NCBI GenBank assembly: GCA_032622095.1 | Contig: CP136064.1 | Coordinates: forward strand, 171,500,310-171,564,309 | Origin: Siphonodentalium dalli | Lineage: Eukaryota > Mollusca > Scaphopoda > Gadilida > Siphonodentaliidae | Length of the DNA: 64,000 bases | Direction of reading: 5' to 3' | In this document: positions 1-64,000 of the stretch, piece after piece | Numbering within the stretch: position 1 is the first letter of the stretch | Layout: each line of letters begins with the position of its first letter | The notes under the pieces: model-generated | Seen by the model: only the letters and a program-made list of their open reading frames with translations | Told to the model about the DNA's origin: nothing | The model's database searches: none | Translations under genes and position numbers: made by a program

Positions 1-235
1 TTCTGGGATGTTTCTGTATCCCCTAATTTGCAGAAGATAAAATGAATAAATCGAGGTGACTAATGGGTGAACTTCAATCTGAACCTAGGTCTCCCATAGC
101 AGTTGAAGCCTAAGCAGAATGAGGTTCCCAGAGGGTGAATTTGGTGATGCTAGCCAACCATGCAGGACAGCAGCACTAAACTCACCCTCTGGGGACCTCA
201 TTCTGCAAATGACAGACACACTATATCCAGGCTTG
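1..235. mobile_element. hAT-like MITE (CAAGCC family), right part
   Basis: The element runs in from the left edge and ends at GGCTTG (230-235). It holds the family's internal hairpin: GCAGAATGAGG near 115-125 pairs with CCTCATTCTGC near 197-207, with CAGAGGGTGAATTT and AAACTCACCCTCTG inside. The left TIR is outside the window. Confidence 0.75.
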
Positions 236-2587
236 GTATATTTCAATGTTTTAAAGATCTATGATCTATGTCTTCCTAAATATGTTCTAGACAGTTTCTG
301 GAGTACAAAATAAAAAATATGAGTCAAAGACATCTACATGTATTTGGAAATGCTTCTATAAATTAGTATTGATTTTATATCTATATTTTCTTACATAATG
401 CAATAATCAATTGGGACATTTTTTTTTGCTATTTTTAGAACAGGCCATCATGACCATTCAGGCGATCTCAGATAGAGATAGAGTTATCATGCTTGCTATG
501 CTCCACAGGACGTAATTTGGCCCAAATTCATTATATATATTATGTATTATACCAGAAAATTTGAAATAAAAACAAAATTAACTGATGAAGCATTTCAGGG
601 TCTTCGTTTCATATTTATTATTTTATACCCTGGAACTTGTTATATGAAGAGAGAGTCCATCTTTGTTCCAGGATTGTGTATGATAATAGGCTTTGCATGG
701 AATCAGTTTTACAGTTTTCACATCATTCCCCATTATATTTTTTTCCACGGCGAGATAGCCATAATGTCAACGGCCCATCAATCGATGTCATTATGTCCAG
801 CAGCCAGCAGAGAACATGTTAATTATCTGTGTTGAATATTTTTACTTCCAATGAGTGAAAGCAGTAACGAACTTCTTTCAACATTATACATGGTTTTTTT
901 TTCCAGATAAATATTGAAGACATATTTGTATACATGCTATTTCACTACTTCAAACTAATATTTTATGACTCAGCCACTACACCAGGGTTGCCAATAAGTA
1001 CCGGTACTGGAACCGGCAGTAATCAGGAATTAAATCGGTACCGGTTCTGATGTCGAGTACCGACGGTTCTCGGTACTGATTGTTGATTTCTATTAATATA
1101 CCTCTTAACGAATATAAAGGGTTAATTAAGCAGCTCAACATCGTGCCAAACACAACTGCGATGGGTTATCATGATATTGTCAGCACATTCAAACATCAAA
1201 GGCACAGTATGCCGCACTATGACAACTTTTCACGAAATTGACAGAATGCATGTATTGTGCAGGCGCTTGTGATAACTGCATTTCTTTGATTCGGCCAGAA
1301 TGCCGCCGGATGCAATTCTGCACATGCCGTTTCGCGGTATCAATTTATGACACATGCATCATTTGAGAGGAGTCTGTTGGGCACCGACAAGGCGCAAAAG
1401 TGCCAAACACCCAAATTACCATTCATGGATATATATGATGACATGGATGTTGACACTGTAGAACTCGAGCGACAGGATATTTGTGAGTTGTGACTTGTGA
1501 GTCGTGACATGGAGGCATGGGCAACCAGGGCAGAGTTACCAGACGTATTATGACGTAATGATTCTTATGATCACATGAGTGACATCTATTGAGTAAATAG
1601 TATTGGTTACTATTAACAATAATAACCACTTGATTTTAGAGTTATCCATCTTACACCCGCAATATGTCCTTAATTTGTCCGTTTGAGCATGTGGAAGTGG
1701 ACCACATCTCCAAAATTAACAAATTTCAAAAATTGATATCTGATCATTCTGAGCTTTGAAGGGTGGGTTTCTCGACTTGAATCAAATATTTTTTACCCCC
1801 AAAGCCAAATAAATAGTAATTTAGGAGCGTCTAATCGGTTGAGTACCTTTAATTATTGCATGAACATCTAATATCCAGTGTTGAGAGTACATATATTAGC
1901 CAATTTAGAAAGCTATAAAGTGCACAACCCTATTTGAATATAATGGCATTCTCTTAGCTTATATTAGTCCACATGAAATCTGAGATATTAAATGACATCC
2001 AGCTTATATGCTGGCCAGTGACTAGAGGAACAGATGTACAGTGCTTGTATTTAATTGTTTATCATATATGACAAAATGTGATAAATGGATGACACTCTGA
2101 TGTTGAAATTTCATTACAGGGTTTCCGATGACACACCCGTCACCTGTATTTAGTATCTAGTATATTTCTTTTGATCTGCTTTGAAAAAAGTGAACCCTTC
2201 CTAAGGATTCCATCAACGCAAGCTATACATGCACTTTGCTTCATATTTCTTATCCAGGTGTATCTTTGAACACTCTTCACCTATATGGATTTTGGTATTA
2301 ATTGATTATGAAAATTATATTAACCTGTCACACCCAGCCCATAGACACATTCTATCAATATTTAAATTAAAATAATGGCCGCTAGCCAATATGAATTATC
2401 TGTGCAGTTGATATAAACATGCAGATGAATATACATGACTTTTGTTTCAATTATGCAGAAAATATTAAATTAACCATTTCCCTTTGAACCAGGTTCATTA
2501 ACTAAACACTCAATAAGACACCTATTGAATATTCTCATAGATTATAAGTGATGCCCTGTTTAGAAAACACTTCCAAGTGCATGTGCT
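236..2587 (+). other. Intron of the MGAT5 gene, mostly unassigned
   Basis: No exon is recognised here. At 984-1080 the sequence CAGGGTTGCCAATAAG with repeated GGTACCGGT resembles the end of a hAT transposon, but no matching second end is seen. At 1625-1860 there is a fragment related to the 48536-49001 element. From about 1861 to 2560, and again at 2860-3450, degenerate units recur that contain GATGACACACCC and TCACCTGTAT. Confidence 0.6.
1625..1860 (-). mobile_element. Fragment of TTAA element with AGGTACTCAACC ends
   Basis: The sequence AGAGTTATCCATCTT near 1640 and the stretch ending GGTTGAGTACCTTTAA match one side of the 48536-49001 element. The first terminus is missing. Confidence 0.55.
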
Positions 2588-3450
2588 TTAACCCTTTGAG
2601 TGCCAGGGGCCAATCTCATCGGCCCTAAACCTACAAAATAAGTCTGTTAAAGAATATAAGAATAAATTATTAAAATTGTAAAAAATTGTAAAAAAAATAA
2701 AATAATAATTGTAAAAAAAAAAATCTCTTATATATGTGAGGCGACCTATGGTCGACTCGCATATATAAGAGAATGCATTGGCACAGGGTATATGGGTTGA
2801 TATAAAAATCGGACCTGGCACTCAAAGGGTTAATGTCAATGACTGAATAAGCTTCCAACCTTGTGTTTAGACAAGGGATGGATCATATTTGTAACAGTAT
2901 ATTTTGGCCTCTTTTGTAAACACAGGGTATTCTACATGTATGTCATTGACTTATAGAATGGGACTAGTCACATGCTTTTTATGAACTATTATGTGTTGAT
3001 CTGGGGAAATTATATTACCTTCCAGACCATAGACATGATATCTGATTTTATGATTCAATATTTCCTATCTAAATGTTTATATCTCATGGAAATTTTTGTG
3101 ATGACACACCCCTGACCTGTATAGTTTTATTTGGTTTATTTGCCTCAAAATATCAACCCTATACACACATATTAACCCTGTTCGGTAGACACATGCTATC
3201 CAATGTGATAAGTAAAATATTTTTCACCCGATCAGTCTCATAATTCAAATCCAGATTAATCTTGACACACTCTTCACCTGTATAAATCTTGGTACCGATT
3301 TATCTGTTTTAACCCTACCTATAAACATAACATGAACACATGCTAACAAAGCAATACTTTATCTGATCAGTCTCATATTTATACATATTCAAGTAAATGA
3401 TGGAAACCCCTTACCGGTAATATATATTTTCAATCATCTCCATGTTATGT
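1861..3450. repeat. Degenerate dispersed repeat with CACCTGTAT units
   Basis: Several diverged units share ATGACACACCC...CACCTGTATAG, TGGTATCGATT, ATGCTATCCAATG and CATATTTCTTATCC. The same kind of sequence occurs at 53580-54110. A TTAA MITE (2588-2833) interrupts it. Confidence 0.55.
2588..2833. mobile_element. TTAA MITE, GTGCCAGG family
   Basis: TTAACCCTTTGAGTGCCAGG at the left matches CCTGGCACTCAAAGGGTTAA at the right. The G at the eleventh base is matched by C in the other arm, so the TIRs remain paired. It carries a left-truncated copy of the 67-base hairpin module (2724-2781) and the AAATTGTAAAAAATTG spacer. TTAA duplication with CCC ends fits piggyBac-type elements. No transposase is encoded. 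Confidence 0.9.
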
Positions 3451-3539
3451 CTAGAGGCATATATTCAGTCTAGATCGAGTTGGCATGGTTGAAGAATTGG
3501 GTTAAACATCTGCTGATCATGATCGGCCTCTCGTTACAA

Positions 3540-3890
3540 GGGCCAGCCTAGAGTGTGACTTGGGAGACATATTCTCCCTAAATTGTGCCACTTCTCCCTA
3601 TTTTTTCACTCAGGAAGAAGTGACTTCTCTCTCATATTCCAGTATGCATATGTCCCAACAGCAGATTTAAAGTAAATTTACAGATTATAATGGTGCTCAT
3701 ACTCACTATATTGGTTTTATAAATGGGCTCTTGTGTTGCATAATACTTATTGGACATAGATGGGTGATATTGGGGTGTAAAATGTACGTCAGCCTTTATG
3801 ACTTCTCCCTGATATAAACAGTCCACTTCTCCCTAATAAGCAAATATGGAGAAGTGATTTCTCCCAATTTTAAACTTCTAGGCTGGTCCC
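3540..3890. mobile_element. Inverted-repeat element, GGNCCAGYCTAGA family
   Basis: The ends are GGGCCAGCCTAGAG and CTTCTAGGCTGGTCCC. Inside, CTTCTCCCTA-type runs occur on both sides. A second copy is at 36717-37033. I see no convincing target duplication. Confidence 0.65.
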
Positions 3891-3955
3891 TGTCTCATTG
3901 TGTCAATTATTTGTATAGTTTATAACACTACAGGAACATACTTTTTTTCATCCAG

Positions 3956-4102
3956 GTTTTCATAGGTTTAGGGTTCCCATATGAGGGACCTGCGCCTCTA
4001 GAAGCCATTGCTAATGGAGCGGTGTTTATAAATCCAGTGTTTCATCCTGTTAAGAATTTACATAACGATAAATTCTTCAAAGGAAAACCTACCGCCCGAG
4101 GG
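3956..4102 (+). CDS. MGAT5: MGAT5-family GlcNAc-transferase V, internal exon (donor-site lobe)
   Basis: This 49-codon exon starts after a pyrimidine-rich tract and CAG, and ends in front of a GTAAGT donor; both edges are phase 0. It encodes VFIGLGFPYEGPAPLEAI followed by ANGAVFINP and ends FFKGKPTARG. The GLGFPYEGPAPLEAIANG block is the hallmark of the C-terminal Rossmann lobe of GT18 enzymes (MGAT5, MGAT5B, C. elegans gly-2), where the UDP-GlcNAc donor binds in a GT-B fold. The family enzyme is a type II Golgi membrane protein that adds GlcNAc in beta-1,6 linkage to the alpha-1,6 mannose of N-glycans. Upstream exons are not in the window: 1-3955 shows no match to the preceding family sequence and is read as intron. 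The 3' edge is odd because its last ~37 bases and donor recur downstream at 45-base spacing. I cannot separate MGAT5 from MGAT5B by this exon alone, since a single ancestral gene is likely in molluscs. Confidence 0.95.
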
Positions 4103-4332
4103 GTAAGTTTTAATAAATTCTTCAAAGTAAAACCTACTGCCCGAGGGGTAAGTAATAATAAATTCTTCAAAGGATAACCTACTGTCCCAGGGGTAAGTAA
4201 TGATAAATTATTAAAGGGAAAAACTACTGCACGTAGGGTGAGTAATGATAAATTATTCAAGGGCAAACCTACTGCCCTTGGGGTAAGTAATGATAATTAT
4301 TTCAAAGGAAAACATGCTTCACGAGGGTGAGT
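4066..4332 (+). repeat. 45-base tandem repeat seeded by an exon end and its splice donor
   Basis: The unit begins inside the MGAT5 exon with GATAAATTCTTCAAAG and ends GAGGGGTAAGTAAT. About six copies follow one another. GTAAGT or GTGAGT hexamers stand at 4103, 4148, 4193, 4238, 4283 and 4327, so the spacing is 45, 45, 45, 45 and 44. The exon-like part of later copies has drifted, while every donor hexamer still fits GTRAGT. The open minus-strand frame over this block (4042-4266) is only the antisense of the repeat. Confidence 0.95.
4103..4332 (+). promoter_or_regulatory. Array of six candidate 5' splice sites
   Basis: Six GTRAGT donors follow the MGAT5 exon. Because the period is 45 bases, use of the second donor (4148) would add 15 in-frame residues (VSFNKFFKVKPTARG) before LTSQHPYA. 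Use of the third or later donors would read into a TAA at 4175-4177. The first donor gives the family-like protein and is the assumed major site. Whether the others are used cannot be told from the sequence. Confidence 0.6.
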
Positions 4333-5163
4333 GATTATTTCCGCTATATCATGAAAAGAAAGTATAACTCAAACTGCTTCGTGTATCCCTGCCTTCAAAA
4401 ATATAGTTCACCCAATTCTTGCTTGGGAATTATTCCAATCGATTCATAAACTTATAATATTCTTGCCAAAATGTGTGTATTTATAATGTGATTTCTTCTA
4501 AAGCCATTGTTAAATATAGGTCATGTTTAATTTTAAATTTCCCATTTTTGTTTACCAGAGGTATAGTCCTTTATCCAACTCCAATTGTTATGATATCTCT
4601 CTGAAATAGAATTTGAAATAAGTCAACGGACGTATTTGTGCCACGCCTGGTATTGCTCTTGTTCCATTGGAGCCAATTCTGGAGACTACCTCCTTCCTTC
4701 AAGAGCCATGTGGCCAAATAGTTGTTTTATTTTAAAGATACGGAAGGCATTCACAGGCGGTACAGCTAGAAAATTGTATAAAGTTTGTGAAACCTGTATA
4801 ATCAAGAAGAACATGAAAAAATAGAAGGAATTTGTTCTTATTTTCATTACCAATAACCCTCCAGTGAAGTGATTCCGCATGTTGAAGCCATTGTTTACAC
4901 ACATTACTGTAACAAGGAAGCCATTGTTGTGTTTTCAACAACTAACAATAACTCTTAAGATATCAAATAGCGTTATTCCAATATCATGTAATTTGTATGT
5001 CCCGTTGTGCTCCTGTGTGGCATCAAAAGAGTTAAAGCGACATGTCGGTTTGGAGCCCCAAGTTATACCTAGTAATGCTCACATTCTGGCCCAGTTACAG
5101 GATTAAAAATAGGTTGATAAATACTTTTATACGATCTTGCTGTGGAAAGACTTATTCAAGTCA
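4333..5163 (+). other. MGAT5 intron, nothing recognised
   Basis: This is intronic sequence after the donor array. Short frames such as 4636-4824 have no family resemblance and no splice context that I can support. Confidence 0.6.
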
Positions 5164-5406
5164 TTAACCCTTTCATGATGGGAGCTGCGCTGGTGCAGCA
5201 TTAAAGACCCTGTGCCAGTGCACTCTCTAAAATATACGAGTCTCCCATAGGGATCCTTTTATATATAAGAGAATGCACTGGTTTACAAGGTCAAGGTAAA
5301 TATTGTTAGGCCAATGCATTCTCTTATATATGCAAGTCTCCCATAAGAGAATGCATTGGCACAGGGTTTTCGCAAAATTTCAGGAAGCTCCAGTCTTAAG
5401 GCTTAA
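5164..5406. mobile_element. TTAA MITE, CATGACGGGAGC family
   Basis: The left end is TTAACCCTTTCATGATGGGA and then GCTGCGCTGGTGCAGCATTA, itself a short hairpin. The right end, AGCTCCAGTCTTAAGGCTTAA, has decayed. Two hairpin modules are inside (5210-5285 and 5311-5359), the first with CCAGTG and CACTGG outer pairs, the second with CCAATG and CATTGG. Confidence 0.8.
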
Positions 5407-5951
5407 GTTTAGAAAAATCAGGCCCCAATTTTTCTTCAGCATGAAACAATAAACAGAGTTCATTGTTAAGTCTATTCCCAAAATGGCTGGATATTGCATG
5501 AATAAAGAGCATTTGTCTGCTAAGATAAGATAAGATACGTTTTAATGGTCTTTTAATGCACAATATTGCAGGACAACCTCCATGTAAAGATAAATAGACA
5601 AAAGGAATATATGGTATATAGGTGATATAACACATACCTGATTAACAGAAATTAGTTAAATTTAGAATATTAAATTATTACTGGACATAGGTCTCCTGTG
5701 GAAAGATGTGATGTACCATATATGGTACACTGCCACTTCCGCAGTCGACCAATGCCCAGCATGAGTATGGCGTTTATCCAGGGTACTGGTATAAGACTGT
5801 AAGGAGATAGCATAAGAAAACAGTCCTAAGACCATTTATTTCCATTATGGTCCCATGCTATGCTATGCTACTAATTGAAAATGGCTGAAAAATTGCTATG
5901 ACTTCAGTAAGTTATTCAGAGTATATAAGGTATGTACACGTTTATATTGTG

Positions 5952-6167
5952 TACAGTAATGCCCGAAGTAATCGACTCGTTAACCACAGCAGAATTATGG
6001 GTAATTTTTCAGGATTTATTCGGAAATATGACTTGTTGCCATTCATCGGAAAGCTCTCGGTGAGAGCTTTCCGATGAATGGCAACAAGCCATATTTCCGA
6101 CTAAATCCTGAAAAATTACCCATAATTCTGCTGTGGTTAAGAAGTTGATTACTTAGGCATTACTGTA
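5952..6167. mobile_element. TA-flanked hairpin MITE (CAGTAATGCCC family)
   Basis: The element is a near-perfect ~105-base inverted repeat. It opens TACAGTAATGCCCGAAG and ends TTAGGCATTACTGTA, and its centre is GGAAAGCTCTC facing GAGAGCTTTCC. TA at both ends suggests a Tc1/mariner-type target. It lies ~120 bases before an MGAT5 exon. Confidence 0.9.
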
Positions 6168-6290
6168 TGTACTGACCTATCTTATTCTTTCCTTCCAAGT
6201 TACGTATACATAATTTCTGAGGGTTAAATGAGCCATGTCTGTTTATTTTGAGTGACTTGCTTCATAGAGAAGTTTTTTTTTTATTTTCAG

Positions 6291-6410
6291 CTAACTAGTC
6301 AGCATCCTTATGCAGCATCATTCATCGGAGAACCTCATGTATACACGATAGATATCAACAGTACCAAAGCTCTGTCCACGTTGCTGGAAAAATTACTACT
6401 TCAAGAGGAG
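6291..6410 (+). CDS. MGAT5: MGAT5-family GlcNAc-transferase V, internal exon
   Basis: The exon has 40 codons and is phase 0 at both ends. It follows a T-rich tract ending TTTTCAG and is followed by GTAATT. It encodes LTSQHPYAASFIGEPHVYTI and then DINSTKALSTLLEKLLLQEE. LTSQHPYA, FIG-PHV and the following VD/ID motif are shared with vertebrate MGAT5, where this segment continues the donor-binding Rossmann lobe. The second half (helix with KALSTLLEKLL) is poorly conserved in the family, as expected for a surface helix. The intron before it (4103-6290) is 2188 bases and holds a TTAA MITE and a TA hairpin MITE; the hairpin ends only ~120 bases upstream of the acceptor. Confidence 0.95.
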
Positions 6411-7374
6411 GTAATTGAATAATAATGTTCATGACATGCTCCAGTGGTATATTGGTTTTTTATTTTGTCAGGGCTGCCACTAGAGTGACAATGGGTCCCT
6501 TAATTTCCTCTTGACCATATTTCTCCTCTGACACATTTCTCCACCATTCCCCCTCTGCGTCGGCTAATCCAATAAAGTATCATTGACATGTTTTTTATTG
6601 AGTTTACTGACCCACATACATGTTAACTTTCCAGATTTAGGTGGGAGTCTCACAAATTTCAGCCCTATATCACGTGCTCCTGATCGCGAAACAGTTTCTC
6701 CCAAATTCAGTAAACAATGAAAGACCCAGCTTCCTCAGTGCATGCAGCTGACTTCATATGATAGAAGTAACACAAATGTGACTGTCATAATACTGTCTCA
6801 ATGCAAACAAGCTGTCTCATTACCCTGGGGTTATTAATAGCCATCGGACTATCCAAACATAGCTTATCTTGTAACGCCTCTTATTCAATTAATTTAGTAT
6901 GGGCACAAAGAATCTATGTAGCTTTACTGACCACAGGTCACAGCATCAAATTCACCCAGCTAGAAACCAAAGAGGCCATAGTTATAAAAAGACATGACGA
7001 CATCTCAAATGTCATGATAATAACAGAACGATCAACCAGCTGGAATATGATGTAATCAGTGGGACGTGCTTATGCAAAATTGTACTGGTGTTAAAGACAA
7101 TTTATTTCTGAATAGACGGCAGTTACACTTAGTATGTTTAATGCTAAGACAATAATTCCCTTTCAAGAACAAGTGTTTGTGATTTGAAGTTAATGAGTCT
7201 CAAGTTGAGCTTGTCTTCCATTCATGGCATGACTATTGAAAGTTAACACGGATGAAATAAACAATCGGTTTGCGAGGGGTAATCTAAACAAACGATGAAC
7301 TTATTTTCGTTGAAATTTAAACTTTATTGCTAAATTGCTAAATATTAAAGTTTTGTTATGCTATGGTATTATTG

Positions 7375-7740
7375 AGTTTAAAGATACGGGCGGCCTTCGG
7401 GGTGGTATTGCTGTTAAAATAGTCACATCCACTAAAACCGCCAAAACAGAAAGAATATTATCTAATTGACAAAATTTGTTCTTATACCAATCACAAATAT
7501 TGCATACATTCCATATTATTGTCACATTTGTAAGCTTTGTTATGTAAACAGACATCAAAAACGTTACACAACCATTTGTTTCTGGATAAAAACTCGGAAC
7601 TACCAGATCGTTCAATGAAAATGTTCCATTGTGCTGTGGAAGGCGAAGATAAAATTATTGGCGCCATCAACAATCACATTCACATTTCGTCACACACCAG
7701 ATAAGGAATTTACTATAGTATTGTGAGTTTTAGGGATTAG
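7375..7740. repeat. Dispersed repeat, copy 1
   Basis: The sequence shares CAGAAAGAATATTA, AATTTGTTCTTATACCAAT and GTTATGTAAACA with 60240-60560 in the same order. The minus-strand frames of both copies contain DWYKNK and NILSV, but they are short and diverged, so I treat this as a repeat rather than a gene. Confidence 0.6.
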
Positions 7741-9130
7741 GGATTTTACAACCAACATAGAATGCACACGAATCTAAATAAGGAAATGACGCAATATCGT
7801 GGCTCTGCTTATAAACAATTCACCATGCTTTTTGCGAGAAACTAAACAACACTCAACCTGCATTTTCTCTGACACAAAGCTTGTTTTGTGAATAATATTG
7901 CATCCATATCATCATTATGCTATACTATTAGTATAGTCTGGAGGAAATTGTCATAATTTGATAAATGATATTTCTAAATTATAACTTACAATGAAGGCCT
8001 TTAAAGTGAATAAAAATAGAAAGTTTATAACTATGAAAAATCTCTTGAATTTGAACTAGATTCCGAATTCTCAAGTTAAATCTTCCGAAATCAGCCTGCC
8101 AGAAGTTAACATATATGCAGATGCAAAACATCACATGACACATAGTTGCAAATTACAGTAATGAATCAGAAACTTGAATCGGGTAATGAGCCTCAGTTCT
8201 GCGCAGTTTGTATAAAAACGTACCAAAGTTATTTTGTACTGATTACAATTATTTCTGACATATCAAACATGAATAAAAAGGTTGCACATGCGGAGTTTCG
8301 GGACCATGCGCACGTGCCTGAAAAACGGCAAATTTTCATGAACAAAGGTAATTTTATTTTTCTGCTAACGCTGACATCTAGTGAACCACTTTATGGAAAA
8401 ATAATTATTTTCAAGGACGCACGCATTAACAATTATTACTTATATCCTGAAATATATTGAAGTGTGCACAACTAAAAGCTGCTATGTTCACCATAGCCCT
8501 ATGCGTCGTCGACTACGTACCATCTTACTTATAGACCTTTTTGTATATATTATGTTCTAGTCACAACAATACTTGACCTGCATGATATGTACACAATGCG
8601 CATTGACACTAAAATACCAAATAAAAACTCTTTAACATTAGAAATATATTGAGAATATTAACAGTGCATCAGGGGAAATGAGCCAACTTATGAATAAGCC
8701 TGATGTTACATAACATTGCTTTTAAATGAAGCTGACGGCCGACTTCATCGCCAAGCACACATAATGTCCAATGAAATTTGAAGACTGCAAAGTATGTACC
8801 ATTGTATGTGGTAGCATTTTAACATTTTATGGTGAATTTTATGTTATCATACAACAATCGAGATTTTTTGTTGTTATTTAAAAATCAAGTCGACATGGTT
8901 TCACTTTCAACTTACGGTTATTTAATTCTGACCAAATGACAGTGTGATTTATTTTTTGTCAATCGCAGAGAAAGAGAATTTGGTGACTTTGGTATTTAGT
9001 ACTTCACAGCGAAATCAGAATTCACTTGAAAGAAGTTGCAGATAAAGCGACTATTAAAACTTCAATTTATGAATATTTTTGATATGTGAATTAGAATGGA
9101 CATACATGTAACAATGTTGTGACTTGTGAC

Positions 9131-9233
9131 TTTCAGTGGTAGACCACTGGTTCTACTGTCACAAAAATACCAGTTTTTCAAAAAATTTAAGACTAAATTT
9201 GCAACAGTAAAACCAGTGGTCTACCACTGAAAA
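9131..9233. mobile_element. Small inverted-repeat element, CAGTGGTAGACCACTGG ends
   Basis: TTTCAGTGGTAGACCACTGG on the left pairs with CCAGTGGTCTACCACTGAAA on the right, with a ~45-base AT-rich centre. Each arm also contains an inner palindrome (AGTGGT-AGACCACT). It is likely a very short MITE. Confidence 0.65.
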
Positions 9234-10046
9234 TCATGTAATACAACAAAGTTATACCCTAATTTTATACAGATTATAGCCACACTGATGAAAGCTCTAT
9301 TCCGATATCCACGACAAATGTCAATGTAAAACACAAACTGTAGGCAGATATATGATCAAGAAACAGAACATTTAGGTATTGCTCTTCGTCGCATATTACT
9401 TTAATGTGATAGTCGATAGGCCCACACATCATATGTACATGTAAATGAAGAGAAACCTCAGACTCATCATTCTTCAATTATTCAAGTGAACTACAAATTT
9501 TATACAACATTATAATGATTACAAATAAATAGACAATAGTAAGGCCACACAAAATTGATTCTATGTTTCTCTGAGACTTTTGTTTTAAAATGGGCAGGCA
9601 GGTTTTTATATATTTTTTTTTCCCGCAAAATTACCCAGCATGCAGGTTTTTATATGTTTACTGCCAAAATATAAAAAAAACATTGATAAATGATATAACA
9701 TAATAAAGAGAAATCTATCCTCCTTTAGCTGAAAAATAATAACTTGAACAATGTTTAACAATATTTCCTCGTATTGGTAAATGGTTTACATATCAGAAAA
9801 CACATGGTCAAGTTCAAGTTTTGTGATGATCCAATGATTTATGATGGACTTATGTGCCTTTGATCGACTTAGAAATCATAATATTTGCATTGCCAAAATG
9901 ATGAACTTGAGCAATATTAATAATTATTTAATTCTATGTTTTTAACATGTACTGGTAATTTCTGTGTGGACTAATGTGTATAGTTTGTTGTGGGTCATTA
10001 AAACTTTATATAAAAAACTTCACTATAATATATAATTATCTTGCAG

Positions 10047-10230
10047 TTTGACTCTTATATGCCATATGAGTACACAGAACAAGGTTTGATAGAGAGAATG
10101 AACTACTACATTGAAAATCAAAACTTCTGTGCCACTTCCCTCCTACAACAAAAAATTATGCCCAAATCAGAGATCTCTGCAATGTTAGCTGATGACAACA
10201 AGGCATGCAAGGACTTCTGTTGGGAAAAAG
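10047..10230 (+). CDS. MGAT5: MGAT5-family GlcNAc-transferase V, internal exon
   Basis: The exon has 184 bases (61 codons plus one base), an acceptor TTGCAG and a donor GTACAG. It encodes FDSYMPYEYTEQGLIERMNY and then YIENQNFCATSLLQ, ending KACKDFCWEK plus the first base of a Gly codon. The MPYEYT-QG-IER pattern matches the family segment (MPYEFT or LPYEYT, -EGML-RI) that closes the Rossmann lobe, and the NFC, KAC and DFC cysteines begin the Cys-rich tail. The three cysteines fall where vertebrate MGAT5 has three. The intron before it (6411-10046, 3636 bases) is the largest of the gene in this window. The reading frame runs on past the donor to 10298, but that extension has no family similarity. 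Confidence 0.94.
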
Positions 10231-11553
10231 GTACAGTATCCATTTCATTCTTATTTATATCCCAAAATCTGGTATTCCAACTAAACAGCATGGCTTGAAG
10301 TGATTGAGAGGCAGCTTGTAATAATGGGGTTTCTACAGATGTCGATCAAGTCATTACCAGCAGATATTTTCTACCAATCAGCAACTGAGCCAGTTGCTTC
10401 CTGCATTGTGAATTTGCTGTACACCCTAAAATCATATACGGAAAGGCAGATATATCAACAGACAATATTAATCTGTATAAAGCCATTCGCAACAAGACAA
10501 CGGAAATCAGACTAAACCTACAGGCCAGCTTCCTAGAATTATGTGCTTCCAAATTGAGTAAACCCCAAAGGGATAACGGCCAATATACCACCAGGGAATG
10601 CCCCTACCCCGGACATAACCAGAGAACACTTCAATGAGATCCTATATGATTGAGGTAAGGAGATGGTTACTGTCATCATAGACTCACTATACATGTATCT
10701 CCGCTACAAACATGACAGGCAACACTTTACATTACAGTGCAACAAAAGTCGGCCACATTAAATCCAACCTTACATACCAAATCATTGATATACTGCCCGG
10801 GCACCCGGATAATGATGCGAACACCAAGGTCTATGAAACTAGGGAAACATAACTTAGCATTTTACTTGAATGCTGAATCCTTATGGCTTGAATAGGAAGG
10901 ACGTTTTAGTCACCTCTCTTCTCAAAGTTCCAAGTCAAACAAAGACCACAACTCTGGTAAAAAATTAATGAATGAAATCCGAGGTATGTGGGTAATACTG
11001 GGTATCCTTTCTCCCAAGCTGTGCTATCACCATGCCAAAGGACAACAAATTCTGATAATTAATACCCGAGTTACATGGGATATGGTCTTACGGGCGGAGC
11101 CCTGATCAACTCTAACTTTCGGGGGTCAGGGCCACAATAAGCAGGCACAAAATGTTGTAAAATTTTTTATCTGAAGACAGTTTGCTAAAATATTGTTAAA
11201 GAGTGCAGTTTGTCTGTGAACTGGGATGCGCGATCCCAAAGTTTATACAATAGCAGGGAAATAGTGGATTTAGCACTGTCAAATTAAACTATAATAGTTA
11301 AATATAACTGTAATATTTTAATTCATGATGTTCGATCCTGACAACTAATTCAATAATTGTTGATTGTCAATGCAATAGCTCATAAATAACTCAAATTTGA
11401 TAAAATTGAGCTGTTTCAAAGCACATGTTATGATAAAAACAAGTAGCACACTGCTTCATTTTGCAGAACTGGTCACGACCATTGTGTTGGCAAAATAAAA
11501 AATAGAATTCTCCCGCTTACCCCAATTTAAATAAAAAATATTTCTATGCCTCC
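10231..11553 (+). other. MGAT5 intron, nothing recognised
   Basis: There is no clear repeat or exon. Short overlapping frames at 10300-10591 on both strands are not supported. Confidence 0.6.
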
Positions 11554-11898
11554 TTAACCCTTTCTATACTATATAATATTTGACGAGTACAGTACTGCCC
11601 TAAATAATGGACTCCTTAACCACAGCAGAATTATGGGTAACTTTTCAGGATTTAGTCGGAAATATGGCTTGTTGCCATTCATCGGATAGCTTGCAGTGAC
11701 CATATGTTGTCTGTTGAATTTATTTTCTGAACATTTCTCTCCCATAAATAGGACTCCTTCTGCACTTTTATTATCAATTCTTCTGTATGTCTTCTGCTCA
11801 CATTTCATGAATATCCCTCCAAATGAATAATAGACCATTCCAATGTATACATTTTATATAACTGAATGGGAGAAACCATTTAGTATAGAAAAGGTTCA
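11554..11898. mobile_element. TTAA MITE, CTATACTAAATA family, with inserted half hairpin MITE
   Basis: TTAACCCTTTCTATACTA is at the left, and TTTAGTATAGAAAAGGTTCA is at the right with TTAA decayed to TTCA. A partial CAGTAATGCCC-family element (11588-11700, left arm only) sits inside, so that element landed in or replaced part of this one. Confidence 0.75.
11588..11700 (+). mobile_element. Partial TA hairpin MITE, left arm
   Basis: It opens TACAGTACTGCCCTAAA and follows the family consensus to CCATTCATCGGATAGCT. The second arm is absent. Confidence 0.8.
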
Positions 11899-11958
11899 GA
11901 ATGTATATTGACACCAACAAGTTAGTAACAACTTCACTAATTCAAAGACATTAACTAT

Positions 11959-12382
11959 CAAGCCCGAGTTTAGTGTGTCTGACATTTGCAGAATGAGGTC
12001 CCAGAGGGTGAATTTAGTGAAGCTATCCCGCACATGGGCTAGTGTTACCAAATTCACCCTCATTCTGCTTAGGCCTCAACTGCTATGGGAGATCTAGGAT
12101 CAGATCGAAGTTCCCTAGTGATATTCACCTATTAGTCCCATTGATTATGCAATTTATCTTCTGCAAATTAGGGGATATAGTTACTTCCCAGAAGAGAAAA
12201 AGTAACTAAAACAATGTTAATTTGAGACTATATAGATATTTCCAAGAAGATGAGGCCCAAGCAGAATGAGGTTACCAGAGGGTTAATTTGGTGATGCTAA
12301 TCAGCCGTGCGGGGTAGCATCACTAAATTCACCCTCTGGGAACCTAATTCTGCAAATGTCAGACACAATAAACTCAGGCTTG
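11959..12382. mobile_element. hAT-like MITE (CAAGCC family) next to MGAT5 terminal exon
   Basis: The left end is CAAGCCCGAGTTTAGTGTG and the right end is CAGACACAATAAACTCAGGCTTG-like. Flanks TTAACTAT (11951-11958) and GTAACTAT (12383-12390) match at seven of eight bases, an 8-base target duplication as in hAT elements. Two internal hairpins built on GCAGAATGAGG are present. It ends 27 bases before the first base of the terminal exon. Confidence 0.88.
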
Positions 12383-12409
12383 GTAACTATAGATTTTCTC
12401 TCATTCCAG

Positions 12410-12669
12410 GGACCATATGTGAGCCAAGTTATTTCTCACAGATGAATTCGTTGGAGATATTTAATGAAATCCATCTTACCTGTGCCGGAAAGGAGAACAA
12501 ACTCGCTGATATTTATTACCCAGCATTCCAGATAGTCGGAGAGTGCATTCTTCAGGAAAATGAGAAATTATTTAGCTGTGTTGGAGCCAAGGAGGGTTTG
12601 CGGAGGATATGTCCATGTCGATCTTATATTAAGGATCAAACTGCTCTATGCAAAGGCTGTGATAAGTGA
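12410..12669 (+). CDS. MGAT5: MGAT5-family GlcNAc-transferase V, terminal coding exon
   Basis: The last coding exon begins after TCATTCCAG in phase 1, completing the split Gly codon, and reads GTICEPSYFSQMNSLEIFNE through FSCVGAKEGLRRICPCRSYI and KDQTALCKGCDK to a TGA at 12667-12669. CEPS-F, LTC, FSC-GA, ICPCR-YIK-Q-ALCK-C matches the C-terminal end of MGAT5. It has eight cysteines; with three in the previous exon the tail has eleven, the number I count in the vertebrate enzyme, so the disulfide framework is probably intact. An in-frame ATG at 12307 would lie in the intron and is not a start. The acceptor sits just 27 bases after the end of a hAT-like MITE. I see no clear AATAAA within ~400 bases downstream, so the poly(A) site is not placed. 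Confidence 0.95.
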
Positions 12670-12743
12670 TTTTATTTTTATCTTTGACTGTTTTATGCTA
12701 CAGGTAGCCTGGGGATGTCTCACCTATCAAATTTTAACAAACA

Positions 12744-13217
12744 TTAACCCTTTCAGTACCAGGGGCCGATCTCATTGGCCCTAATTTACAGTCTGTAAAA
12801 TCGGCCCTAAAATTGTTTTTTTAAATTGTTTTGTTTTATATTTTAGTTTTTTGTTTTGGGTTGAATTTTTTGGGTATGCTTAAGCATGCTATAGCGAATT
12901 TAAAAACAAACTGGTTAAGACCTTAGGGGCATGTTATAACTCAAAACTATCACCAAGTATTCATAGTAATAATTTTGATGCCCATGAAAAACGTAAGATT
13001 CCCTGGCACTAAAACTACAAAAATAAGTCTGTTAAAGAATATAAGAAAAAATTATTAAAATTGTAAAAAATAATAACAAATGATGAAAAATTGTTAGGCC
13101 AATGCATTCTCTTATATATGCGAGGCGACCTATGGTCGACTCGCATATATAAGAGAATGCATTGGCACAGGGTATATGGGTTGATACAAAAATCGGACCT
13201 GGAACTGAAAGGGTTAA
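12744..13217. mobile_element. TTAA MITE, GTGCCAGG family, long form
   Basis: TTAACCCTTTCAGTACCAGG is at the left, and CCTGGAACTGAAAGGGTTAA is at the right; the T-to-A change in one arm is matched in the other. One hairpin module lies at 13099-13165. It is the same 474-base form as 33408-33879, in the opposite orientation. Confidence 0.9.
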
Positions 13218-13386
13218 AGAGGTATTCAGGGTATGCAGTTACACCAACGTCATACTGAATCTAATTTAGGCCATGCAAAGTCAATTTCACATTTTTTCTC
13301 AGGCCAAAAAAGTTTTGAAAAGCATGTGTGTGCTATTCAAGTGCCATATCGACAAACCAATTAACACACGTGTTGTTCTGTGTTTA

Positions 13387-13712
13387 TTAACCCTTTACCC
13401 AACAGAAGGGCCCTGTGCCAATGCATTCTCTTATATATGCGAGTCGACCATAGGTTGCCTCGCATATATAAGAGAATGCATTGGCTTAACACATTTTAGG
13501 CCAATGCATTCTCTTATATATGCGAGGCTACCTATGGTCGACTCGCATATATAAGAGAATGCATTGGCACAGGGCATAACTGAAACTATCACAATGTGGT
13601 CAAGGAGCCGGTTCCAATGATATCCATATTTGTATGGTTCTATTGAGACAGACCGAAGATATTTTAGGCTGTTGAAGCTTTATTTGGCCGGTTTTGGCCG
13701 GTAAAGGGTTAA
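13387..13712. mobile_element. TTAA MITE, ACCCAACA family
   Basis: TTAACCCTTTACCCAACAGA is at the left. The right end is GGCCGGTAAAGGGTTAA, with the TTGTTGGG part lost. Two hairpin modules (13418-13484 and 13501-13567) lie near the left end. Confidence 0.88.
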
Positions 13713-13977
13713 ATGCCACACATCCTAGAATCTGTGAATTAAAAAAAAGCAGATCTACAAGGTTTATACATACAGGGCTTGTTTTGTTATGTATGATGAT
13801 GTTTTTATTTTATAGTTCTGGTTTCATGGTTGAGGCGAATGTTATTTATGTTGTGTGACGTCAACAGAATGCGTATGCCGCACGCGGGCCATACAGATTT
13901 GTAAATATGGCACAGCAGGAAGAGTGTAATTCTAGAAACAAGCGTGTAATAAAAACTAGACCTATATATTCATCAAA

Positions 13978-14194
13978 TACAGTAATGCCCTAGATAATCG
14001 ACTCCTTACACACAGAAGAATTATGGGTAATTTTTTAGGATTTAGTCGGAAATATGGCTTGTTGCCATTCATCGGACAGCTCTAAGTTAGAACTTTCCTA
14101 TGAATGGCAACAAGCCATATTTCCGACTAAATCCTGAAAAATGACCCATAATTCTGCTGTGGTTAAGGAGTCGATTATTTAGGGCATTACTGTA
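13978..14194. mobile_element. TA-flanked hairpin MITE (CAGTAATGCCC family)
   Basis: It opens TACAGTAATGCCCTAGA and closes TTTAGGGCATTACTGTA. It is full length, with arms of about 100 bases. Confidence 0.92.
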
Positions 14195-14298
14195 ATGTCA
14201 TTTTGATATTGAAAAATTTACAAAATAATAATTGATGTCCCTCTAAAAACACTGAAACTGTATGGAATAAATTCAATATCGAACAAGATAGTGTCTTT

Positions 14299-14607
14299 CA
14301 AGCCTGCGTTTAGTGTGCCTGTCATTTACAGAATGAGGTCCCCAGAGGGAACCTCAATTATGCAATGTATCGTCTGCCAATTTGTGGATATGGAGAAACT
14401 AAACTAAAAAAGAAATAGAATCTATGTGAAGAAGTTTCTATAGAAATTTGATAATAAAGAAACTTTCCAGAGAAGATGAGGCCTAAGCAGAATGAGGTCC
14501 CCAGAGGGTGAATTTAGTGATGCTAGCCCGCTATGCGGGATAGCATCACTAAATTCACCCTCTGGGGACCTCATCTCCAAATGATAAGCACACTAAACTC
14601 AGGCATG
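14299..14607. mobile_element. hAT-like MITE (CAAGCC family), internally deleted
   Basis: CAAGCCTGCGTTTAGTGTG is at the left and CTAAACTCAGGCATG at the right. The second hairpin, with GATGCTAGCCCGC facing GCGGGATAGCATC, is complete (~14487-14575). Flanking octamers do not match. Confidence 0.75.
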
Positions 14608-14689
14608 TTATACACTAGAATCTTAAATAAGAAGTATAATAGGTTTCATAAAAATTGACTCGGAACCCTGAATATAGCTTTAACGCTTC

Positions 14690-14945
14690 TTTACTAAATA
14701 CTCATTGATGAGTAGTTCCCTCAGGAAATGTTCAGAAATTAGGTTAAACAAACACAGCCATATGTCATTTATTGAACATATTACCTGAATATTTCCAACC
14801 AATGAATTTTAATCCCTTTGGTCTTATATTATCTATTCATGTCTGTTGTCTGCTTATATTTCCTGAACACCTCTCCAAACTCAATTACTTCTGAGTGGAT
14901 TCTCACAATCATTTGTAAAAATATATTTTGGAATGGTCTGTTCTT
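14690..14945. mobile_element. TTAA MITE, CTATACTAAATA family, decayed copy
   Basis: TTAACGCTTCTTTACTAAATA and then TCATTGATGAGTAG match the end of the 54433-54585 copy. The other terminus is not found; a SINE begins near where it should be. Confidence 0.5.
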
Positions 14946-14956
14946 CATTGAATGGT

Positions 14957-15326
14957 CTGTGGCACAGTGATCCAGTGGTTAGTGTGCTCGACTTAATCGT
15001 CATGGTGTGAAAATGTCATGTATTCGATCCCGCTCTCTGCCAATGAATGTCAAATGCTGTGTTGGTTACCTTTGGAAAGCAATCAGATACCGGTGGTACA
15101 GTTGTCGTGGGGGACACGCCTGTTAACCGAGTACCCAGTCAGGAGTCGATGGATATTGTCAGTATGCTAATTCTGATGCTCTCTTTAACTGCTCGAATTG
15201 CTTCCTCCTGAGCGAGGATGGGTATTAAATGCCCTATGACCGGGGTAATAATCATGTAAAGTGCATTGAAACTAATTTACCGTGGAATGTGCCATATGAA
15301 TGCATAGATTATTAATATTATTATGT
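14957..15326 (+). mobile_element. tRNA-derived SINE
   Basis: The head resembles a tRNA gene: GTGGCACAGTG followed by CAGTGGTTAGTGTGCTCGAC at ~14959-14992 looks like an A-box region, and TATTCGATCC at 15021-15030 is a B box. The tail has GTAAAGTGCATTGAAA and CATATGAATGCATAG followed by ATTATTAATATTATTATG, a LINE-like 3' end. The AGTG-ATCC insertion in the A box suggests the internal promoter is damaged. Confidence 0.8.
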
Positions 15327-15494
15327 ACTGCTATGGCATGATAATATAAGCAGATGACAGACAGAGAAATGTCCGCTTGGGTCCCACAAATCCATTTGTA
15401 TGGATGATAATTTGAAAAATTTCTAAAAATATATCAGTGGGGATCAAGTGAGTTCCCACCGGCAAGTAATAAGTAATCTAGGGTTGACCAAATC

Positions 15495-15744
15495 AACTCT
15501 TAAACTTTGCAGAATGAAGTCCCCATTATCTTCTGCAAATTAGGGGATATAGAAACTCAACAGAATGGAAAAAGTAACCAAAAACCATGTTAATTTGAGA
15601 CTTCCCAGAAGAGGAGGCCTAAGCCGAATGAGGTCTCCAGAGGATGAATTTGGTGATATTAGCCCGCTGTGCAGGATAGCATCACTAAATTCACACTCTG
15701 GGGACCTCATTTTGCAAATGTCAGACACACTAAATTCAGGCTTG
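15495..15744. mobile_element. hAT-like MITE (CAAGCC family), 5'-truncated
   Basis: It begins within TTTGCAGAATGAAGTCCCC and runs through the TTAGGGGATATAGAAAC middle and the second hairpin to ATTCAGGCTTG. The left TIR is missing. Confidence 0.75.
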
Positions 15745-15812
15745 ATGGCCCAAGAAAAAATTATTCTGTTTCTCAGACACCTGCTTTTCCAGTAAAAATT
15801 TCCAGTGGGCAA

Positions 15813-16207
15813 TTTTTATGTTCAAAGTCTATTAACCCTGGAGATTTTACTTGTATTACTGGTATTAAATTTTAACTAATGAACCAAATATATACATAAA
15901 CCTGCATTATCACTGTGCTATTGTTCAGCTCTGAAAGTGAAAGAGTTGATGAAATATGCCATATTTGTAAATGTTAATGTCTTCACTTCTTATTCAGAAT
16001 ATTTGTTGCCGATGTATATAAAATAAACAATTAAATTGTGTGGCCAAATCAGGCCTGATAGTAACGCTGTCTACATGTATTTGTCTGTTAACTATGTATT
16101 CACTTTTAGCTAATGCCAAGAGTGTGAGACAACTAAATTGAAATACAATTCTTTATTTCATAAGATTTTATCAAACTAAAAATATACATTTTATGCACTC
16201 TTTGTCA
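15813..16207. other. Unassigned intergenic stretch
   Basis: I see no repeat or coding pattern that I recognise in this AT-rich interval. Confidence 0.5.
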
Positions 16208-16432
16208 TACAGTAATGCCCTAAATAATCGACTCCTTAACTACAGCAGAATTATGGGTAATTTTTCAGGATTTAGTCTGAAATATGGCTTGTTGCCATTC
16301 ATCGGAAAGCTCTCACTGAGAAAGCTGAGAGCTTTCCAATGAATGGCAACAAGCCATATTTCCAACTAAATCCTGAAAAATTACCCATAATTCTTCTGTG
16401 GTTAAGGAGTCGTTATATAGGGCATTACTGTA
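16208..16432. mobile_element. TA-flanked hairpin MITE (CAGTAATGCCC family)
   Basis: TACAGTAATGCCCTAAATA is at the left and ATAGGGCATTACTGTA at the right. The arms differ by few changes, with a 1-2 base loss near CGTTATATAGGG. Confidence 0.92.
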
Positions 16433-16579
16433 TTCAGAACATTTTTATCATTGTTTTAGTCTTTGTTTTGAGTGTTTTACCTCAAATATTCATATACTAG
16501 TATGGAGTTTATGTCATTTTCGTGTTGAACTCATGAATCTATTGTTAGAGAGGCTGATGATTTTATATTCCCTTGTTAC

Positions 16580-17215
16580 TTAACCCTTTCATGACGGGAG
16601 ATGCGCTGGTGCAGCATTAAAGGCCCTATGCGAGTGCATTATCTTATATATGTGAGTCTCACATAGGGAGCCTCACATATATAAGAAAATGCACTGGCTT
16701 ACAAGATCAAAGTAAATATTGTTACAAGTTTGGAGTTTGGGATGATACCCGGGAAGATTTGAAAGGGTCGTCGGCCCTCTCCTGCAACCCAGTTTTGAAT
16801 GCCGTAATTCCGCTGAAGAGCATTTGCAGGGTTTGTGAGATTGATATATACCCATGCATAGTAGGTGTTTGCCTACTGTGCATGGGGTGGATGCCACCAA
16901 AGCCAGAAGCAAAGCCCCACCCCCATTCCAAACCAGGACCAGCGGAGAAGACTTACCTTGATTTCTCTGTGTGAGTTTTATGCGTTGATATATATATTGT
17001 TTTGAGTTGTGAATAGTTGTACTTATTGTCCTATTTAGTGCTTGCATGAACTCCAGTTGCCTTAGTCTGTTGTATTCCAGGCTTGTAAATATTGTTAGGC
17101 CAATGTATTCTCTTATATATGCGAGGCGCCCTATGGGCGACTCGCATATATAAGAGAATGCATTGGCACAGGGTTTTCGCAAAAGATCAGGACACTCTAG
17201 CCATGAAAGGGTTAA
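16580..17215. mobile_element. TTAA MITE, CATGACGGGAGC family, with internal cargo
   Basis: TTAACCCTTTCATGACGGGA is at the left, and CCATGAAAGGGTTAA at the right. Two hairpin modules (16631-16697 and 17100-17166) flank ~400 bases (about 16700-17095) found in no other copy here. The long minus-strand frame 16673-17242 is made of module sequence at both ends plus this cargo. Confidence 0.88.
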
Positions 17216-17810
17216 AGTGATCCAATGTGATGAGGGTGTCACCCTCCCATACCCCCTGAATCCTGAATACCAGTTAAGAGAGGGTGAATCCTACATACCA
17301 GTAAAAATAAAATGCATACTAAGTAAGTTTACACTAATATCATACTTATCACACATTTGCTGAAGAAGTAACAATAACTTCAACACATCAAGTGGTATTG
17401 GACTGAATTACATACAAAATATGTCATTCGGGCTGGAAAATAATGAAAATTTGTGCTATAAAAGCTGCATATCAGCCATTTTTCGGTGAATCCTGTATAC
17501 TGGTTAAATTGGGCTCATGAATCCTGAGTACCAGTTAACAGAGGGTATGAATCCTGTGTACTTCCTGAAAATGGCCTGAATCCCATGTACCAGAAGAGTG
17601 GGGGGGGGGTGACACCTCATGTGATTGGATTCCCCATCCCCTCATAACAAAATCATTACCAGACACTAAATGTGCCATCTTGCCAAATTCAGGTCAGGGC
17701 AGAGGGGGGTCAACAGCCTGATACCAGTCAGTGAATCAGCTAAAACAGGATTCTTGTATTATATGTAAAAGAAAAGTGTATCCATTCCAGTAGCTTAATA
17801 TGTGTCCTTT
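17216..17810. repeat. Short direct repeats around GAATCCTG-TACCAG
   Basis: The words TGAATCCTGAATACCAGTTA, GAATCCTGTATACTGG, GAATCCTGAGTACCAG, GAATCCTGTGTACTTCC and GAATCCCATGTACCAG recur between 17255 and 17592. The interval also has a G run near 17605. It has no gene. Confidence 0.55.
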
Positions 17811-17954
17811 CATGATGGGAACTGTGCTGGTGCAGCATTAATGATCCTGTGACCAGTGGATTCTCTTATATATGCGAGTCTCCCATAGGGAGCCTCACAT
17901 ATATAAGAGAATGCATTACCACAGGGTTTTCGCAAAATTTCAGGAAAGCGTTAA
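17811..17954. mobile_element. TTAA MITE, CATGACGGGAGC family, short copy
   Basis: The left end CCTTTCATGATGGGAACTG has lost TTAA. One module is at 17853-17919 with the TCCC/GGGA centre. The right end is AAATTTCAGGAAAGCGTTAA. Confidence 0.75.
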
Positions 17955-18440
17955 GTCAAACTAAAACTGAACTCATATGAAAATCTCAAAAACAGAAAGC
18001 TAATATTGAGGATCTCCAAGGAGTTATGTTGGGATATAAGATTTTATGAAATTAGTTTAATAAATTCTATTCACAACGAGTCGTTTTGTCTATTTTGGTT
18101 ATTGCAACAAAGTTGGACAATAATTGAACTTTAATTGATCATTTTGCATTGTCTGGTGTTTTTGCCATGTGCGGCTTTCCGAAATAGTTTTAATCCGCCT
18201 GATTCAATGTAAAGTCATTTGTTGGCATGCTGCCAAGTTGGCGGGAAGCCCTTGGCTTATTAGCCCTAGTGAGATATAAGAAAATATCTAATGGCTTTTT
18301 TAATGATATTAAAAGGGGTTATTGTCATATTGTGATATAGTACAGTCGCTGGTTTATTTGTTCTAATAGTTTCACTTTGATACAGGACGCAGACTTTCTT
18401 TCAAAAACTAGGAAGTGTTATTTTACCTTGACCTTGTAAG

Positions 18441-18507
18441 CCAGTGCATTCTCATATATATGCGAGGCTCCCTATGGGAGACTCGCATATATAAGATAAT
18501 GCAATAG
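18441..18507. repeat. Solo 67-base hairpin module
   Basis: CCAGTGCATTCTCATATATA pairs with TATATAAGATAATGC, with the centre GGCTCCCTATGGGAGAC. Only the flanking linkers ACCTTGACCTTGTAAG and ACAGGG remain, without the outer TIRs. Confidence 0.8.
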
Positions 18508-18515
18508 CACAGGGT

Positions 18516-20239
18516 AATATTTTTATATTTATGCCAATACCTCTAACTGAAAAAAATGCTCTTTTCAGGATGTTGTGCCCCCTTGCTGTTGTTTCTGGCA
18601 TCCATGTGTATATTCTGTATTAATTTTCACATATATTATGTCATTTTCTGTGAATATAAGCAACTCTATTTAAATGTCATGGTATGTGAAAAGATGGGTT
18701 AACCCGGAAGAAATTAGTAAGAAAGCTATTTTGGTGTCAAAAGGTGCAGGAGAATCTTCAGTTTAACATAACTAAAATCCGATTTTGGGAAACATTGATA
18801 TCCAAGATCGCGTTCAACATGGTTGTCTATATTATATTAGGTTGTCTATATTATATTAGTTTTCGTAATCAGTCACTATATGATATATTGGGGCATAGAA
18901 ATAAATCAGTTACACCAGTTTGTGTGAAATAAGAGTATGGGAGCGAATAGAGTGAGACGGGCAGAAAATAATCAATAGCGGCCATGAAATGGCAGTCAAA
19001 ATGGTCACAACTCCAAGATATGCCACGATGACAGCAACATATTGGATAATCATCTGGAAGTGAAAATACATATGGGTAATATACAAGTTTGCTAAATATC
19101 TTTAAAGGTAAACATATCACTAAAACAGATCAATCTATAGAATTTATTGGTTTATCATGGTTAAAGTTTGGGTTTTCTGCTTTAAATACCTCAAACAGTC
19201 AGGCCAAACATTATAATTTTGGGCATGCAACACACGACGTAATGTTTCGCCACACTGTGTGGTAGTTTCATTCGGCATAATAATTAATTATTGAATTTAA
19301 CGCAAACACTGAAGTGCATATCTTTGCAGTATAAATACAAGTTAAATTTCTGAAATTATCTACACTTTCTGTGATAACAAACCATGCACATATGCCGCAT
19401 TGCATTTTATACTGTAATTCTTTGATGAATTAGTACCACATCTCACCAGATGAAAGAGACAGTACATCATGCATTTTATGTAAAACTAATTTTCATGCTG
19501 CTACCAAACTGGTTTCTTGGTGGACAATTTTGAAAGATTTGATGTTCGGTAAATCCCATTTAACAGTTTCTTTTATACTCTGCAATCATTCTTCCTCACA
19601 TAGGTGGAGCATTTGTGTGCTCTTATAGGACTATCTATTAAATTTTGCACCAAAGTAAATTTCATTCAATTTTGCTAATTGGTGCACATACCCCAGAAAT
19701 TTGATAGTTCCTTTACGTAAGAACACACCAAATACTGACAGCCATATTGGATGCCATGGTGAATTGGGAATTTTCCCCAAAGCAGATTTTATCAGATTTT
19801 GCTTATGTTGTTCTGCAAACCAGTCTGCTCATTTTGAGACAAAAACGGCTTCTTTACCAATTTCTTCTGGGTCTAACCACCAATTTCTTCCAGGTCTAAA
19901 CACCTAAGAACCATACTATTTGTGAACATGTTTTGAAGCATTGTTTGATATAGTCTTCCTTTATAACTAACTACAATAATTACATATAACTATGATAGTT
20001 GTAAATTGGATTTGCCAAAACTGGTATAGGAGCTGCGACTGAGGTGCTTTGTTATAATTGTTATTGAATAATGCACTCACACAGTCATCAACCTTTCACA
20101 GAGATTGTCACTCAGGGAAATGGTGCACTTAGAAGGTATATGATTTGATATCTCCAATATTATAATGCATTACTTCAATGAATGATGTGCCTCAACTTCA
20201 TAGTTCGACAGATGCCATATATTTTAACTTTGAAAAATA
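18516..20239. other. Unassigned intergenic stretch
   Basis: AT-rich sequence without a recognised element, apart from a short tandem of GGTTGTCTATATTATATTAG near 18820-18860. The frames at 18744, 18869 and 19701 are short and unsupported. Confidence 0.5.
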
Positions 20240-20570
20240 GTTTGGTTCTTCTTTTATTATATACTAACTGAAACAGGTTCCCTTCAGGAACCTTTATGCA
20301 GCATCGGAATGATGTCCCTGCACAAAGGCCATTTTAATCTTAGACAGAGCCGTTATTCAGCGGCAGCCCCTTTGTTTCCTTTGACCACATTTTGATCCTT
20401 TAAATATCTGGATAAAAACTATGAAAACTAATGCCCTTGTGACATCCGCCAGGGTACCCTGAGCCACAACACCAAATTTGGTTTAAATCGGTCCAGGGGT
20501 CTGAGAGAAAAATCTGAACAGACAGACATACAGACAGATCCTACTCTTTTATAGATATAGATTTTGCATC
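20240..20570 (+). repeat. Molluscan-type dispersed repeat ending CAGACAGACAT
   Basis: GGTTCCCTTCAGGAACC opens a short hairpin. The repeat ends AACAGACAGACATACAGACAG and then TTTATAGATATAGATT, the same ending style as the ACTAGCCG-headed elements. Confidence 0.55.
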
Positions 20571-20846
20571 CAAAATATACTAAAGTCTACTTTGGCTCAG
20601 ATGTCAACTTATGGAGTGAGGTATATGTCGGAATTTTGAGCTCACCTTTGTTTGCTCTGATAAATAAGGTTTAAAATGGCATAGAAGCATATGATATAGC
20701 AGAAGAATACTATTTTGACAAAGAATAGAACACATTTTATATGCCAGGTGCACCATTTCTTGATTCGGAGTCGGAGTAAACTTCGGAGTAGTGACCATCT
20801 TTCACAGAGCACATGGTTCAGACTGGTTACTCCAAAAACTGGATCC

Positions 20847-21246
20847 TTAACCCTTTACCCAACAGAAGGGCCATGTGCCAATGCATTCTCTTATATATGC
20901 GAGTCGACCATAGGTCGCCTCGCATATATAAGAGAATGCATTGGCTTAACACATTAAAAATTATAAAATTGTTAAAGAATGTAAGAAAAAATGGTAAAAA
21001 GTGTTAAAAAAATATTTTTTTTAGGCCAATGCATTCTCTTATATATGCGAGGCGACCTATGGTCGACTCGCATATATAAGAGAATGCATTGGCACAGGGC
21101 ATAACTGTAACCATCACAATGTGGTCAATGAGCCGGTTCCAATGATATCCATATTTGTATGGTTTTATTGAGACAGACCCAAGATAATTTAGGCTGTTGA
21201 AGCTTTATTTGGCCGGTTTTGGCCGGTTTGTTGGGTAAAGGGTTAA
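20847..21246. mobile_element. TTAA MITE, ACCCAACA family, complete copy
   Basis: TTAACCCTTTACCCAACA is at the left, and TGTTGGGTAAAGGGTTAA at the right. Two modules (20878-20944 and 21026-21092) are separated by the AAATTGTTAAAGAATG spacer, followed by TTGGCCGGTTTTGGCCGG. It serves as the reference copy of this family in the window. Confidence 0.93.
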
Positions 21247-21301
21247 CAGGTTAGTCCATGGTTGTGTTCAATTATTGGAATATCTGTTCTGGATCAATAT
21301 A

Positions 21302-21472
21302 TACAGTAATACTCTTGACTCCTTAACCACAGAAGAATTATGGGTAACTTTTCAGGATTTAGTCGGAAATATGGCTTGTTGCCATTCATCGGAACGCTCT
21401 CCGACTAAATCCTGAAAAGTTACCCATAATTCTGCTGTGGTTAAGGAGTCAATTACTTAGGGCATTACTGTA
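21302..21472. mobile_element. TA-flanked hairpin MITE, shortened
   Basis: It opens TACAGTAATACTCTTGACTCC and closes TTAGGGCATTACTGTA. Part of the left terminus and the inner parts of both arms (around GGAACGCTCTCC) are deleted. Confidence 0.85.
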
Positions 21473-22334
21473 ACACTGACAAGAATTCTCTCTTGTTTTG
21501 TAAATTGTTCTTGAGTTTTCTTGAGAGGCTTCCAACCGTATACTCATTTACTCTCATCATATTTCATCGATTGATGGACCAATCCATTATTAATTTTTGC
21601 AATTATTAATGTTACAATACTAATAGTCAAATTTTCCACTTCTGGCAGTCATTATGGTGAAATCGGCATGATTCGTCATGGCTTCAGTGATCGGAAATGA
21701 TTTTCGTAATAAAAGACAACAAAAAATATTATTACGGGTCAAAATATAAACAACATAGTGAGGGGACAGTACTCTGCCTTACAGTTTGATGAATTTATAG
21801 ACAAATAATATACCCAATCTTCAATTTTGTCTGTGTTTTATTCACCATAATATCTGTTTGTAGTCTGGAAATATGATTTTTATAAAAAAAAAAAAAGGTT
21901 TCAGCGCTGTTGTAATTGTGGCCCTGTGAAAAGATATACTATCTATAAAAAGTTACAAAGAAAATATTTATCTCGACATTCACTGAAAACATTTCAAAAA
22001 ATTTCTCGACTAATTTATCGGCATTCTCTTATTTGCATGCAGAATATGTATCTGTATTTATGACTAAATGTATTTGTATTTCATAGCAAGTTTGTTGATG
22101 TAAATTTCAAAATATATATATGCTGACAGCATCTTCGAAATATGCCAAATGTGAGATCTTTCAATGTAAGATTTCTCTTGCCAAAATTTGTATTAAAAAC
22201 CTGTTATATTAAGACAGGGATTTTCTTAGTGCCAAATCACCTTAGAGTTTGCCCAATTTGGAGGTTATACTAAGATAGTGATGATGTTCCATCTGTCTGT
22301 CCATAACAACTTTGGAGCTCTATCTCATTCATCA
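21473..22334. other. Unassigned intergenic stretch
   Basis: AT-rich, with a 14-base A run near 21885. Nothing else is recognised. Confidence 0.5.
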
Positions 22335-22550
22335 AACAGTAATGCTGTAAATAATCGACTCCTTAACCACAGCAGAATTATGGGTAACTTTTCAGGATTT
22401 AGTCTGAAATATGGCTTGTTGCCATTCAATGGAAAGCTCTCAGTGAGAGCTTCAGATGAATGGCAACAAGCCATATTTCCGACTAAATCCTGAAAAGTTA
22501 CCCATAATTCTTCTGTGGTTAAGGAGTCGATTATTTACAGCATTACTGTA
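22335..22550. mobile_element. TA hairpin MITE with matched arm changes
   Basis: The left arm reads CAGTAATGCTGTAAATAATC and the right arm GATTATTTACAGCATTACTG. Both differ from the family (GCCCTAAAT and ATTTAGGGC) in the complementary way, so the palindrome is exact there. Confidence 0.9.
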
Positions 22551-22695
22551 GGTCGAATTTCAATGATCTTTAGTATAATTATGAACCATTAATTTCAGAA
22601 GAAAAGAGAAACCGAAGTTTCTCATGGTAATAATAACCACTTATTGCTATCCTGTGATATACATGTACAGGAAACTAGGGTTTATCGTTTTCTTC

Positions 22696-23767
22696 TTAAC
22701 CCTTTGGCGGGTGAGTACGTCATATATGACGTCATATCCATGGATGAATATATTATTGCAAATAGACTGAGTAATATTGTAATAATCGCCTATTGTAATA
22801 AAACTAAATCATACAGACAACAACATTATTAAAATCACAGAGCAATGTAAATGATAGAAATAATATTTATCCCGCAGGGTCGTAACACAACAAAGACAGG
22901 TCTGCCTGATTGACTACCTTTATTTAATGAATTATTAATCAAAAAGGTAGTCGTGAAATTATTGGTAGGATGTTCACTGTCCAGTTATCCATTTCTTGCT
23001 TCGCGTCTTCCTTTTTTGGCCCACAATCCGCCATGGCCACAAGCAAACAAGCGGAGTCCGTGGGAACCCGGACCTGAAACGAGACACTAGACCCCCTGGT
23101 TAGTGATGTCTGCTGGTCAGTGCCAAGCGAATGCCGCAGGATCACAAAACAAACAAACAAAAAAAAAAAAAAAGGGGGAGGGTGGGGGGGTTAATTTCAA
23201 ACAAAAACATACTTTCCCCAATTTTCGAATCTTGCGAAAAGATCTTGGCCCTCTCACGACTTGATCACGTGCCTCCGGCGATATAGTTCCGCTCTCCCGA
23301 TTTACTGAGAACGATCAGCGCCCTGGTTATATATTACCCTGATGCTGCTGAGAGTTTTTGGTAACATTGCGAATAAATTACCAGGCAGATGTTTACTTAT
23401 TAAATCTTATTAATGATCATATAGTACTGCATGTTAATCCCACCAATGGAATTTGTGTATCGATCCGCATGATCCATCAAATCTTTATTTAGCAACTGAC
23501 CCAATCGGGCATGTGATCTTGTTTTGGTTCTATTCTTAGTTTTGGTAAACAACTGCAAACGTGTCTCTTTAGCTGTCATGTTTTAGCGACCCGACGGGAT
23601 AAATGCGGTCGCTGTGCGACATTCGTTATATCCAATTTATATATCCATGAAAGAGTTATGAACATGGTAACATAATACTATCCTGAAACTACTGTCAATG
23701 ACATAATTGTCATTCCACTTCCAACCGTAAAACTATATAAAAGTCGTTCTACCCGCCAAAGGGTTAA
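22696..23767. mobile_element. Larger TTAA element, GGCGGGT ends
   Basis: TTAACCCTTTGGCGGGT is at the left and its exact complement, ACCCGCCAAAGGGTTAA, at the right; 1072 bases. Just inside the left end is GTACGTCATATATGACGTCATA, a CRE-like palindrome. The inside is more GC-rich than its surroundings. A 73-codon minus-strand frame (22939-23160) exists, but no transposase motif is seen. Non-autonomous by appearance. Confidence 0.85.
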
Positions 23768-23877
23768 GCTTTCGTTTCCTAGACCTACCTTTTGGTTATG
23801 GCCAACCCAGCGATGTCTACTATGGCTGATACCACTTGGCATGAACAGGGAGGAATTATAGTTGTTCCCCCCTTTTT

Positions 23878-24760
23878 AGCTCACCTGAGACGAAGTCTCC
23901 GGTGGAGCTATAGTCATCACTCCTCGTCCGTCCGTCCGTCTGTCTGTCTGTCCGTCCGTCAACTTTTTTAAAAACATCTTCTCCTCTGAAACCATCATAC
24001 CAAATTGGTTCATATTTGGTGTGGATGTTCCCTAGGTGACTCTCATTCAGATTTGTTCAAATGAGGTCACTGGGTTAAATAGTTGCCAAACCAGGGTCAT
24101 AACTCTATTCCTCCACAGTAATTCTTACAACAACTTCTTGTCCATAACCATTGTGCCGATTTAGCTAATATTTGGTATGGAGGGTCCTTGGGTGACTGGT
24201 GTTCAGATTTGTTCAAATGAGGTCACCCGGTCAATTAGTTGAGAAACCAGGGCCATAACTCATAGTAATTCTTACAATGACTTCATCTACAAAAATATTG
24301 GGCCGATTTAGCTTATATTTGGTACTGAGGGACCTTGGGTGACTGGGAATCAGATTTGTTCAAATTGGATCGCTGGATCATTAGGGGCAGAGCCAGGGAC
24401 ATAACTCTAAAAACCAAAAAATTACATTTTTGTATTTTGATCATATTTGGTGTGGATGTTCCCTAGGTGACTTTCATTCAGATTTGTTCAAATGAGGTCA
24501 CTGTGTCAAACAGTTGCGAAACCAGGGCCATAACTATATTCCTCCTTGGTAATTCTTATAACGACTTCTTGTCTATAACCATTGTGCCGATTTAGTTTAT
24601 ATTTGGTATGTGGGGTCATTGAATGACTGGGGTTCAGATTTGTTCAAATGGGGTCACTGGGTCAAATTCGGGTGCAGGCAGGGCCATAATTCCCAAAAAA
24701 ATAATAAAAAATTCAGGAACTCCTTGATCAATTTAACATACAAAAAAAATTATCACCCTC
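23878..24760 (+). repeat. Molluscan AGCTCACCTGAG repeat with internal tandem units
   Basis: It starts AGCTCACCTGAGACGAAGTC and then CTCCGGTGGAGCTA, a terminal hairpin, followed by CCGTCCGTCCGTCTGTCTGT. Inside, units with TTCATATTTGGTGTGGATG, TTCAGATTTGTTCAAATG and CAGGGCCATAACTC repeat about four times. I recall this type as abundant in bivalve genomes; that is memory, not a search. Confidence 0.8.
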
Positions 24761-25000
24761 CCCCCACATGACCCAGAACCCCCAACCAACAGCATTCCAC
24801 CCTATCTCATTTCCTAACTCACAGGATCTCCCCCACCAGCATATTAAGTCAATTGTATTAGCTACAGACAGAGAGAGTTAATATAAATACACACACAGGC
24901 ATCAATTGAGATGTTTATCAGGCTGACAGGTGTGAACTTAATGTACCAGACAGCACTCATGCCAATGTGTGTTATTAAAATAAAAACAAATTATTGTTCT

Positions 25001-25439
25001 CTAACCTGAATTTAGTGTGTCTGGCATTTGCAGAATGAGGTTCCCAGAGGGTGAATTTAGTTATGCTACCCTGCACAGCAGTCTAGCATCACCAAATACA
25101 CTAGCCAGGGTCCTCATTCTGCTTAAGCCTCATCTTCTGGGAAGTATATAGGCACTTAAATTGACATTTTTACTTACTTTTTCCCTTCTATTTAGTTTCT
25201 ATATCCCCTAATTTGTGAATATAAAATGCATAATTGAGGTGCCCAGTGGGTGCACATCACCAACTTTAACTGGAGAACTTCAATCTAATGCTATGTCTCC
25301 CATAGCAGTTGAGGCCTACACAGAATGAGGTCCTCAGAGGGTGAATTTGGTGATGCTAGCCCGCATTGCAGGATTGTGTCATTAAATTCACCCTTATGGG
25401 ACCTCATTGTGCAAATGTCAGACACTATGTTCAGGCTTG
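25001..25439. mobile_element. hAT-like MITE (CAAGCC family)
   Basis: CTAACCTGAATTTAGTGTG is at the left and TTCAGGCTTG at the right, with two internal hairpins. Flanking octamers ATTGTTCT and GCTGTTCG share only TGTTC, a weak duplication. Confidence 0.8.
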
Positions 25440-25875
25440 GCTGTTCGAATATTATGTTCTTAACCACCAGTATCCAATTGAACTCATTATACCCTGAAAA
25501 GAAAACTTGGGGGGGGGGGTATATTGGATTGAATTTGTCAGTATCTATGTCAGACTGTTTTCCCATCCATCCATCTGTCATTATGTCTCTATCCGTCCAT
25601 CAATTGTTTTCTTCTCCAGATACATATTAAAGACCAAATGGGTTTAAATATTTAGGTGTGGATGTAAATCCTTGTTTTGAACACAGCTGTAGGAGTAACA
25701 CAATACATTGGTATCACTGGGCAAATGTTTGTGCCATCATTAATTATCTTCATGTCAACAGGTCTCCCAGACATTCTTGTTGCTGATAGTGGCTTTATGA
25801 ATGGAATTTTATCCCATGTTTATCTCAGATACAAATTGCCTGTTTGAAAGATAAAGTTTATTTTTACTATTAATA
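25440..25875. other. Unassigned stretch
   Basis: Contains a G run near 25511 and CATCCATCCATC at 25564. No gene or named element is seen. Confidence 0.5.
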
Positions 25876-26008
25876 TTAACCATTTCATGACCAGAGTTGT
25901 GCTGGTGAGACCCTGTGCTTGTGCATTCTCTTATATATGCTCCCATGGGAAGCCTCCCATATAAAAGAGAATGCACTGGCTTTCCAGGTCATGGTAATTT
26001 TGTTAAGG
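25876..26008. mobile_element. Decayed TTAA MITE, CATGACGGGAGC family
   Basis: TTAACCATTTCATGACCAGA is at the left, with a shortened module (25917-25979). The right end is not clear; TGTTAAGGCAATAG at ~26002 is the spacer region of the family. Confidence 0.6.
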
Positions 26009-26070
26009 CAATAGGCATCCAAATAAATGATGTATGTCATATTCTTGCAGGGATGTCGCCACTGTGTTGG

Positions 26071-26071
<1 letters not shown>

Positions 26072-26101
<30 letters not shown>
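26072..26101 (+). repeat. Homopolymer run of 30 G
   Basis: This is an uninterrupted G run in AT-rich sequence. Its length may be inexact because such runs sequence and assemble poorly. Confidence 0.9.
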
Positions 26102-26102
<1 letters not shown>

Positions 26103-26127
26103 GATTTACAGATTTTTTCAATGAAAT

Positions 26128-26760
26128 GTAATTTTTGAGCTCACATCTTCTCTAGACTGAATGGGTTCATATTTGGTGTAGATGTTCCCTAGGTGACTTA
26201 CATTCATATTTGTTTAAATGAGGTCACTCTATCAAATGGTTATGAAGGCAGGGCCATAACTCTTGCTCTCCATAGTAATTCTTAAAAACTGCCTCTTCTG
26301 CTGTACCATCAGGTTGAACGGGTTCATATTTGGTATGAACAGTCCTTGGGTGACCTGGAGTTCAGATTTTTTTCTTCAAATGGGGTCATTGGTTTTAAAT
26401 GGGGTCAACTTGTCAACTAGGGGTCAAGCAAAGGAAAGTTTTCCTCTTAATATGCTTCCTTCACACAGACCATCAGGTCTATTTTATTGATATTTAGTAT
26501 GAAGGGTTCTTTGGTATCTGGGATTCAAATTTATTCAGATGGGGTCACCAGATTAAATAGACTGGGACCAGGGACATAACTGTATGTCTCTATAGTAATA
26601 CTTAAAAATGTCTTCTCAAGAGAGGTTGGACTATTTAGCTTACATATAGTATGGAGGATCCTTTAGTGACTGAGATTCAGATTTGTTAACATGAGGTCAA
26701 CCTGTCAAGAAATGACGGGGCTATGGGGACTTCACTTAAAACATCTACCTTGGAACTACC
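26128..26760 (+). repeat. Decayed copy of the AGCTCACCTGAG-type repeat
   Basis: Units with TTCATATTTGGTGTAGATG, TTCCCTAGGTGACTTACATT and CAGGGCCATAACTC match 23878-24760 in the same order. The terminal hairpin is reduced to GAGCTCACATC. Confidence 0.75.
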
Positions 26761-27620
26761 TGACTGATTAATGTTGACATATATATGTTGTTTTCGGGTT
26801 CATGGATAATTGGGCTTCAAACATGTCTAAATAGTTTATAAAACGGTGCTTGTGAGATTGGAAATTTTGAACAATTGAGAAAGTTTGAGACGTCAGTTGT
26901 GAAATTCTAACCTAAGACTTGGGAATCTGGAGCCCGGTCAGGAGGGGATATGTTGAGCTGGAGGGGGATCTGTAGTGTTCCATTGGTAATTTAAAGGTAG
27001 ATATTCGCTGATCGACATTAAGCCTCTCTAGCCACATATCCTGTGTAGATCCGCTTCTTTTAAAGTGATTATGAAAAGTTCTGACTGTTATGGTCTCAAG
27101 AGTCCCAGTCTTATCAGTCTTTGCAGTCTGGTGAGCGACCCCACAGTCTTTGACTGTCTTGTTTGTCATACAGTCTTAGGCTGTTTGTTAAACTTAAAGA
27201 TGTATTCAGGGTTCCAGGCTAATTTTGACAAAACACATTTTAATTTTTATTCAAATTCCAGTGTATAAAATAACTTATTTGGAACAAGAAGTGCTTCAAG
27301 AAAAACTTGCATTTTTAGAGGGACATCAAAAATTATTTTGTAAATTTTTCAATAACATAATGATATTCTTTGGTATTTATAGGTCCAGTTTAAAATGTCA
27401 TATTTTGTTTTCAACATTTTTCAACAGAACAAATAGCAGAAATATTGTTAAAATAACTTTGTTATGATGTTTTAATGGAGGTCTGGAACCCTGCATGCAT
27501 CTTTAATAGCGAACATGATCCTTCAAATGAATGAACTGAATTCAGCGAGTACTCAGTTATCAGATGGTTAATGCTTTATTTCATTCAGTTCTAAAAGTGT
27601 ACATTGAAACGGCCTGTTCT
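26761..27620. other. Unassigned stretch
   Basis: Frames at 26912-27268 on both strands are short and overlap each other. No element is recognised. Confidence 0.5.
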
Positions 27621-27883
27621 TTAACTGTTTCATGATTGGAGCTGCGCTGGTGCAGCATTAATTACCCTGTGCCAGTGCATTATCTTATATATGTGAGTCT
27701 CCCATAGGTCGCCTCGCATATATAAGAGAATGCACTGGCTTACAAGGTCAAGGTAAATATTGTTAGGCCAATGTATTCTCTTATATATGTGAGGCGCCCT
27801 GTGGGCGACTCACATATATAAGTGAATGCATTGGCACAGGGTTTTCGTAAAATTTCTGGAAGCTCCAGTCATGAAAGTGTTAA
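27621..27883. mobile_element. TTAA MITE, CATGACGGGAGC family, complete
   Basis: TTAACTGTTTCATGATTGGA is at the left, and CATGAAAGTGTTAA at the right. Modules are at 27672-27738 (CCAGTG outer pair, mixed centre TCCC facing GGTC) and 27768-27834 (CCAATG outer pair, centre GCCC facing GGGC). Confidence 0.88.
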
Positions 27884-28542
27884 TGTTCAAATCTAAGTCA
27901 GAGTAGTCAGCTTTAAGTCTGGTTTATGAATATTAATCTTTCACATTCTGCAGAATGAAAATTTCAATTGAATTGAAGGAAATCAGATGTATCTAATAAA
28001 TAGGCAGAATGAAACATGTGAATTTGCTAACGTTTTCTTACCGAGCTTGTTGCATCATGTTAGTATTGGAAGTATAAGTTGTACCTCATGGCATTGTAAA
28101 CAAGTTTGATAACTTAAACCAGTTCACACCACTGTGGCATTCTAGATTTATTGCACACACCCCACCCTCATGATTGTAGCTTGCATAATATTGAGGTTGA
28201 TACTGCTCATGTTGAAAGAAACCAATGATTTAGGTTGAGTAAACTTCATAACAGAAGGGTTGATAACGGTTAAAAATGTCTGGAAACTCTTGAAAAATGG
28301 GGAGGGGGATTTATTGATTGGATCACAAAAATTGCTTGTATATTAGACATATCGTTTAAGATGCTGTTTATATGGTCATTCTGAAAGTAAAGTTTAGTCA
28401 CTGTCAAGAAAGTTGTCAACATAATCGTGCTTTATTTACCAACGACAAGACAGATTTTTTTTCGTTGACATTTTGATATCTTCTGTAATTTGCTATAGTT
28501 TAACCTGGTGTGTGTAATAAATAAAACTGCCATGAATTCCAC
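27884..28542. other. Unassigned stretch
   Basis: AT-rich intergenic sequence with no recognised repeat or gene. Confidence 0.5.
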
Positions 28543-28777
28543 GAGCTTCCAAAAACCCTGTGCCAATGCATTCTCTTATATATGTGAGTCTCCCATAGGG
28601 AGCCTCACATATATAAGAGAACACATTGGCTTAACAATATTTACCTTGACCTGTGTAAGCCAGTGCATTCTCTTATATATGCCAGGCTCTCGATGGGATA
28701 CTCACATATATAAGAGAATGCCCTGGCACAGGACCTTTAATGATGCACCATTGCAGCTCCCGTCATGAGAGAGTTAA
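28543..28777. mobile_element. TTAA MITE, CATGACGGGAGC family, one end lost
   Basis: GAGCTTCC joined to AAAACCCTGTG marks a truncated left end. Modules lie at 28563-28629 (TCCC facing GGGA) and 28660-28726 (decayed). The right end is GCAGCTCCCGTCATGAGA followed by GAGTTAA. Confidence 0.8.
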
Positions 28778-28888
28778 CTAATCAATAGTGGTGTGACATC
28801 TGATGAGAAAATGGATCATCTAAAAACCAAGCATATAACAGTACTATTTAGTATAAATATTCCAATTTTATTTGTCTTTCAAGATTTT

Positions 28889-28906
28889 AATATATATATA
28901 TATATA
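28889..28906 (+). repeat. TA microsatellite
   Basis: About nine TA units. Confidence 0.8.
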
Positions 28907-28997
28907 CATGTATTAACATTTATGACCTGAGTGCTGTCAAGCTTGTGTATCTGCATTTTGATGTTGTGTTGTTTTAATGAAGGTTTGATTAGTATGT

Positions 28998-29215
28998 ACA
29001 TTGTAATGCCCTAAATAATTGACTCCTTAACCACAGCAGAATTATGGGTAATTTTTCAGGATTTAGTCGGAAATATGGCTTGTTGCCATTCATTGGAAAG
29101 CTCTCCCCGAGAGCTTTCCGATGAATGGCAACAAGCCATATTTCCGACTAAATCCTGAAAAATTACCCATAATTCTGCTGTGGTTAAGGGGTCGATTATT
29201 TAGGGCATTACTGTA
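28998..29215. mobile_element. TA-flanked hairpin MITE (CAGTAATGCCC family)
   Basis: TACATTGTAATGCCCTAAATA is at the left, and ATTTAGGGCATTACTGTA at the right. The inner arms meet at GGAAAGCTCTCC and GAGAGCTTTCC and are almost perfect. Confidence 0.92.
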
Positions 29216-29632
29216 AATTGTACTGGTGCCATGAGAAAGTCTTGACTCTTATGAGTGCATATGCATGCAACTTTTTATTGTGTATTTATGTTTTGTCATG
29301 ATTTTTTACCAAAGATTGTAAATGTGTGTTCAAATTATCATATTCATGTCAAAAGTGTTTAAAAGCCCACATAATGTTAAAGATTTCAATTATTTATGAT
29401 GTTACCTAAGTTCTTAAACTTAAGTTCCTGTTAAGTGATAGAAAATCACTCAAAGACTGTCCATTACCTCTGCCACAATGCATTGCATGTGACTATATTG
29501 CTAACTAAAGATAGAGTAATCTCCTCTTTTCTTTCGTTATGCGTGTTAATGATTCCAAAGAAGTACAAAACCTCTCAAAACTTGTCTGCAACACAAAATC
29601 TTCAGTTAACTTCAGATTTTGTTTAACCTCTT
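29216..29632. other. Unassigned stretch
   Basis: Nothing is recognised besides short unsupported frames at 29435-29721. Confidence 0.5.
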
Positions 29633-29951
29633 TGCTGCTAAATGACGTTATGTGCTGGGCTGTTGACGTTATTGCCATTTTCCAGTGGAAAAATATAACG
29701 GGAATATCACAAGAACCATAAAACTGACTCAGTTGAAAGGCTATTATAGTTCAAAATTGTGGAACATCACATATTGTTTGAAAATTTGAGATACAGTTAT
29801 TCCGATGCACCAATCTCTGAGTACCAGTTATGAATAATGGCTTACTGCTATTGTGCTGAAGTAGGTCCGTATGTACTACGGACCATATAGCACACGACGT
29901 GGACTTTCACGTCCGTAATAGTTACGGACGTCATAACAGCGAGGAGGTTAA
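29633..29951. mobile_element. TTAA MITE, TTAACCTC family
   Basis: TTAACCTCTTTGCTGCTAAA is at the left and ATAACAGCGAGGAGGTTAA at the right. Near the right end is the palindrome CACGTCCGTAATAGTTACGG, and GACGT occurs at both sides. It is distinct from the TTAACCCTTT families. Confidence 0.78.
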
Positions 29952-30444
29952 TCATTATAAAAATAAAATTAGCGGCCAAATATTAGATTACATGAGCAAA
30001 ATGGACATTTTAAACATTTGAAAGAAAATACTAATATTTCAAGTTGTCACTATCACAATCCTTTAAGTAACTTAACAGAAGTTCAGATCATGTAAATTTT
30101 ATGGCATGTAAAATTCATTTCCAACCAATTTGATACGTACTGAGAACACTCCTCCCAAAATTTCCCTTAAAAAATTATGATCAGTCTTCTTTTGATATTA
30201 TTGTTTTTAAATAAAATGATTTATGTGGTCTTCAGATAGCATAGATTCCTTCAGGTGATGTACTAGCTTGATTAAGTAGTTTTCTGTGTAGGTCCTTTTG
30301 AACTTTCCACATCCTGAGATACATGTAGGCTATTCGTGGAAACCCCTTAATTTTTTTTCGAGCATATAACTTTGGTTTATCTATGTTTTTGGAGCATTCT
30401 CGTTCCAGAGGTGTTTGATATTTATATCATAGTTTCGATTATTA
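29952..30444. other. Unassigned stretch
   Basis: AT-rich, no recognised features. Confidence 0.5.
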
Positions 30445-30679
30445 ATAACCCTTTCAGTGCCAAGTCCGATTTTTGTATCAACCCATATTTCCTTGATCAT
30501 TTTTCAAATTTATTGATTATAATAATGTGATACATTATAAAAAATATACATTGCAATGGTCTATTATTCATTTGAGCTCTTTCCATCAATGTATCACATT
30601 ATTATAATCAATAAATTTGAAAAATGATCAAGGAAATATGGGTTGATACAAAAATCAGACTTGGCACTGAAAGGGTTAA
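30445..30679. mobile_element. TTAA MITE, GTGCCAGG family, long-hairpin form
   Basis: Arms of roughly 95 bases run from CCCTTTCAGTGCCAAGTCCG inwards through TGATCATTTTTCAAATTTAT to ATGTGATACATT and its complement. The left TTAA is now ATAA. It has no 67-base module; its arms are the family terminus extended by other sequence. Confidence 0.88.
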
Positions 30680-30716
30680 GTGGGCTTTTAAAATCCATCT
30701 ATTCAGATAACTTCAG

Positions 30717-30959
30717 TTAACCCTGTCTGTACTAAATATTCATTGACTTGATCTTCCCTTAGGAAATGGTCATTTGTTGAACTTATTATATTAAAATTTC
30801 CAACCATAGTATATAAATCCTTCAGCACTTGTATTATCATTTTCATCATACTGTCGTCTGCTCATTTTTCCTGAACACCCCTCCAAATGAATAATAGACC
30901 ATTGCAATGTATAATTTTATAACTGATTCGGAGAATCCATTTAATATAGAAAGGGCTAA
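30717..30959. mobile_element. TTAA MITE, CTATACTAAATA family
   Basis: TTAACCCTGTCTGTACTAAA is at the left, and TTAATATAGAAAGGGCTAA at the right. Internal marks are TTAGGAAATG, CCTCCAAATGAATAATAGAC and GCAATGTATAATTTTATAAC. Confidence 0.82.
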
Positions 30960-31064
30960 AATGTCCCATCCCACCATACATTGCTATGTGGTGTTTGTCT
31001 TTCTTCAGAATTGGATGTGGGTTTTGATACATTTCACTGTTAGCTGCAATGCTAAGTTTACTGT

Positions 31065-31376
31065 CAAACCTGAAATAGTGTCTGTCATTTGCAGAATGAG
31101 GTCCCCAGAGGGTGAAATAAGTGATGCTAACCCATTTGATGGGCTAGCATAACCAAATTCACCCTCTGGGAACCTCATACTGCTATGGGAGACCTAGGAT
31201 CAGATTGAAGTTCCCAGTTGAAGTTGGTTATTCTCGACTATGCATTTTATCTTCTGCAAATTAGGGGATATAGAAACTTCCCAGAAGGGAAAAAGTAACT
31301 AAAAACAATGTTAATTTGAGACTTTAGATAATTCCCAGAAGATAAGGTCCAAGCTCAAACCTTCATAGACTTAGAA
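31065..31376. mobile_element. hAT-like MITE (CAAGCC family), right end decayed
   Basis: CAAACCTGAAATAGTGTCTG is at the left, followed by the first hairpin and the TTAGGGGATATAGAAAC middle. The right TIR is lost. TTTACTG occurs just before the left end and again at 31377-31383, which could be the target duplication. Confidence 0.7.
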
Positions 31377-31867
31377 TTTACTGATTATTCTGGTGTGTAA
31401 TCAAACCATGATTAAACTAGGTGTGTTCACAACATGATGCATGTATTTGATATATGATTCCTTTTTGAGATGTTGCTGGTCAAGTTGGAATATAGTCATG
31501 GTTTTGTGATTTTTTAGGGAATAATGCCCCTTTTTTTTACACTTTCTGATTTATAATTATATAATTTAACAACAACATCTTGTGGATCGAGAGTGTAATT
31601 GTGTAATTGATCCTCCGTAATTTTGTGCCAACTGCCGTTATTATTGTATATTCAAGATATTGTGTTTTTCTTTCACAGTTTCACTTGCATGAATTCACCA
31701 AATGTATATACATGACACCTTTTATAATATAACTCAGACCTTGTGATAACTGGATATTTCACGGTATTTGTTGACTTGTGAACTCATGCAACTATGATAT
31801 AAATAATAAGATGATTGATTTTATTGAGTTCTGGAATTATATATGATAACCAGTGCAAATATATAAT
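31377..31867. other. Unassigned stretch
   Basis: AT-rich, nothing recognised. Confidence 0.5.
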
Positions 31868-32378
31868 ACTAGCCGATGAGCCCGACGTTGTCCGGGCTAT
31901 TCAAAAACAAAATTTCAAGTCGATAGCTCTACCCGTTTCCGAGATCTGGTCTGCGCATGCGCGAAGCTGGCGTCACACGGGCTCGGCGACCCGATAAAAT
32001 TCTTATCCGGGGCAAGATACATTCACATAGCAAATTTCAAGTCGATAGCTCCACCCGTTTCCGAGATCTCATCTGCGCATGCGCGAAGCTGGTGTCGCAC
32101 GGGCTCGGCGACCCGATAAAATTCGTATCCGGGGCAAGATACATTCACATAGCAAATTTCAAGTCGATAGCTCCACCCGTTTCCGAGATCTCGTCTGCGC
32201 ATGCGCGAAGCGGGCGCCGCACGGGCTCGCCAATACGACAACGTTCACCGCCTGGTCAAACTACACACACGTACCAAGTTTCGTCCCGATCGGTCGAGAA
32301 TCGGAGATTTGTATAAATGACAGACAGACAGACAAACAAACATACATACAGACAGAGGTCTTCAAAATATATATGAGA
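31868..32378 (+). repeat. ACTAGCCG-headed repeat with 122-base tandem units
   Basis: It begins ACTAGCCGATGAGCCCGACG and ends CAGACAGACAGACAAACA-type sequence followed by ATATATATGAGATA. The unit CAAGTCGATAGCTC...GCGCATGCGCGAAGC starts at 31916, 32038 and 32160, a 122-base period. Its GC content is well above the surroundings. The frames of 100-119 codons here only read the tandem unit. Confidence 0.8.
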
Positions 32379-32423
32379 TAAAATTATATAATCAGAAGAT
32401 TGACTTAAAGAGTTCTGGAATTA

Positions 32424-32602
32424 AACAGAAATGCCCTAAATAATTGACTCCTTAACCACAGAAGATTTATGGGTTATTTTTCAGGATTTAGTTGAAAATA
32501 TGGCTTGTTGCCATTCATCAGAAAGCTCTCAGTGAGAACTTTCCGATGAATGGCAACAAGCCATATTTCCGACTAAATCTGACTAAATCCTCTAAAGTTC
32601 TC
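32424..32602. mobile_element. TA hairpin MITE, 3' end lost
   Basis: ACAGAAATGCCCTAAATAA is at the left. The right arm stops after TTTCCGACTAAATC, which is partly duplicated (TCTGACTAAATCC). Confidence 0.8.
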
Positions 32603-33407
32603 AGTGTATATCCTTTGATTAAAACACAACCAGATTACATATCAGATGTTTTATCATACACTGAACAGTTGGGTTTTAGCAAACTATCTTGAAAGGACAC
32701 CTCAAAAATAAAAGGCTATCATGTTGTAGATATTGGTCAATGTGACCTCATTGAGCAATGTAGAATTAGGCAGGATTTATTTAATGGCCCAATTAATTTT
32801 CGAATCACCAGATCACATTATATACAACATACTCCATATTATATATAATTTGAAAGAGGAAACTTCAAAACATTGTATTATCAACTGATCTGGTCAAATA
32901 AACTGGGAATATGTTGTTTTTGTTGAGGTACCGATGTGCGTTCTGTGCTTAAGTTTTATCAGGACTATACTGTAAAGTCTATTATTCTCAATCGAAGGGG
33001 GTATTTCTATTTCTTAGTTTGAATTCTGATGCATTCTGGGTTGTAACGGGGGAAGTCTTGGAATGAATCTGAGAATCTTTATCACTTGGTGGACACTCCT
33101 AGGCCACAGCTGTTCTGTATTCTGGTGGAATAGATATATTTTTGGTTCCTCTTCCAAATGGTATATAATATGGAATATGTTGTGTATAATGTTATCTGGG
33201 CATTCGAAAATTAAGTGGTCCTTTAAGAGTGTGATGTCACACTGCACATAGCTAGCGTCGATCATGTCAAATTTGAAAACATTTGTCACCATGTGACTCA
33301 TGGACACAACTGCCATGAGCATTAAAAGACCCCAAAATTATTTCAAGTCTTGAAATTACCTAGTGTAATGTTACACAACAGGCAACCATGCACTGATTAT
33401 CCTAATA
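32603..33407. other. Unassigned stretch
   Basis: No element is recognised. Frames on both strands at 33014-33322 overlap and are unsupported. Confidence 0.5.
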
Positions 33408-33879
33408 TTAACCCTTTCAGTGCCAGGTCCGATTTTTCTATCAACCCATATACCCTGTGCCAATGCATTCTCTTATATATGCGAGTCGACCATAGGTCGC
33501 CTCGCATATATAAGAGAATGCATTGGCCTAACAATTTTTCATCATTTGTTATTATTTTTTACAATTTTTTACAATTTTAATAATTTTTTCAACTATTCTT
33601 TAACAGACTTATTTTGTAGGTTTAGTGCCAGGGAATCTTACGTTTTTCATGGGCATCAAAATTATTACTATGAATACTTGGTGATAGTTTTGAGTTATAA
33701 CATGCCCCTAAGGTTTTATCCAGTTTGTTTTTAAATTCGCTAGCATGCTTAAGCATACCCAAAAAAAATTCAACCCAAACAAATATAAATGTTTTTATTT
33801 ATTTATATTTTTTTAGGGACGATTTTACAGATCGTAAATTAGGGCCAATAAGATCGGCACCTGGCACTGAAAGGGTTAA
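33408..33879. mobile_element. TTAA MITE, GTGCCAGG family, long form
   Basis: TTAACCCTTTCAGTGCCAGG and its complement, CCTGGCACTGAAAGGGTTAA, stand at the two ends, with no mismatch. One module is at 33460-33526. The stretch TTTTCATGGGCATCAAAATT and the GCTTAAGCATACCC part match 12744-13217 in the reverse direction. Confidence 0.94.
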
Positions 33880-33961
33880 AGCCACTCATGATGTTCAGCC
33901 AATTCATGTTTACATAAACAGGGTGGAAACAAAATCACCCATTAGTACATGTACTTACATC

Positions 33962-34249
33962 CAAGCCTCATTCTGCTTAGGCCTGTGGGAGACCTAGGAT
34001 CAGATTGAAGTTCCCTAGTTGAAGTTGATGATTAAGCATTTTATCTTATGCAAATTAGGGGATATAGAAACTTCCCAGAAGGGAAAAAGTAACTAAAAAT
34101 AATGTTAATTTGATACTCAAGATACTTCCCAGAAGATGATGCTTAAGCAGAATGAGGTCACAACAGGCTAGCATCACTAAATTCACCCTCTGGGGACCTC
34201 ATTCTGCAAATGACAAGCACACTAAACTCACACCCTATGTGCAGGCTTG
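33962..34249. mobile_element. hAT-like MITE (CAAGCC family) with 8-base duplication
   Basis: CAAGCCTCATTCTGCTTAGG shows the left TIR joined directly to the middle, so the first hairpin is deleted. The right end is CAGGCTTG. Flanks CTTACATC (33954-33961) and CTTGCATC (34250-34257) match at seven of eight bases. Confidence 0.88.
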
Positions 34250-34257
34250 CTTGCATC

Positions 34258-34837
34258 AGAGCGTTTTTCAACTAATACACTTGTAATCAAAATGTTCCAA
34301 ATAATATTCTTTTGAAAAATAAATGAGATTCCATTTTAGGACCCATTTTTATGTATACAACATGACTATGTCAACTCATTCTCTGTTTTTATCAAAGTTA
34401 CAGTTAAAAATGGATTATCTCTTTCTAAATATGTTTTATATAGATTCCGGGGTATAAATAATTAAAGAGTCGAGGACACCTGTCTGGAAAAGCTTCAATT
34501 AATATTGATTTTGTATCAACATTTTCTTATATAATGTGATAATAAATTGGGCATGGGTGATGCTGACTAACCCTTCCCTAATTGTTGTTGTTACATTTGG
34601 GGAACATGGCATCACTTGACATGGTTTAAATAATTGTGGATTCACAATGGATCAAAAGAAAAGAAAATTCAATTCTTGTGAATTTTTCAGTTTAGCACAG
34701 GTGAGAGTCACTGAGAAATTGATTTTTTTAAAGTTATTTTTAATTGCACAGACTGCAGTATTTCAAAGTCGGAAGAATTTTGGTGTCATAAAAGGTGTCT
34801 CCCGTTTATCTCAAGTTTGCTATTTTGAACATTTTGA
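34258..34837. other. Unassigned stretch
   Basis: Single-copy-looking AT-rich sequence without recognised features. Confidence 0.5.
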
Positions 34838-35331
34838 TTAATATTTTGTGAGCTCAACAAAACCATGCAGTGAGATTTGTGTATTATATACATGTGTCGA
34901 TATATACAAGTAAAACTTGTTCATTCTTTTGTAATAACAAGACATTGCCAGTTTATTTTCATTTTGAGTTTTTGGGCGATCTGTATCAGTTGATGACACA
35001 ACAACCGTCTTATAGGCCTGCATGTTGTGACTGTATATTGAGAAGATAAATGTACCCTGTTGAGTTGGATAATCAGGGGATTCAAGCATGAAAACAGTTT
35101 GTGAATGAGCTGGTTTTCCGTTGAGTTCATAAACTGTTGTCAGACTCGAATCCCCGGTTATCCAACGAAACAGGGTTTGTTTATCTCCATTGTACTTCAC
35201 TCTGCCAAAACAATTGAAAGAAACTGTAGAAAATCCACTTTTTATTGGCATAACATAAGATAACCTTTTTCTGTGATCAAATCTCTGGGTACGTTCCATG
35301 GGTTTACTTGGAACAGCGCCCGAACAACTTC
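34838..35331 (-). CDS. Unrecognised ORF, candidate exon with an Ig-like pattern
   Basis: A 153-codon frame runs from an ATG at 35299 (context AACCCATGG) to a stop at 34838-34840. The frame stays open further upstream to a possible acceptor, TCTTAACAG, whose exon would start at 35331; that upstream part reads GSCSGAVPSKP before MERTQRF. Residues ~27-32 (STVSFNC), a Trp at FRWITGD, and GTFIFSIYSHN followed by YKTVVVSS resemble strands B, C, F and G of an Ig domain, but the usual second cysteine (GTY-C) is Phe here. No signal peptide or membrane segment is seen. The last ~40 residues look unlike coding sequence, and a donor-like AGG|GTACAT lies within the ORF. It is outside the recognised repeats. 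It could be an exon of an unplaced minus-strand gene, a decayed exon, or chance. I do not know a homologue. Confidence 0.3.
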
Positions 35332-35837
35332 CTGTTAAGAGTATCTATATTAAACATCTGTGAGTGGTTGACTCAATTACTCGACTCCAGACTGCGAGGT
35401 GACGTATTTTACGCTCGTTGTCCTGACACAGTGCTCCATTCAAAATTTGTTAAGTGATCAGCGGCCGATACTGATGAATCAAAAACTAAAATTATCAACA
35501 CTCGACCAATCAGAATGTGTGTTTCAGAGACAAATATTCAACTTTAATTACGAGTAACTACAATGTATACCAGAAATCAAAATGCCTACAGTGAAAAATA
35601 ATGTGCAAAATCCAAAATGCGTCTTCCTGCCATTGACCAACTTCATGACATGTGACCTAAGAGCAATATCATGACTCCGCAATATAAACTGTTAATCTGA
35701 ATGAGATTTGCAAATGATGATCCTTTCAAACAATCATGCCATATGCCTGTGCATTGCTTGAGTATATGATGTGGATACATGCATGAGTATAATACACAAG
35801 CTTGTATATCTCGACACTGGTATAAAAGCCATATATC
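35332..35837. other. Unassigned stretch upstream of the minus-strand ORF
   Basis: No repeat is recognised. If the minus-strand ORF is a first exon, its promoter would lie here, but I see no TATA box or other element that I can support. Confidence 0.45.
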
Positions 35838-36040
35838 TAAAGTAATGCCCGAAGTATATGACCCTTTAACCACATCAGAATTGTGGGAAATTTTTCAGGA
35901 TTTAGTCGGAAATATGGCTTGCTGCCATTCATCGGAGAGCTCTCAATGAATAGCAACAAGCCATATCTCTGACTAAATCCTGAAAAATTTCCCATAATTC
36001 TGCTGTGGTTTGGGGGTCGATTATTTAGGACATTACTGTA
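35838..36040. mobile_element. TA hairpin MITE, asymmetric subfamily
   Basis: The left arm is AGTAATGCCCGAAGTATATG and ACCCTTTAACC; the right arm is GGGGGTCGATTATTTAGGAC and ATTACTGTA. The two arms differ from each other. The nearby copy at 36307-36522 has the same two arms in reverse order. Confidence 0.88.
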
Positions 36041-36086
36041 TATTGTGCTATTTGGGATTTTCTCCACCCTGAGAATGTGAATCATT

Positions 36087-36562
36087 TTAACCCTTTATAT
36101 ACTAAATGGATTATCCCATCCAGTTATAAATGTATACATTGGAATGGCTTAATTATCATTCATTTGGAGGGATGTTCAAATGGTATTTCAACAGACGCTA
36201 CAAAACAAACATATAATACAAGTGCCAAAGTATTCCTATTAATTTGTGGGAATTGTTCAGATAAGTTCAACAAATGACTCTTTATCTGAACATTTCCTAA
36301 TGGAACTACAGTAATGTCCTAAATAATCGACCCCTAAATCACAGCAGAATTATGGGAAATCTTTCAGGATTTAGTGGGAAATATGGCTGCTGCCATACAT
36401 TGGAAAGCTCTCGGTGAGAACTTTCCGATGAATGGCAACAAGCCATATTTCCAACTAAGTCGTGAAAAAATTCCCATAATTCTGCTGTGGTTAAAGGGTC
36501 ATATACTTCGGGCATTACTGTACATGTACTTGTCAATGAGTATTTAGTATAGAAAGGGTTAA
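36087..36562. mobile_element. TTAA MITE, CTATACTAAATA family, host of a nested insertion
   Basis: TTAACCCTTTATATACTAAA is at the left, and TTTAGTATAGAAAGGGTTAA at the right. It is split by the TA hairpin MITE at 36307-36522. Confidence 0.88.
36307..36522. mobile_element. TA hairpin MITE nested in a TTAA MITE
   Basis: TACAGTAATGTCCTAAATAA is at the left and ATACTTCGGGCATTACTGTA at the right, both with flanking TA. It is the opposite orientation of 35838-36040. Confidence 0.9.
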
Positions 36563-36716
36563 ATATGGAAGAATTGTACAAACATTGTGTGTGTCTTTAA
36601 CATATAATAATGCCAAATCTATCTTGTTATATTGAGAAATAAACTATCCATTATCACACAATCAAGAATCATTTTGTTTCTCTGATAGCAATTATGGAAA
36701 ACATTCAAATACACGT

Positions 36717-37033
36717 GGACCAGTCTAGATGGTGACTTGGAAGATATCTTCTCCCTATATTGTGCCACTTCTCCCTATTTTTGTCCCAGTGAGAAGTGAT
36801 TTCTCTCTCATATACCACTATGCATATGTTCAGACAGTGTATTTCCTGATTATAATTGTTTAATTTCTCATTATAATGGTTTTATAAATTGGATTTTGTA
36901 TTGCACTGTATCATTGAAAGGGGATGTTGTGCTGCAAACTGAACTTCAGCCATTATAACTTCTCCCAGATAACCGCCCACTTCTCCCTAATAAGCAAGTG
37001 ACTTCTCCCTATTAGAAACTTCTAGACTGGTCC
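36717..37033. mobile_element. Inverted-repeat element, GGNCCAGYCTAGA family
   Basis: GGACCAGTCTAGATGG is at the left and CTTCTAGACTGGTCC at the right, with TTCTCCCTA runs inside. It is the second copy of the element at 3540-3890. Confidence 0.7.
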
Positions 37034-37202
37034 TCGCAAACATGGGATTATGGTGGTTCAGTCAGAATGTGCATAGTGCATTAGGCTGTCGTAAGCCATC
37101 CAATGATAGTGAAGCTGACGTCATTCCTGATAAATGCGGATGTGCGATCCATGTAAAGGAAAGGTAACCTGGTTTGTTTATCTAGGCATGTTTTCCAGTT
37201 GG

Positions 37203-37768
37203 TTAACCCTTTCATGACGGGAGCTTCCTGAATTTTTGTGAAAGCCCTATGCCAATGCATTCCCTGAAATATGAGAGTTGATCATAGGTTGCCTCATATA
37301 TAAAAGAGAATGCATTGGCCAAAAAATTGATAAAGAATCTAAGAAAAAAATAAAAAAAAATAATAGAAATTGTTAAAGAATGTAAGAAAAAATGATAAAA
37401 TAAAATTATGAAATTGTTAAAGAATATAAGAAAAAATAATTAATTTTTTTATAGAATGTTAAAAGAAAAAATAATAAAAAAAATGATAAAAATTGTTAAA
37501 GAATGTAAGAAAAAATAATAACAAATAATAATAAAAATGATAAAAATTGTTAAAGAATGTAAGAACAAAATGAAAAAAAAAGATAAAATTGTTAAAGAAT
37601 ATAAGAAAAAATGATAAAAATTGTGAAAGAATGTATAAAGAAAATAAAAAAAAAAATGATAAAATTGTTAAAGAATGTCAGAAAAAATTATAACAAATTG
37701 ATAAAAAATTGTTATGCCAATGCATTCTCTTATATATGCGAGGCGACCTATGGTCATGAAAGTGTTAA
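37203..37768. mobile_element. TTAA MITE, CATGACGGGAGC family, with expanded spacer
   Basis: TTAACCCTTTCATGACGGGA and then GCTTCCTGAATTTTTGTG is at the left, and GGTCATGAAAGTGTTAA at the right. One whole module (37252-37318) and one half module (37717-37753) border an expanded A-rich tandem spacer. Confidence 0.85.
37319..37716 (+). repeat. A-rich tandem array of AAATTGTTAAAGAATGTAAG
   Basis: The word TTGTTAAAGAATGTAAGAAA recurs about eight times at irregular 30-55 base spacing. Single copies of the same word form the spacer in other MITEs of the window, so the array is an expansion of that spacer. Confidence 0.85.
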
Positions 37769-37907
37769 TGATCAGGATTCAGTGGTTTCTAGGTGCAGTG
37801 AATTATATTGCCAGTGAAATTAATGCTCTGCATGATTGATCATTTACTGGTAGTACAACTGATAATATTGTGATATAGCCTCATCTAAAACCATAACAAG
37901 AAGTTGT

Positions 37908-38022
37908 ACAGTAATGCCCTAAGTAATCGACTCCTTAACCACAGCAGAATTATGGGTAACTTTTCAGGATTTAGTCGGAAATATGGCTTGTTGCCATTCA
38001 TTGGAAAGCTCTCCCCCTGGCC
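37908..38022 (+). mobile_element. Partial TA hairpin MITE, left arm
   Basis: TACAGTAATGCCCTAAGTAA through CCATTCATTGGAAAGCTCTC is the left arm only. It breaks at CCCCCTGGCCATCTGTCAGC. Confidence 0.85.
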
Positions 38023-39500
38023 ATCTGTCAGCCTTGAGCAATTTTTTTTATAGCGCCTTAAAAAGTATACCCCCCTCAAATTTGTTCCCAGACTTAAAAC
38101 CACAGTTACTTGGAATTTGTTGCAAATTCAAATGACTAATCTAGTAAAATGTATACAAATGTATATATTTTCGTGAAGCTAAGACATAATGACACTATTT
38201 TGGGCCAAAATTGAAACTCACCATCCAAGATGGCCACCAAAATGGCCACCGGAAGTTGAAAATATGATATTTTTTCACAAATATCTTCTAGATCAGTTCA
38301 TGCTGATTGGAACTGGTTGAGTAATATGACTTTATTTTGTGTTTTGTATATTAACTGATCATTGGAGCAATTAAATGTGCAATTATTAGGGTCCCATCCA
38401 CTTGTGATCCCTCACAAATTAGATTTTACAGAACGCGGTATAAAATTTCACAAAAAATCACAACTTGGATTCTAGTCATATTTCAACAAGAAATGAACAG
38501 AAGGTTGTAATTAAGTGAGGCATACCATTACCTATGAATATTCCAACTCACTGGAACCAAAATTCTTACTTTGGCTCAAAATGGCCACCAAAATATGGAA
38601 AATGGTAAATATTGCCCTAGGGTGTCCTGCAATCGCTTACAAGTTGTAGTTGATGTACAAAATTGGGTATTATGCCTTCTATACATTGAATACTAACATG
38701 TCTGCTGCACCATGGTTAATTGTTACTATTGTCACCACTGACATCACCAAACATATTGGACTTTTCTCTCAAAAACTTGACATAAATATCGGCAAAAATT
38801 AACTTTTCAGGTTTGGACCATTTTTTCTAGTAAAATGTAACTATCTTTGGATTGAAAGTTGTTTATAATATTGTATTGTCTATCTTAAATGTGTCACACT
38901 ACGGTGTTTATAGACCAAATTGATCAAGATGGCTTCCAAAATGGCAACCAAATTGGTAATAAGTTATCTTTTTACATTACTTCCAAAATGGCAACCAAAT
39001 TGGTAATAAGTTATTTTTTTACATATATCATTATAACATTATATATATAACATTATTCTCTCCGTTATCCGAAAAGGTAGCAAATTGTGACTCACTTGGT
39101 TATTATACGTGTTAGTTAATTAACTGACAACTAAATGTTCTATTATGGTTGTCCCAGTTTAAGTCCGGCCGCCATGTCACGGATGCGTGTTTTGGCATAT
39201 AAAGTTTTTTTCTCTGTGGATTCTGGTAGAATGGGACATACTTGTGAAGAATTAATCGGCTGGCCATTTATCAGCCTCGAGCAATTTGAGAAATTTGGGT
39301 TAAAAAAAGATGGCCGCCAAAATGGCCGCAGTGAATGTAGAGATGACGGTATAATCCATGTTTGACCGCCAAAAAATGATTTTTCGAATATTTCGAACCA
39401 ATGGGGTAATGCACGGCAAGTATCTTTAATTTCAAGTTCCAACGAAAAAAAATGTAATCCAAAATGGCAGCCAAAATGTCGACAAAATGTGCGAAAAAGT
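38023..39500. repeat. AT-rich stretch with recurring AAGATGGCCGCCAAAATGGC words
   Basis: AAGATGGCCACCAAAATGGC is near 38230, GGCCACCAAAATATGG near 38583, AAGATGGCTTCCAAAATGGC near 38931, AAGATGGCCGCCAAAATGGC near 39308 and CCAAAATGGCAGCCAAAATG near 39458. A local 50-base duplication ends each unit with ACCAAATTGGTAATAAGTTA (38950-39015). There is no coding region that I can support, although frames cross it. Confidence 0.65.
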
Positions 39501-40054
39501 CGTTTTGAGATCATACTTAACACAACACTCAAACAGCAGCTAACTTTTGACAGAAATATGTAGCATTACATTGATATCTTTCGTTTTCCGAAGACAAGAA
39601 GTAGTACTGCAGTATTGCTACAAATTGCAGGCAGAGTTGTAGAAGAAATGTACATGAATAAGTAGCCCAATTGCTGAAACCCTATACTGAACTACGTGGT
39701 GTGTCTGCATCTGCTTCGATCAACTGAGCTGCTCTGCCATCTGTCCCCGAATGCGTCTGTTCATTACAACACTCAATTGTTGCATTACAAGCACAAAAGA
39801 TTGTACATGCCCATCGAGAAGATCTACCCAGCACCTGTTAGTTTCGCAAAACCGTGTCGGGGGCAACCAGTACACCAGTTGGAAGAGTCACGGGTGATAA
39901 AAATTTAGAAATTTCATCCTTGATAAAACCAAAATTTGTAGCATCCAATTGTGGGGGGACGAGGTCTAAAGCGTGTTTCCAAATGCATACTTGGAAATGT
40001 GCCGTTTGATGTTCTTTGTGAATGCTTCGGTGGTTGGAGGTAGGCTACACAGAC
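39501..40054. other. Unassigned stretch
   Basis: A 70-codon frame (39696-39908) has no recognised domain. Base composition is less AT-rich than the flanks, but I cannot assign it. Confidence 0.45.
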
Positions 40055-42345
40055 TAGGAACATGGGTGGCGTGTATGAGTATACGGTGAGTTGCTGAATT
40101 GTCCTGTGTGAGGTGTATATGCAAGTATGGAACTTATGAGTGGTCGTGTGTGCGGGTATTGGTATATCTGGAAGGGCTCACCATTGGTGAGGTGTATGTG
40201 TATACCTGGATTGACTCTAGGGTCATGGATATGTAGAATATGTATACATGTAGTGGTTGTATGGTCCATGATGAGGTGAATATGTATACAAAGAGTGACT
40301 GTATGATCGTGAATGTGGTGAATATGTATACATACAGTGACTATATGGTAATGTGTCAGGTGTAGGAGTATACCTGGTGTTCATGCATTGTGACTCGTGG
40401 CTGTATCGTCATTTGTAGTATGTACGGGTATAACCAAGTATGGCTGTATGGTCAGGTGTACGTGTTTAAAGTGTGTGACTATATTGTCATTTGTGTGGTG
40501 TTTATGTACATATGGAGTGACTGAGGTAATGGGTGGGTTGTACATGTGTACCTTGGGTGGCTATCGCACAATAACTCAAGGATATGTTAATCAATAGAGA
40601 GGTCATGTCAGAGAGTCTCCATCTTGATGGTGTTTATGTACATGGGGGAAACGTGGAAAGCGATAGCCACCCGTCATCATACAGTCATTCCATATATACA
40701 TAAACACCACATACATAACAATATAGTGACCAACTGTATACATGTACACCTGACCCATGACCACGGATGACCATACAGCCATGAGTCACAATGCAGGCAC
40801 AACGGGTATACTCATAAACATGACCCATAACCATATAGTCGCTCCGTGTATACTCATTCACCTCACCATTGGCCATACGGCCATCCCCTGTATACCTATT
40901 ATCCACACACATGGTAAAATGGACATTCAATATATACATCAGCAACACAACAATGACCATAGAGTCACTCCGTGTATACATATGCACCTCACCAATGGCC
41001 ATATAGCCACTCGCTTCATACATATACCCTCACCAATGGAACCTGGTATACTCCTTCACCTGGCATATGGCCATATAGTCACCCCGTGTGTACCTATTCA
41101 AAACATTCATACATGATCATGGTCAATCCTTGTATACATATGCACCTCACCATTGGCCATGTCACTCACTGTATCCATATTTGTCACACCATAGCCGAAT
41201 AACCACTCAAGATATACTAATACACACCAGCCATGTCAGTATAGTCACTCCATGTGTGCATATGCGAATCACCCATGGCCATATAGCCACTCGCTATATA
41301 CACATACACCTCGCCCATGACCATATATCAACACGTGTGTATAACTCATAACCTACACATGACCATACCGCCACGAGTCGCCAAACAGGAACACCAGGTA
41401 TACTCATACACCTGACACATGACCATTTAGGCACTCCCTGTATATATATTTATTACATTTATGATCATACAGTCACTCCTTGTATACCAACATGTACTCA
41501 TCTCACCATTGACCATACAGTCACTACCTGTATACATATTCCACACACAGTCATATAACCACTCGATATATACATATGAAGCCCACCTTAGACCATAGAG
41601 TCACTCCAGGTATACCTATACACATCACCACTGGCCATTTAGCCCATCCAGATATACAAAAACCCGCACACACGACCACTCATACAATCCATAGTTGCAT
41701 ATACACCTCACATATGACAATTCAGCAACGCACTGTATAATCATACACGCCATCCATGATCATAAAGCTAATCCCTATACACCCACCAATGATAATACAT
41801 CCACGAGATATATACATATACATCCCATCCGTTACCACAAGGACACTCCATATATACCCACACGATAATGTCCACCCAGCTTACTCCGGATATGCATATA
41901 CACTTCAATCATGACAGTACAGTCATTCCATGTATACCTTACACGTTACACCTAACCATAAAATCACTCACTATTTATCCACACACCCCATCCATGATCA
42001 TACAGACAACACATGTACATCCCACCCACGACCTTACAGTCACTCCATATATACATAATCAATACATAGATGACCATGTAGCTATATCCATACACCACAT
42101 CAATGTCCATACAGGCACACCGGATGCACCGGTACATGATACACACAACCATACACCACACAGTCACTCCGTGCATACCGATTCACCGCACACCTGACCA
42201 TGACCTCTCCCTGTATACCAATACATCTTGCTATGGACAACACACTCATAACCATATAGTTATTCATTGTATACATATTCACATCATTCATGACATACAC
42301 TAACTCCACGTATACCTATTCACCTCACCTATGATCATAGAGTAA
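40055..42345. repeat. 42-base minisatellite in two opposed arrays
   Basis: The unit, in the right array (about 40680-42345), resembles TGTATACATATGCACCTCAC and CAATGGCCATATAGTCACTC plus CG. In the left array (about 40055-40620) the unit is the reverse complement. Successive TGTATA words near 40847-41016 are 41-43 bases apart. GGTGGCTATCGC (~40556) and GCGATAGCCACC (~40657) face each other at the centre. Because 42 is divisible by three, frames of 60-119 codons appear, reading His- and Thr-rich 14-residue repeats, but indels break them. Confidence 0.9.
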
Positions 42346-42726
42346 CTCCCGGGCTACCATCTTGGCATCCATCCTGTATCCAGTTGATATTGGTTTATCA
42401 TAATGGATCAGAAGAGCCACATATTATGGTTCATCTCAGTTCCGTCTCAAAGTTCTTCCCATTTCCTTTCAATAATATGGGCAGAATCACAAAAAGAGGT
42501 TCTGGGTGTCTGTATGGGTCTACATGTACCAATAATACGATGTCAAATAATAATACATGTACCAGTAAGCAAATGCAACAAACTATTATTTTCACCATAA
42601 TATTTATATTACCTCTAAAGTAAACACTGCAATAAAAAATTGTAGATCCGTCCTTATTTGGTCCCAGTGGTCTATTTGCACTTAAACAACTAATAGTTCT
42701 GAAGAACCAAATGCAACTAAATTGTT
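42346..42726. other. Unassigned stretch
   Basis: Single-copy-looking sequence between the minisatellite and a MITE. Nothing is recognised. Confidence 0.45.
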
Positions 42727-43105
42727 TTAACCCTTTACCCAACAAACCGGCCAAATAAAGCTTCAACAGCCTAAAATATCTTCGGTCTGTCTCAATAGAA
42801 CCATACAAATATGGATATCATTGGAACCGGCTCCTTGACCACATTGTGATAGTTACAGTTATGCCCTGTGCCAATGCATTCTCTTATATATGGTCGCCTC
42901 GCATATATAAGAGAATGCATTGGCCTAAAAAAAAAACTTTTGTTTTACCACTTTTTACCATTTTTTCTTATATTCTTTAACAATTTTATAATTTTTAATG
43001 TATTAAGCCAATGCATTCTCTTATATATGCGAGGCGACCTATGGTCGACTCGCATATATAAGAGAATGCATTGGCACAGGGCCCTTCTGTTGGGTAAAGG
43101 GTTAA
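42727..43105. mobile_element. TTAA MITE, ACCCAACA family, complete copy
   Basis: TTAACCCTTTACCCAACAAA is at the left and TGTTGGGTAAAGGGTTAA at the right. It is the reverse orientation of 20847-21246. Its first module (42871-42923) has lost 14 bases from one side of the centre; the second (43008-43074) is whole. Confidence 0.92.
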
Positions 43106-43365
43106 TAACTCACCATCATCACCACCACTAGAACCATAAAGGAGGTGCCCCATTTGTGAATTTAAAAAAATCTCAATTTCAAATTATCAATTTGAAGGGG
43201 AAAATAATTATTGTTTGTAACCAGTGTATGTTATATTACCATAACAACACCTGGTTATCCTCACAATATGAGTGATGTGTTCTAATTATGTAAATAGATG
43301 TGGTTTAAAATAAATTAAAACATCTTTTTTTTAGGTAGGTCGACAGAGAGTTTTTTGAAAATTCT

Positions 43366-43615
43366 TAAAGGTACTCAATCCGATCAGAGGGTCCCAATAT
43401 CATCAAGATACAACATTTCTTCCAAATGCGCTTTTGTTATCAGAATCGATTAATTGCAACAAAATAATGCTAACCACTGTCAACTATGGTATCAAATTAA
43501 CCAAAACGTGTTATTTATCAACATTTTGTTCAACGAAATATGGCCGTATTTTCACTTGAGTATTCACGAAATTTGGCCGTATTACCACTTGTTTTTAGAG
43601 TTATCCATCTTCATT
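43366..43615 (+). mobile_element. Fragment of TTAA element with AGGTACTCAACC ends
   Basis: It starts TTAAAGGTACTCAATCCGAT and includes CAGAGGGTCCCAATATC; near its end is TTTTAGAGTTATCCATCTT. The matching right terminus is missing. Confidence 0.6.
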
Positions 43616-45080
43616 AGCAATTTTGACCGAGACCATCCGCTTGACGGTGTGTTTCTGGGCCACATCGGGACTCCCCCATACCCCGTATTAAACACTGTGT
43701 AGGAACTGTTACATCGGAAGTAGTTCTATCGCCGGTATTGTAATGGTTCTTGCCTGATTTGTTACGGTTCCTGATGATTGAAAGTAATCATTTTTGAGAC
43801 AAAATCACGCATAATTATAGATGTCTTGAATATATTATACTTTCACGAATGAACAGAGGCCACAGAAGTGCCGTCTTATAATTATATCGAAACCTGAACT
43901 CTAGACCACAATTAACTCGGTATTAGCGAGTTAACGCGTAAATATCAACATGTTATCACTGAAAATCAAGCCACGTGGACGCAATTTCTTTGTTTTTCGT
44001 GGCATATAAAATATGAAACGCATTCTGAAGACAAACACTAACTATAAAGTATACCCGTGTTATTCTTCTTTAAAATAGTAGAAAGTATCCCGATAGGGGT
44101 TGATAATTGGGAGCTGTGACATCGTAATCAACACGGGTGCGTGTTACGGTTCTATTTCAAACCAATCACGGCTGTGACGGTTCTGTACATGAGATTTATT
44201 CGAACGATTTCTGCACTTTGGTCCGAAAATCGTTTTGTGTATCTGACATTTTAAACAAGATAATGACTGTAGCTTATGTAATTTGCATAATAGAACAGGT
44301 ATATTAAGAAATAACACAATAAATACCTACTACAGGAGATTAAGTGACATCAATAGGCAGAAATAAAATATTGAAAGTCCCGATGAGTATAGTATCATAA
44401 TCATGCCCGCCTATATAAATGACCAGTGGAGAATGTAAGATGTTATATTCATTTACTTAATCTGGGCATTATTGAAAGATCCAGGTGTGACAATATTTCA
44501 ATGCCGGCGCCATCATATTTCCTCCTCTGAAGTCCGCCTGAGGGACATTTACACATGTTTGTCGCCCAGACATGAATATAACTTTTGAAATCACGTTCAA
44601 CTGAATCATTGATAGGTTATGACGTGATTGGGGTGGTGGGGTGAATTGTGGAGGGGTGCATAATTGGTGTCTATCGCCAACTTTGGTAAATATGTTCAAC
44701 AGTTACAAATTTCTTATCTTACAATATATTGGTTTGAAATTTAACACCAACAATATGTTGAAATTGTTCTCTTAGTTTGAGTTGACAACAATTTAATAGT
44801 AGGGAATTTGTCAATTTTACACCAACATTTGCATACTTTCCTCCACTTTAAACATGTAATCAACCATATTTGACATATACAAATGGACACCTCTTCTTTA
44901 GAGTTGATCCAAAACTCATGATGGGTGGACAGGAAGTAGGGAGCAGGTGTGATCTAGTTTTCTATATCACATTTACCCCCCCCCCCGAATTTGGCAAGAA
45001 ACTGGTTAATAGACAAATAATCTAATTCCATTTAATCAATATGCTTTGTATTAAATAACGTATGCTCTTTTGCTAAATAA

Positions 45081-45084
<4 letters not shown>

Positions 45085-45114
<30 letters not shown>
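45085..45114 (+). repeat. CT microsatellite
   Basis: About 15 TC units. Confidence 0.9.
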
Positions 45115-45118
<4 letters not shown>

Positions 45119-45533
45119 TGTTGGGAACATTTCCAATCTTGTGGGGTGGTGGCGCCAGGTTGGAAACTTCCAACACTTGGGAATCTTGAAGTCTAGATGA
45201 TTTTTGCAATTTTCAGGTTCAGATATCCACATTTTCTCACTGGGCCCATGTATCCTGAGTTTCTCCCCCGGTTTGCATGGTGGCCAATCAAAGGCTACTA
45301 ATCAATTCACTTCAGAATGGCATACAATCTAGAGCTATAATGTGTCATGCAGTTGGGAAAAACCAAAGCACAGGCCTTGTGCACGAGTTTGGTCTGTTTC
45401 AAGGGGATGATGCGGTTGGAAATTCCAAGGTGGACGCCCCAACATTGGAGACCCTCCAGCAAACGTCCCTGCTCAATTGACGTCTTATTTTTGGATTTTT
45501 GTTGAGTAAAATACGTCTACGAAAATAGACAAC

Positions 45534-45890
45534 ACTAGCCGGTGTGCCCCCTCTTCGCTCGGGCTATTTAGGGATTTATTTGTGATCGTCTCCGCCTGGA
45601 CAAACCACTGTTCGATCGGCACGGAAACATGCCAATATGAGCGAATATGGTCAAGGTCAAGGACACGGTCGCAAGTGAAATTGGACCAGCCCATATTGTT
45701 CCCGTGATCAAAGTAAAACCAGCTACCAAATTTGAGAGGGATCAGTCGAGGTCCAGAAACATGCCTATATGAGCGTATTTGAGTGAGGTCAAGGTCACGG
45801 ACACGCTCGCACGTGAAATTGGACCCGCCCATATTGTTCCCCGGATCAAAGTAGGCCTACACACCAAATTTGAGTCGGATCGGTCGAGCA
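45534..45890 (+). repeat. ACTAGCCG-headed repeat, 3'-truncated
   Basis: It starts ACTAGCCGGTGTGCCCCCTC and holds two units with GTCAAGGACACGGTCGCA or GTCACGGACACGCTCGCA, GTGAAATTGGACC and CCCATATTGTTCCC. The 115-codon minus-strand frame over it reads the duplicated unit (SNFTC-RV-DLD). It stops where the next repeat begins. Confidence 0.75.
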
Positions 45891-45892
45891 GT

Positions 45893-46350
45893 TTTTATAC
45901 GCCCTTTTTGAAAAAAGGTCGTATTATGTAATCAGTCTGTCCGTCCGTCCGTCTGTCTGTCCATCCGTCTGTCTTACCGTCCGTCCGTTAGCATTTTTGG
46001 TTTTCTAGTTTGGATTATTTGATCTGAACCAAAGTTGGTATGTGTATTTCCCAGCTAAAGATACAGGCCAAGTTCGAATATGGGTGCCGTCCAATTAATT
46101 TTACATGAGTTACGGCCCTTTTTCGACTTAGAATTTGACCGTCTGTTAATATTTTTGGTTTCCGACAGATAACTCCAGTTTGGATTATTTGATCTGAACC
46201 AAAGTTGGTATGTGTATTTCCCAGCTAACGATACAGGCCAAGTTCGAATATGGGTTCCGTCCAGTTATTTTAATGTGAGTTACAGCCCTTATTCGACTTA
46301 GAATTTGACCAATTTCATAACATTTCGGTTTCCGACCGATAACTCCAGTT
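45893..46350 (+). repeat. Molluscan-type repeat with GTCCGTCCGTCCGTCTG and 170-base units
   Basis: It starts TTTTTATACGCCCTTTTTGA, AAAAAGGTCGTATTATG and then GTCCGTCCGTCCGTCTGTCT. The unit AGTTTGGATTATTTGATCTG begins near 46008, 46178 and 46348, a 170-base period. Confidence 0.75.
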
Positions 46351-46638
46351 TTGATTATTATTTAAAATTAGGGGTATATAAGATATTCTTCAAATGTAAG
46401 CCCAAAGTATTATTTTATTTTGCGGTAGTACAATTCGAAATAGCTAAAGGGCGTATTTTGCCACGCCCTAAATGGGGAGAGAACCGACTCGATCGGGAGA
46501 GAACCCAAACAATTATCAAAATTCGCGGTTTTTGTCGTTGTTATGACTCGCACAATGAAAGTTTCGTTATTAACACGCTCATTGGTGCCACATATTGTGA
46601 TGGGATTGAAAATAACTAATCGAATTATTGATGATATA

Positions 46639-47698
46639 GGGTCTGACTGTATCAAGGGGCGTGTCTTTTAATATCCATAAACTCCTCCCATTGGTCTGCC
46701 TATTTCTATGGCCCTAATGTCTTACAAGGGCCCCTTTGTCTCCCTATTTCTATGACCCTATTGTCTTATAAGGGACGCTTTGTCCGCGTATTTCTATGGC
46801 CCTATAGTCTTACGAGGGGCCTTTTGTATACGTATTTATATGGGCCTATAATCTTACAAAGCGCTCATTGTTCATAAATCCCTCCTTTTCTAATTTCTAT
46901 TTATGCACTCGATTACCACTTGACAAAACCAAGAACATTTCTCGAAGGTTCTTAATTAGATTCTCATTCAAAGCATGGGAATTTACCTCTATTAATTGTC
47001 TCATAGCCAATATGAATGAATACATGTTTTTCTACTGTCCAGTGGTATTATATCTATGGAACATTATGAATGCCTTTGCTTAATGGAATCTATCGATGCG
47101 TCTGACAATTGTAACCTTTACACAATCGATATTCGCCGCCATATTATTCATTGAAATTTCAGCGTTAGATACAAAGATATGTATTGTACTTACGGGGACG
47201 TCTTCACCTGAAAGCGATGTGCCATTAAATTGTTAAATCTCATATCTTATCGAATTGTCATCAATGTTGCTTATAGCAATGTATACTGAGTCCTTTGTTA
47301 CCTTTCTCAACATATGAACTACCTAGTGAATTTATCAATTTGGCCCTAAAATATCATATCAATATATTTGCCTGTAAGTGAACGCTCTTTATACTTTCAA
47401 ATGCGCACATTAAGGCTTTATGAATTACCAGAACACATCCAAACAATTAATTACCGCTATAGAAATCTTGCAATTTTTTATAGAAATCCAATGACAAAGC
47501 GTCTCTCTAAAGCCCATATTATCAAAGGCGTCACGTGATCTATCTGTTGCAATACAAGCATGCCTGCACTCGATTAACCAACAGCAACGGATTACATTTG
47601 GGTTACATACCTTAAAGGTACGCTTCACTTATGTAAAATCAGGCACTACATTACACATCGAGTTGAACATGTACACCAAAGTAAGCTCATTTAAATCA
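46639..47698 (+). repeat. Left arm of the fold-back element
   Basis: The arm includes a 71-codon frame (46868-47083). The equivalent frame in the right arm (52788-53003, minus strand) has five base differences, and all five change an amino acid. That is what drift in non-coding sequence would give. Confidence 0.9.
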
Positions 47699-48180
47699 AT
47701 GGGCCTTCACGTGTCACATACGTTAAAGGTATACGTCACTTATGCATTTAAATCTAATTCATCATATCCATAAATAAAAACGCACTTTATACTTTCAAAT
47801 GCGCACATTAAGTCTTTATGAATTACCAGAACACATCCAAACAATTAATTACCGCTATAGAAAGCTTGCAATTTTTATAGAAATCCAATGACAAAGCGTC
47901 TCTTCAAAGCCCATATTATCAAAGGCGTCACGTGATCTATCTATTACAATACAAGCATGCCTGCACTCGATTAACCAACAGCAATGGATCACATTTGGGT
48001 TACATACCTTGAAGGAACGCTTCACTTATGTAAAATCAGGCACTACATTACACATCGAGTTGAACATGTACGCCAAAGTAAGCTCATTTAAATCAATGGG
48101 CCATCACGGGTCACATACCTTAAAGGTATACGTCACTTATGCATTTAAATCTAATTCATCATATCCATAAATAAAAACGC
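47382..48180 (+). repeat. Direct duplication of ~399 bases
   Basis: TTTATACTTTCAAATGCGCA begins near 47388 and 47787, and the two units match through GGCACTACATTACACATCGA and CATCATATCCATAAATAAAA. The first unit overlaps the inner part of the left arm. Confidence 0.85.
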
Positions 48181-48279
48181 TCTTTATTTTCAAAATCGTC
48201 TGATTGTCCCTCATTTTGACATACATTTTAGCAATCTACAGGCTTTCATTCATATAAAATTACCCACTACCCACAGCCT

Positions 48280-49480
48280 TGTGACAAATTGGCCTTCAAG
48301 TTATACGTCATGCATGCATGTACATTCGATGCACGAGCCAACTACCTTCTGGACTATTCACCCTTAATAAAGTCAACACTCTTGATACATGTCATATTAC
48401 TTTCATGGTTGTATGTTCTGCATGATTTCATTCATATAAAATTCACGTACTGTATGTTAAACGACAACAGCATTGTAACCGCGGCCTTCAAGTTATACGT
48501 CACATATGTGTGTACATGCGTTGTACATGTGGAAGTTAAAGGTACTCAACCCGTAAAGATGGTCCCCATCTCAACAGATTCCAACAACAACAATCCGATC
48601 AGAGGGTCCTATATTACTATTTCTTTGGCTTTGGGGGTAAAAAATATTTGATTCGAGTCGAAGAACCCATCAAACAAAGCTCAGAGTTATTAGATATTGA
48701 TTTTTCAAATTTGTTATGTTCTCGAGATGAGTACCAATAACTGCCGTAATCTGCTCTGGATGTGTACTCCAAATCTATTCAAACAGACAAGGATGAATAA
48801 CTCTAAAATCAAGTGGTAATTTTAACGCAATTCTGGGCCAGATAGTATTCCCGATAATGAAAAATAATAGATTTCTAAAATCGATATCTAACAAATCTGA
48901 GCTTTGATGGGTGACTTCCTCGACTCGAATTAAATATTTTTGACCCCCGAAGCCATTGAAATAGTAATTGAGAGGAGTTTTATCGGGTTGAGTACCTTTA
49001 AAGGGTTGTGATGCAATATTGGTGTGCGAATATTAAAGGAACACAATGTGTTTGCCCCACGTTTGCAATGTAACCTTCTTTTATAGTTTGACAACAGTCT
49101 TGTAACAAATTGGCCTTCAAGTTATACGTCACATATGCATGTACATTCGATGTACGATGCAACACGCTAGTAATGATGTGTCTTTATATACTTCAGAAAT
49201 GGTTCATATAGCATACAATTGACCGCATTTGGATCACATACCTTAAAGGTACACGTCACTTTTTGCATTTAATACTAATTCAGCATATCCATAAATAAAA
49301 ACGCTCTTTATTTTCAAAATTGTCTGAAAGCCCATCGTTTTAACATAGATTTTAGCAAATATACATGCCTTATTTCATACAAAAGTGCCGCAATGTATGT
49401 TAAACGACAACATTATACCAACTTGGCATTCAAGTTATACATCAAATATGCATATACATTCGATGTCCATATGGTAGTTA
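48280..49480 (+). repeat. Dispersed direct repeats of GGCCTTCAAGTTATACGTCA
   Basis: The word with following CATATGCATGTACATTCGATG occurs near 48291, 48482, 49110 and 49424. The TTAA element 48536-49001 interrupts the series. Confidence 0.75.
48536..49001. mobile_element. TTAA element, AGGTACTCAACCCG ends, with long TIRs
   Basis: TTAAAGGTACTCAACCCG is at the left, and CGGGTTGAGTACCTTTAA at the right. The arms run on through CTCGAAGAACCCATCA-like and TGATGGGTGACTTCCTCGAC sequence for about 150 bases or more. It is inserted in the centre of the fold-back element. Partial relatives are at 1625-1860 and 43366-43615. Confidence 0.85.
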
Positions 49481-50069
49481 AGCACATGTTTAAGTCATTA
49501 ACTGTCACGGTACAGATCAATATGTCTGTCATTGAAATGTATGCTCATAATGGCTTCTGTGCAATGGGTTTGTGAATAGAGTGGGGGTGAGCATATGAGA
49601 CCATCACTTCATAGATTTTCCTATTTATCCAACTTAAAACATTTATGAAGTATGTAGGGACACCATGCATTGTACATTTTAACAGACAGATGCAGACTAA
49701 CGGTTCAGACTGGTACACTATTCTCTTGGATTACACAGCTGTTAATAATATTAATTAAAATATATCCCTCCTGGTGAGTTATAAGCTTTCATTAATTGTT
49801 CTGCCTTATCTATCTTTCTGGAGAACTTCTTCATTTCCCCCCGTACAACCAACTAATATATTACACCGATATCGACCAGTTTCAGCATTATGTGGTGAAA
49901 CCACTGTTTGGGTAGGAGTGGACAGATAGGATAGGATATTTTATTTAAATATACATATATTAAAGCATAATACATTTGACAAATATAATGTTGTATATTC
50001 GAGGGGTGGCATAGTCAGGCTAGACTGTCTTACTGACACCCCCTTAAAATGAAAAGATGTTACGATAGA

Positions 50070-52020
50070 CTATAGTGGTTGGTATTATACAGTGTAAATT
50101 TTCATTATTGCTACCATTTAATAGAAACATTGTCCATGATAGGCCTACTATGCGAACACATGTCTATATTAATTTCACATATTCTTTACCGTTCATTCGT
50201 ATATACTCCAAGCTCTCTGTTAATACAGAGGCATCAAAACATTGGTCTGGAAAATACCTACTATGTGAATGCGTGTATACATATGTACTTGATGTATTCT
50301 TTAATCGTTCATTTCTCTTTATTAGCATTATTAGTAGAAATTTAGTCTAAAATCTCTTTATTAGCATTATTAGTAGAAATTTAGTCTAAAATCTCCATTA
50401 CATGGAGAAAATAAAGAGCCCGTCTGATGTAGACTAATACATAAATACTTACTTCATGTATTCTTTTCATCAATTATATGAATTGCAACTCCTATAAATT
50501 TAGTTTTTTATACAGAGGAAACAAAGCATGTGCCACGTGACAGTTTCATGTCCCGAAAGGCCTACTATGTGAACACATATGCATATTAATTTCGCATATT
50601 CTTCTCAAAACGATCTATTATATACGAGGGTATCAAACATTGGTCTGGAAAAGGCCTGCTATGTGGACGTGTGTATACATATTTACTCGATGTATGCATT
50701 CATAGTTTATTTCTCTTACGTGTTCATTTAATAGAATTATTAGTAGAAATATAGTCTAAACTCGCCGGTATATGGAGAAAATAATGCGTCAATACTGCTT
50801 TATTGGTGGTAAATGAAATTATTGCATCATGTATCGCGACTAAACAAGCGAGACAACTCATCACAACACATAAATTCGTAATATTTCTGAAGCCTATGGT
50901 GGTTTGTATTACACAGTATAAATTTTCATTAGAGTTAGTGCATACACTTTGAGTTTATTTAGTAATAAGTCGTTGCCTATAGGTGTTATGGCGCGTATTA
51001 ACCCATTTTTATTGGTAAATCCCATACAAACGCCCTTTACTATTAATAGTTAAACTACTGATTTCAGAATATGCACGCGCGTCTACGGTGTTGATACAGG
51101 TTTCTTAATGAAAATACAGTATCTATGTGTGTTGTGTGTTATGACTATATTAAGCGAACTTTTACTGGCAAATCACGTATAAAAACTTAATTTACTGTAG
51201 CTAAACTGTTGAGTTTTCACACACATGCCTATGTCTTTATGGTCTACATACGTGGTATTCTTTGTGTCAGTATATACAACGAAGGTTATGTGTTCTATGT
51301 ATGCAAGTGTGTGTCTGATTTATGTATATGTCCATGTTGCTTAAAGCAAATCGATTACATATACGTGCGTTATGACCTATATTAAGTACCCTGTTTACTG
51401 GTAAATCAGGTATGAACATTCTCTACAATATATAGTTAAACTAATCATTTCTGCATACGCTCCGCTCTTTCAAAATCCGTTGTTCAATTTAGCTATATAA
51501 TACACGGACAAACGGAATGATAACATCTGTTCACCAACTTGATGTATTCTAGTCATAGTTCATTCATATTATCACTCTAGAATCTCCATTACATGGAGTA
51601 AATAAAGAGCCCATCTGATGTAGACTAGTGTATAAATACTTAATTCGTGTATTCTTTTCATCAATTATATGTATTGTAACTCCTATAAATATAGTCTGTT
51701 ATACAGAGGAACCATTGACCACGTGACAGTCTCATATCACGAAAGGCCTACAATGTGAACGCCTGTATACATATCTACTCAATGTATTCTTTAATCGTTC
51801 ACTTTTCATTTTTGTCGTTAATTTATAGCATTATTAGTAGGAATTTAGTCTAAGCTCGCTTGTATATGGCAAAAATAATGTTTCAATACTGCTTTATCGG
51901 TGGTAACTGAACTTAAATGCATCATGTATCGCAAATAAAACAAGCGAGATAACTCATACATTCGTAATAGTTGTGATGTCTATGGCGGTTCACACAGTGT
52001 ACATTTTCATGGTTGTTACC
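50070..52020 (+). repeat. Degenerate ~0.9-1.1 kb direct repeats in fold-back centre
   Basis: TATACAGTGTAAATTTTCAT near 50087 recurs as CACAGTATAAATTTTCATTA near 50911 and CACAGTGTACATTTTCATGG near 51993. CTCCATTACATGGAG with AATAAAGAGCCC occurs near 50394 and 51586. A 39-base tandem duplication, TCTTTATTAGCATTATTAGT, lies at 50315-50392. Confidence 0.75.
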
Positions 52021-52175
52021 ATTGTAATACATACATTACTGATTTCTGCACAAGAAAGCGGGTCTACATTGTTGTTATGTACATATACCTGCCCATATTT
52101 CTTAAAGCAAGTACAGTATCTATATGTGATATGACGTATAACAAGTACCATTTCCAATGGTAAATCACGTATAAA

Positions 52176-53231
52176 TGATTTAAATGAGCTTACTTTGGTA
52201 TACATGTTCAACTCGATGTGTAATGTAGTGCCTGATATTTTACATAAGTGAAGTATACCTTTATGTAACCCAAATGTGATCCATTGCTGTTGGTTAATCG
52301 AGTGCAGGCATGCTTGTATTGTAACAGATAGATCACGTGACGCCTTTGATAATATGGGCTTTGAAGAGACGCTTTGTCATTGGATTTCTATAAAAATTTC
52401 AAGCTTTCTATAGCGGTAATTCATTGTTTGGATGTGTTCTGGTAATTCATAAAGCCTTAATGTGCGCATTTGAAGTATAAAGAGCGTTCACTTACAGGCA
52501 AATATATTGATAGGATATTTTAGGGCCAAATTGATAAATCCACTAGGTAGTTCATATGTTGAGAAAGATAACAAAGGACTCAGTATACATTGCTATAAGC
52601 AACATTGATGACAATTCGATAAGATATGAGATTTAACAATATGTCCGTCTAATGGCACATCGCTTTCAGGTGAAGACGTCTCCGTAGGTACAATACATAT
52701 CTTTGTATCTAACGCTGAAATCAATAATATGGAGGCGAATATCGATTGTGTAAAGGTTACAATTGTCAGACGCATCGATAGATTCCATTAAGCAAAGGCA
52801 TTCATAATGTTCCATAGATATAATACCACTGGACAGTAGAAAAACATGTATTCATTCATATTGGTTATGAGACAATTAATAGAGGTAAATTTCCATGCGT
52901 TGAATGCGAATCTAATTAAGAACCTTCGAGAAATGGTCTTGGTTTTGTCAAGTGGTAATCGAGTGCATAAATAGAAATTAGAAAAGGAGGGATTTATGAA
53001 CAAAGAGGGCTTTGTAAGACTATAGGGCCATATAAATACGTATACAAAAGGCCGCTCCTAAGACTATAGGGCCATATAAATACGCAGACAAAGCGTCCAT
53101 TTTAAGACAATAGGGTCATATAAATAGGCAGACAAAGGGGCCATTGTAAGACAATAGGGCCATAGCAATAGGCAGACCAATGGGAGGAGTTTATGGATAT
53201 TAAAAGACACGCCCCTTGGTACAGTCAGACC
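52176..53231 (-). repeat. Right arm of the fold-back element
   Basis: This is the reverse complement of 46639-47698 with scattered changes and small indels, ending at GCTCATTTAAATCA on the inner side. Confidence 0.9.
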
Positions 53232-54432
53232 ATATATAATCAAATTATCACCTAGATGCCTCAAAATTGCGTTTTAACTGTCAAAAGGTCGTGAAAATGT
53301 ATAATTTCGATCATCAGGAACCGTCACAAATCAGTCAAGAACCATCACAAACCGGAGATAGAACTATTTCCGATGTAACAGTTCCTACACAGTGGTATTA
53401 AAGCTCGTGGGCTCATCCCCACACAACATTCAATTCAATTCAGCTTTTGCCGCATTCGGGCATGATGATTCTCTATATCAGATATCCTCAAAATAACAAA
53501 TCGTGGGGTGAAGGAGAATATCACTCGAATAGTTCTGAGTTATGGTTCTTTAGTTCGTCCATTTTTGTGTCTACCCATACCATATGGTACACATAATGCT
53601 GACGTCTGGACCAACTATCCGTCCGTCCGTCCTTCTGCCCATAGACACTATCCAATGCGATAATTCAAGTATTTGTTTATCGGATCGTGTTCCTATTTTA
53701 TGTGCATGTTTATGATGACACCCCCCTCTCCTGTATAGTTTTTGGTATCGATTGAGCTATTGGTTTAGAAATTATTATTAGTTTCCATCCACACATGGAC
53801 ATGTGTTATCAGATGCGGTAACTCACGTATTTCATATTTTATGTGCAGGTTTATCACGAGACACCCCTCACCTGTATATGTTTATCATGAGACACCCCTC
53901 ACCTGTATATGTTTTGCTATCAATTGGTTGATCGGTTTAGTAAAGAATTAACCCTTCACATACAAACTATCCGATGCAATAAGTCAAATACTTTTCTTCT
54001 TATCAGCCTCATATTTCTTAACTACGATTTTCTTAGCAGGCTCTTCATCTGTACGTATTTTGGTATTGATTAATTAACCATTATACTCTTGAACCAGGGT
54101 TATTAATGAACACTCAATAATACACCCGATTTAATAGTTTTATACCATTAGCTGTGATGTCCTGTTCTGAAGAAAAAAATATATTTCAGAAACAAATTAC
54201 GTTCACATTGTTCTGAATATTAAATCCCCCAACCAATATTCAGCTTAAAATATGTTGTTTTGGACCCAAAAGTACCATGGTTTAGATAAAATTATATACT
54301 CAAAGTCTCAAACAGCCACCTCCTGCAATCATCCAATATATAGATGTGTTAGTTGTAATCTTCCTGCTGTTGAAATGTTTGAGAACATTAAATGTTGGAA
54401 AATGAAGTTTACCAGTGTCAGGAATTTTGTCT
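53232..54432. repeat. Stretch with CACCTGTAT units, otherwise unassigned
   Basis: 53580-54110 matches the 1861-3450 repeat family (ACACCCCTCACCTGTATATG, tandem at 53862-53910; ATCCGATGCAATAAGTCAAA). CCGTCCGTCCGTCC stands near 53621. No gene is seen. Confidence 0.55.
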
Positions 54433-54585
54433 TTAACCCTTTCTATACTAAATAGATTTCCCCGCTCAGTTATAAAAGTATACAATAGAATGGTCTATAC
54501 TCATATGGTCTTTTGTTGAACTTGTTATCTGAACATTTCCTAAGGAAACTACTCATCAATGAGTATTTAGTATATAAGGGGTTAA
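54433..54585. mobile_element. TTAA MITE, CTATACTAAATA family, shortest copy
   Basis: TTAACCCTTTCTATACTAAA is at the left, and TTTAGTATATAAGGGGTTAA at the right; 153 bases. CATTTCCTAAGGAAACTACT is the common inner sequence. Confidence 0.88.
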
Positions 54586-56955
54586 GAGATGGCCCACCGT
54601 TTGAAATTAAAAGTTGGACACACCTGCAAAAGATACCATATGGCCACATATCTACTTACGTCGTGTATGGGCTGTATCTTTCCAAATTATCGACCAGGAG
54701 AAAACGACACCAATAGTGAATGGCTTGTTGAAACATTTTATTCTCAAAGTAAAAGTAGCCATATTTAGACCAGACTACCTCACACTTCGCACATTAAGTA
54801 TCGATAACCTATAATATCGTATTTATGCATGTTGGGGAGTTGGAATCGTGCAGAAGTGCGAAAATATGTATGTGCATCCATTTTCACATATTCTTTTGGC
54901 AAAAGTGAAATTAGAAATCTTTGCATAGTTCAAGTCATATGCGACTGATGCCAATGTTTAAAACAAAAAAAATTTGAAAGTTGTACAGATGTCATCAGCA
55001 ATTTGTTTTATCTTTGTTGGACGACTCCCCACCCCATCATCTCTGCCACTGAATCCACTCACATATTATATTATGATCTTTTGAGACTTGATGTTCAACG
55101 TGCAGAATAGATATAGACGGGTCTATTAAGTGTCTGTTTGGAACAACCAAGCACAACTAGTCTGTTCGTTTCTACTGTGGATTCTGAACACACCACCAAC
55201 AATCGACTGCGTCAGCTATCACATGCCTTGTGGAATGCATTTCCAGACATACATCTGAAAAACAACACCATGCACATTATAATACAAACACAATTCTCAG
55301 TATCAGTCTTAGTGTGTTTGCGCCTTTCACTTATGATTAGATCTCCTATTTAGTTATAAACTATAACTTGGCATGATCGAGCGTTTATAGATATGTTGAA
55401 AATGCCCATCCCCAACTTTGCCCATGTACCAAGGCGTGGGATACCGCGGATGGCGACTGCTTGTTACTATCAGTTGTCGTTTTGCCATATCTGAACATGT
55501 AGTTACAATTACGACCTCGATAAGCCAAGCATGATAGTCAAGCGAACTTTCTATTAGCTATTCGTAATTCTTATCAGCAGTAGTTCATTGTGCGAAGGTG
55601 TACATTATTGGCTTGACTTAACTCTATTTGAGCACTTATTTTCAAAATTTATGTCATATGCTAATAATAGAGCTTCCTAGATTAAAAACTTCTAACCTCG
55701 TCTGCCAAGAAATATCAGACAATATGCAGTAACTGTTCGTCACCGTGTGGTGGGAAATCGTGACCAACCGGAGAACAACTATAGTTTGTTTCAACCTTAT
55801 TTGATGCTGGTTGCACAGTATGACACGTTAAGCGTCTCATTGACAACGAACCAAATCGCTATGTCAAGTTATAGTCATTTATGTTTGATGAGCGACGTCA
55901 GAATAAGTTTTATCAAGCTAAACATCCCCATTAAAGTGATACAAGAAAACCATAGTCAGAAATGGTAACGCCACCAAGATTATGGTATTACATATAAATA
56001 GAAATTATAAAAAATACATAAAATATTTTGATAACAATTGCGTTTAAACAAGTAATCCTTCAAATTATTACTAACAAAGTAAACGACTGTGGGGTCACTC
56101 AACAGATTATAAAGACTTGGACATAGTATACTGTAAATACTAAAATTTAAATGAAATAATTAAAAGATAAAATTTAGCAAGTAGTAAAAGTTAATTTTCT
56201 CATTTTTGTTTTGGTTAAATAAAGCAATAATTTAAATGTAACATTTGGTTTAAAAAAAAATGATTGACCGTGGCTCTTCCAATAATTGCGCGACTGACCT
56301 GGTCAATTGTTCTTAAGAAGTTGTTTTGAGAATTACTTTGGAGGGAAATAGTTGTGGCTGTGGCTTCGCAAGTAATTACCTTGGTGACGTGATGTTAACA
56401 AATCTGAACTCCAGTTAACCAAGGACGCTTCATACCAAATATAAGGTGAATTATTAATTCTTTAGAAGTTGTTTTAAGATTTACTATGGAGGGAAAGAAT
56501 TGTGGTGCTGGCTTCGCAACTATTTGACCTCATTGTAACAAATATAAATATTAGTCACTCAGGCAATAGATGTATCTATTCTGTATATTAACTTATTGGG
56601 TCTTACGTGTCTTGAGATGTCTAAATAGTTTTCGATGGACAGATCGCGCAAGGGTCCCACGCCAATCTTCTCTGTTGGGATTCCAATTGTTGGCTCATTA
56701 AATAGGCACATATGCTTAAGATACAGTCGCACGCTCCCGTAAGTCGGGTTTTGATTCCAGTTAATGAAAATATCATTGAAATAATCGGTTTCCCCCAATA
56801 AACATCTATATATTGAATATACATGTTTTGGAGCAGAATTAGGCAGTCCATATTGGACGCCATCATGGAATTTATTTTGTTTTGTTTTAATTTTCACACA
56901 TAATTATTAGTTATATGGATGGAGTTCTCATTAAACCTCACATCCTTGTATTGGT
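54586..56955. other. Mostly unassigned stretch
   Basis: Low in recognised repeats. Frames at 55138-55353 (with NRLRQLSHALWNAFPD) and 55747-55968 look slightly more coding-like than average but show no domain. A ~130-base direct duplication with GAAGTTGTTTT and TGGCTTCGCAA lies at 56310-56530. Confidence 0.45.
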
Positions 56956-57434
56956 TACAGTAATACCCAAAGTAATTGACCACTTAACCACATCAGAATT
57001 ATTGGTAATTTTTCAGGATTTGAAATCCTGAAAATTTACCAATAATTTTGCTGTGGTCAAGTGGTCAATTACTTTGGACATTACTGTATGAGGATTGAGT
57101 TATCATTAAACCTCAAATCCTTATATTGGTTACAGTAATGCCCAAAGTAATTGACCACTTAACCACAGCAGAATTATGTATTTTTTCAGCATTTACAATC
57201 CTCAAATTACCCATTATTCTGCTGTGGTTAAGTGATCAATTGCTTTGAACATTACTGTATGATGATTGAGTTATCATTAAACCTCAAATCCTTATATTGG
57301 TTACAGTAATGCCCAAAGTAATTGACCCTTTAACCACAGCATAATTATAGGTAATTTTTCAGGATTTAGAATCATGAAAAAATACACACAATTTTGCTGT
57401 GGTTAAGTGATGAATTACTTTGGACATTACTGTA
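56956..57434. mobile_element. Tandem triplicate of a short TA hairpin MITE
   Basis: Three elements (56956-57088, 57131-57259 and 57302-57434) each open TACAGTAATRCCCAAAGTAA and close TTACTGTA. Between them lies the spacer TTATCATTAAACCTCAAATC and CTTATATTGGT, so element plus flank was duplicated as a ~171-175 base unit. They are a relative of the CAGTAATGCCC family with shorter arms. Confidence 0.9.
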
Positions 57435-58976
57435 TGTAGATGGAGTTAAACCTCACATCAGTGTGTTGGGGATTTGGACCTTGACTTGGGACCTTTGGTT
57501 TTTAACGCAACAAATGCGCGTACACCTTATACACAAATTTTTTATGTAACCAGAGTTTTTCTTGGATAAGATGAGTTTGAAGCCTGCTTACATTTCAAAA
57601 TGTTGTCAGTTTTGTATTGTCTGCAGCGGATCTCGACGCGTTGAAGCAAAAGTTACAAAAGATAAAATGTGTATGTGACGAGACTATAATACAAATGAAA
57701 AAATAAATTGAGGGAGAGGTGGGCGATACAGGGAACTAAGGGTTGAACTGATATAAATTTGTAGAGCAATAACGACCAATGTTGACATATTAATGATATT
57801 ATGCATATCAACTCTACTGTTGCAACAAGGCTATAAAATAGGGGGGTGTCAGAATCTTAGTCATCTCTATATAGTGCCAGAATAGTCATTTATGGAGTTC
57901 TATAAGATGTTGGGTTGGTTATATGGACTCGGAGAAAAAAGGGGTTTGTACCGATGAAGTTGATGAACTGACATAAATTAGTGGATCGATGTTGCCATGT
58001 AATGCATCGTGATCGACTGTACTAAAGCAGCAATTATATAAAATTGGGGGGGGGGGGGGGTCTGAAATTATCTCTATAGTTGGCACCAGGATTATATAGA
58101 AAGGAATAGCAATTGATATACATATACGGCATACTATAGTAATACCATAGACATATAAGTACAAGTATCACGAGATAAAATATTACGTAACATGACTATA
58201 TACCGATGAAAGAAATAAATAAATTGGACCGGGATTAGAGGTTGGGTTGGTTATATGTGGATAATTGGATATGGAATTCATACCGATGAAACGATACAAA
58301 TTAGTGGAGCAATAAAGACACTTAGTCAGGCTACGCGGGGGAAATAGGGGTTGATACGATAGACCGAAATAAATTTTCGAGTGATAATGACCAATGTTGA
58401 CGTATAAAGTAACGCGACTGTACTGTCACACAATTATCAGGTAGAACCGGTCAAATATGGCAGGGTACAGCACGTAATTATTTCCTAGATCGAAGAAATG
58501 ATTTTTTTTTTTTCGATGATAAAATTTAACATGGGATAATTTGCCATTAAAATCGATTTATGTCTATAAAACTGTCATTTTTCAAAATTTTGAGCTGAAA
58601 CTTGGTGTGTATGTGTATAATACTACTATATTCTTAAAATGACAGAGTTCAGCGCGTAATTATGTTTTAGATGGAAGAAATTGAATTTGTTTTCGATAAC
58701 AAATTTACAGCGTGTACGGCCTACGGGTCATTGAGTATGCTCAATTTTTGTAAACAAACTTTTGTCAATAGCCGTTTTGGTCAAACTAAACCTTCTTCGA
58801 CCGGGACAGCAGATCCGAATAGTAGCTAAGATGTATTTAGATAGAATTATCAAAATAATATGACCGGTCAGGGTACATTTGAACAGAATAGAGTAGAGAA
58901 ATCTTGGTGATAATTCCAGAAAATAAAGATGTAGGAGAATCACAATTAAACTTCCCACAATGCACTTCACTAAACC
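57435..58976. repeat. Degenerate direct repeats, otherwise unassigned
   Basis: Units with GGGTTGGTTATATG, TACCGATGAA, CATAAATTAGTGGA and GACCAATGTTGAC recur near 57720, 57915, 58235 and 58340. A second pair (AGCACGTAATTATTTCCTAG near 58469 and AGCGCGTAATTATGTTTTAG near 58650) is ~180 bases apart. A run of 15 G is at 58046-58060. Confidence 0.6.
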
Positions 58977-59485
58977 AGGGGTTCTCAATGGGTTACACAT
59001 TATTTTCAGTCTATCAGATTATTTATATTTTCAACAACAAGTGACTTTAAATTTACAATTTCAGCCTGTCCTGACTCTATCGATACGATTTAACACATTT
59101 TCAAAAACGTATTATACACCGGTGGCGTTAACTTTACAATTTAAGCATCTACGTGATTCTATCGGTACGATTGAGTAAGGTACAAACAAGAATACATCAG
59201 GGGCTCCCAATGGGTTATATATTATTTTCAGTCTATCAAATTATTTATATTTTCAACAACATATTATTACACCGGTGACTTTAAGTTTACAATTTCAGCC
59301 TGTCCTGACTCTATCGATGCGATTTATCATATTTTCACCGGTGACTTTAAGTTTACAATTTCAGCCTGTCCTGACTCTATCGATGCGATTTATCATATTT
59401 TCATAAACATATTATACACCGGTGGCGTTAACGTTACAATTTCGGCATCTACGTGATTCTATCGGTACGATTGAGTAAGGTACAC
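58977..59485 (+). repeat. Tandem repeats with CAGCCTGTCCTGACTCTATC
   Basis: Two units (about 58977-59183 and 59198-59485) share CTCAATGGGTTA or CCCAATGGGTTA, ATTATTTTCAGTCTATCA, CAGCCTGTCCTGACTCTATC and CACCGGTGGCGTTAAC. The second has an internal ~60-base duplication of ACCGGTGACTTTAAGTTTAC. Confidence 0.85.
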
Positions 59486-61454
59486 AAAATCTCCAAGAAT
59501 ACCATTCGCCCTGTACACCACACAATATCAAACTCACAGAAGCTAGAAACACCACAGGTGGCGTAATGAAACACTCCGGCTGGGTGATCAAATAAAAATG
59601 GTGATTAATCTTGCTCAAGATAGTTATTTTTACGAATATTAATCCAAATTTACAGCACACATCGTCATTCTTATATAATAGTTAAATGCAATGAGTCCTG
59701 GTGGCGAAATAATTTACGTTAATTTATCGCCGATTGTTGCGTCCTGAACAGAGATGTAAATATGTACAATTAAGCATAGTTCAGACGATGATTTCTATGA
59801 GTGGTATGGTCGATTTCTGTGATTGTTTCAGCGATGTTAGTATAATGCTATATTCCCACTGTTGGCATAGCACCTGGGTACTAACTTGTCATGTTCTCCG
59901 CACCCGAACAAGTCCATAATATGTCTTTAACAAGTGATTGACAAATGATCGACATTTGTTTCATTCATACTGGATTTAGCTAACTAACGTTTTTAAACAC
60001 TGACTCCGTAGTATGCCCTACATATAACTAGACACTACTTTACATGTACTCACATAATCTAATTCACCTCTGAAGTTCGTATATCCGTCACACTCTCCAA
60101 CCAAGAGACCAGCCTGGCGAGTTTCTATACGACCTGAATGGACAAAGTAAGCCAGCCTTCACCACGAGAAGTTGTATGATATATATGGGTGCTGGCAAAC
60201 CCCACACGGTGCCATATTTAAACATGGTCAGAACGGAACCCACATTTTAAAGGAACGGATGGCCTTTGCGGTGGTTATTGATGTTAAAATAATTGCATCC
60301 CTTAACACCGCCATAAACAGAAAGAATATTAAAATATAGACATAATTTGTTCTTATACCAATCATAAATATCACGTAAATAGTATGTTATTGTCAAGTTT
60401 GTACGCGTTGTTATGTAAACAAAGGCCAAACATGTCACATAACCTGACTTAAAATAAATAATAAATAAAAGGAAAAATGCGAACATATTCCATTTGACAC
60501 TGGAAACCCTTGTGATAGTGAACATCTCTACAAAATTTCCTATTACCCGTGGCTCAAATATCTACGGAGACTGTCAGAATACCATGATTTGCAGACAACC
60601 AAAGTCAGATAACTATATACTAGTAGAAGTTATAGTTCTCTTCTGAAATCACCCCTGGTGGTTAACATCACTACTGAGATCCGTACGTGTCATCAACGTA
60701 GCAGACATTTTTACCAAATACATAATGCACAAACAGACGGATTGCAGTGCACTAAAGATGTCCCACTGTTGCATTTAAAAATTTCAATCAACCCTTAAGA
60801 AAGATTCACGTTTAATGTCCAGAAAAAAAGAAGAATAACGGCGAAAGAAAGAATGAAATGGTTCATTATATTGAGCCCGTACGGCGACGATTTAGATAAA
60901 TGTATAATATGGTTCAAAATCGATATTGGAAATGAATAGTTGGTCTAGATATGTATATACCTATATAAACACGTGCTTGACCATCATTGGTGGCATTAAC
61001 CTACCTGTGAGCTGCGTTGATCGTTCTATACCATTCGCCTTAGCTGTGAGTCTGCTTCCATCGTATTTCAACTCTACATCGTTGAGTCCCGGAACCTTGG
61101 AAACAAAATATAATCATGCACATGTATCAAATTAATTATGCTAAATTTCCATATACACCTCCAGGCGAAAATACAAAACAAGTCGTAATTGTCTTGAAAT
61201 GTACGTTTTTACCTCTAAATATAATCATCTAAATAAGTTTTGAAGAAAAAAAAAGAATTACACTCTTCTCTTTGTTGGAAGTTTTAAAGCCATATGGAGG
61301 TTTTGAGACCTAAATTATGCCTATAAATGTTCCTCTGTGTGATATCATATAGGTTCCGATCCAGCACCTGAAGTCAAAATTGGTGGAAAAACATGTGAAA
61401 TGCTTGTATATGGACTTTATTTAAATTCATCCTGAATTCAACTATTGTTAGACA
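59486..61454. other. Mostly unassigned stretch
   Basis: It contains the dispersed repeat at 60240-60560. Short frames such as 59412-59660, 59734-59919 and 60926-61135 are unsupported. Confidence 0.45.
60240..60560. repeat. Dispersed repeat, copy 2
   Basis: This is the partner of 7375-7740, with AATTTGTTCTTATACCAAT and GTTATGTAAACA in the same order and orientation. Confidence 0.6.
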
Positions 61455-63951
61455 GGGAGCCCAGATTATTTCAATTAAACTATCCCGTACTAAAGATTTG
61501 ATGCCCTAGATTTGGTATCACCCTTGAATCATCGTAGAAAACCCATTTCTTAAGTTTCGCAATCCTGACGTTTTGGGACTAGGGGCTCTCCAAAACCCCC
61601 CCAAAATCATTTTCAGTTACATTTCGCGTACATCCGTCATTTATATTTAATTATAAACTAATATTCACTGATCGTAAAGAACATAACTTAAGAAACGATA
61701 TTTCCTGGCATTTACAGATAAGAAGGGGGCTTTTGTGACCACCCCCTTCAAACCTGCTATTCAATGTATGTGTAGAATAACGTACCTTGAGACGGTTCAC
61801 TTTTGATTACATTTTCGTGTAGATCTGTAATTTTTTGTCTAAATATTCACTATTATTTACTGATCACAAAATCAGTACTTAAGAAACGATAATTTTCTGG
61901 CATATCCAGATAAGAAAGGCCTTTTGGTGACTACCACCCCCAATCCGATTTTTTTTATATATGATTCGAAATAAATTGATTCCCCCATCTACCGATATAG
62001 AATAATCAAATTGTCATAGGAGGACAGGAATTCTGCCAAACCTTAATCCGTTAACTGAATTCTCGATTGATGAGTTACTTGATTCCCATTGATTCATTTG
62101 TAGGAATGTCTAGCCAATATAAGTTCAACAAACAGACATTGATCGACCTCTGCACCCCAGGAACCCAAGGGCGTTATTGTCACGATAACTCCACACATGC
62201 TTACTGTTGTGAGTTGGGAACACTGGGGCGATGTATTGTCCTTATATCAAATCCAACAAAAACTCCACCAGATCAAAAATTTCTGTCCACCAGTTCGGTC
62301 GCCATCTTGGCTGTGAGTATCAATTCCCCAAAGAAAACGTGTTTTCAAATTTCGGACGCCATACTGGCCGTCATATTCGATCTGGGAAACCATTTTTTGA
62401 ATGAGGTGTAAGGTAAATACGTCACCTCAGTTTTTCCAACTCAAATGTAAGCATGGTGGAGTTGACAATAACGCCAAATGATGTGAATATGAGCCATTTT
62501 AGATTTGAGGACTTTTGTCGGATGTGATATAAGGACAGCATTTCGCCTTAGTGTTCCCAACTCACAATAGTAAGCATATGCGGAGTTGTCATGATAATAA
62601 CGCTCGCTGACGTGAAAATCAGCAATTTTCGGCGATTTTTCAATTTATGGTGGTCATTTTAGCCGCCATCTTGAATTTGGGTGAATATTCCTCAACTCAA
62701 GTATAAGTGGAATCCCGTCCGGCTATCTTTTACACATATCCATGCATGTGTGTGATTATAATAACAATCAATAACACTCACTGATTCCAAACAGACATTG
62801 CGTTATTAGCGTCGATTCGGCTTTGACCGGATTATACCGGAATTTGAATAAACGTGATATCGAACAAAATTATTCGGCCAGGAATGAATATTAAGATCTC
62901 ATTTTATGCGTAAATGATTTTATACACGATAAATGTATAAGAGCACGCGAAGATACACATGTTTTCCCCACAGAGACAAACGATATGTGGTTAAATAAAA
63001 AAATAAAAAGAGCAAATTTTCACATTTCGGCCGCCATCTTGAATTTTGGTGTCGGATTTTTGGCTAGTTTGTAAGGGTTGTATATTAGCATAACAAACCG
63101 AGTGGCAAACAAGACAGACTATATTTACTATAATGGCGATCAAAGAGACCTGGTGCATATAAAGGAAAATGGCCACCATGATGGACGCCATCTTGTCCGA
63201 AGTCTCTGCGGCCAGTGTGTTTTCTTGTTAACATCCGAATACAATTAGATGAGACATTAAGGAAGAAAATTAGTGGGGGTGATGTTGAATCCTGAGGTGC
63301 AGAGGTCGACCAATATCTCCTTGACGATATGGCTGTTTGCTGAACTTATATTAGCTATTAACATTCCTACAAATGAATCAATGGGAATCAAGTAACTACT
63401 CATCAAGCGAGAATTCAGTTAACGGTTTGGCAGACTTCCTCTCCCGCTATGATAATTTTATTAGTCTATATATCGGGAGTTGGGTGGGGGGGGGGGGGGG
63501 GCAGTCACAAAAGGTCCTTCTTACATGCAAATACCAGGAAAAACGTTTCTTAAGTTATGCTTTTATGATACGTAAATACTATAGTGAAAATATTTAGACC
63601 ACAAATTACAGATGTACACGAGAGTGTGTAATTAAAAGTGAACCGTCTCAAGTTACATCGTTCTACACATAATTTGAATACCAGGTTTGAAGGGGTGGTC
63701 CCAATAGACCCCTTCTTATCTGTAAACGCCAGAAAATATCGTTTCTTAAGTTATGTTATTATGGTTAGTGAACATTACGCGAAAGTGTAATTAAATATTA
63801 TTCTTGGTTTTTTTGGAGAGCCCCTAGTCCCGAAACGCCAGGATTTCGAAACTTAAGAAATGGGTTTTCTACGATGATTCAAGGGTGATACCAAATCTAG
63901 GACGTCAAACCTTTCCTGCGCGATAGTGTAATCGAAACCCTCTGGGCTCCC
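61455..63951. mobile_element. Fold-back element with ~0.7 kb inverted arms
   Basis: The left arm (61455-62162) starts GGGAGCCCAGATTATTTC; the right arm (63289-63951) ends CTCTGGGCTCCC. Matching landmarks are AGGGGCTCTCC and GGAGAGCCCCT, GAGACGGTTCACTTTTGATT and AAAAGTGAACCGTCTC, and CTTGATTCCCATTGATTC and GAATCAATGGGAATCAAG. The 1.1 kb centre has its own inverted pair, TTGTGAGTTGGGAACAC (62206) and GTGTTCCCAACTCACAA (62552), and no transposase frame. A 16-G run (63486-63501) lies in the right arm only. Confidence 0.88.
62163..63288. repeat. Centre of fold-back element with CCGCCATCTTG words
   Basis: TCGCCATCTTGGC is near 62299, GCCGCCATCTTGAATTTGG near 62660, GCCGCCATCTTGAATTTTGG near 63031 and GACGCCATCTTGTCCG near 63185. 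The same core, on the other strand, punctuates 38023-39500. CCGCCATNTTG is also the classic binding word of the YY1 zinc-finger factor. Confidence 0.7.
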
Positions 63952-64000
63952 GGCCTATAATATACATGCAATATTTAACAACACAGAATATATGGATAAT

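What the first reader, a model, noticed from the sequence alone, without database searches (positions are those of the whole stretch)
4066..4332. Six splice donors in a row from tandem duplication of an exon end in MGAT5
The last ~37 bases of a conserved glycosyltransferase exon plus its GTAAGT donor are repeated at 45-base period. All six donors still fit GTRAGT while the exon-derived part drifts. The period is a multiple of three: donor 2 would add 15 residues in frame next to the donor-sugar lobe, and donors 3-6 would include the TAA at 4175. This could give protein variants or a nonsense-mediated switch, or compete for U1 binding and change splicing efficiency.
Basis: partly seen in the sequence, partly recalled or inferred. 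Interest (0 to 1): 0.75.

Follow-up and report, generated by a model that had tools for sequence, protein, structure and literature searches.

The report
Repeated exon end at MGAT5 splice donor
The end of one exon of a sugar-transferase gene, with its splice signal, is repeated six times in a row; it looks like one of many local duplications in this animal's genome, and published splicing rules predict that mainly the first signal is used.

Summary
Window 4064-4332 holds six head-to-tail copies (45 bp; the last 44 bp) of the last 37-39 bases of an MGAT5 exon plus its donor. All six donors fit GTRAGT. Donor 2 would add 15 in-frame residues; donors 3-6 would include the TAA at 4175-4177; donor 6 is also out of frame. 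It is the only Glyco_transf_18 gene found in a 2.23-Gb genome.

The functional reading is only partly supported. Donor columns are not clearly protected (2 changes against 4.1 expected, p=0.19; simulated chance that all six stay GTRAGT 0.02-0.06). Extra copies drift. Donors 1, 2, 3 and 5 share one 9-mer and both flanking introns exceed 2 kb; published minigenes of that layout used the upstream donor exclusively, so donor 1 should dominate.

The array is not unique. Of 217 exon regions examined, 18 (MGAT5 included) carry a local duplication visibly spanning a splice site (10 donor, 8 acceptor). Exon edges are hit as often as, or less often than, non-coding DNA. Best explanation: a boundary-seeded minisatellite, tolerated because the outermost splice site still works. 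The prevalence interests more than the single case. No RNA or related species could be examined.

The parts
3956..4102 (+). MGAT5 (Glyco_transf_18) exon, 147 nt, phase 0 end, using donor 1
   Evidence: translation; PDB match E 4.5e-17; PF15024 match 5.5e-20
4064..4108 (+). copy 1: last 39 exon bases + donor 1 (GTAAGT at 4103)
   Evidence: closest to majority consensus (2 differences)
4109..4153 (+). copy 2, donor 2 GTAAGT at 4148; the 45-nt extension 4103-4147 is open in frame (VSFNKFFKVKPTARG)
4154..4198 (+). copy 3, donor 3 GTAAGT at 4193
4175..4177 (+). in-frame TAA inside copy 3; included if donor 3, 4, 5 or 6 is used
4199..4243 (+). copy 4, donor 4 GTGAGT at 4238
4244..4288 (+). copy 5, donor 5 GTAAGT at 4283
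4289..4332 (+). copy 6, 44 bp, most diverged (9 differences, its gap included), donor 6 GTGAGT at 4327, out of frame
4103..6290 (+). intron from donor 1 to the acceptor before 6291, 2188 nt
6291..6410 (+). next MGAT5 exon (LTSQHPYAASFIGEPHVYTID...)

Best explanation
A minisatellite that was seeded across the exon-intron junction by ordinary local tandem duplication and then grew to six copies and drifted. The spliceosome sees six U1 sites of similar strength, but with long introns on both sides the exon is defined from its upstream acceptor, so the exon-proximal donor 1 makes the normal MGAT5 mRNA; downstream donors are decoys, at most leaky, giving a +15-residue form (donor 2) or stop-containing RNA (donors 3-6). 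Such arrays persist here because local tandem duplication is common in this genome and duplications across exon edges are tolerated as long as the outermost site works. Shown: array, gene, frames, donor sequences, similar cases in the exons sampled. Inferred: donor choice, tolerance, absence of function.
For: Array and donors. Nine PF15024 matches in order on C4, none elsewhere. Donors 1, 2, 3 and 5 share the 9-mer GGGGTAAGT; flanking introns 4274 and 2188 nt. Published minigenes with two identical CAG/guaagu donors and 365-nt introns used the upstream one exclusively, and near-equal donors between long introns favour the upstream one (PMC9225289). Extra copies: no clear coding bias, a stop in copy 3, a 1-nt loss in copy 6. 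Donor columns 2 changes against 4.1 expected, p=0.19. Same kind elsewhere: 67-bp exon end + donor duplication in two paralogous myosin genes, ABC exon end 60 bp x3.4, three CCT chaperonin exon ends at 63, 39 and 75 bp; acceptor-side cases in SNF2, ABC, myosin and CCT exons. 18 of 217 regions have a local duplication visibly spanning a splice site. Duplicated-block coverage at exon match edges (0.05 at starts, 0.02-0.03 at ends) against 0.039 in the window, 0.060 in long flanks and 0.01-0.02 inside exons.
Against: All six donors still fit GTRAGT although the copies carry 31 substitutions from the consensus; simulated chance 0.02 (31 independent changes) to 0.06 (22 changes). Predicted U1 pairing is slightly weaker at donor 1 (-10.3 kcal/mol) than at donors 2-5 (-11.7 to -11.9), and all six exceed the 7 other donors that I placed by eye in this gene (-4.2 to -7.9); in human data the stronger donor is the dominant one in 86% of events. 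Among 8 donor-side cases with an extra intact GT, the nearest such GT lies at a multiple of three in 6, against 1 of 7 for acceptor-side cases with an extra intact AG: a post hoc hint that extra donors are sometimes used. No transcript was seen.
Confidence: 0.7

Rival explanations
1. The array is a used alternative-5'-splice-site cluster: donor 2 makes a +15-residue MGAT5 and donors 3-6 make stop-containing, NMD-degraded RNA that tunes enzyme level.
For: Six intact strong donors; donor 2 open and in frame, TAA at 4175; frame bias among donor duplications, 6 of 8 at multiples of three; in human segmental duplications 66% of boundary-repeat modifications also have a transcript with the repeat retained (PMC2812944).
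Against: Exon-definition rule favours donor 1; no clear coding constraint in extra copies; donor conservation p=0.19; similar cases elsewhere, some with broken extra sites (L134, L197 copy 2; L082, one copy of L106), look like drift; 3 of the 6 in-frame donor cases (L126, L200, L204) have a stop in the extension.
Confidence: 0.2
2. The extra donors serve as a U1 sink or strengthener that improves recognition of this exon without being cut.
For: Six U1 sites with pairing energies of -10.3 to -11.9 kcal/mol, stronger than the other seven donors examined in the gene.
Confidence: 0.07
3. Assembly or sequencing artefact.
For: Single assembly; no reads seen.
Against: Copies differ pairwise at 6-13 of 45 columns, which expansion errors of an assembler would not create; similar cases occur in other genes.
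Confidence: 0.03

Closest known systems
Internal tandem repeats at exon-intron boundaries in human segmentally duplicated genes (De Grassi and Ciccarelli 2009, PMC2812944; outline and 12 passages seen)
   Same: Minisatellite-size units (on average 30 bp x4 there, 45 bp x6 here) that straddle an exon-intron boundary.
   Different: There: variable repeats in primate-specific paralogs, with transcript evidence. Here: a gene found once in the genome, drifted copies, no transcripts.
Competing equal 5' splice sites under exon definition (Carranza, Shenasa and Hertel 2022, PMC9225289; abstract and first part of Results read)
   Same: Adjacent donors of near-equal strength in an exon between long introns.
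   Different: Two donors in human genes and minigenes there; six in a natural tandem array here.
[quoted passage not shown] abstract read)
   Same: Local duplication crossing an intron-exon boundary copies splice signals.
   Different: No new intron is indicated here: the array lies at the start of an intron that joins two conserved exons (GKPTARG|LTSQHP).
Short-distance tandem donors GYNGYN (PMC1779574; search listing only)
   Same: More than one donor at one exon end.
   Different: That motif puts two donors within a few bases; here they are 45 bp apart by sequence duplication.

Membership tests
MGAT5 / Glyco_transf_18 (PF15024) | Exons match the PF15024 profile over the curated cut-off, in order | tested here: met
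   9 of 9 matches lie on C4:171474868-171512927, in order, all over the cut-off; 3 of them include a stop, which lies outside the splice sites that I placed by eye
MGAT5 / Glyco_transf_18 (PF15024) | Closest solved structures are MGAT5 | tested here: met
   5 of 5 distinct PDB sequences matched by the exon are named alpha-1,6-mannosylglycoprotein 6-beta-N-acetylglucosaminyltransferase A, one of them its secreted form
Minisatellite at an exon-intron boundary | Head-to-tail copies of a 10-100 bp unit (size range recalled) | tested here: met
   period 45, 5.9 copies
Minisatellite at an exon-intron boundary | Unit contains exon end and splice site | tested here: met
Minisatellite at an exon-intron boundary | Copy number varies between individuals, paralogs or species | not testable with these tools
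   one assembly, gene found once, no relatives held
Regulated alternative 5' splice sites / NMD switch | Junction reads from more than one donor | not testable with these tools
   no RNA data held
Regulated alternative 5' splice sites / NMD switch | Alternative donors under purifying selection | tested here: inconclusive
   p=0.19 by column permutation; 0.02-0.06 by simulation
Intron gain by tandem duplication | A new intron between copies | tested here: not met
   the conserved exon ends at copy 1 and the next conserved exon starts at 6291, with all other copies in the one intron between them; absence from relatives could not be tested

The most novel reading that the evidence does not exclude
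In this lineage, common local tandem duplication has multiplied splice sites at several percent of exon edges, and at donors the surviving extra sites are used often enough that out-of-frame periods are purged; MGAT5 with six donors is an extreme member of a large natural library of duplicated splice sites that feeds new isoforms.
Probability: 0.2. Interest if true: 0.8.

Novelty: new member of a known kind. Interest (0 to 1): 0.5.

Why it matters
The single array is a natural multi-donor construct in a conserved gene. More important, if about one exon region in thirteen carries a duplicated splice site (17 of 216 outside the given one in this non-random sample, paralogs counted apart), the genome would, by extrapolation, offer thousands of natural experiments on how the spliceosome chooses between near-identical neighbouring sites, and on how often minisatellite growth at exon edges turns into new exon sequence. 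RNA-seq mapping alone would test this.

Tried and rejected
Coding constraint in the extra copies: not supported, 7 synonymous and 14 nonsynonymous changes in the 4 ungapped extra copies against 22% synonymous expected (tail 0.17). Donor constraint: not significant by permutation; treating the +3 change as neutral after seeing the data gives p=0.012, which is biased and not relied on. Genome-wide pattern of three GGTRAGT at 30-60 bp: 10775+11737 hits against 8288+9235 for the reversed pattern; the listed rows, all on C1, are unrelated satellites, so this is not a test of exon edges. Enrichment of duplications at exon edges: looked likely from the raw list (20 at exon edges against 6 intron-only), rejected by comparing coverage with the window and long flanks.

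Frame bias of donor duplications: suggestive only. Taking the nearest extra copy that keeps GT, 6 of 8 offsets are multiples of three (45, 60, 63, 75, 78, 111 against 67 and 68); binomial tail at 1/3 0.020, and 0.045 for 5 of 7 without MGAT5. In L197 the nearer copy at 39 has lost GT and a further GT copy at 136 is not a multiple of three; paralogs L038/L040 were counted once; L134 lost GT and L209 has no donor copy, so both were left out. An earlier grouping that took in two more echo copies whether or not they had a donor gave 6 of 9, tail 0.042, and 5 of 8 without MGAT5, 0.088. Acceptor cases with an extra intact AG: 1 of 7 nearest offsets a multiple of three (27 against 127, 47, 94, 62, 55, 83). 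These sets were made after looking.

Mollusc haemocyanin domain PF14830: no match, uninformative by the tool's own control. Species: not identified; a scaphopod/chiton paper search and passages of PMC12005716 did not settle it. PMC8724738 (passages) was read for duplicated splice sites and not used. Paper searches listed no paper that I could recognise, from title and abstract start, as describing multi-donor tandem arrays of this kind; this is no proof of absence.

Full report
Observation. TRF reports a 45-bp array at 4063-4327, 5.9 copies. Reading the sequence gives six copies at 4064-4332, the last 44 bp long, with donors at 4103, 4148, 4193, 4238, 4283 and 4327 reading GTAAGT, GTAAGT, GTAAGT, GTGAGT, GTAAGT, GTGAGT. 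Copy 1 is the end of the exon 3956-4102, whose translation matches GlcNAc-transferase V (MGAT5) chains in the PDB at E 4.5e-17; the next exon starts at 6291. PF15024 matches nine exons in order on C4 and nothing else in G000. Three of these matches run over a stop (one TGA, two TAA); by eye these lie outside the splice sites, in flanking intron. The finding's coordinates, donor positions, frame and TAA position are correct.

Where it is. G000 has 2.23 Gb in nine contigs; its genes are those of an animal. For one muscle myosin exon the best solved-structure matches are 3i5f, 1dfk, 1dfl and 1b7t; that these are squid and scallop myosins is from memory, and it suggests a mollusc or near relative. 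The species is unknown to me.

How constrained are the donors? Against the majority consensus the copies differ at 2, 4, 4, 8, 5 and 9 columns (one of the nine in copy 6 is its gap), 31 substitutions in all. The six donor columns hold 2 changes, both A to G at +3, against 4.1 expected (p=0.19; 5 of 45 rotations of the six-column block, its own included, do as well). A simulation of random substitutions leaves all six donors within GTRAGT in 2% of trials for 31 independent changes and about 6% for 22. The four ungapped extra copies carry 7 synonymous and 14 nonsynonymous changes, against 22% synonymous expected (tail 0.17); copy 3 has a stop and copy 6 lacks a base. This is compatible with drift, with a weak hint of donor retention.

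Which donor should be used? Donors 1, 2, 3 and 5 have the same 9-mer GGGGTAAGT. Duplex energies with the U1 5' end are -10.3 (donor 1), -11.9, -11.9, -11.7, -11.9 and -10.9 kcal/mol; the seven other donors of this gene that I placed by eye range from -4.2 to -7.9. The flanking introns are 4274 and 2188 nt. Carranza and colleagues (PMC9225289, abstract and first part of Results) report that near-equal donors between long introns favour the upstream one, and that minigenes with two identical CAG/guaagu donors used the upstream donor exclusively; they also report that the stronger donor is dominant in 86% of events. I therefore expect donor 1 to make most or all MGAT5 mRNA, with leak to donor 2 possible. 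This is inference; no RNA was seen.

Is it special? I examined exon regions in the same genome: 9 of 9 MGAT5 matches, 50 of 85 myosin-head matches (28 as loci, 22 fetched later), 55 regions for 73 SNF2 matches (one region, L081, holds three matches), 15 of 19 ABC, 8 of 135 kinase, 20 of 93 P450, 3' ends only, 40 of 53 CCT and 20 of 53 DEAD matches; fetched. Of these 217 regions, 26 contain a local self-match of at least 21 of 24 bases at offsets of 15-259, against 0 of 217 after one base shuffle each.

Sorting the 26 by position and by eye: 6 lie in the intron only (L054, L116, L141, L146, L220, L228). 20 involve an exon edge. In 18 the copy visibly spans the splice site: 10 on the donor side (MGAT5; the myosin pair L038/L040; ABC L126; the myosin pair L133/L134; CCT L194, L197, L200, L204) and 8 on the acceptor side (L081, L082, L105, L106, L127, L142, L183, L195). 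In L209 only exon bases are copied, without a donor; in L207 the fetched stretch ends before the acceptor of the copy would be reached. That makes 18 of 217, 17 of 216 without the given one, and 15 with each paralog pair counted once. Exon edges in this list were placed by eye. Examples...GAAAAG|GTAGGT repeated at 67 bp in a myosin gene...TCCGAG|GTAAGT at 63 bp and ...GCTGAG|GTAAAT at 75 bp in CCT genes; TTATTCAG|GAATATTGG four times, 41-47 bp apart, at the start of an SNF2 exon. Some extra sites are broken: GT to GA in L134 though its paralog L133 keeps GT, GT to AT in one copy of L197, AG to TG in L082 and to GG in one copy of L106.

Are exon edges preferred? No. The share of positions inside a locally duplicated block (offsets 15-160) is 0.039 in the window and 0.060 in the flanks of the 37 long loci, 0.05 at exon match starts (160 regions), 0.02-0.03 at exon match ends (180 regions), and 0.01-0.02 inside exons. 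TRF coverage for periods 20-150 gives 0.017 to 0.048 as background, depending on the set. So duplications are frequent outside coding sequence and are about as frequent, or somewhat less so at exon ends, across exon edges. The simplest account is mutation plus tolerance: a boundary-spanning duplication leaves one complete splice site at the outermost copy. Limits: match ends only approximate exon ends, and I could not run the same survey in another animal, so whether this rate is unusual is unknown.

A result against the passenger reading. Among donor-side duplications with an extra intact GT, the nearest such GT lies at offsets 45, 60, 63, 75, 78 and 111 (multiples of three) against 67 and 68: 6 of 8, binomial tail 0.020, or 0.045 for 5 of 7 without MGAT5. 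On the acceptor side, 1 of 7 nearest intact AG copies is at a multiple of three. If real, extra donors are used often enough for frameshifting ones to be removed. Against it: the sets were made after looking, and three of the six in-frame extensions (L126, L200, L204) contain a stop. I keep this as the novel case at probability 0.2.

Compared with what is known. Minisatellites at exon-intron boundaries that change splicing were described in human segmental duplications (PMC2812944, outline and passages); boundary-crossing tandem duplication can also create introns (PMC4974935, abstract), which is not indicated here. The MGAT5 array is a new member of the first kind, notable for six intact donors in a conserved gene found once in its genome.

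Changes on checking: the survey count was lowered from 20 to 18 of 217 for visible splice-site-spanning cases, and the stop in L200 and the acceptor-side frame count were added.

Noticed in passing
L038, L040, L126, L133, L134, L194, L197, L200, L204 (donor side); L081, L082, L105, L106, L127, L142, L183, L195 (acceptor side): Local duplications spanning splice sites in myosin, ABC, SNF2 and CCT genes of the same genome.
   Followed up: partly
G000:C2:149826753-150603706: About 96 of the 135 kinase-domain matches listed lie in this one cluster, mostly with 281-residue open frames and identical scores.
   Followed up: no
window 5954-6170; similar sequence at 56918-57448 and in L009 and L141: A palindromic element (CAGTAATGCC..., GGTAATTTTTCAGGATTTA and its reverse complement) resembling a foldback element or MITE, inside the same MGAT5 intron and elsewhere.
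   Followed up: no
window 46687-46859 and 53015-53177: A 44-bp minisatellite with similar units on opposite strands about 6 kb apart (consensus units compared by eye).
   Followed up: no
L081: An SNF2-family exon start with its acceptor is repeated about four times at 127 bp; three of the copies match the SNF2 profile separately.
   Followed up: partly
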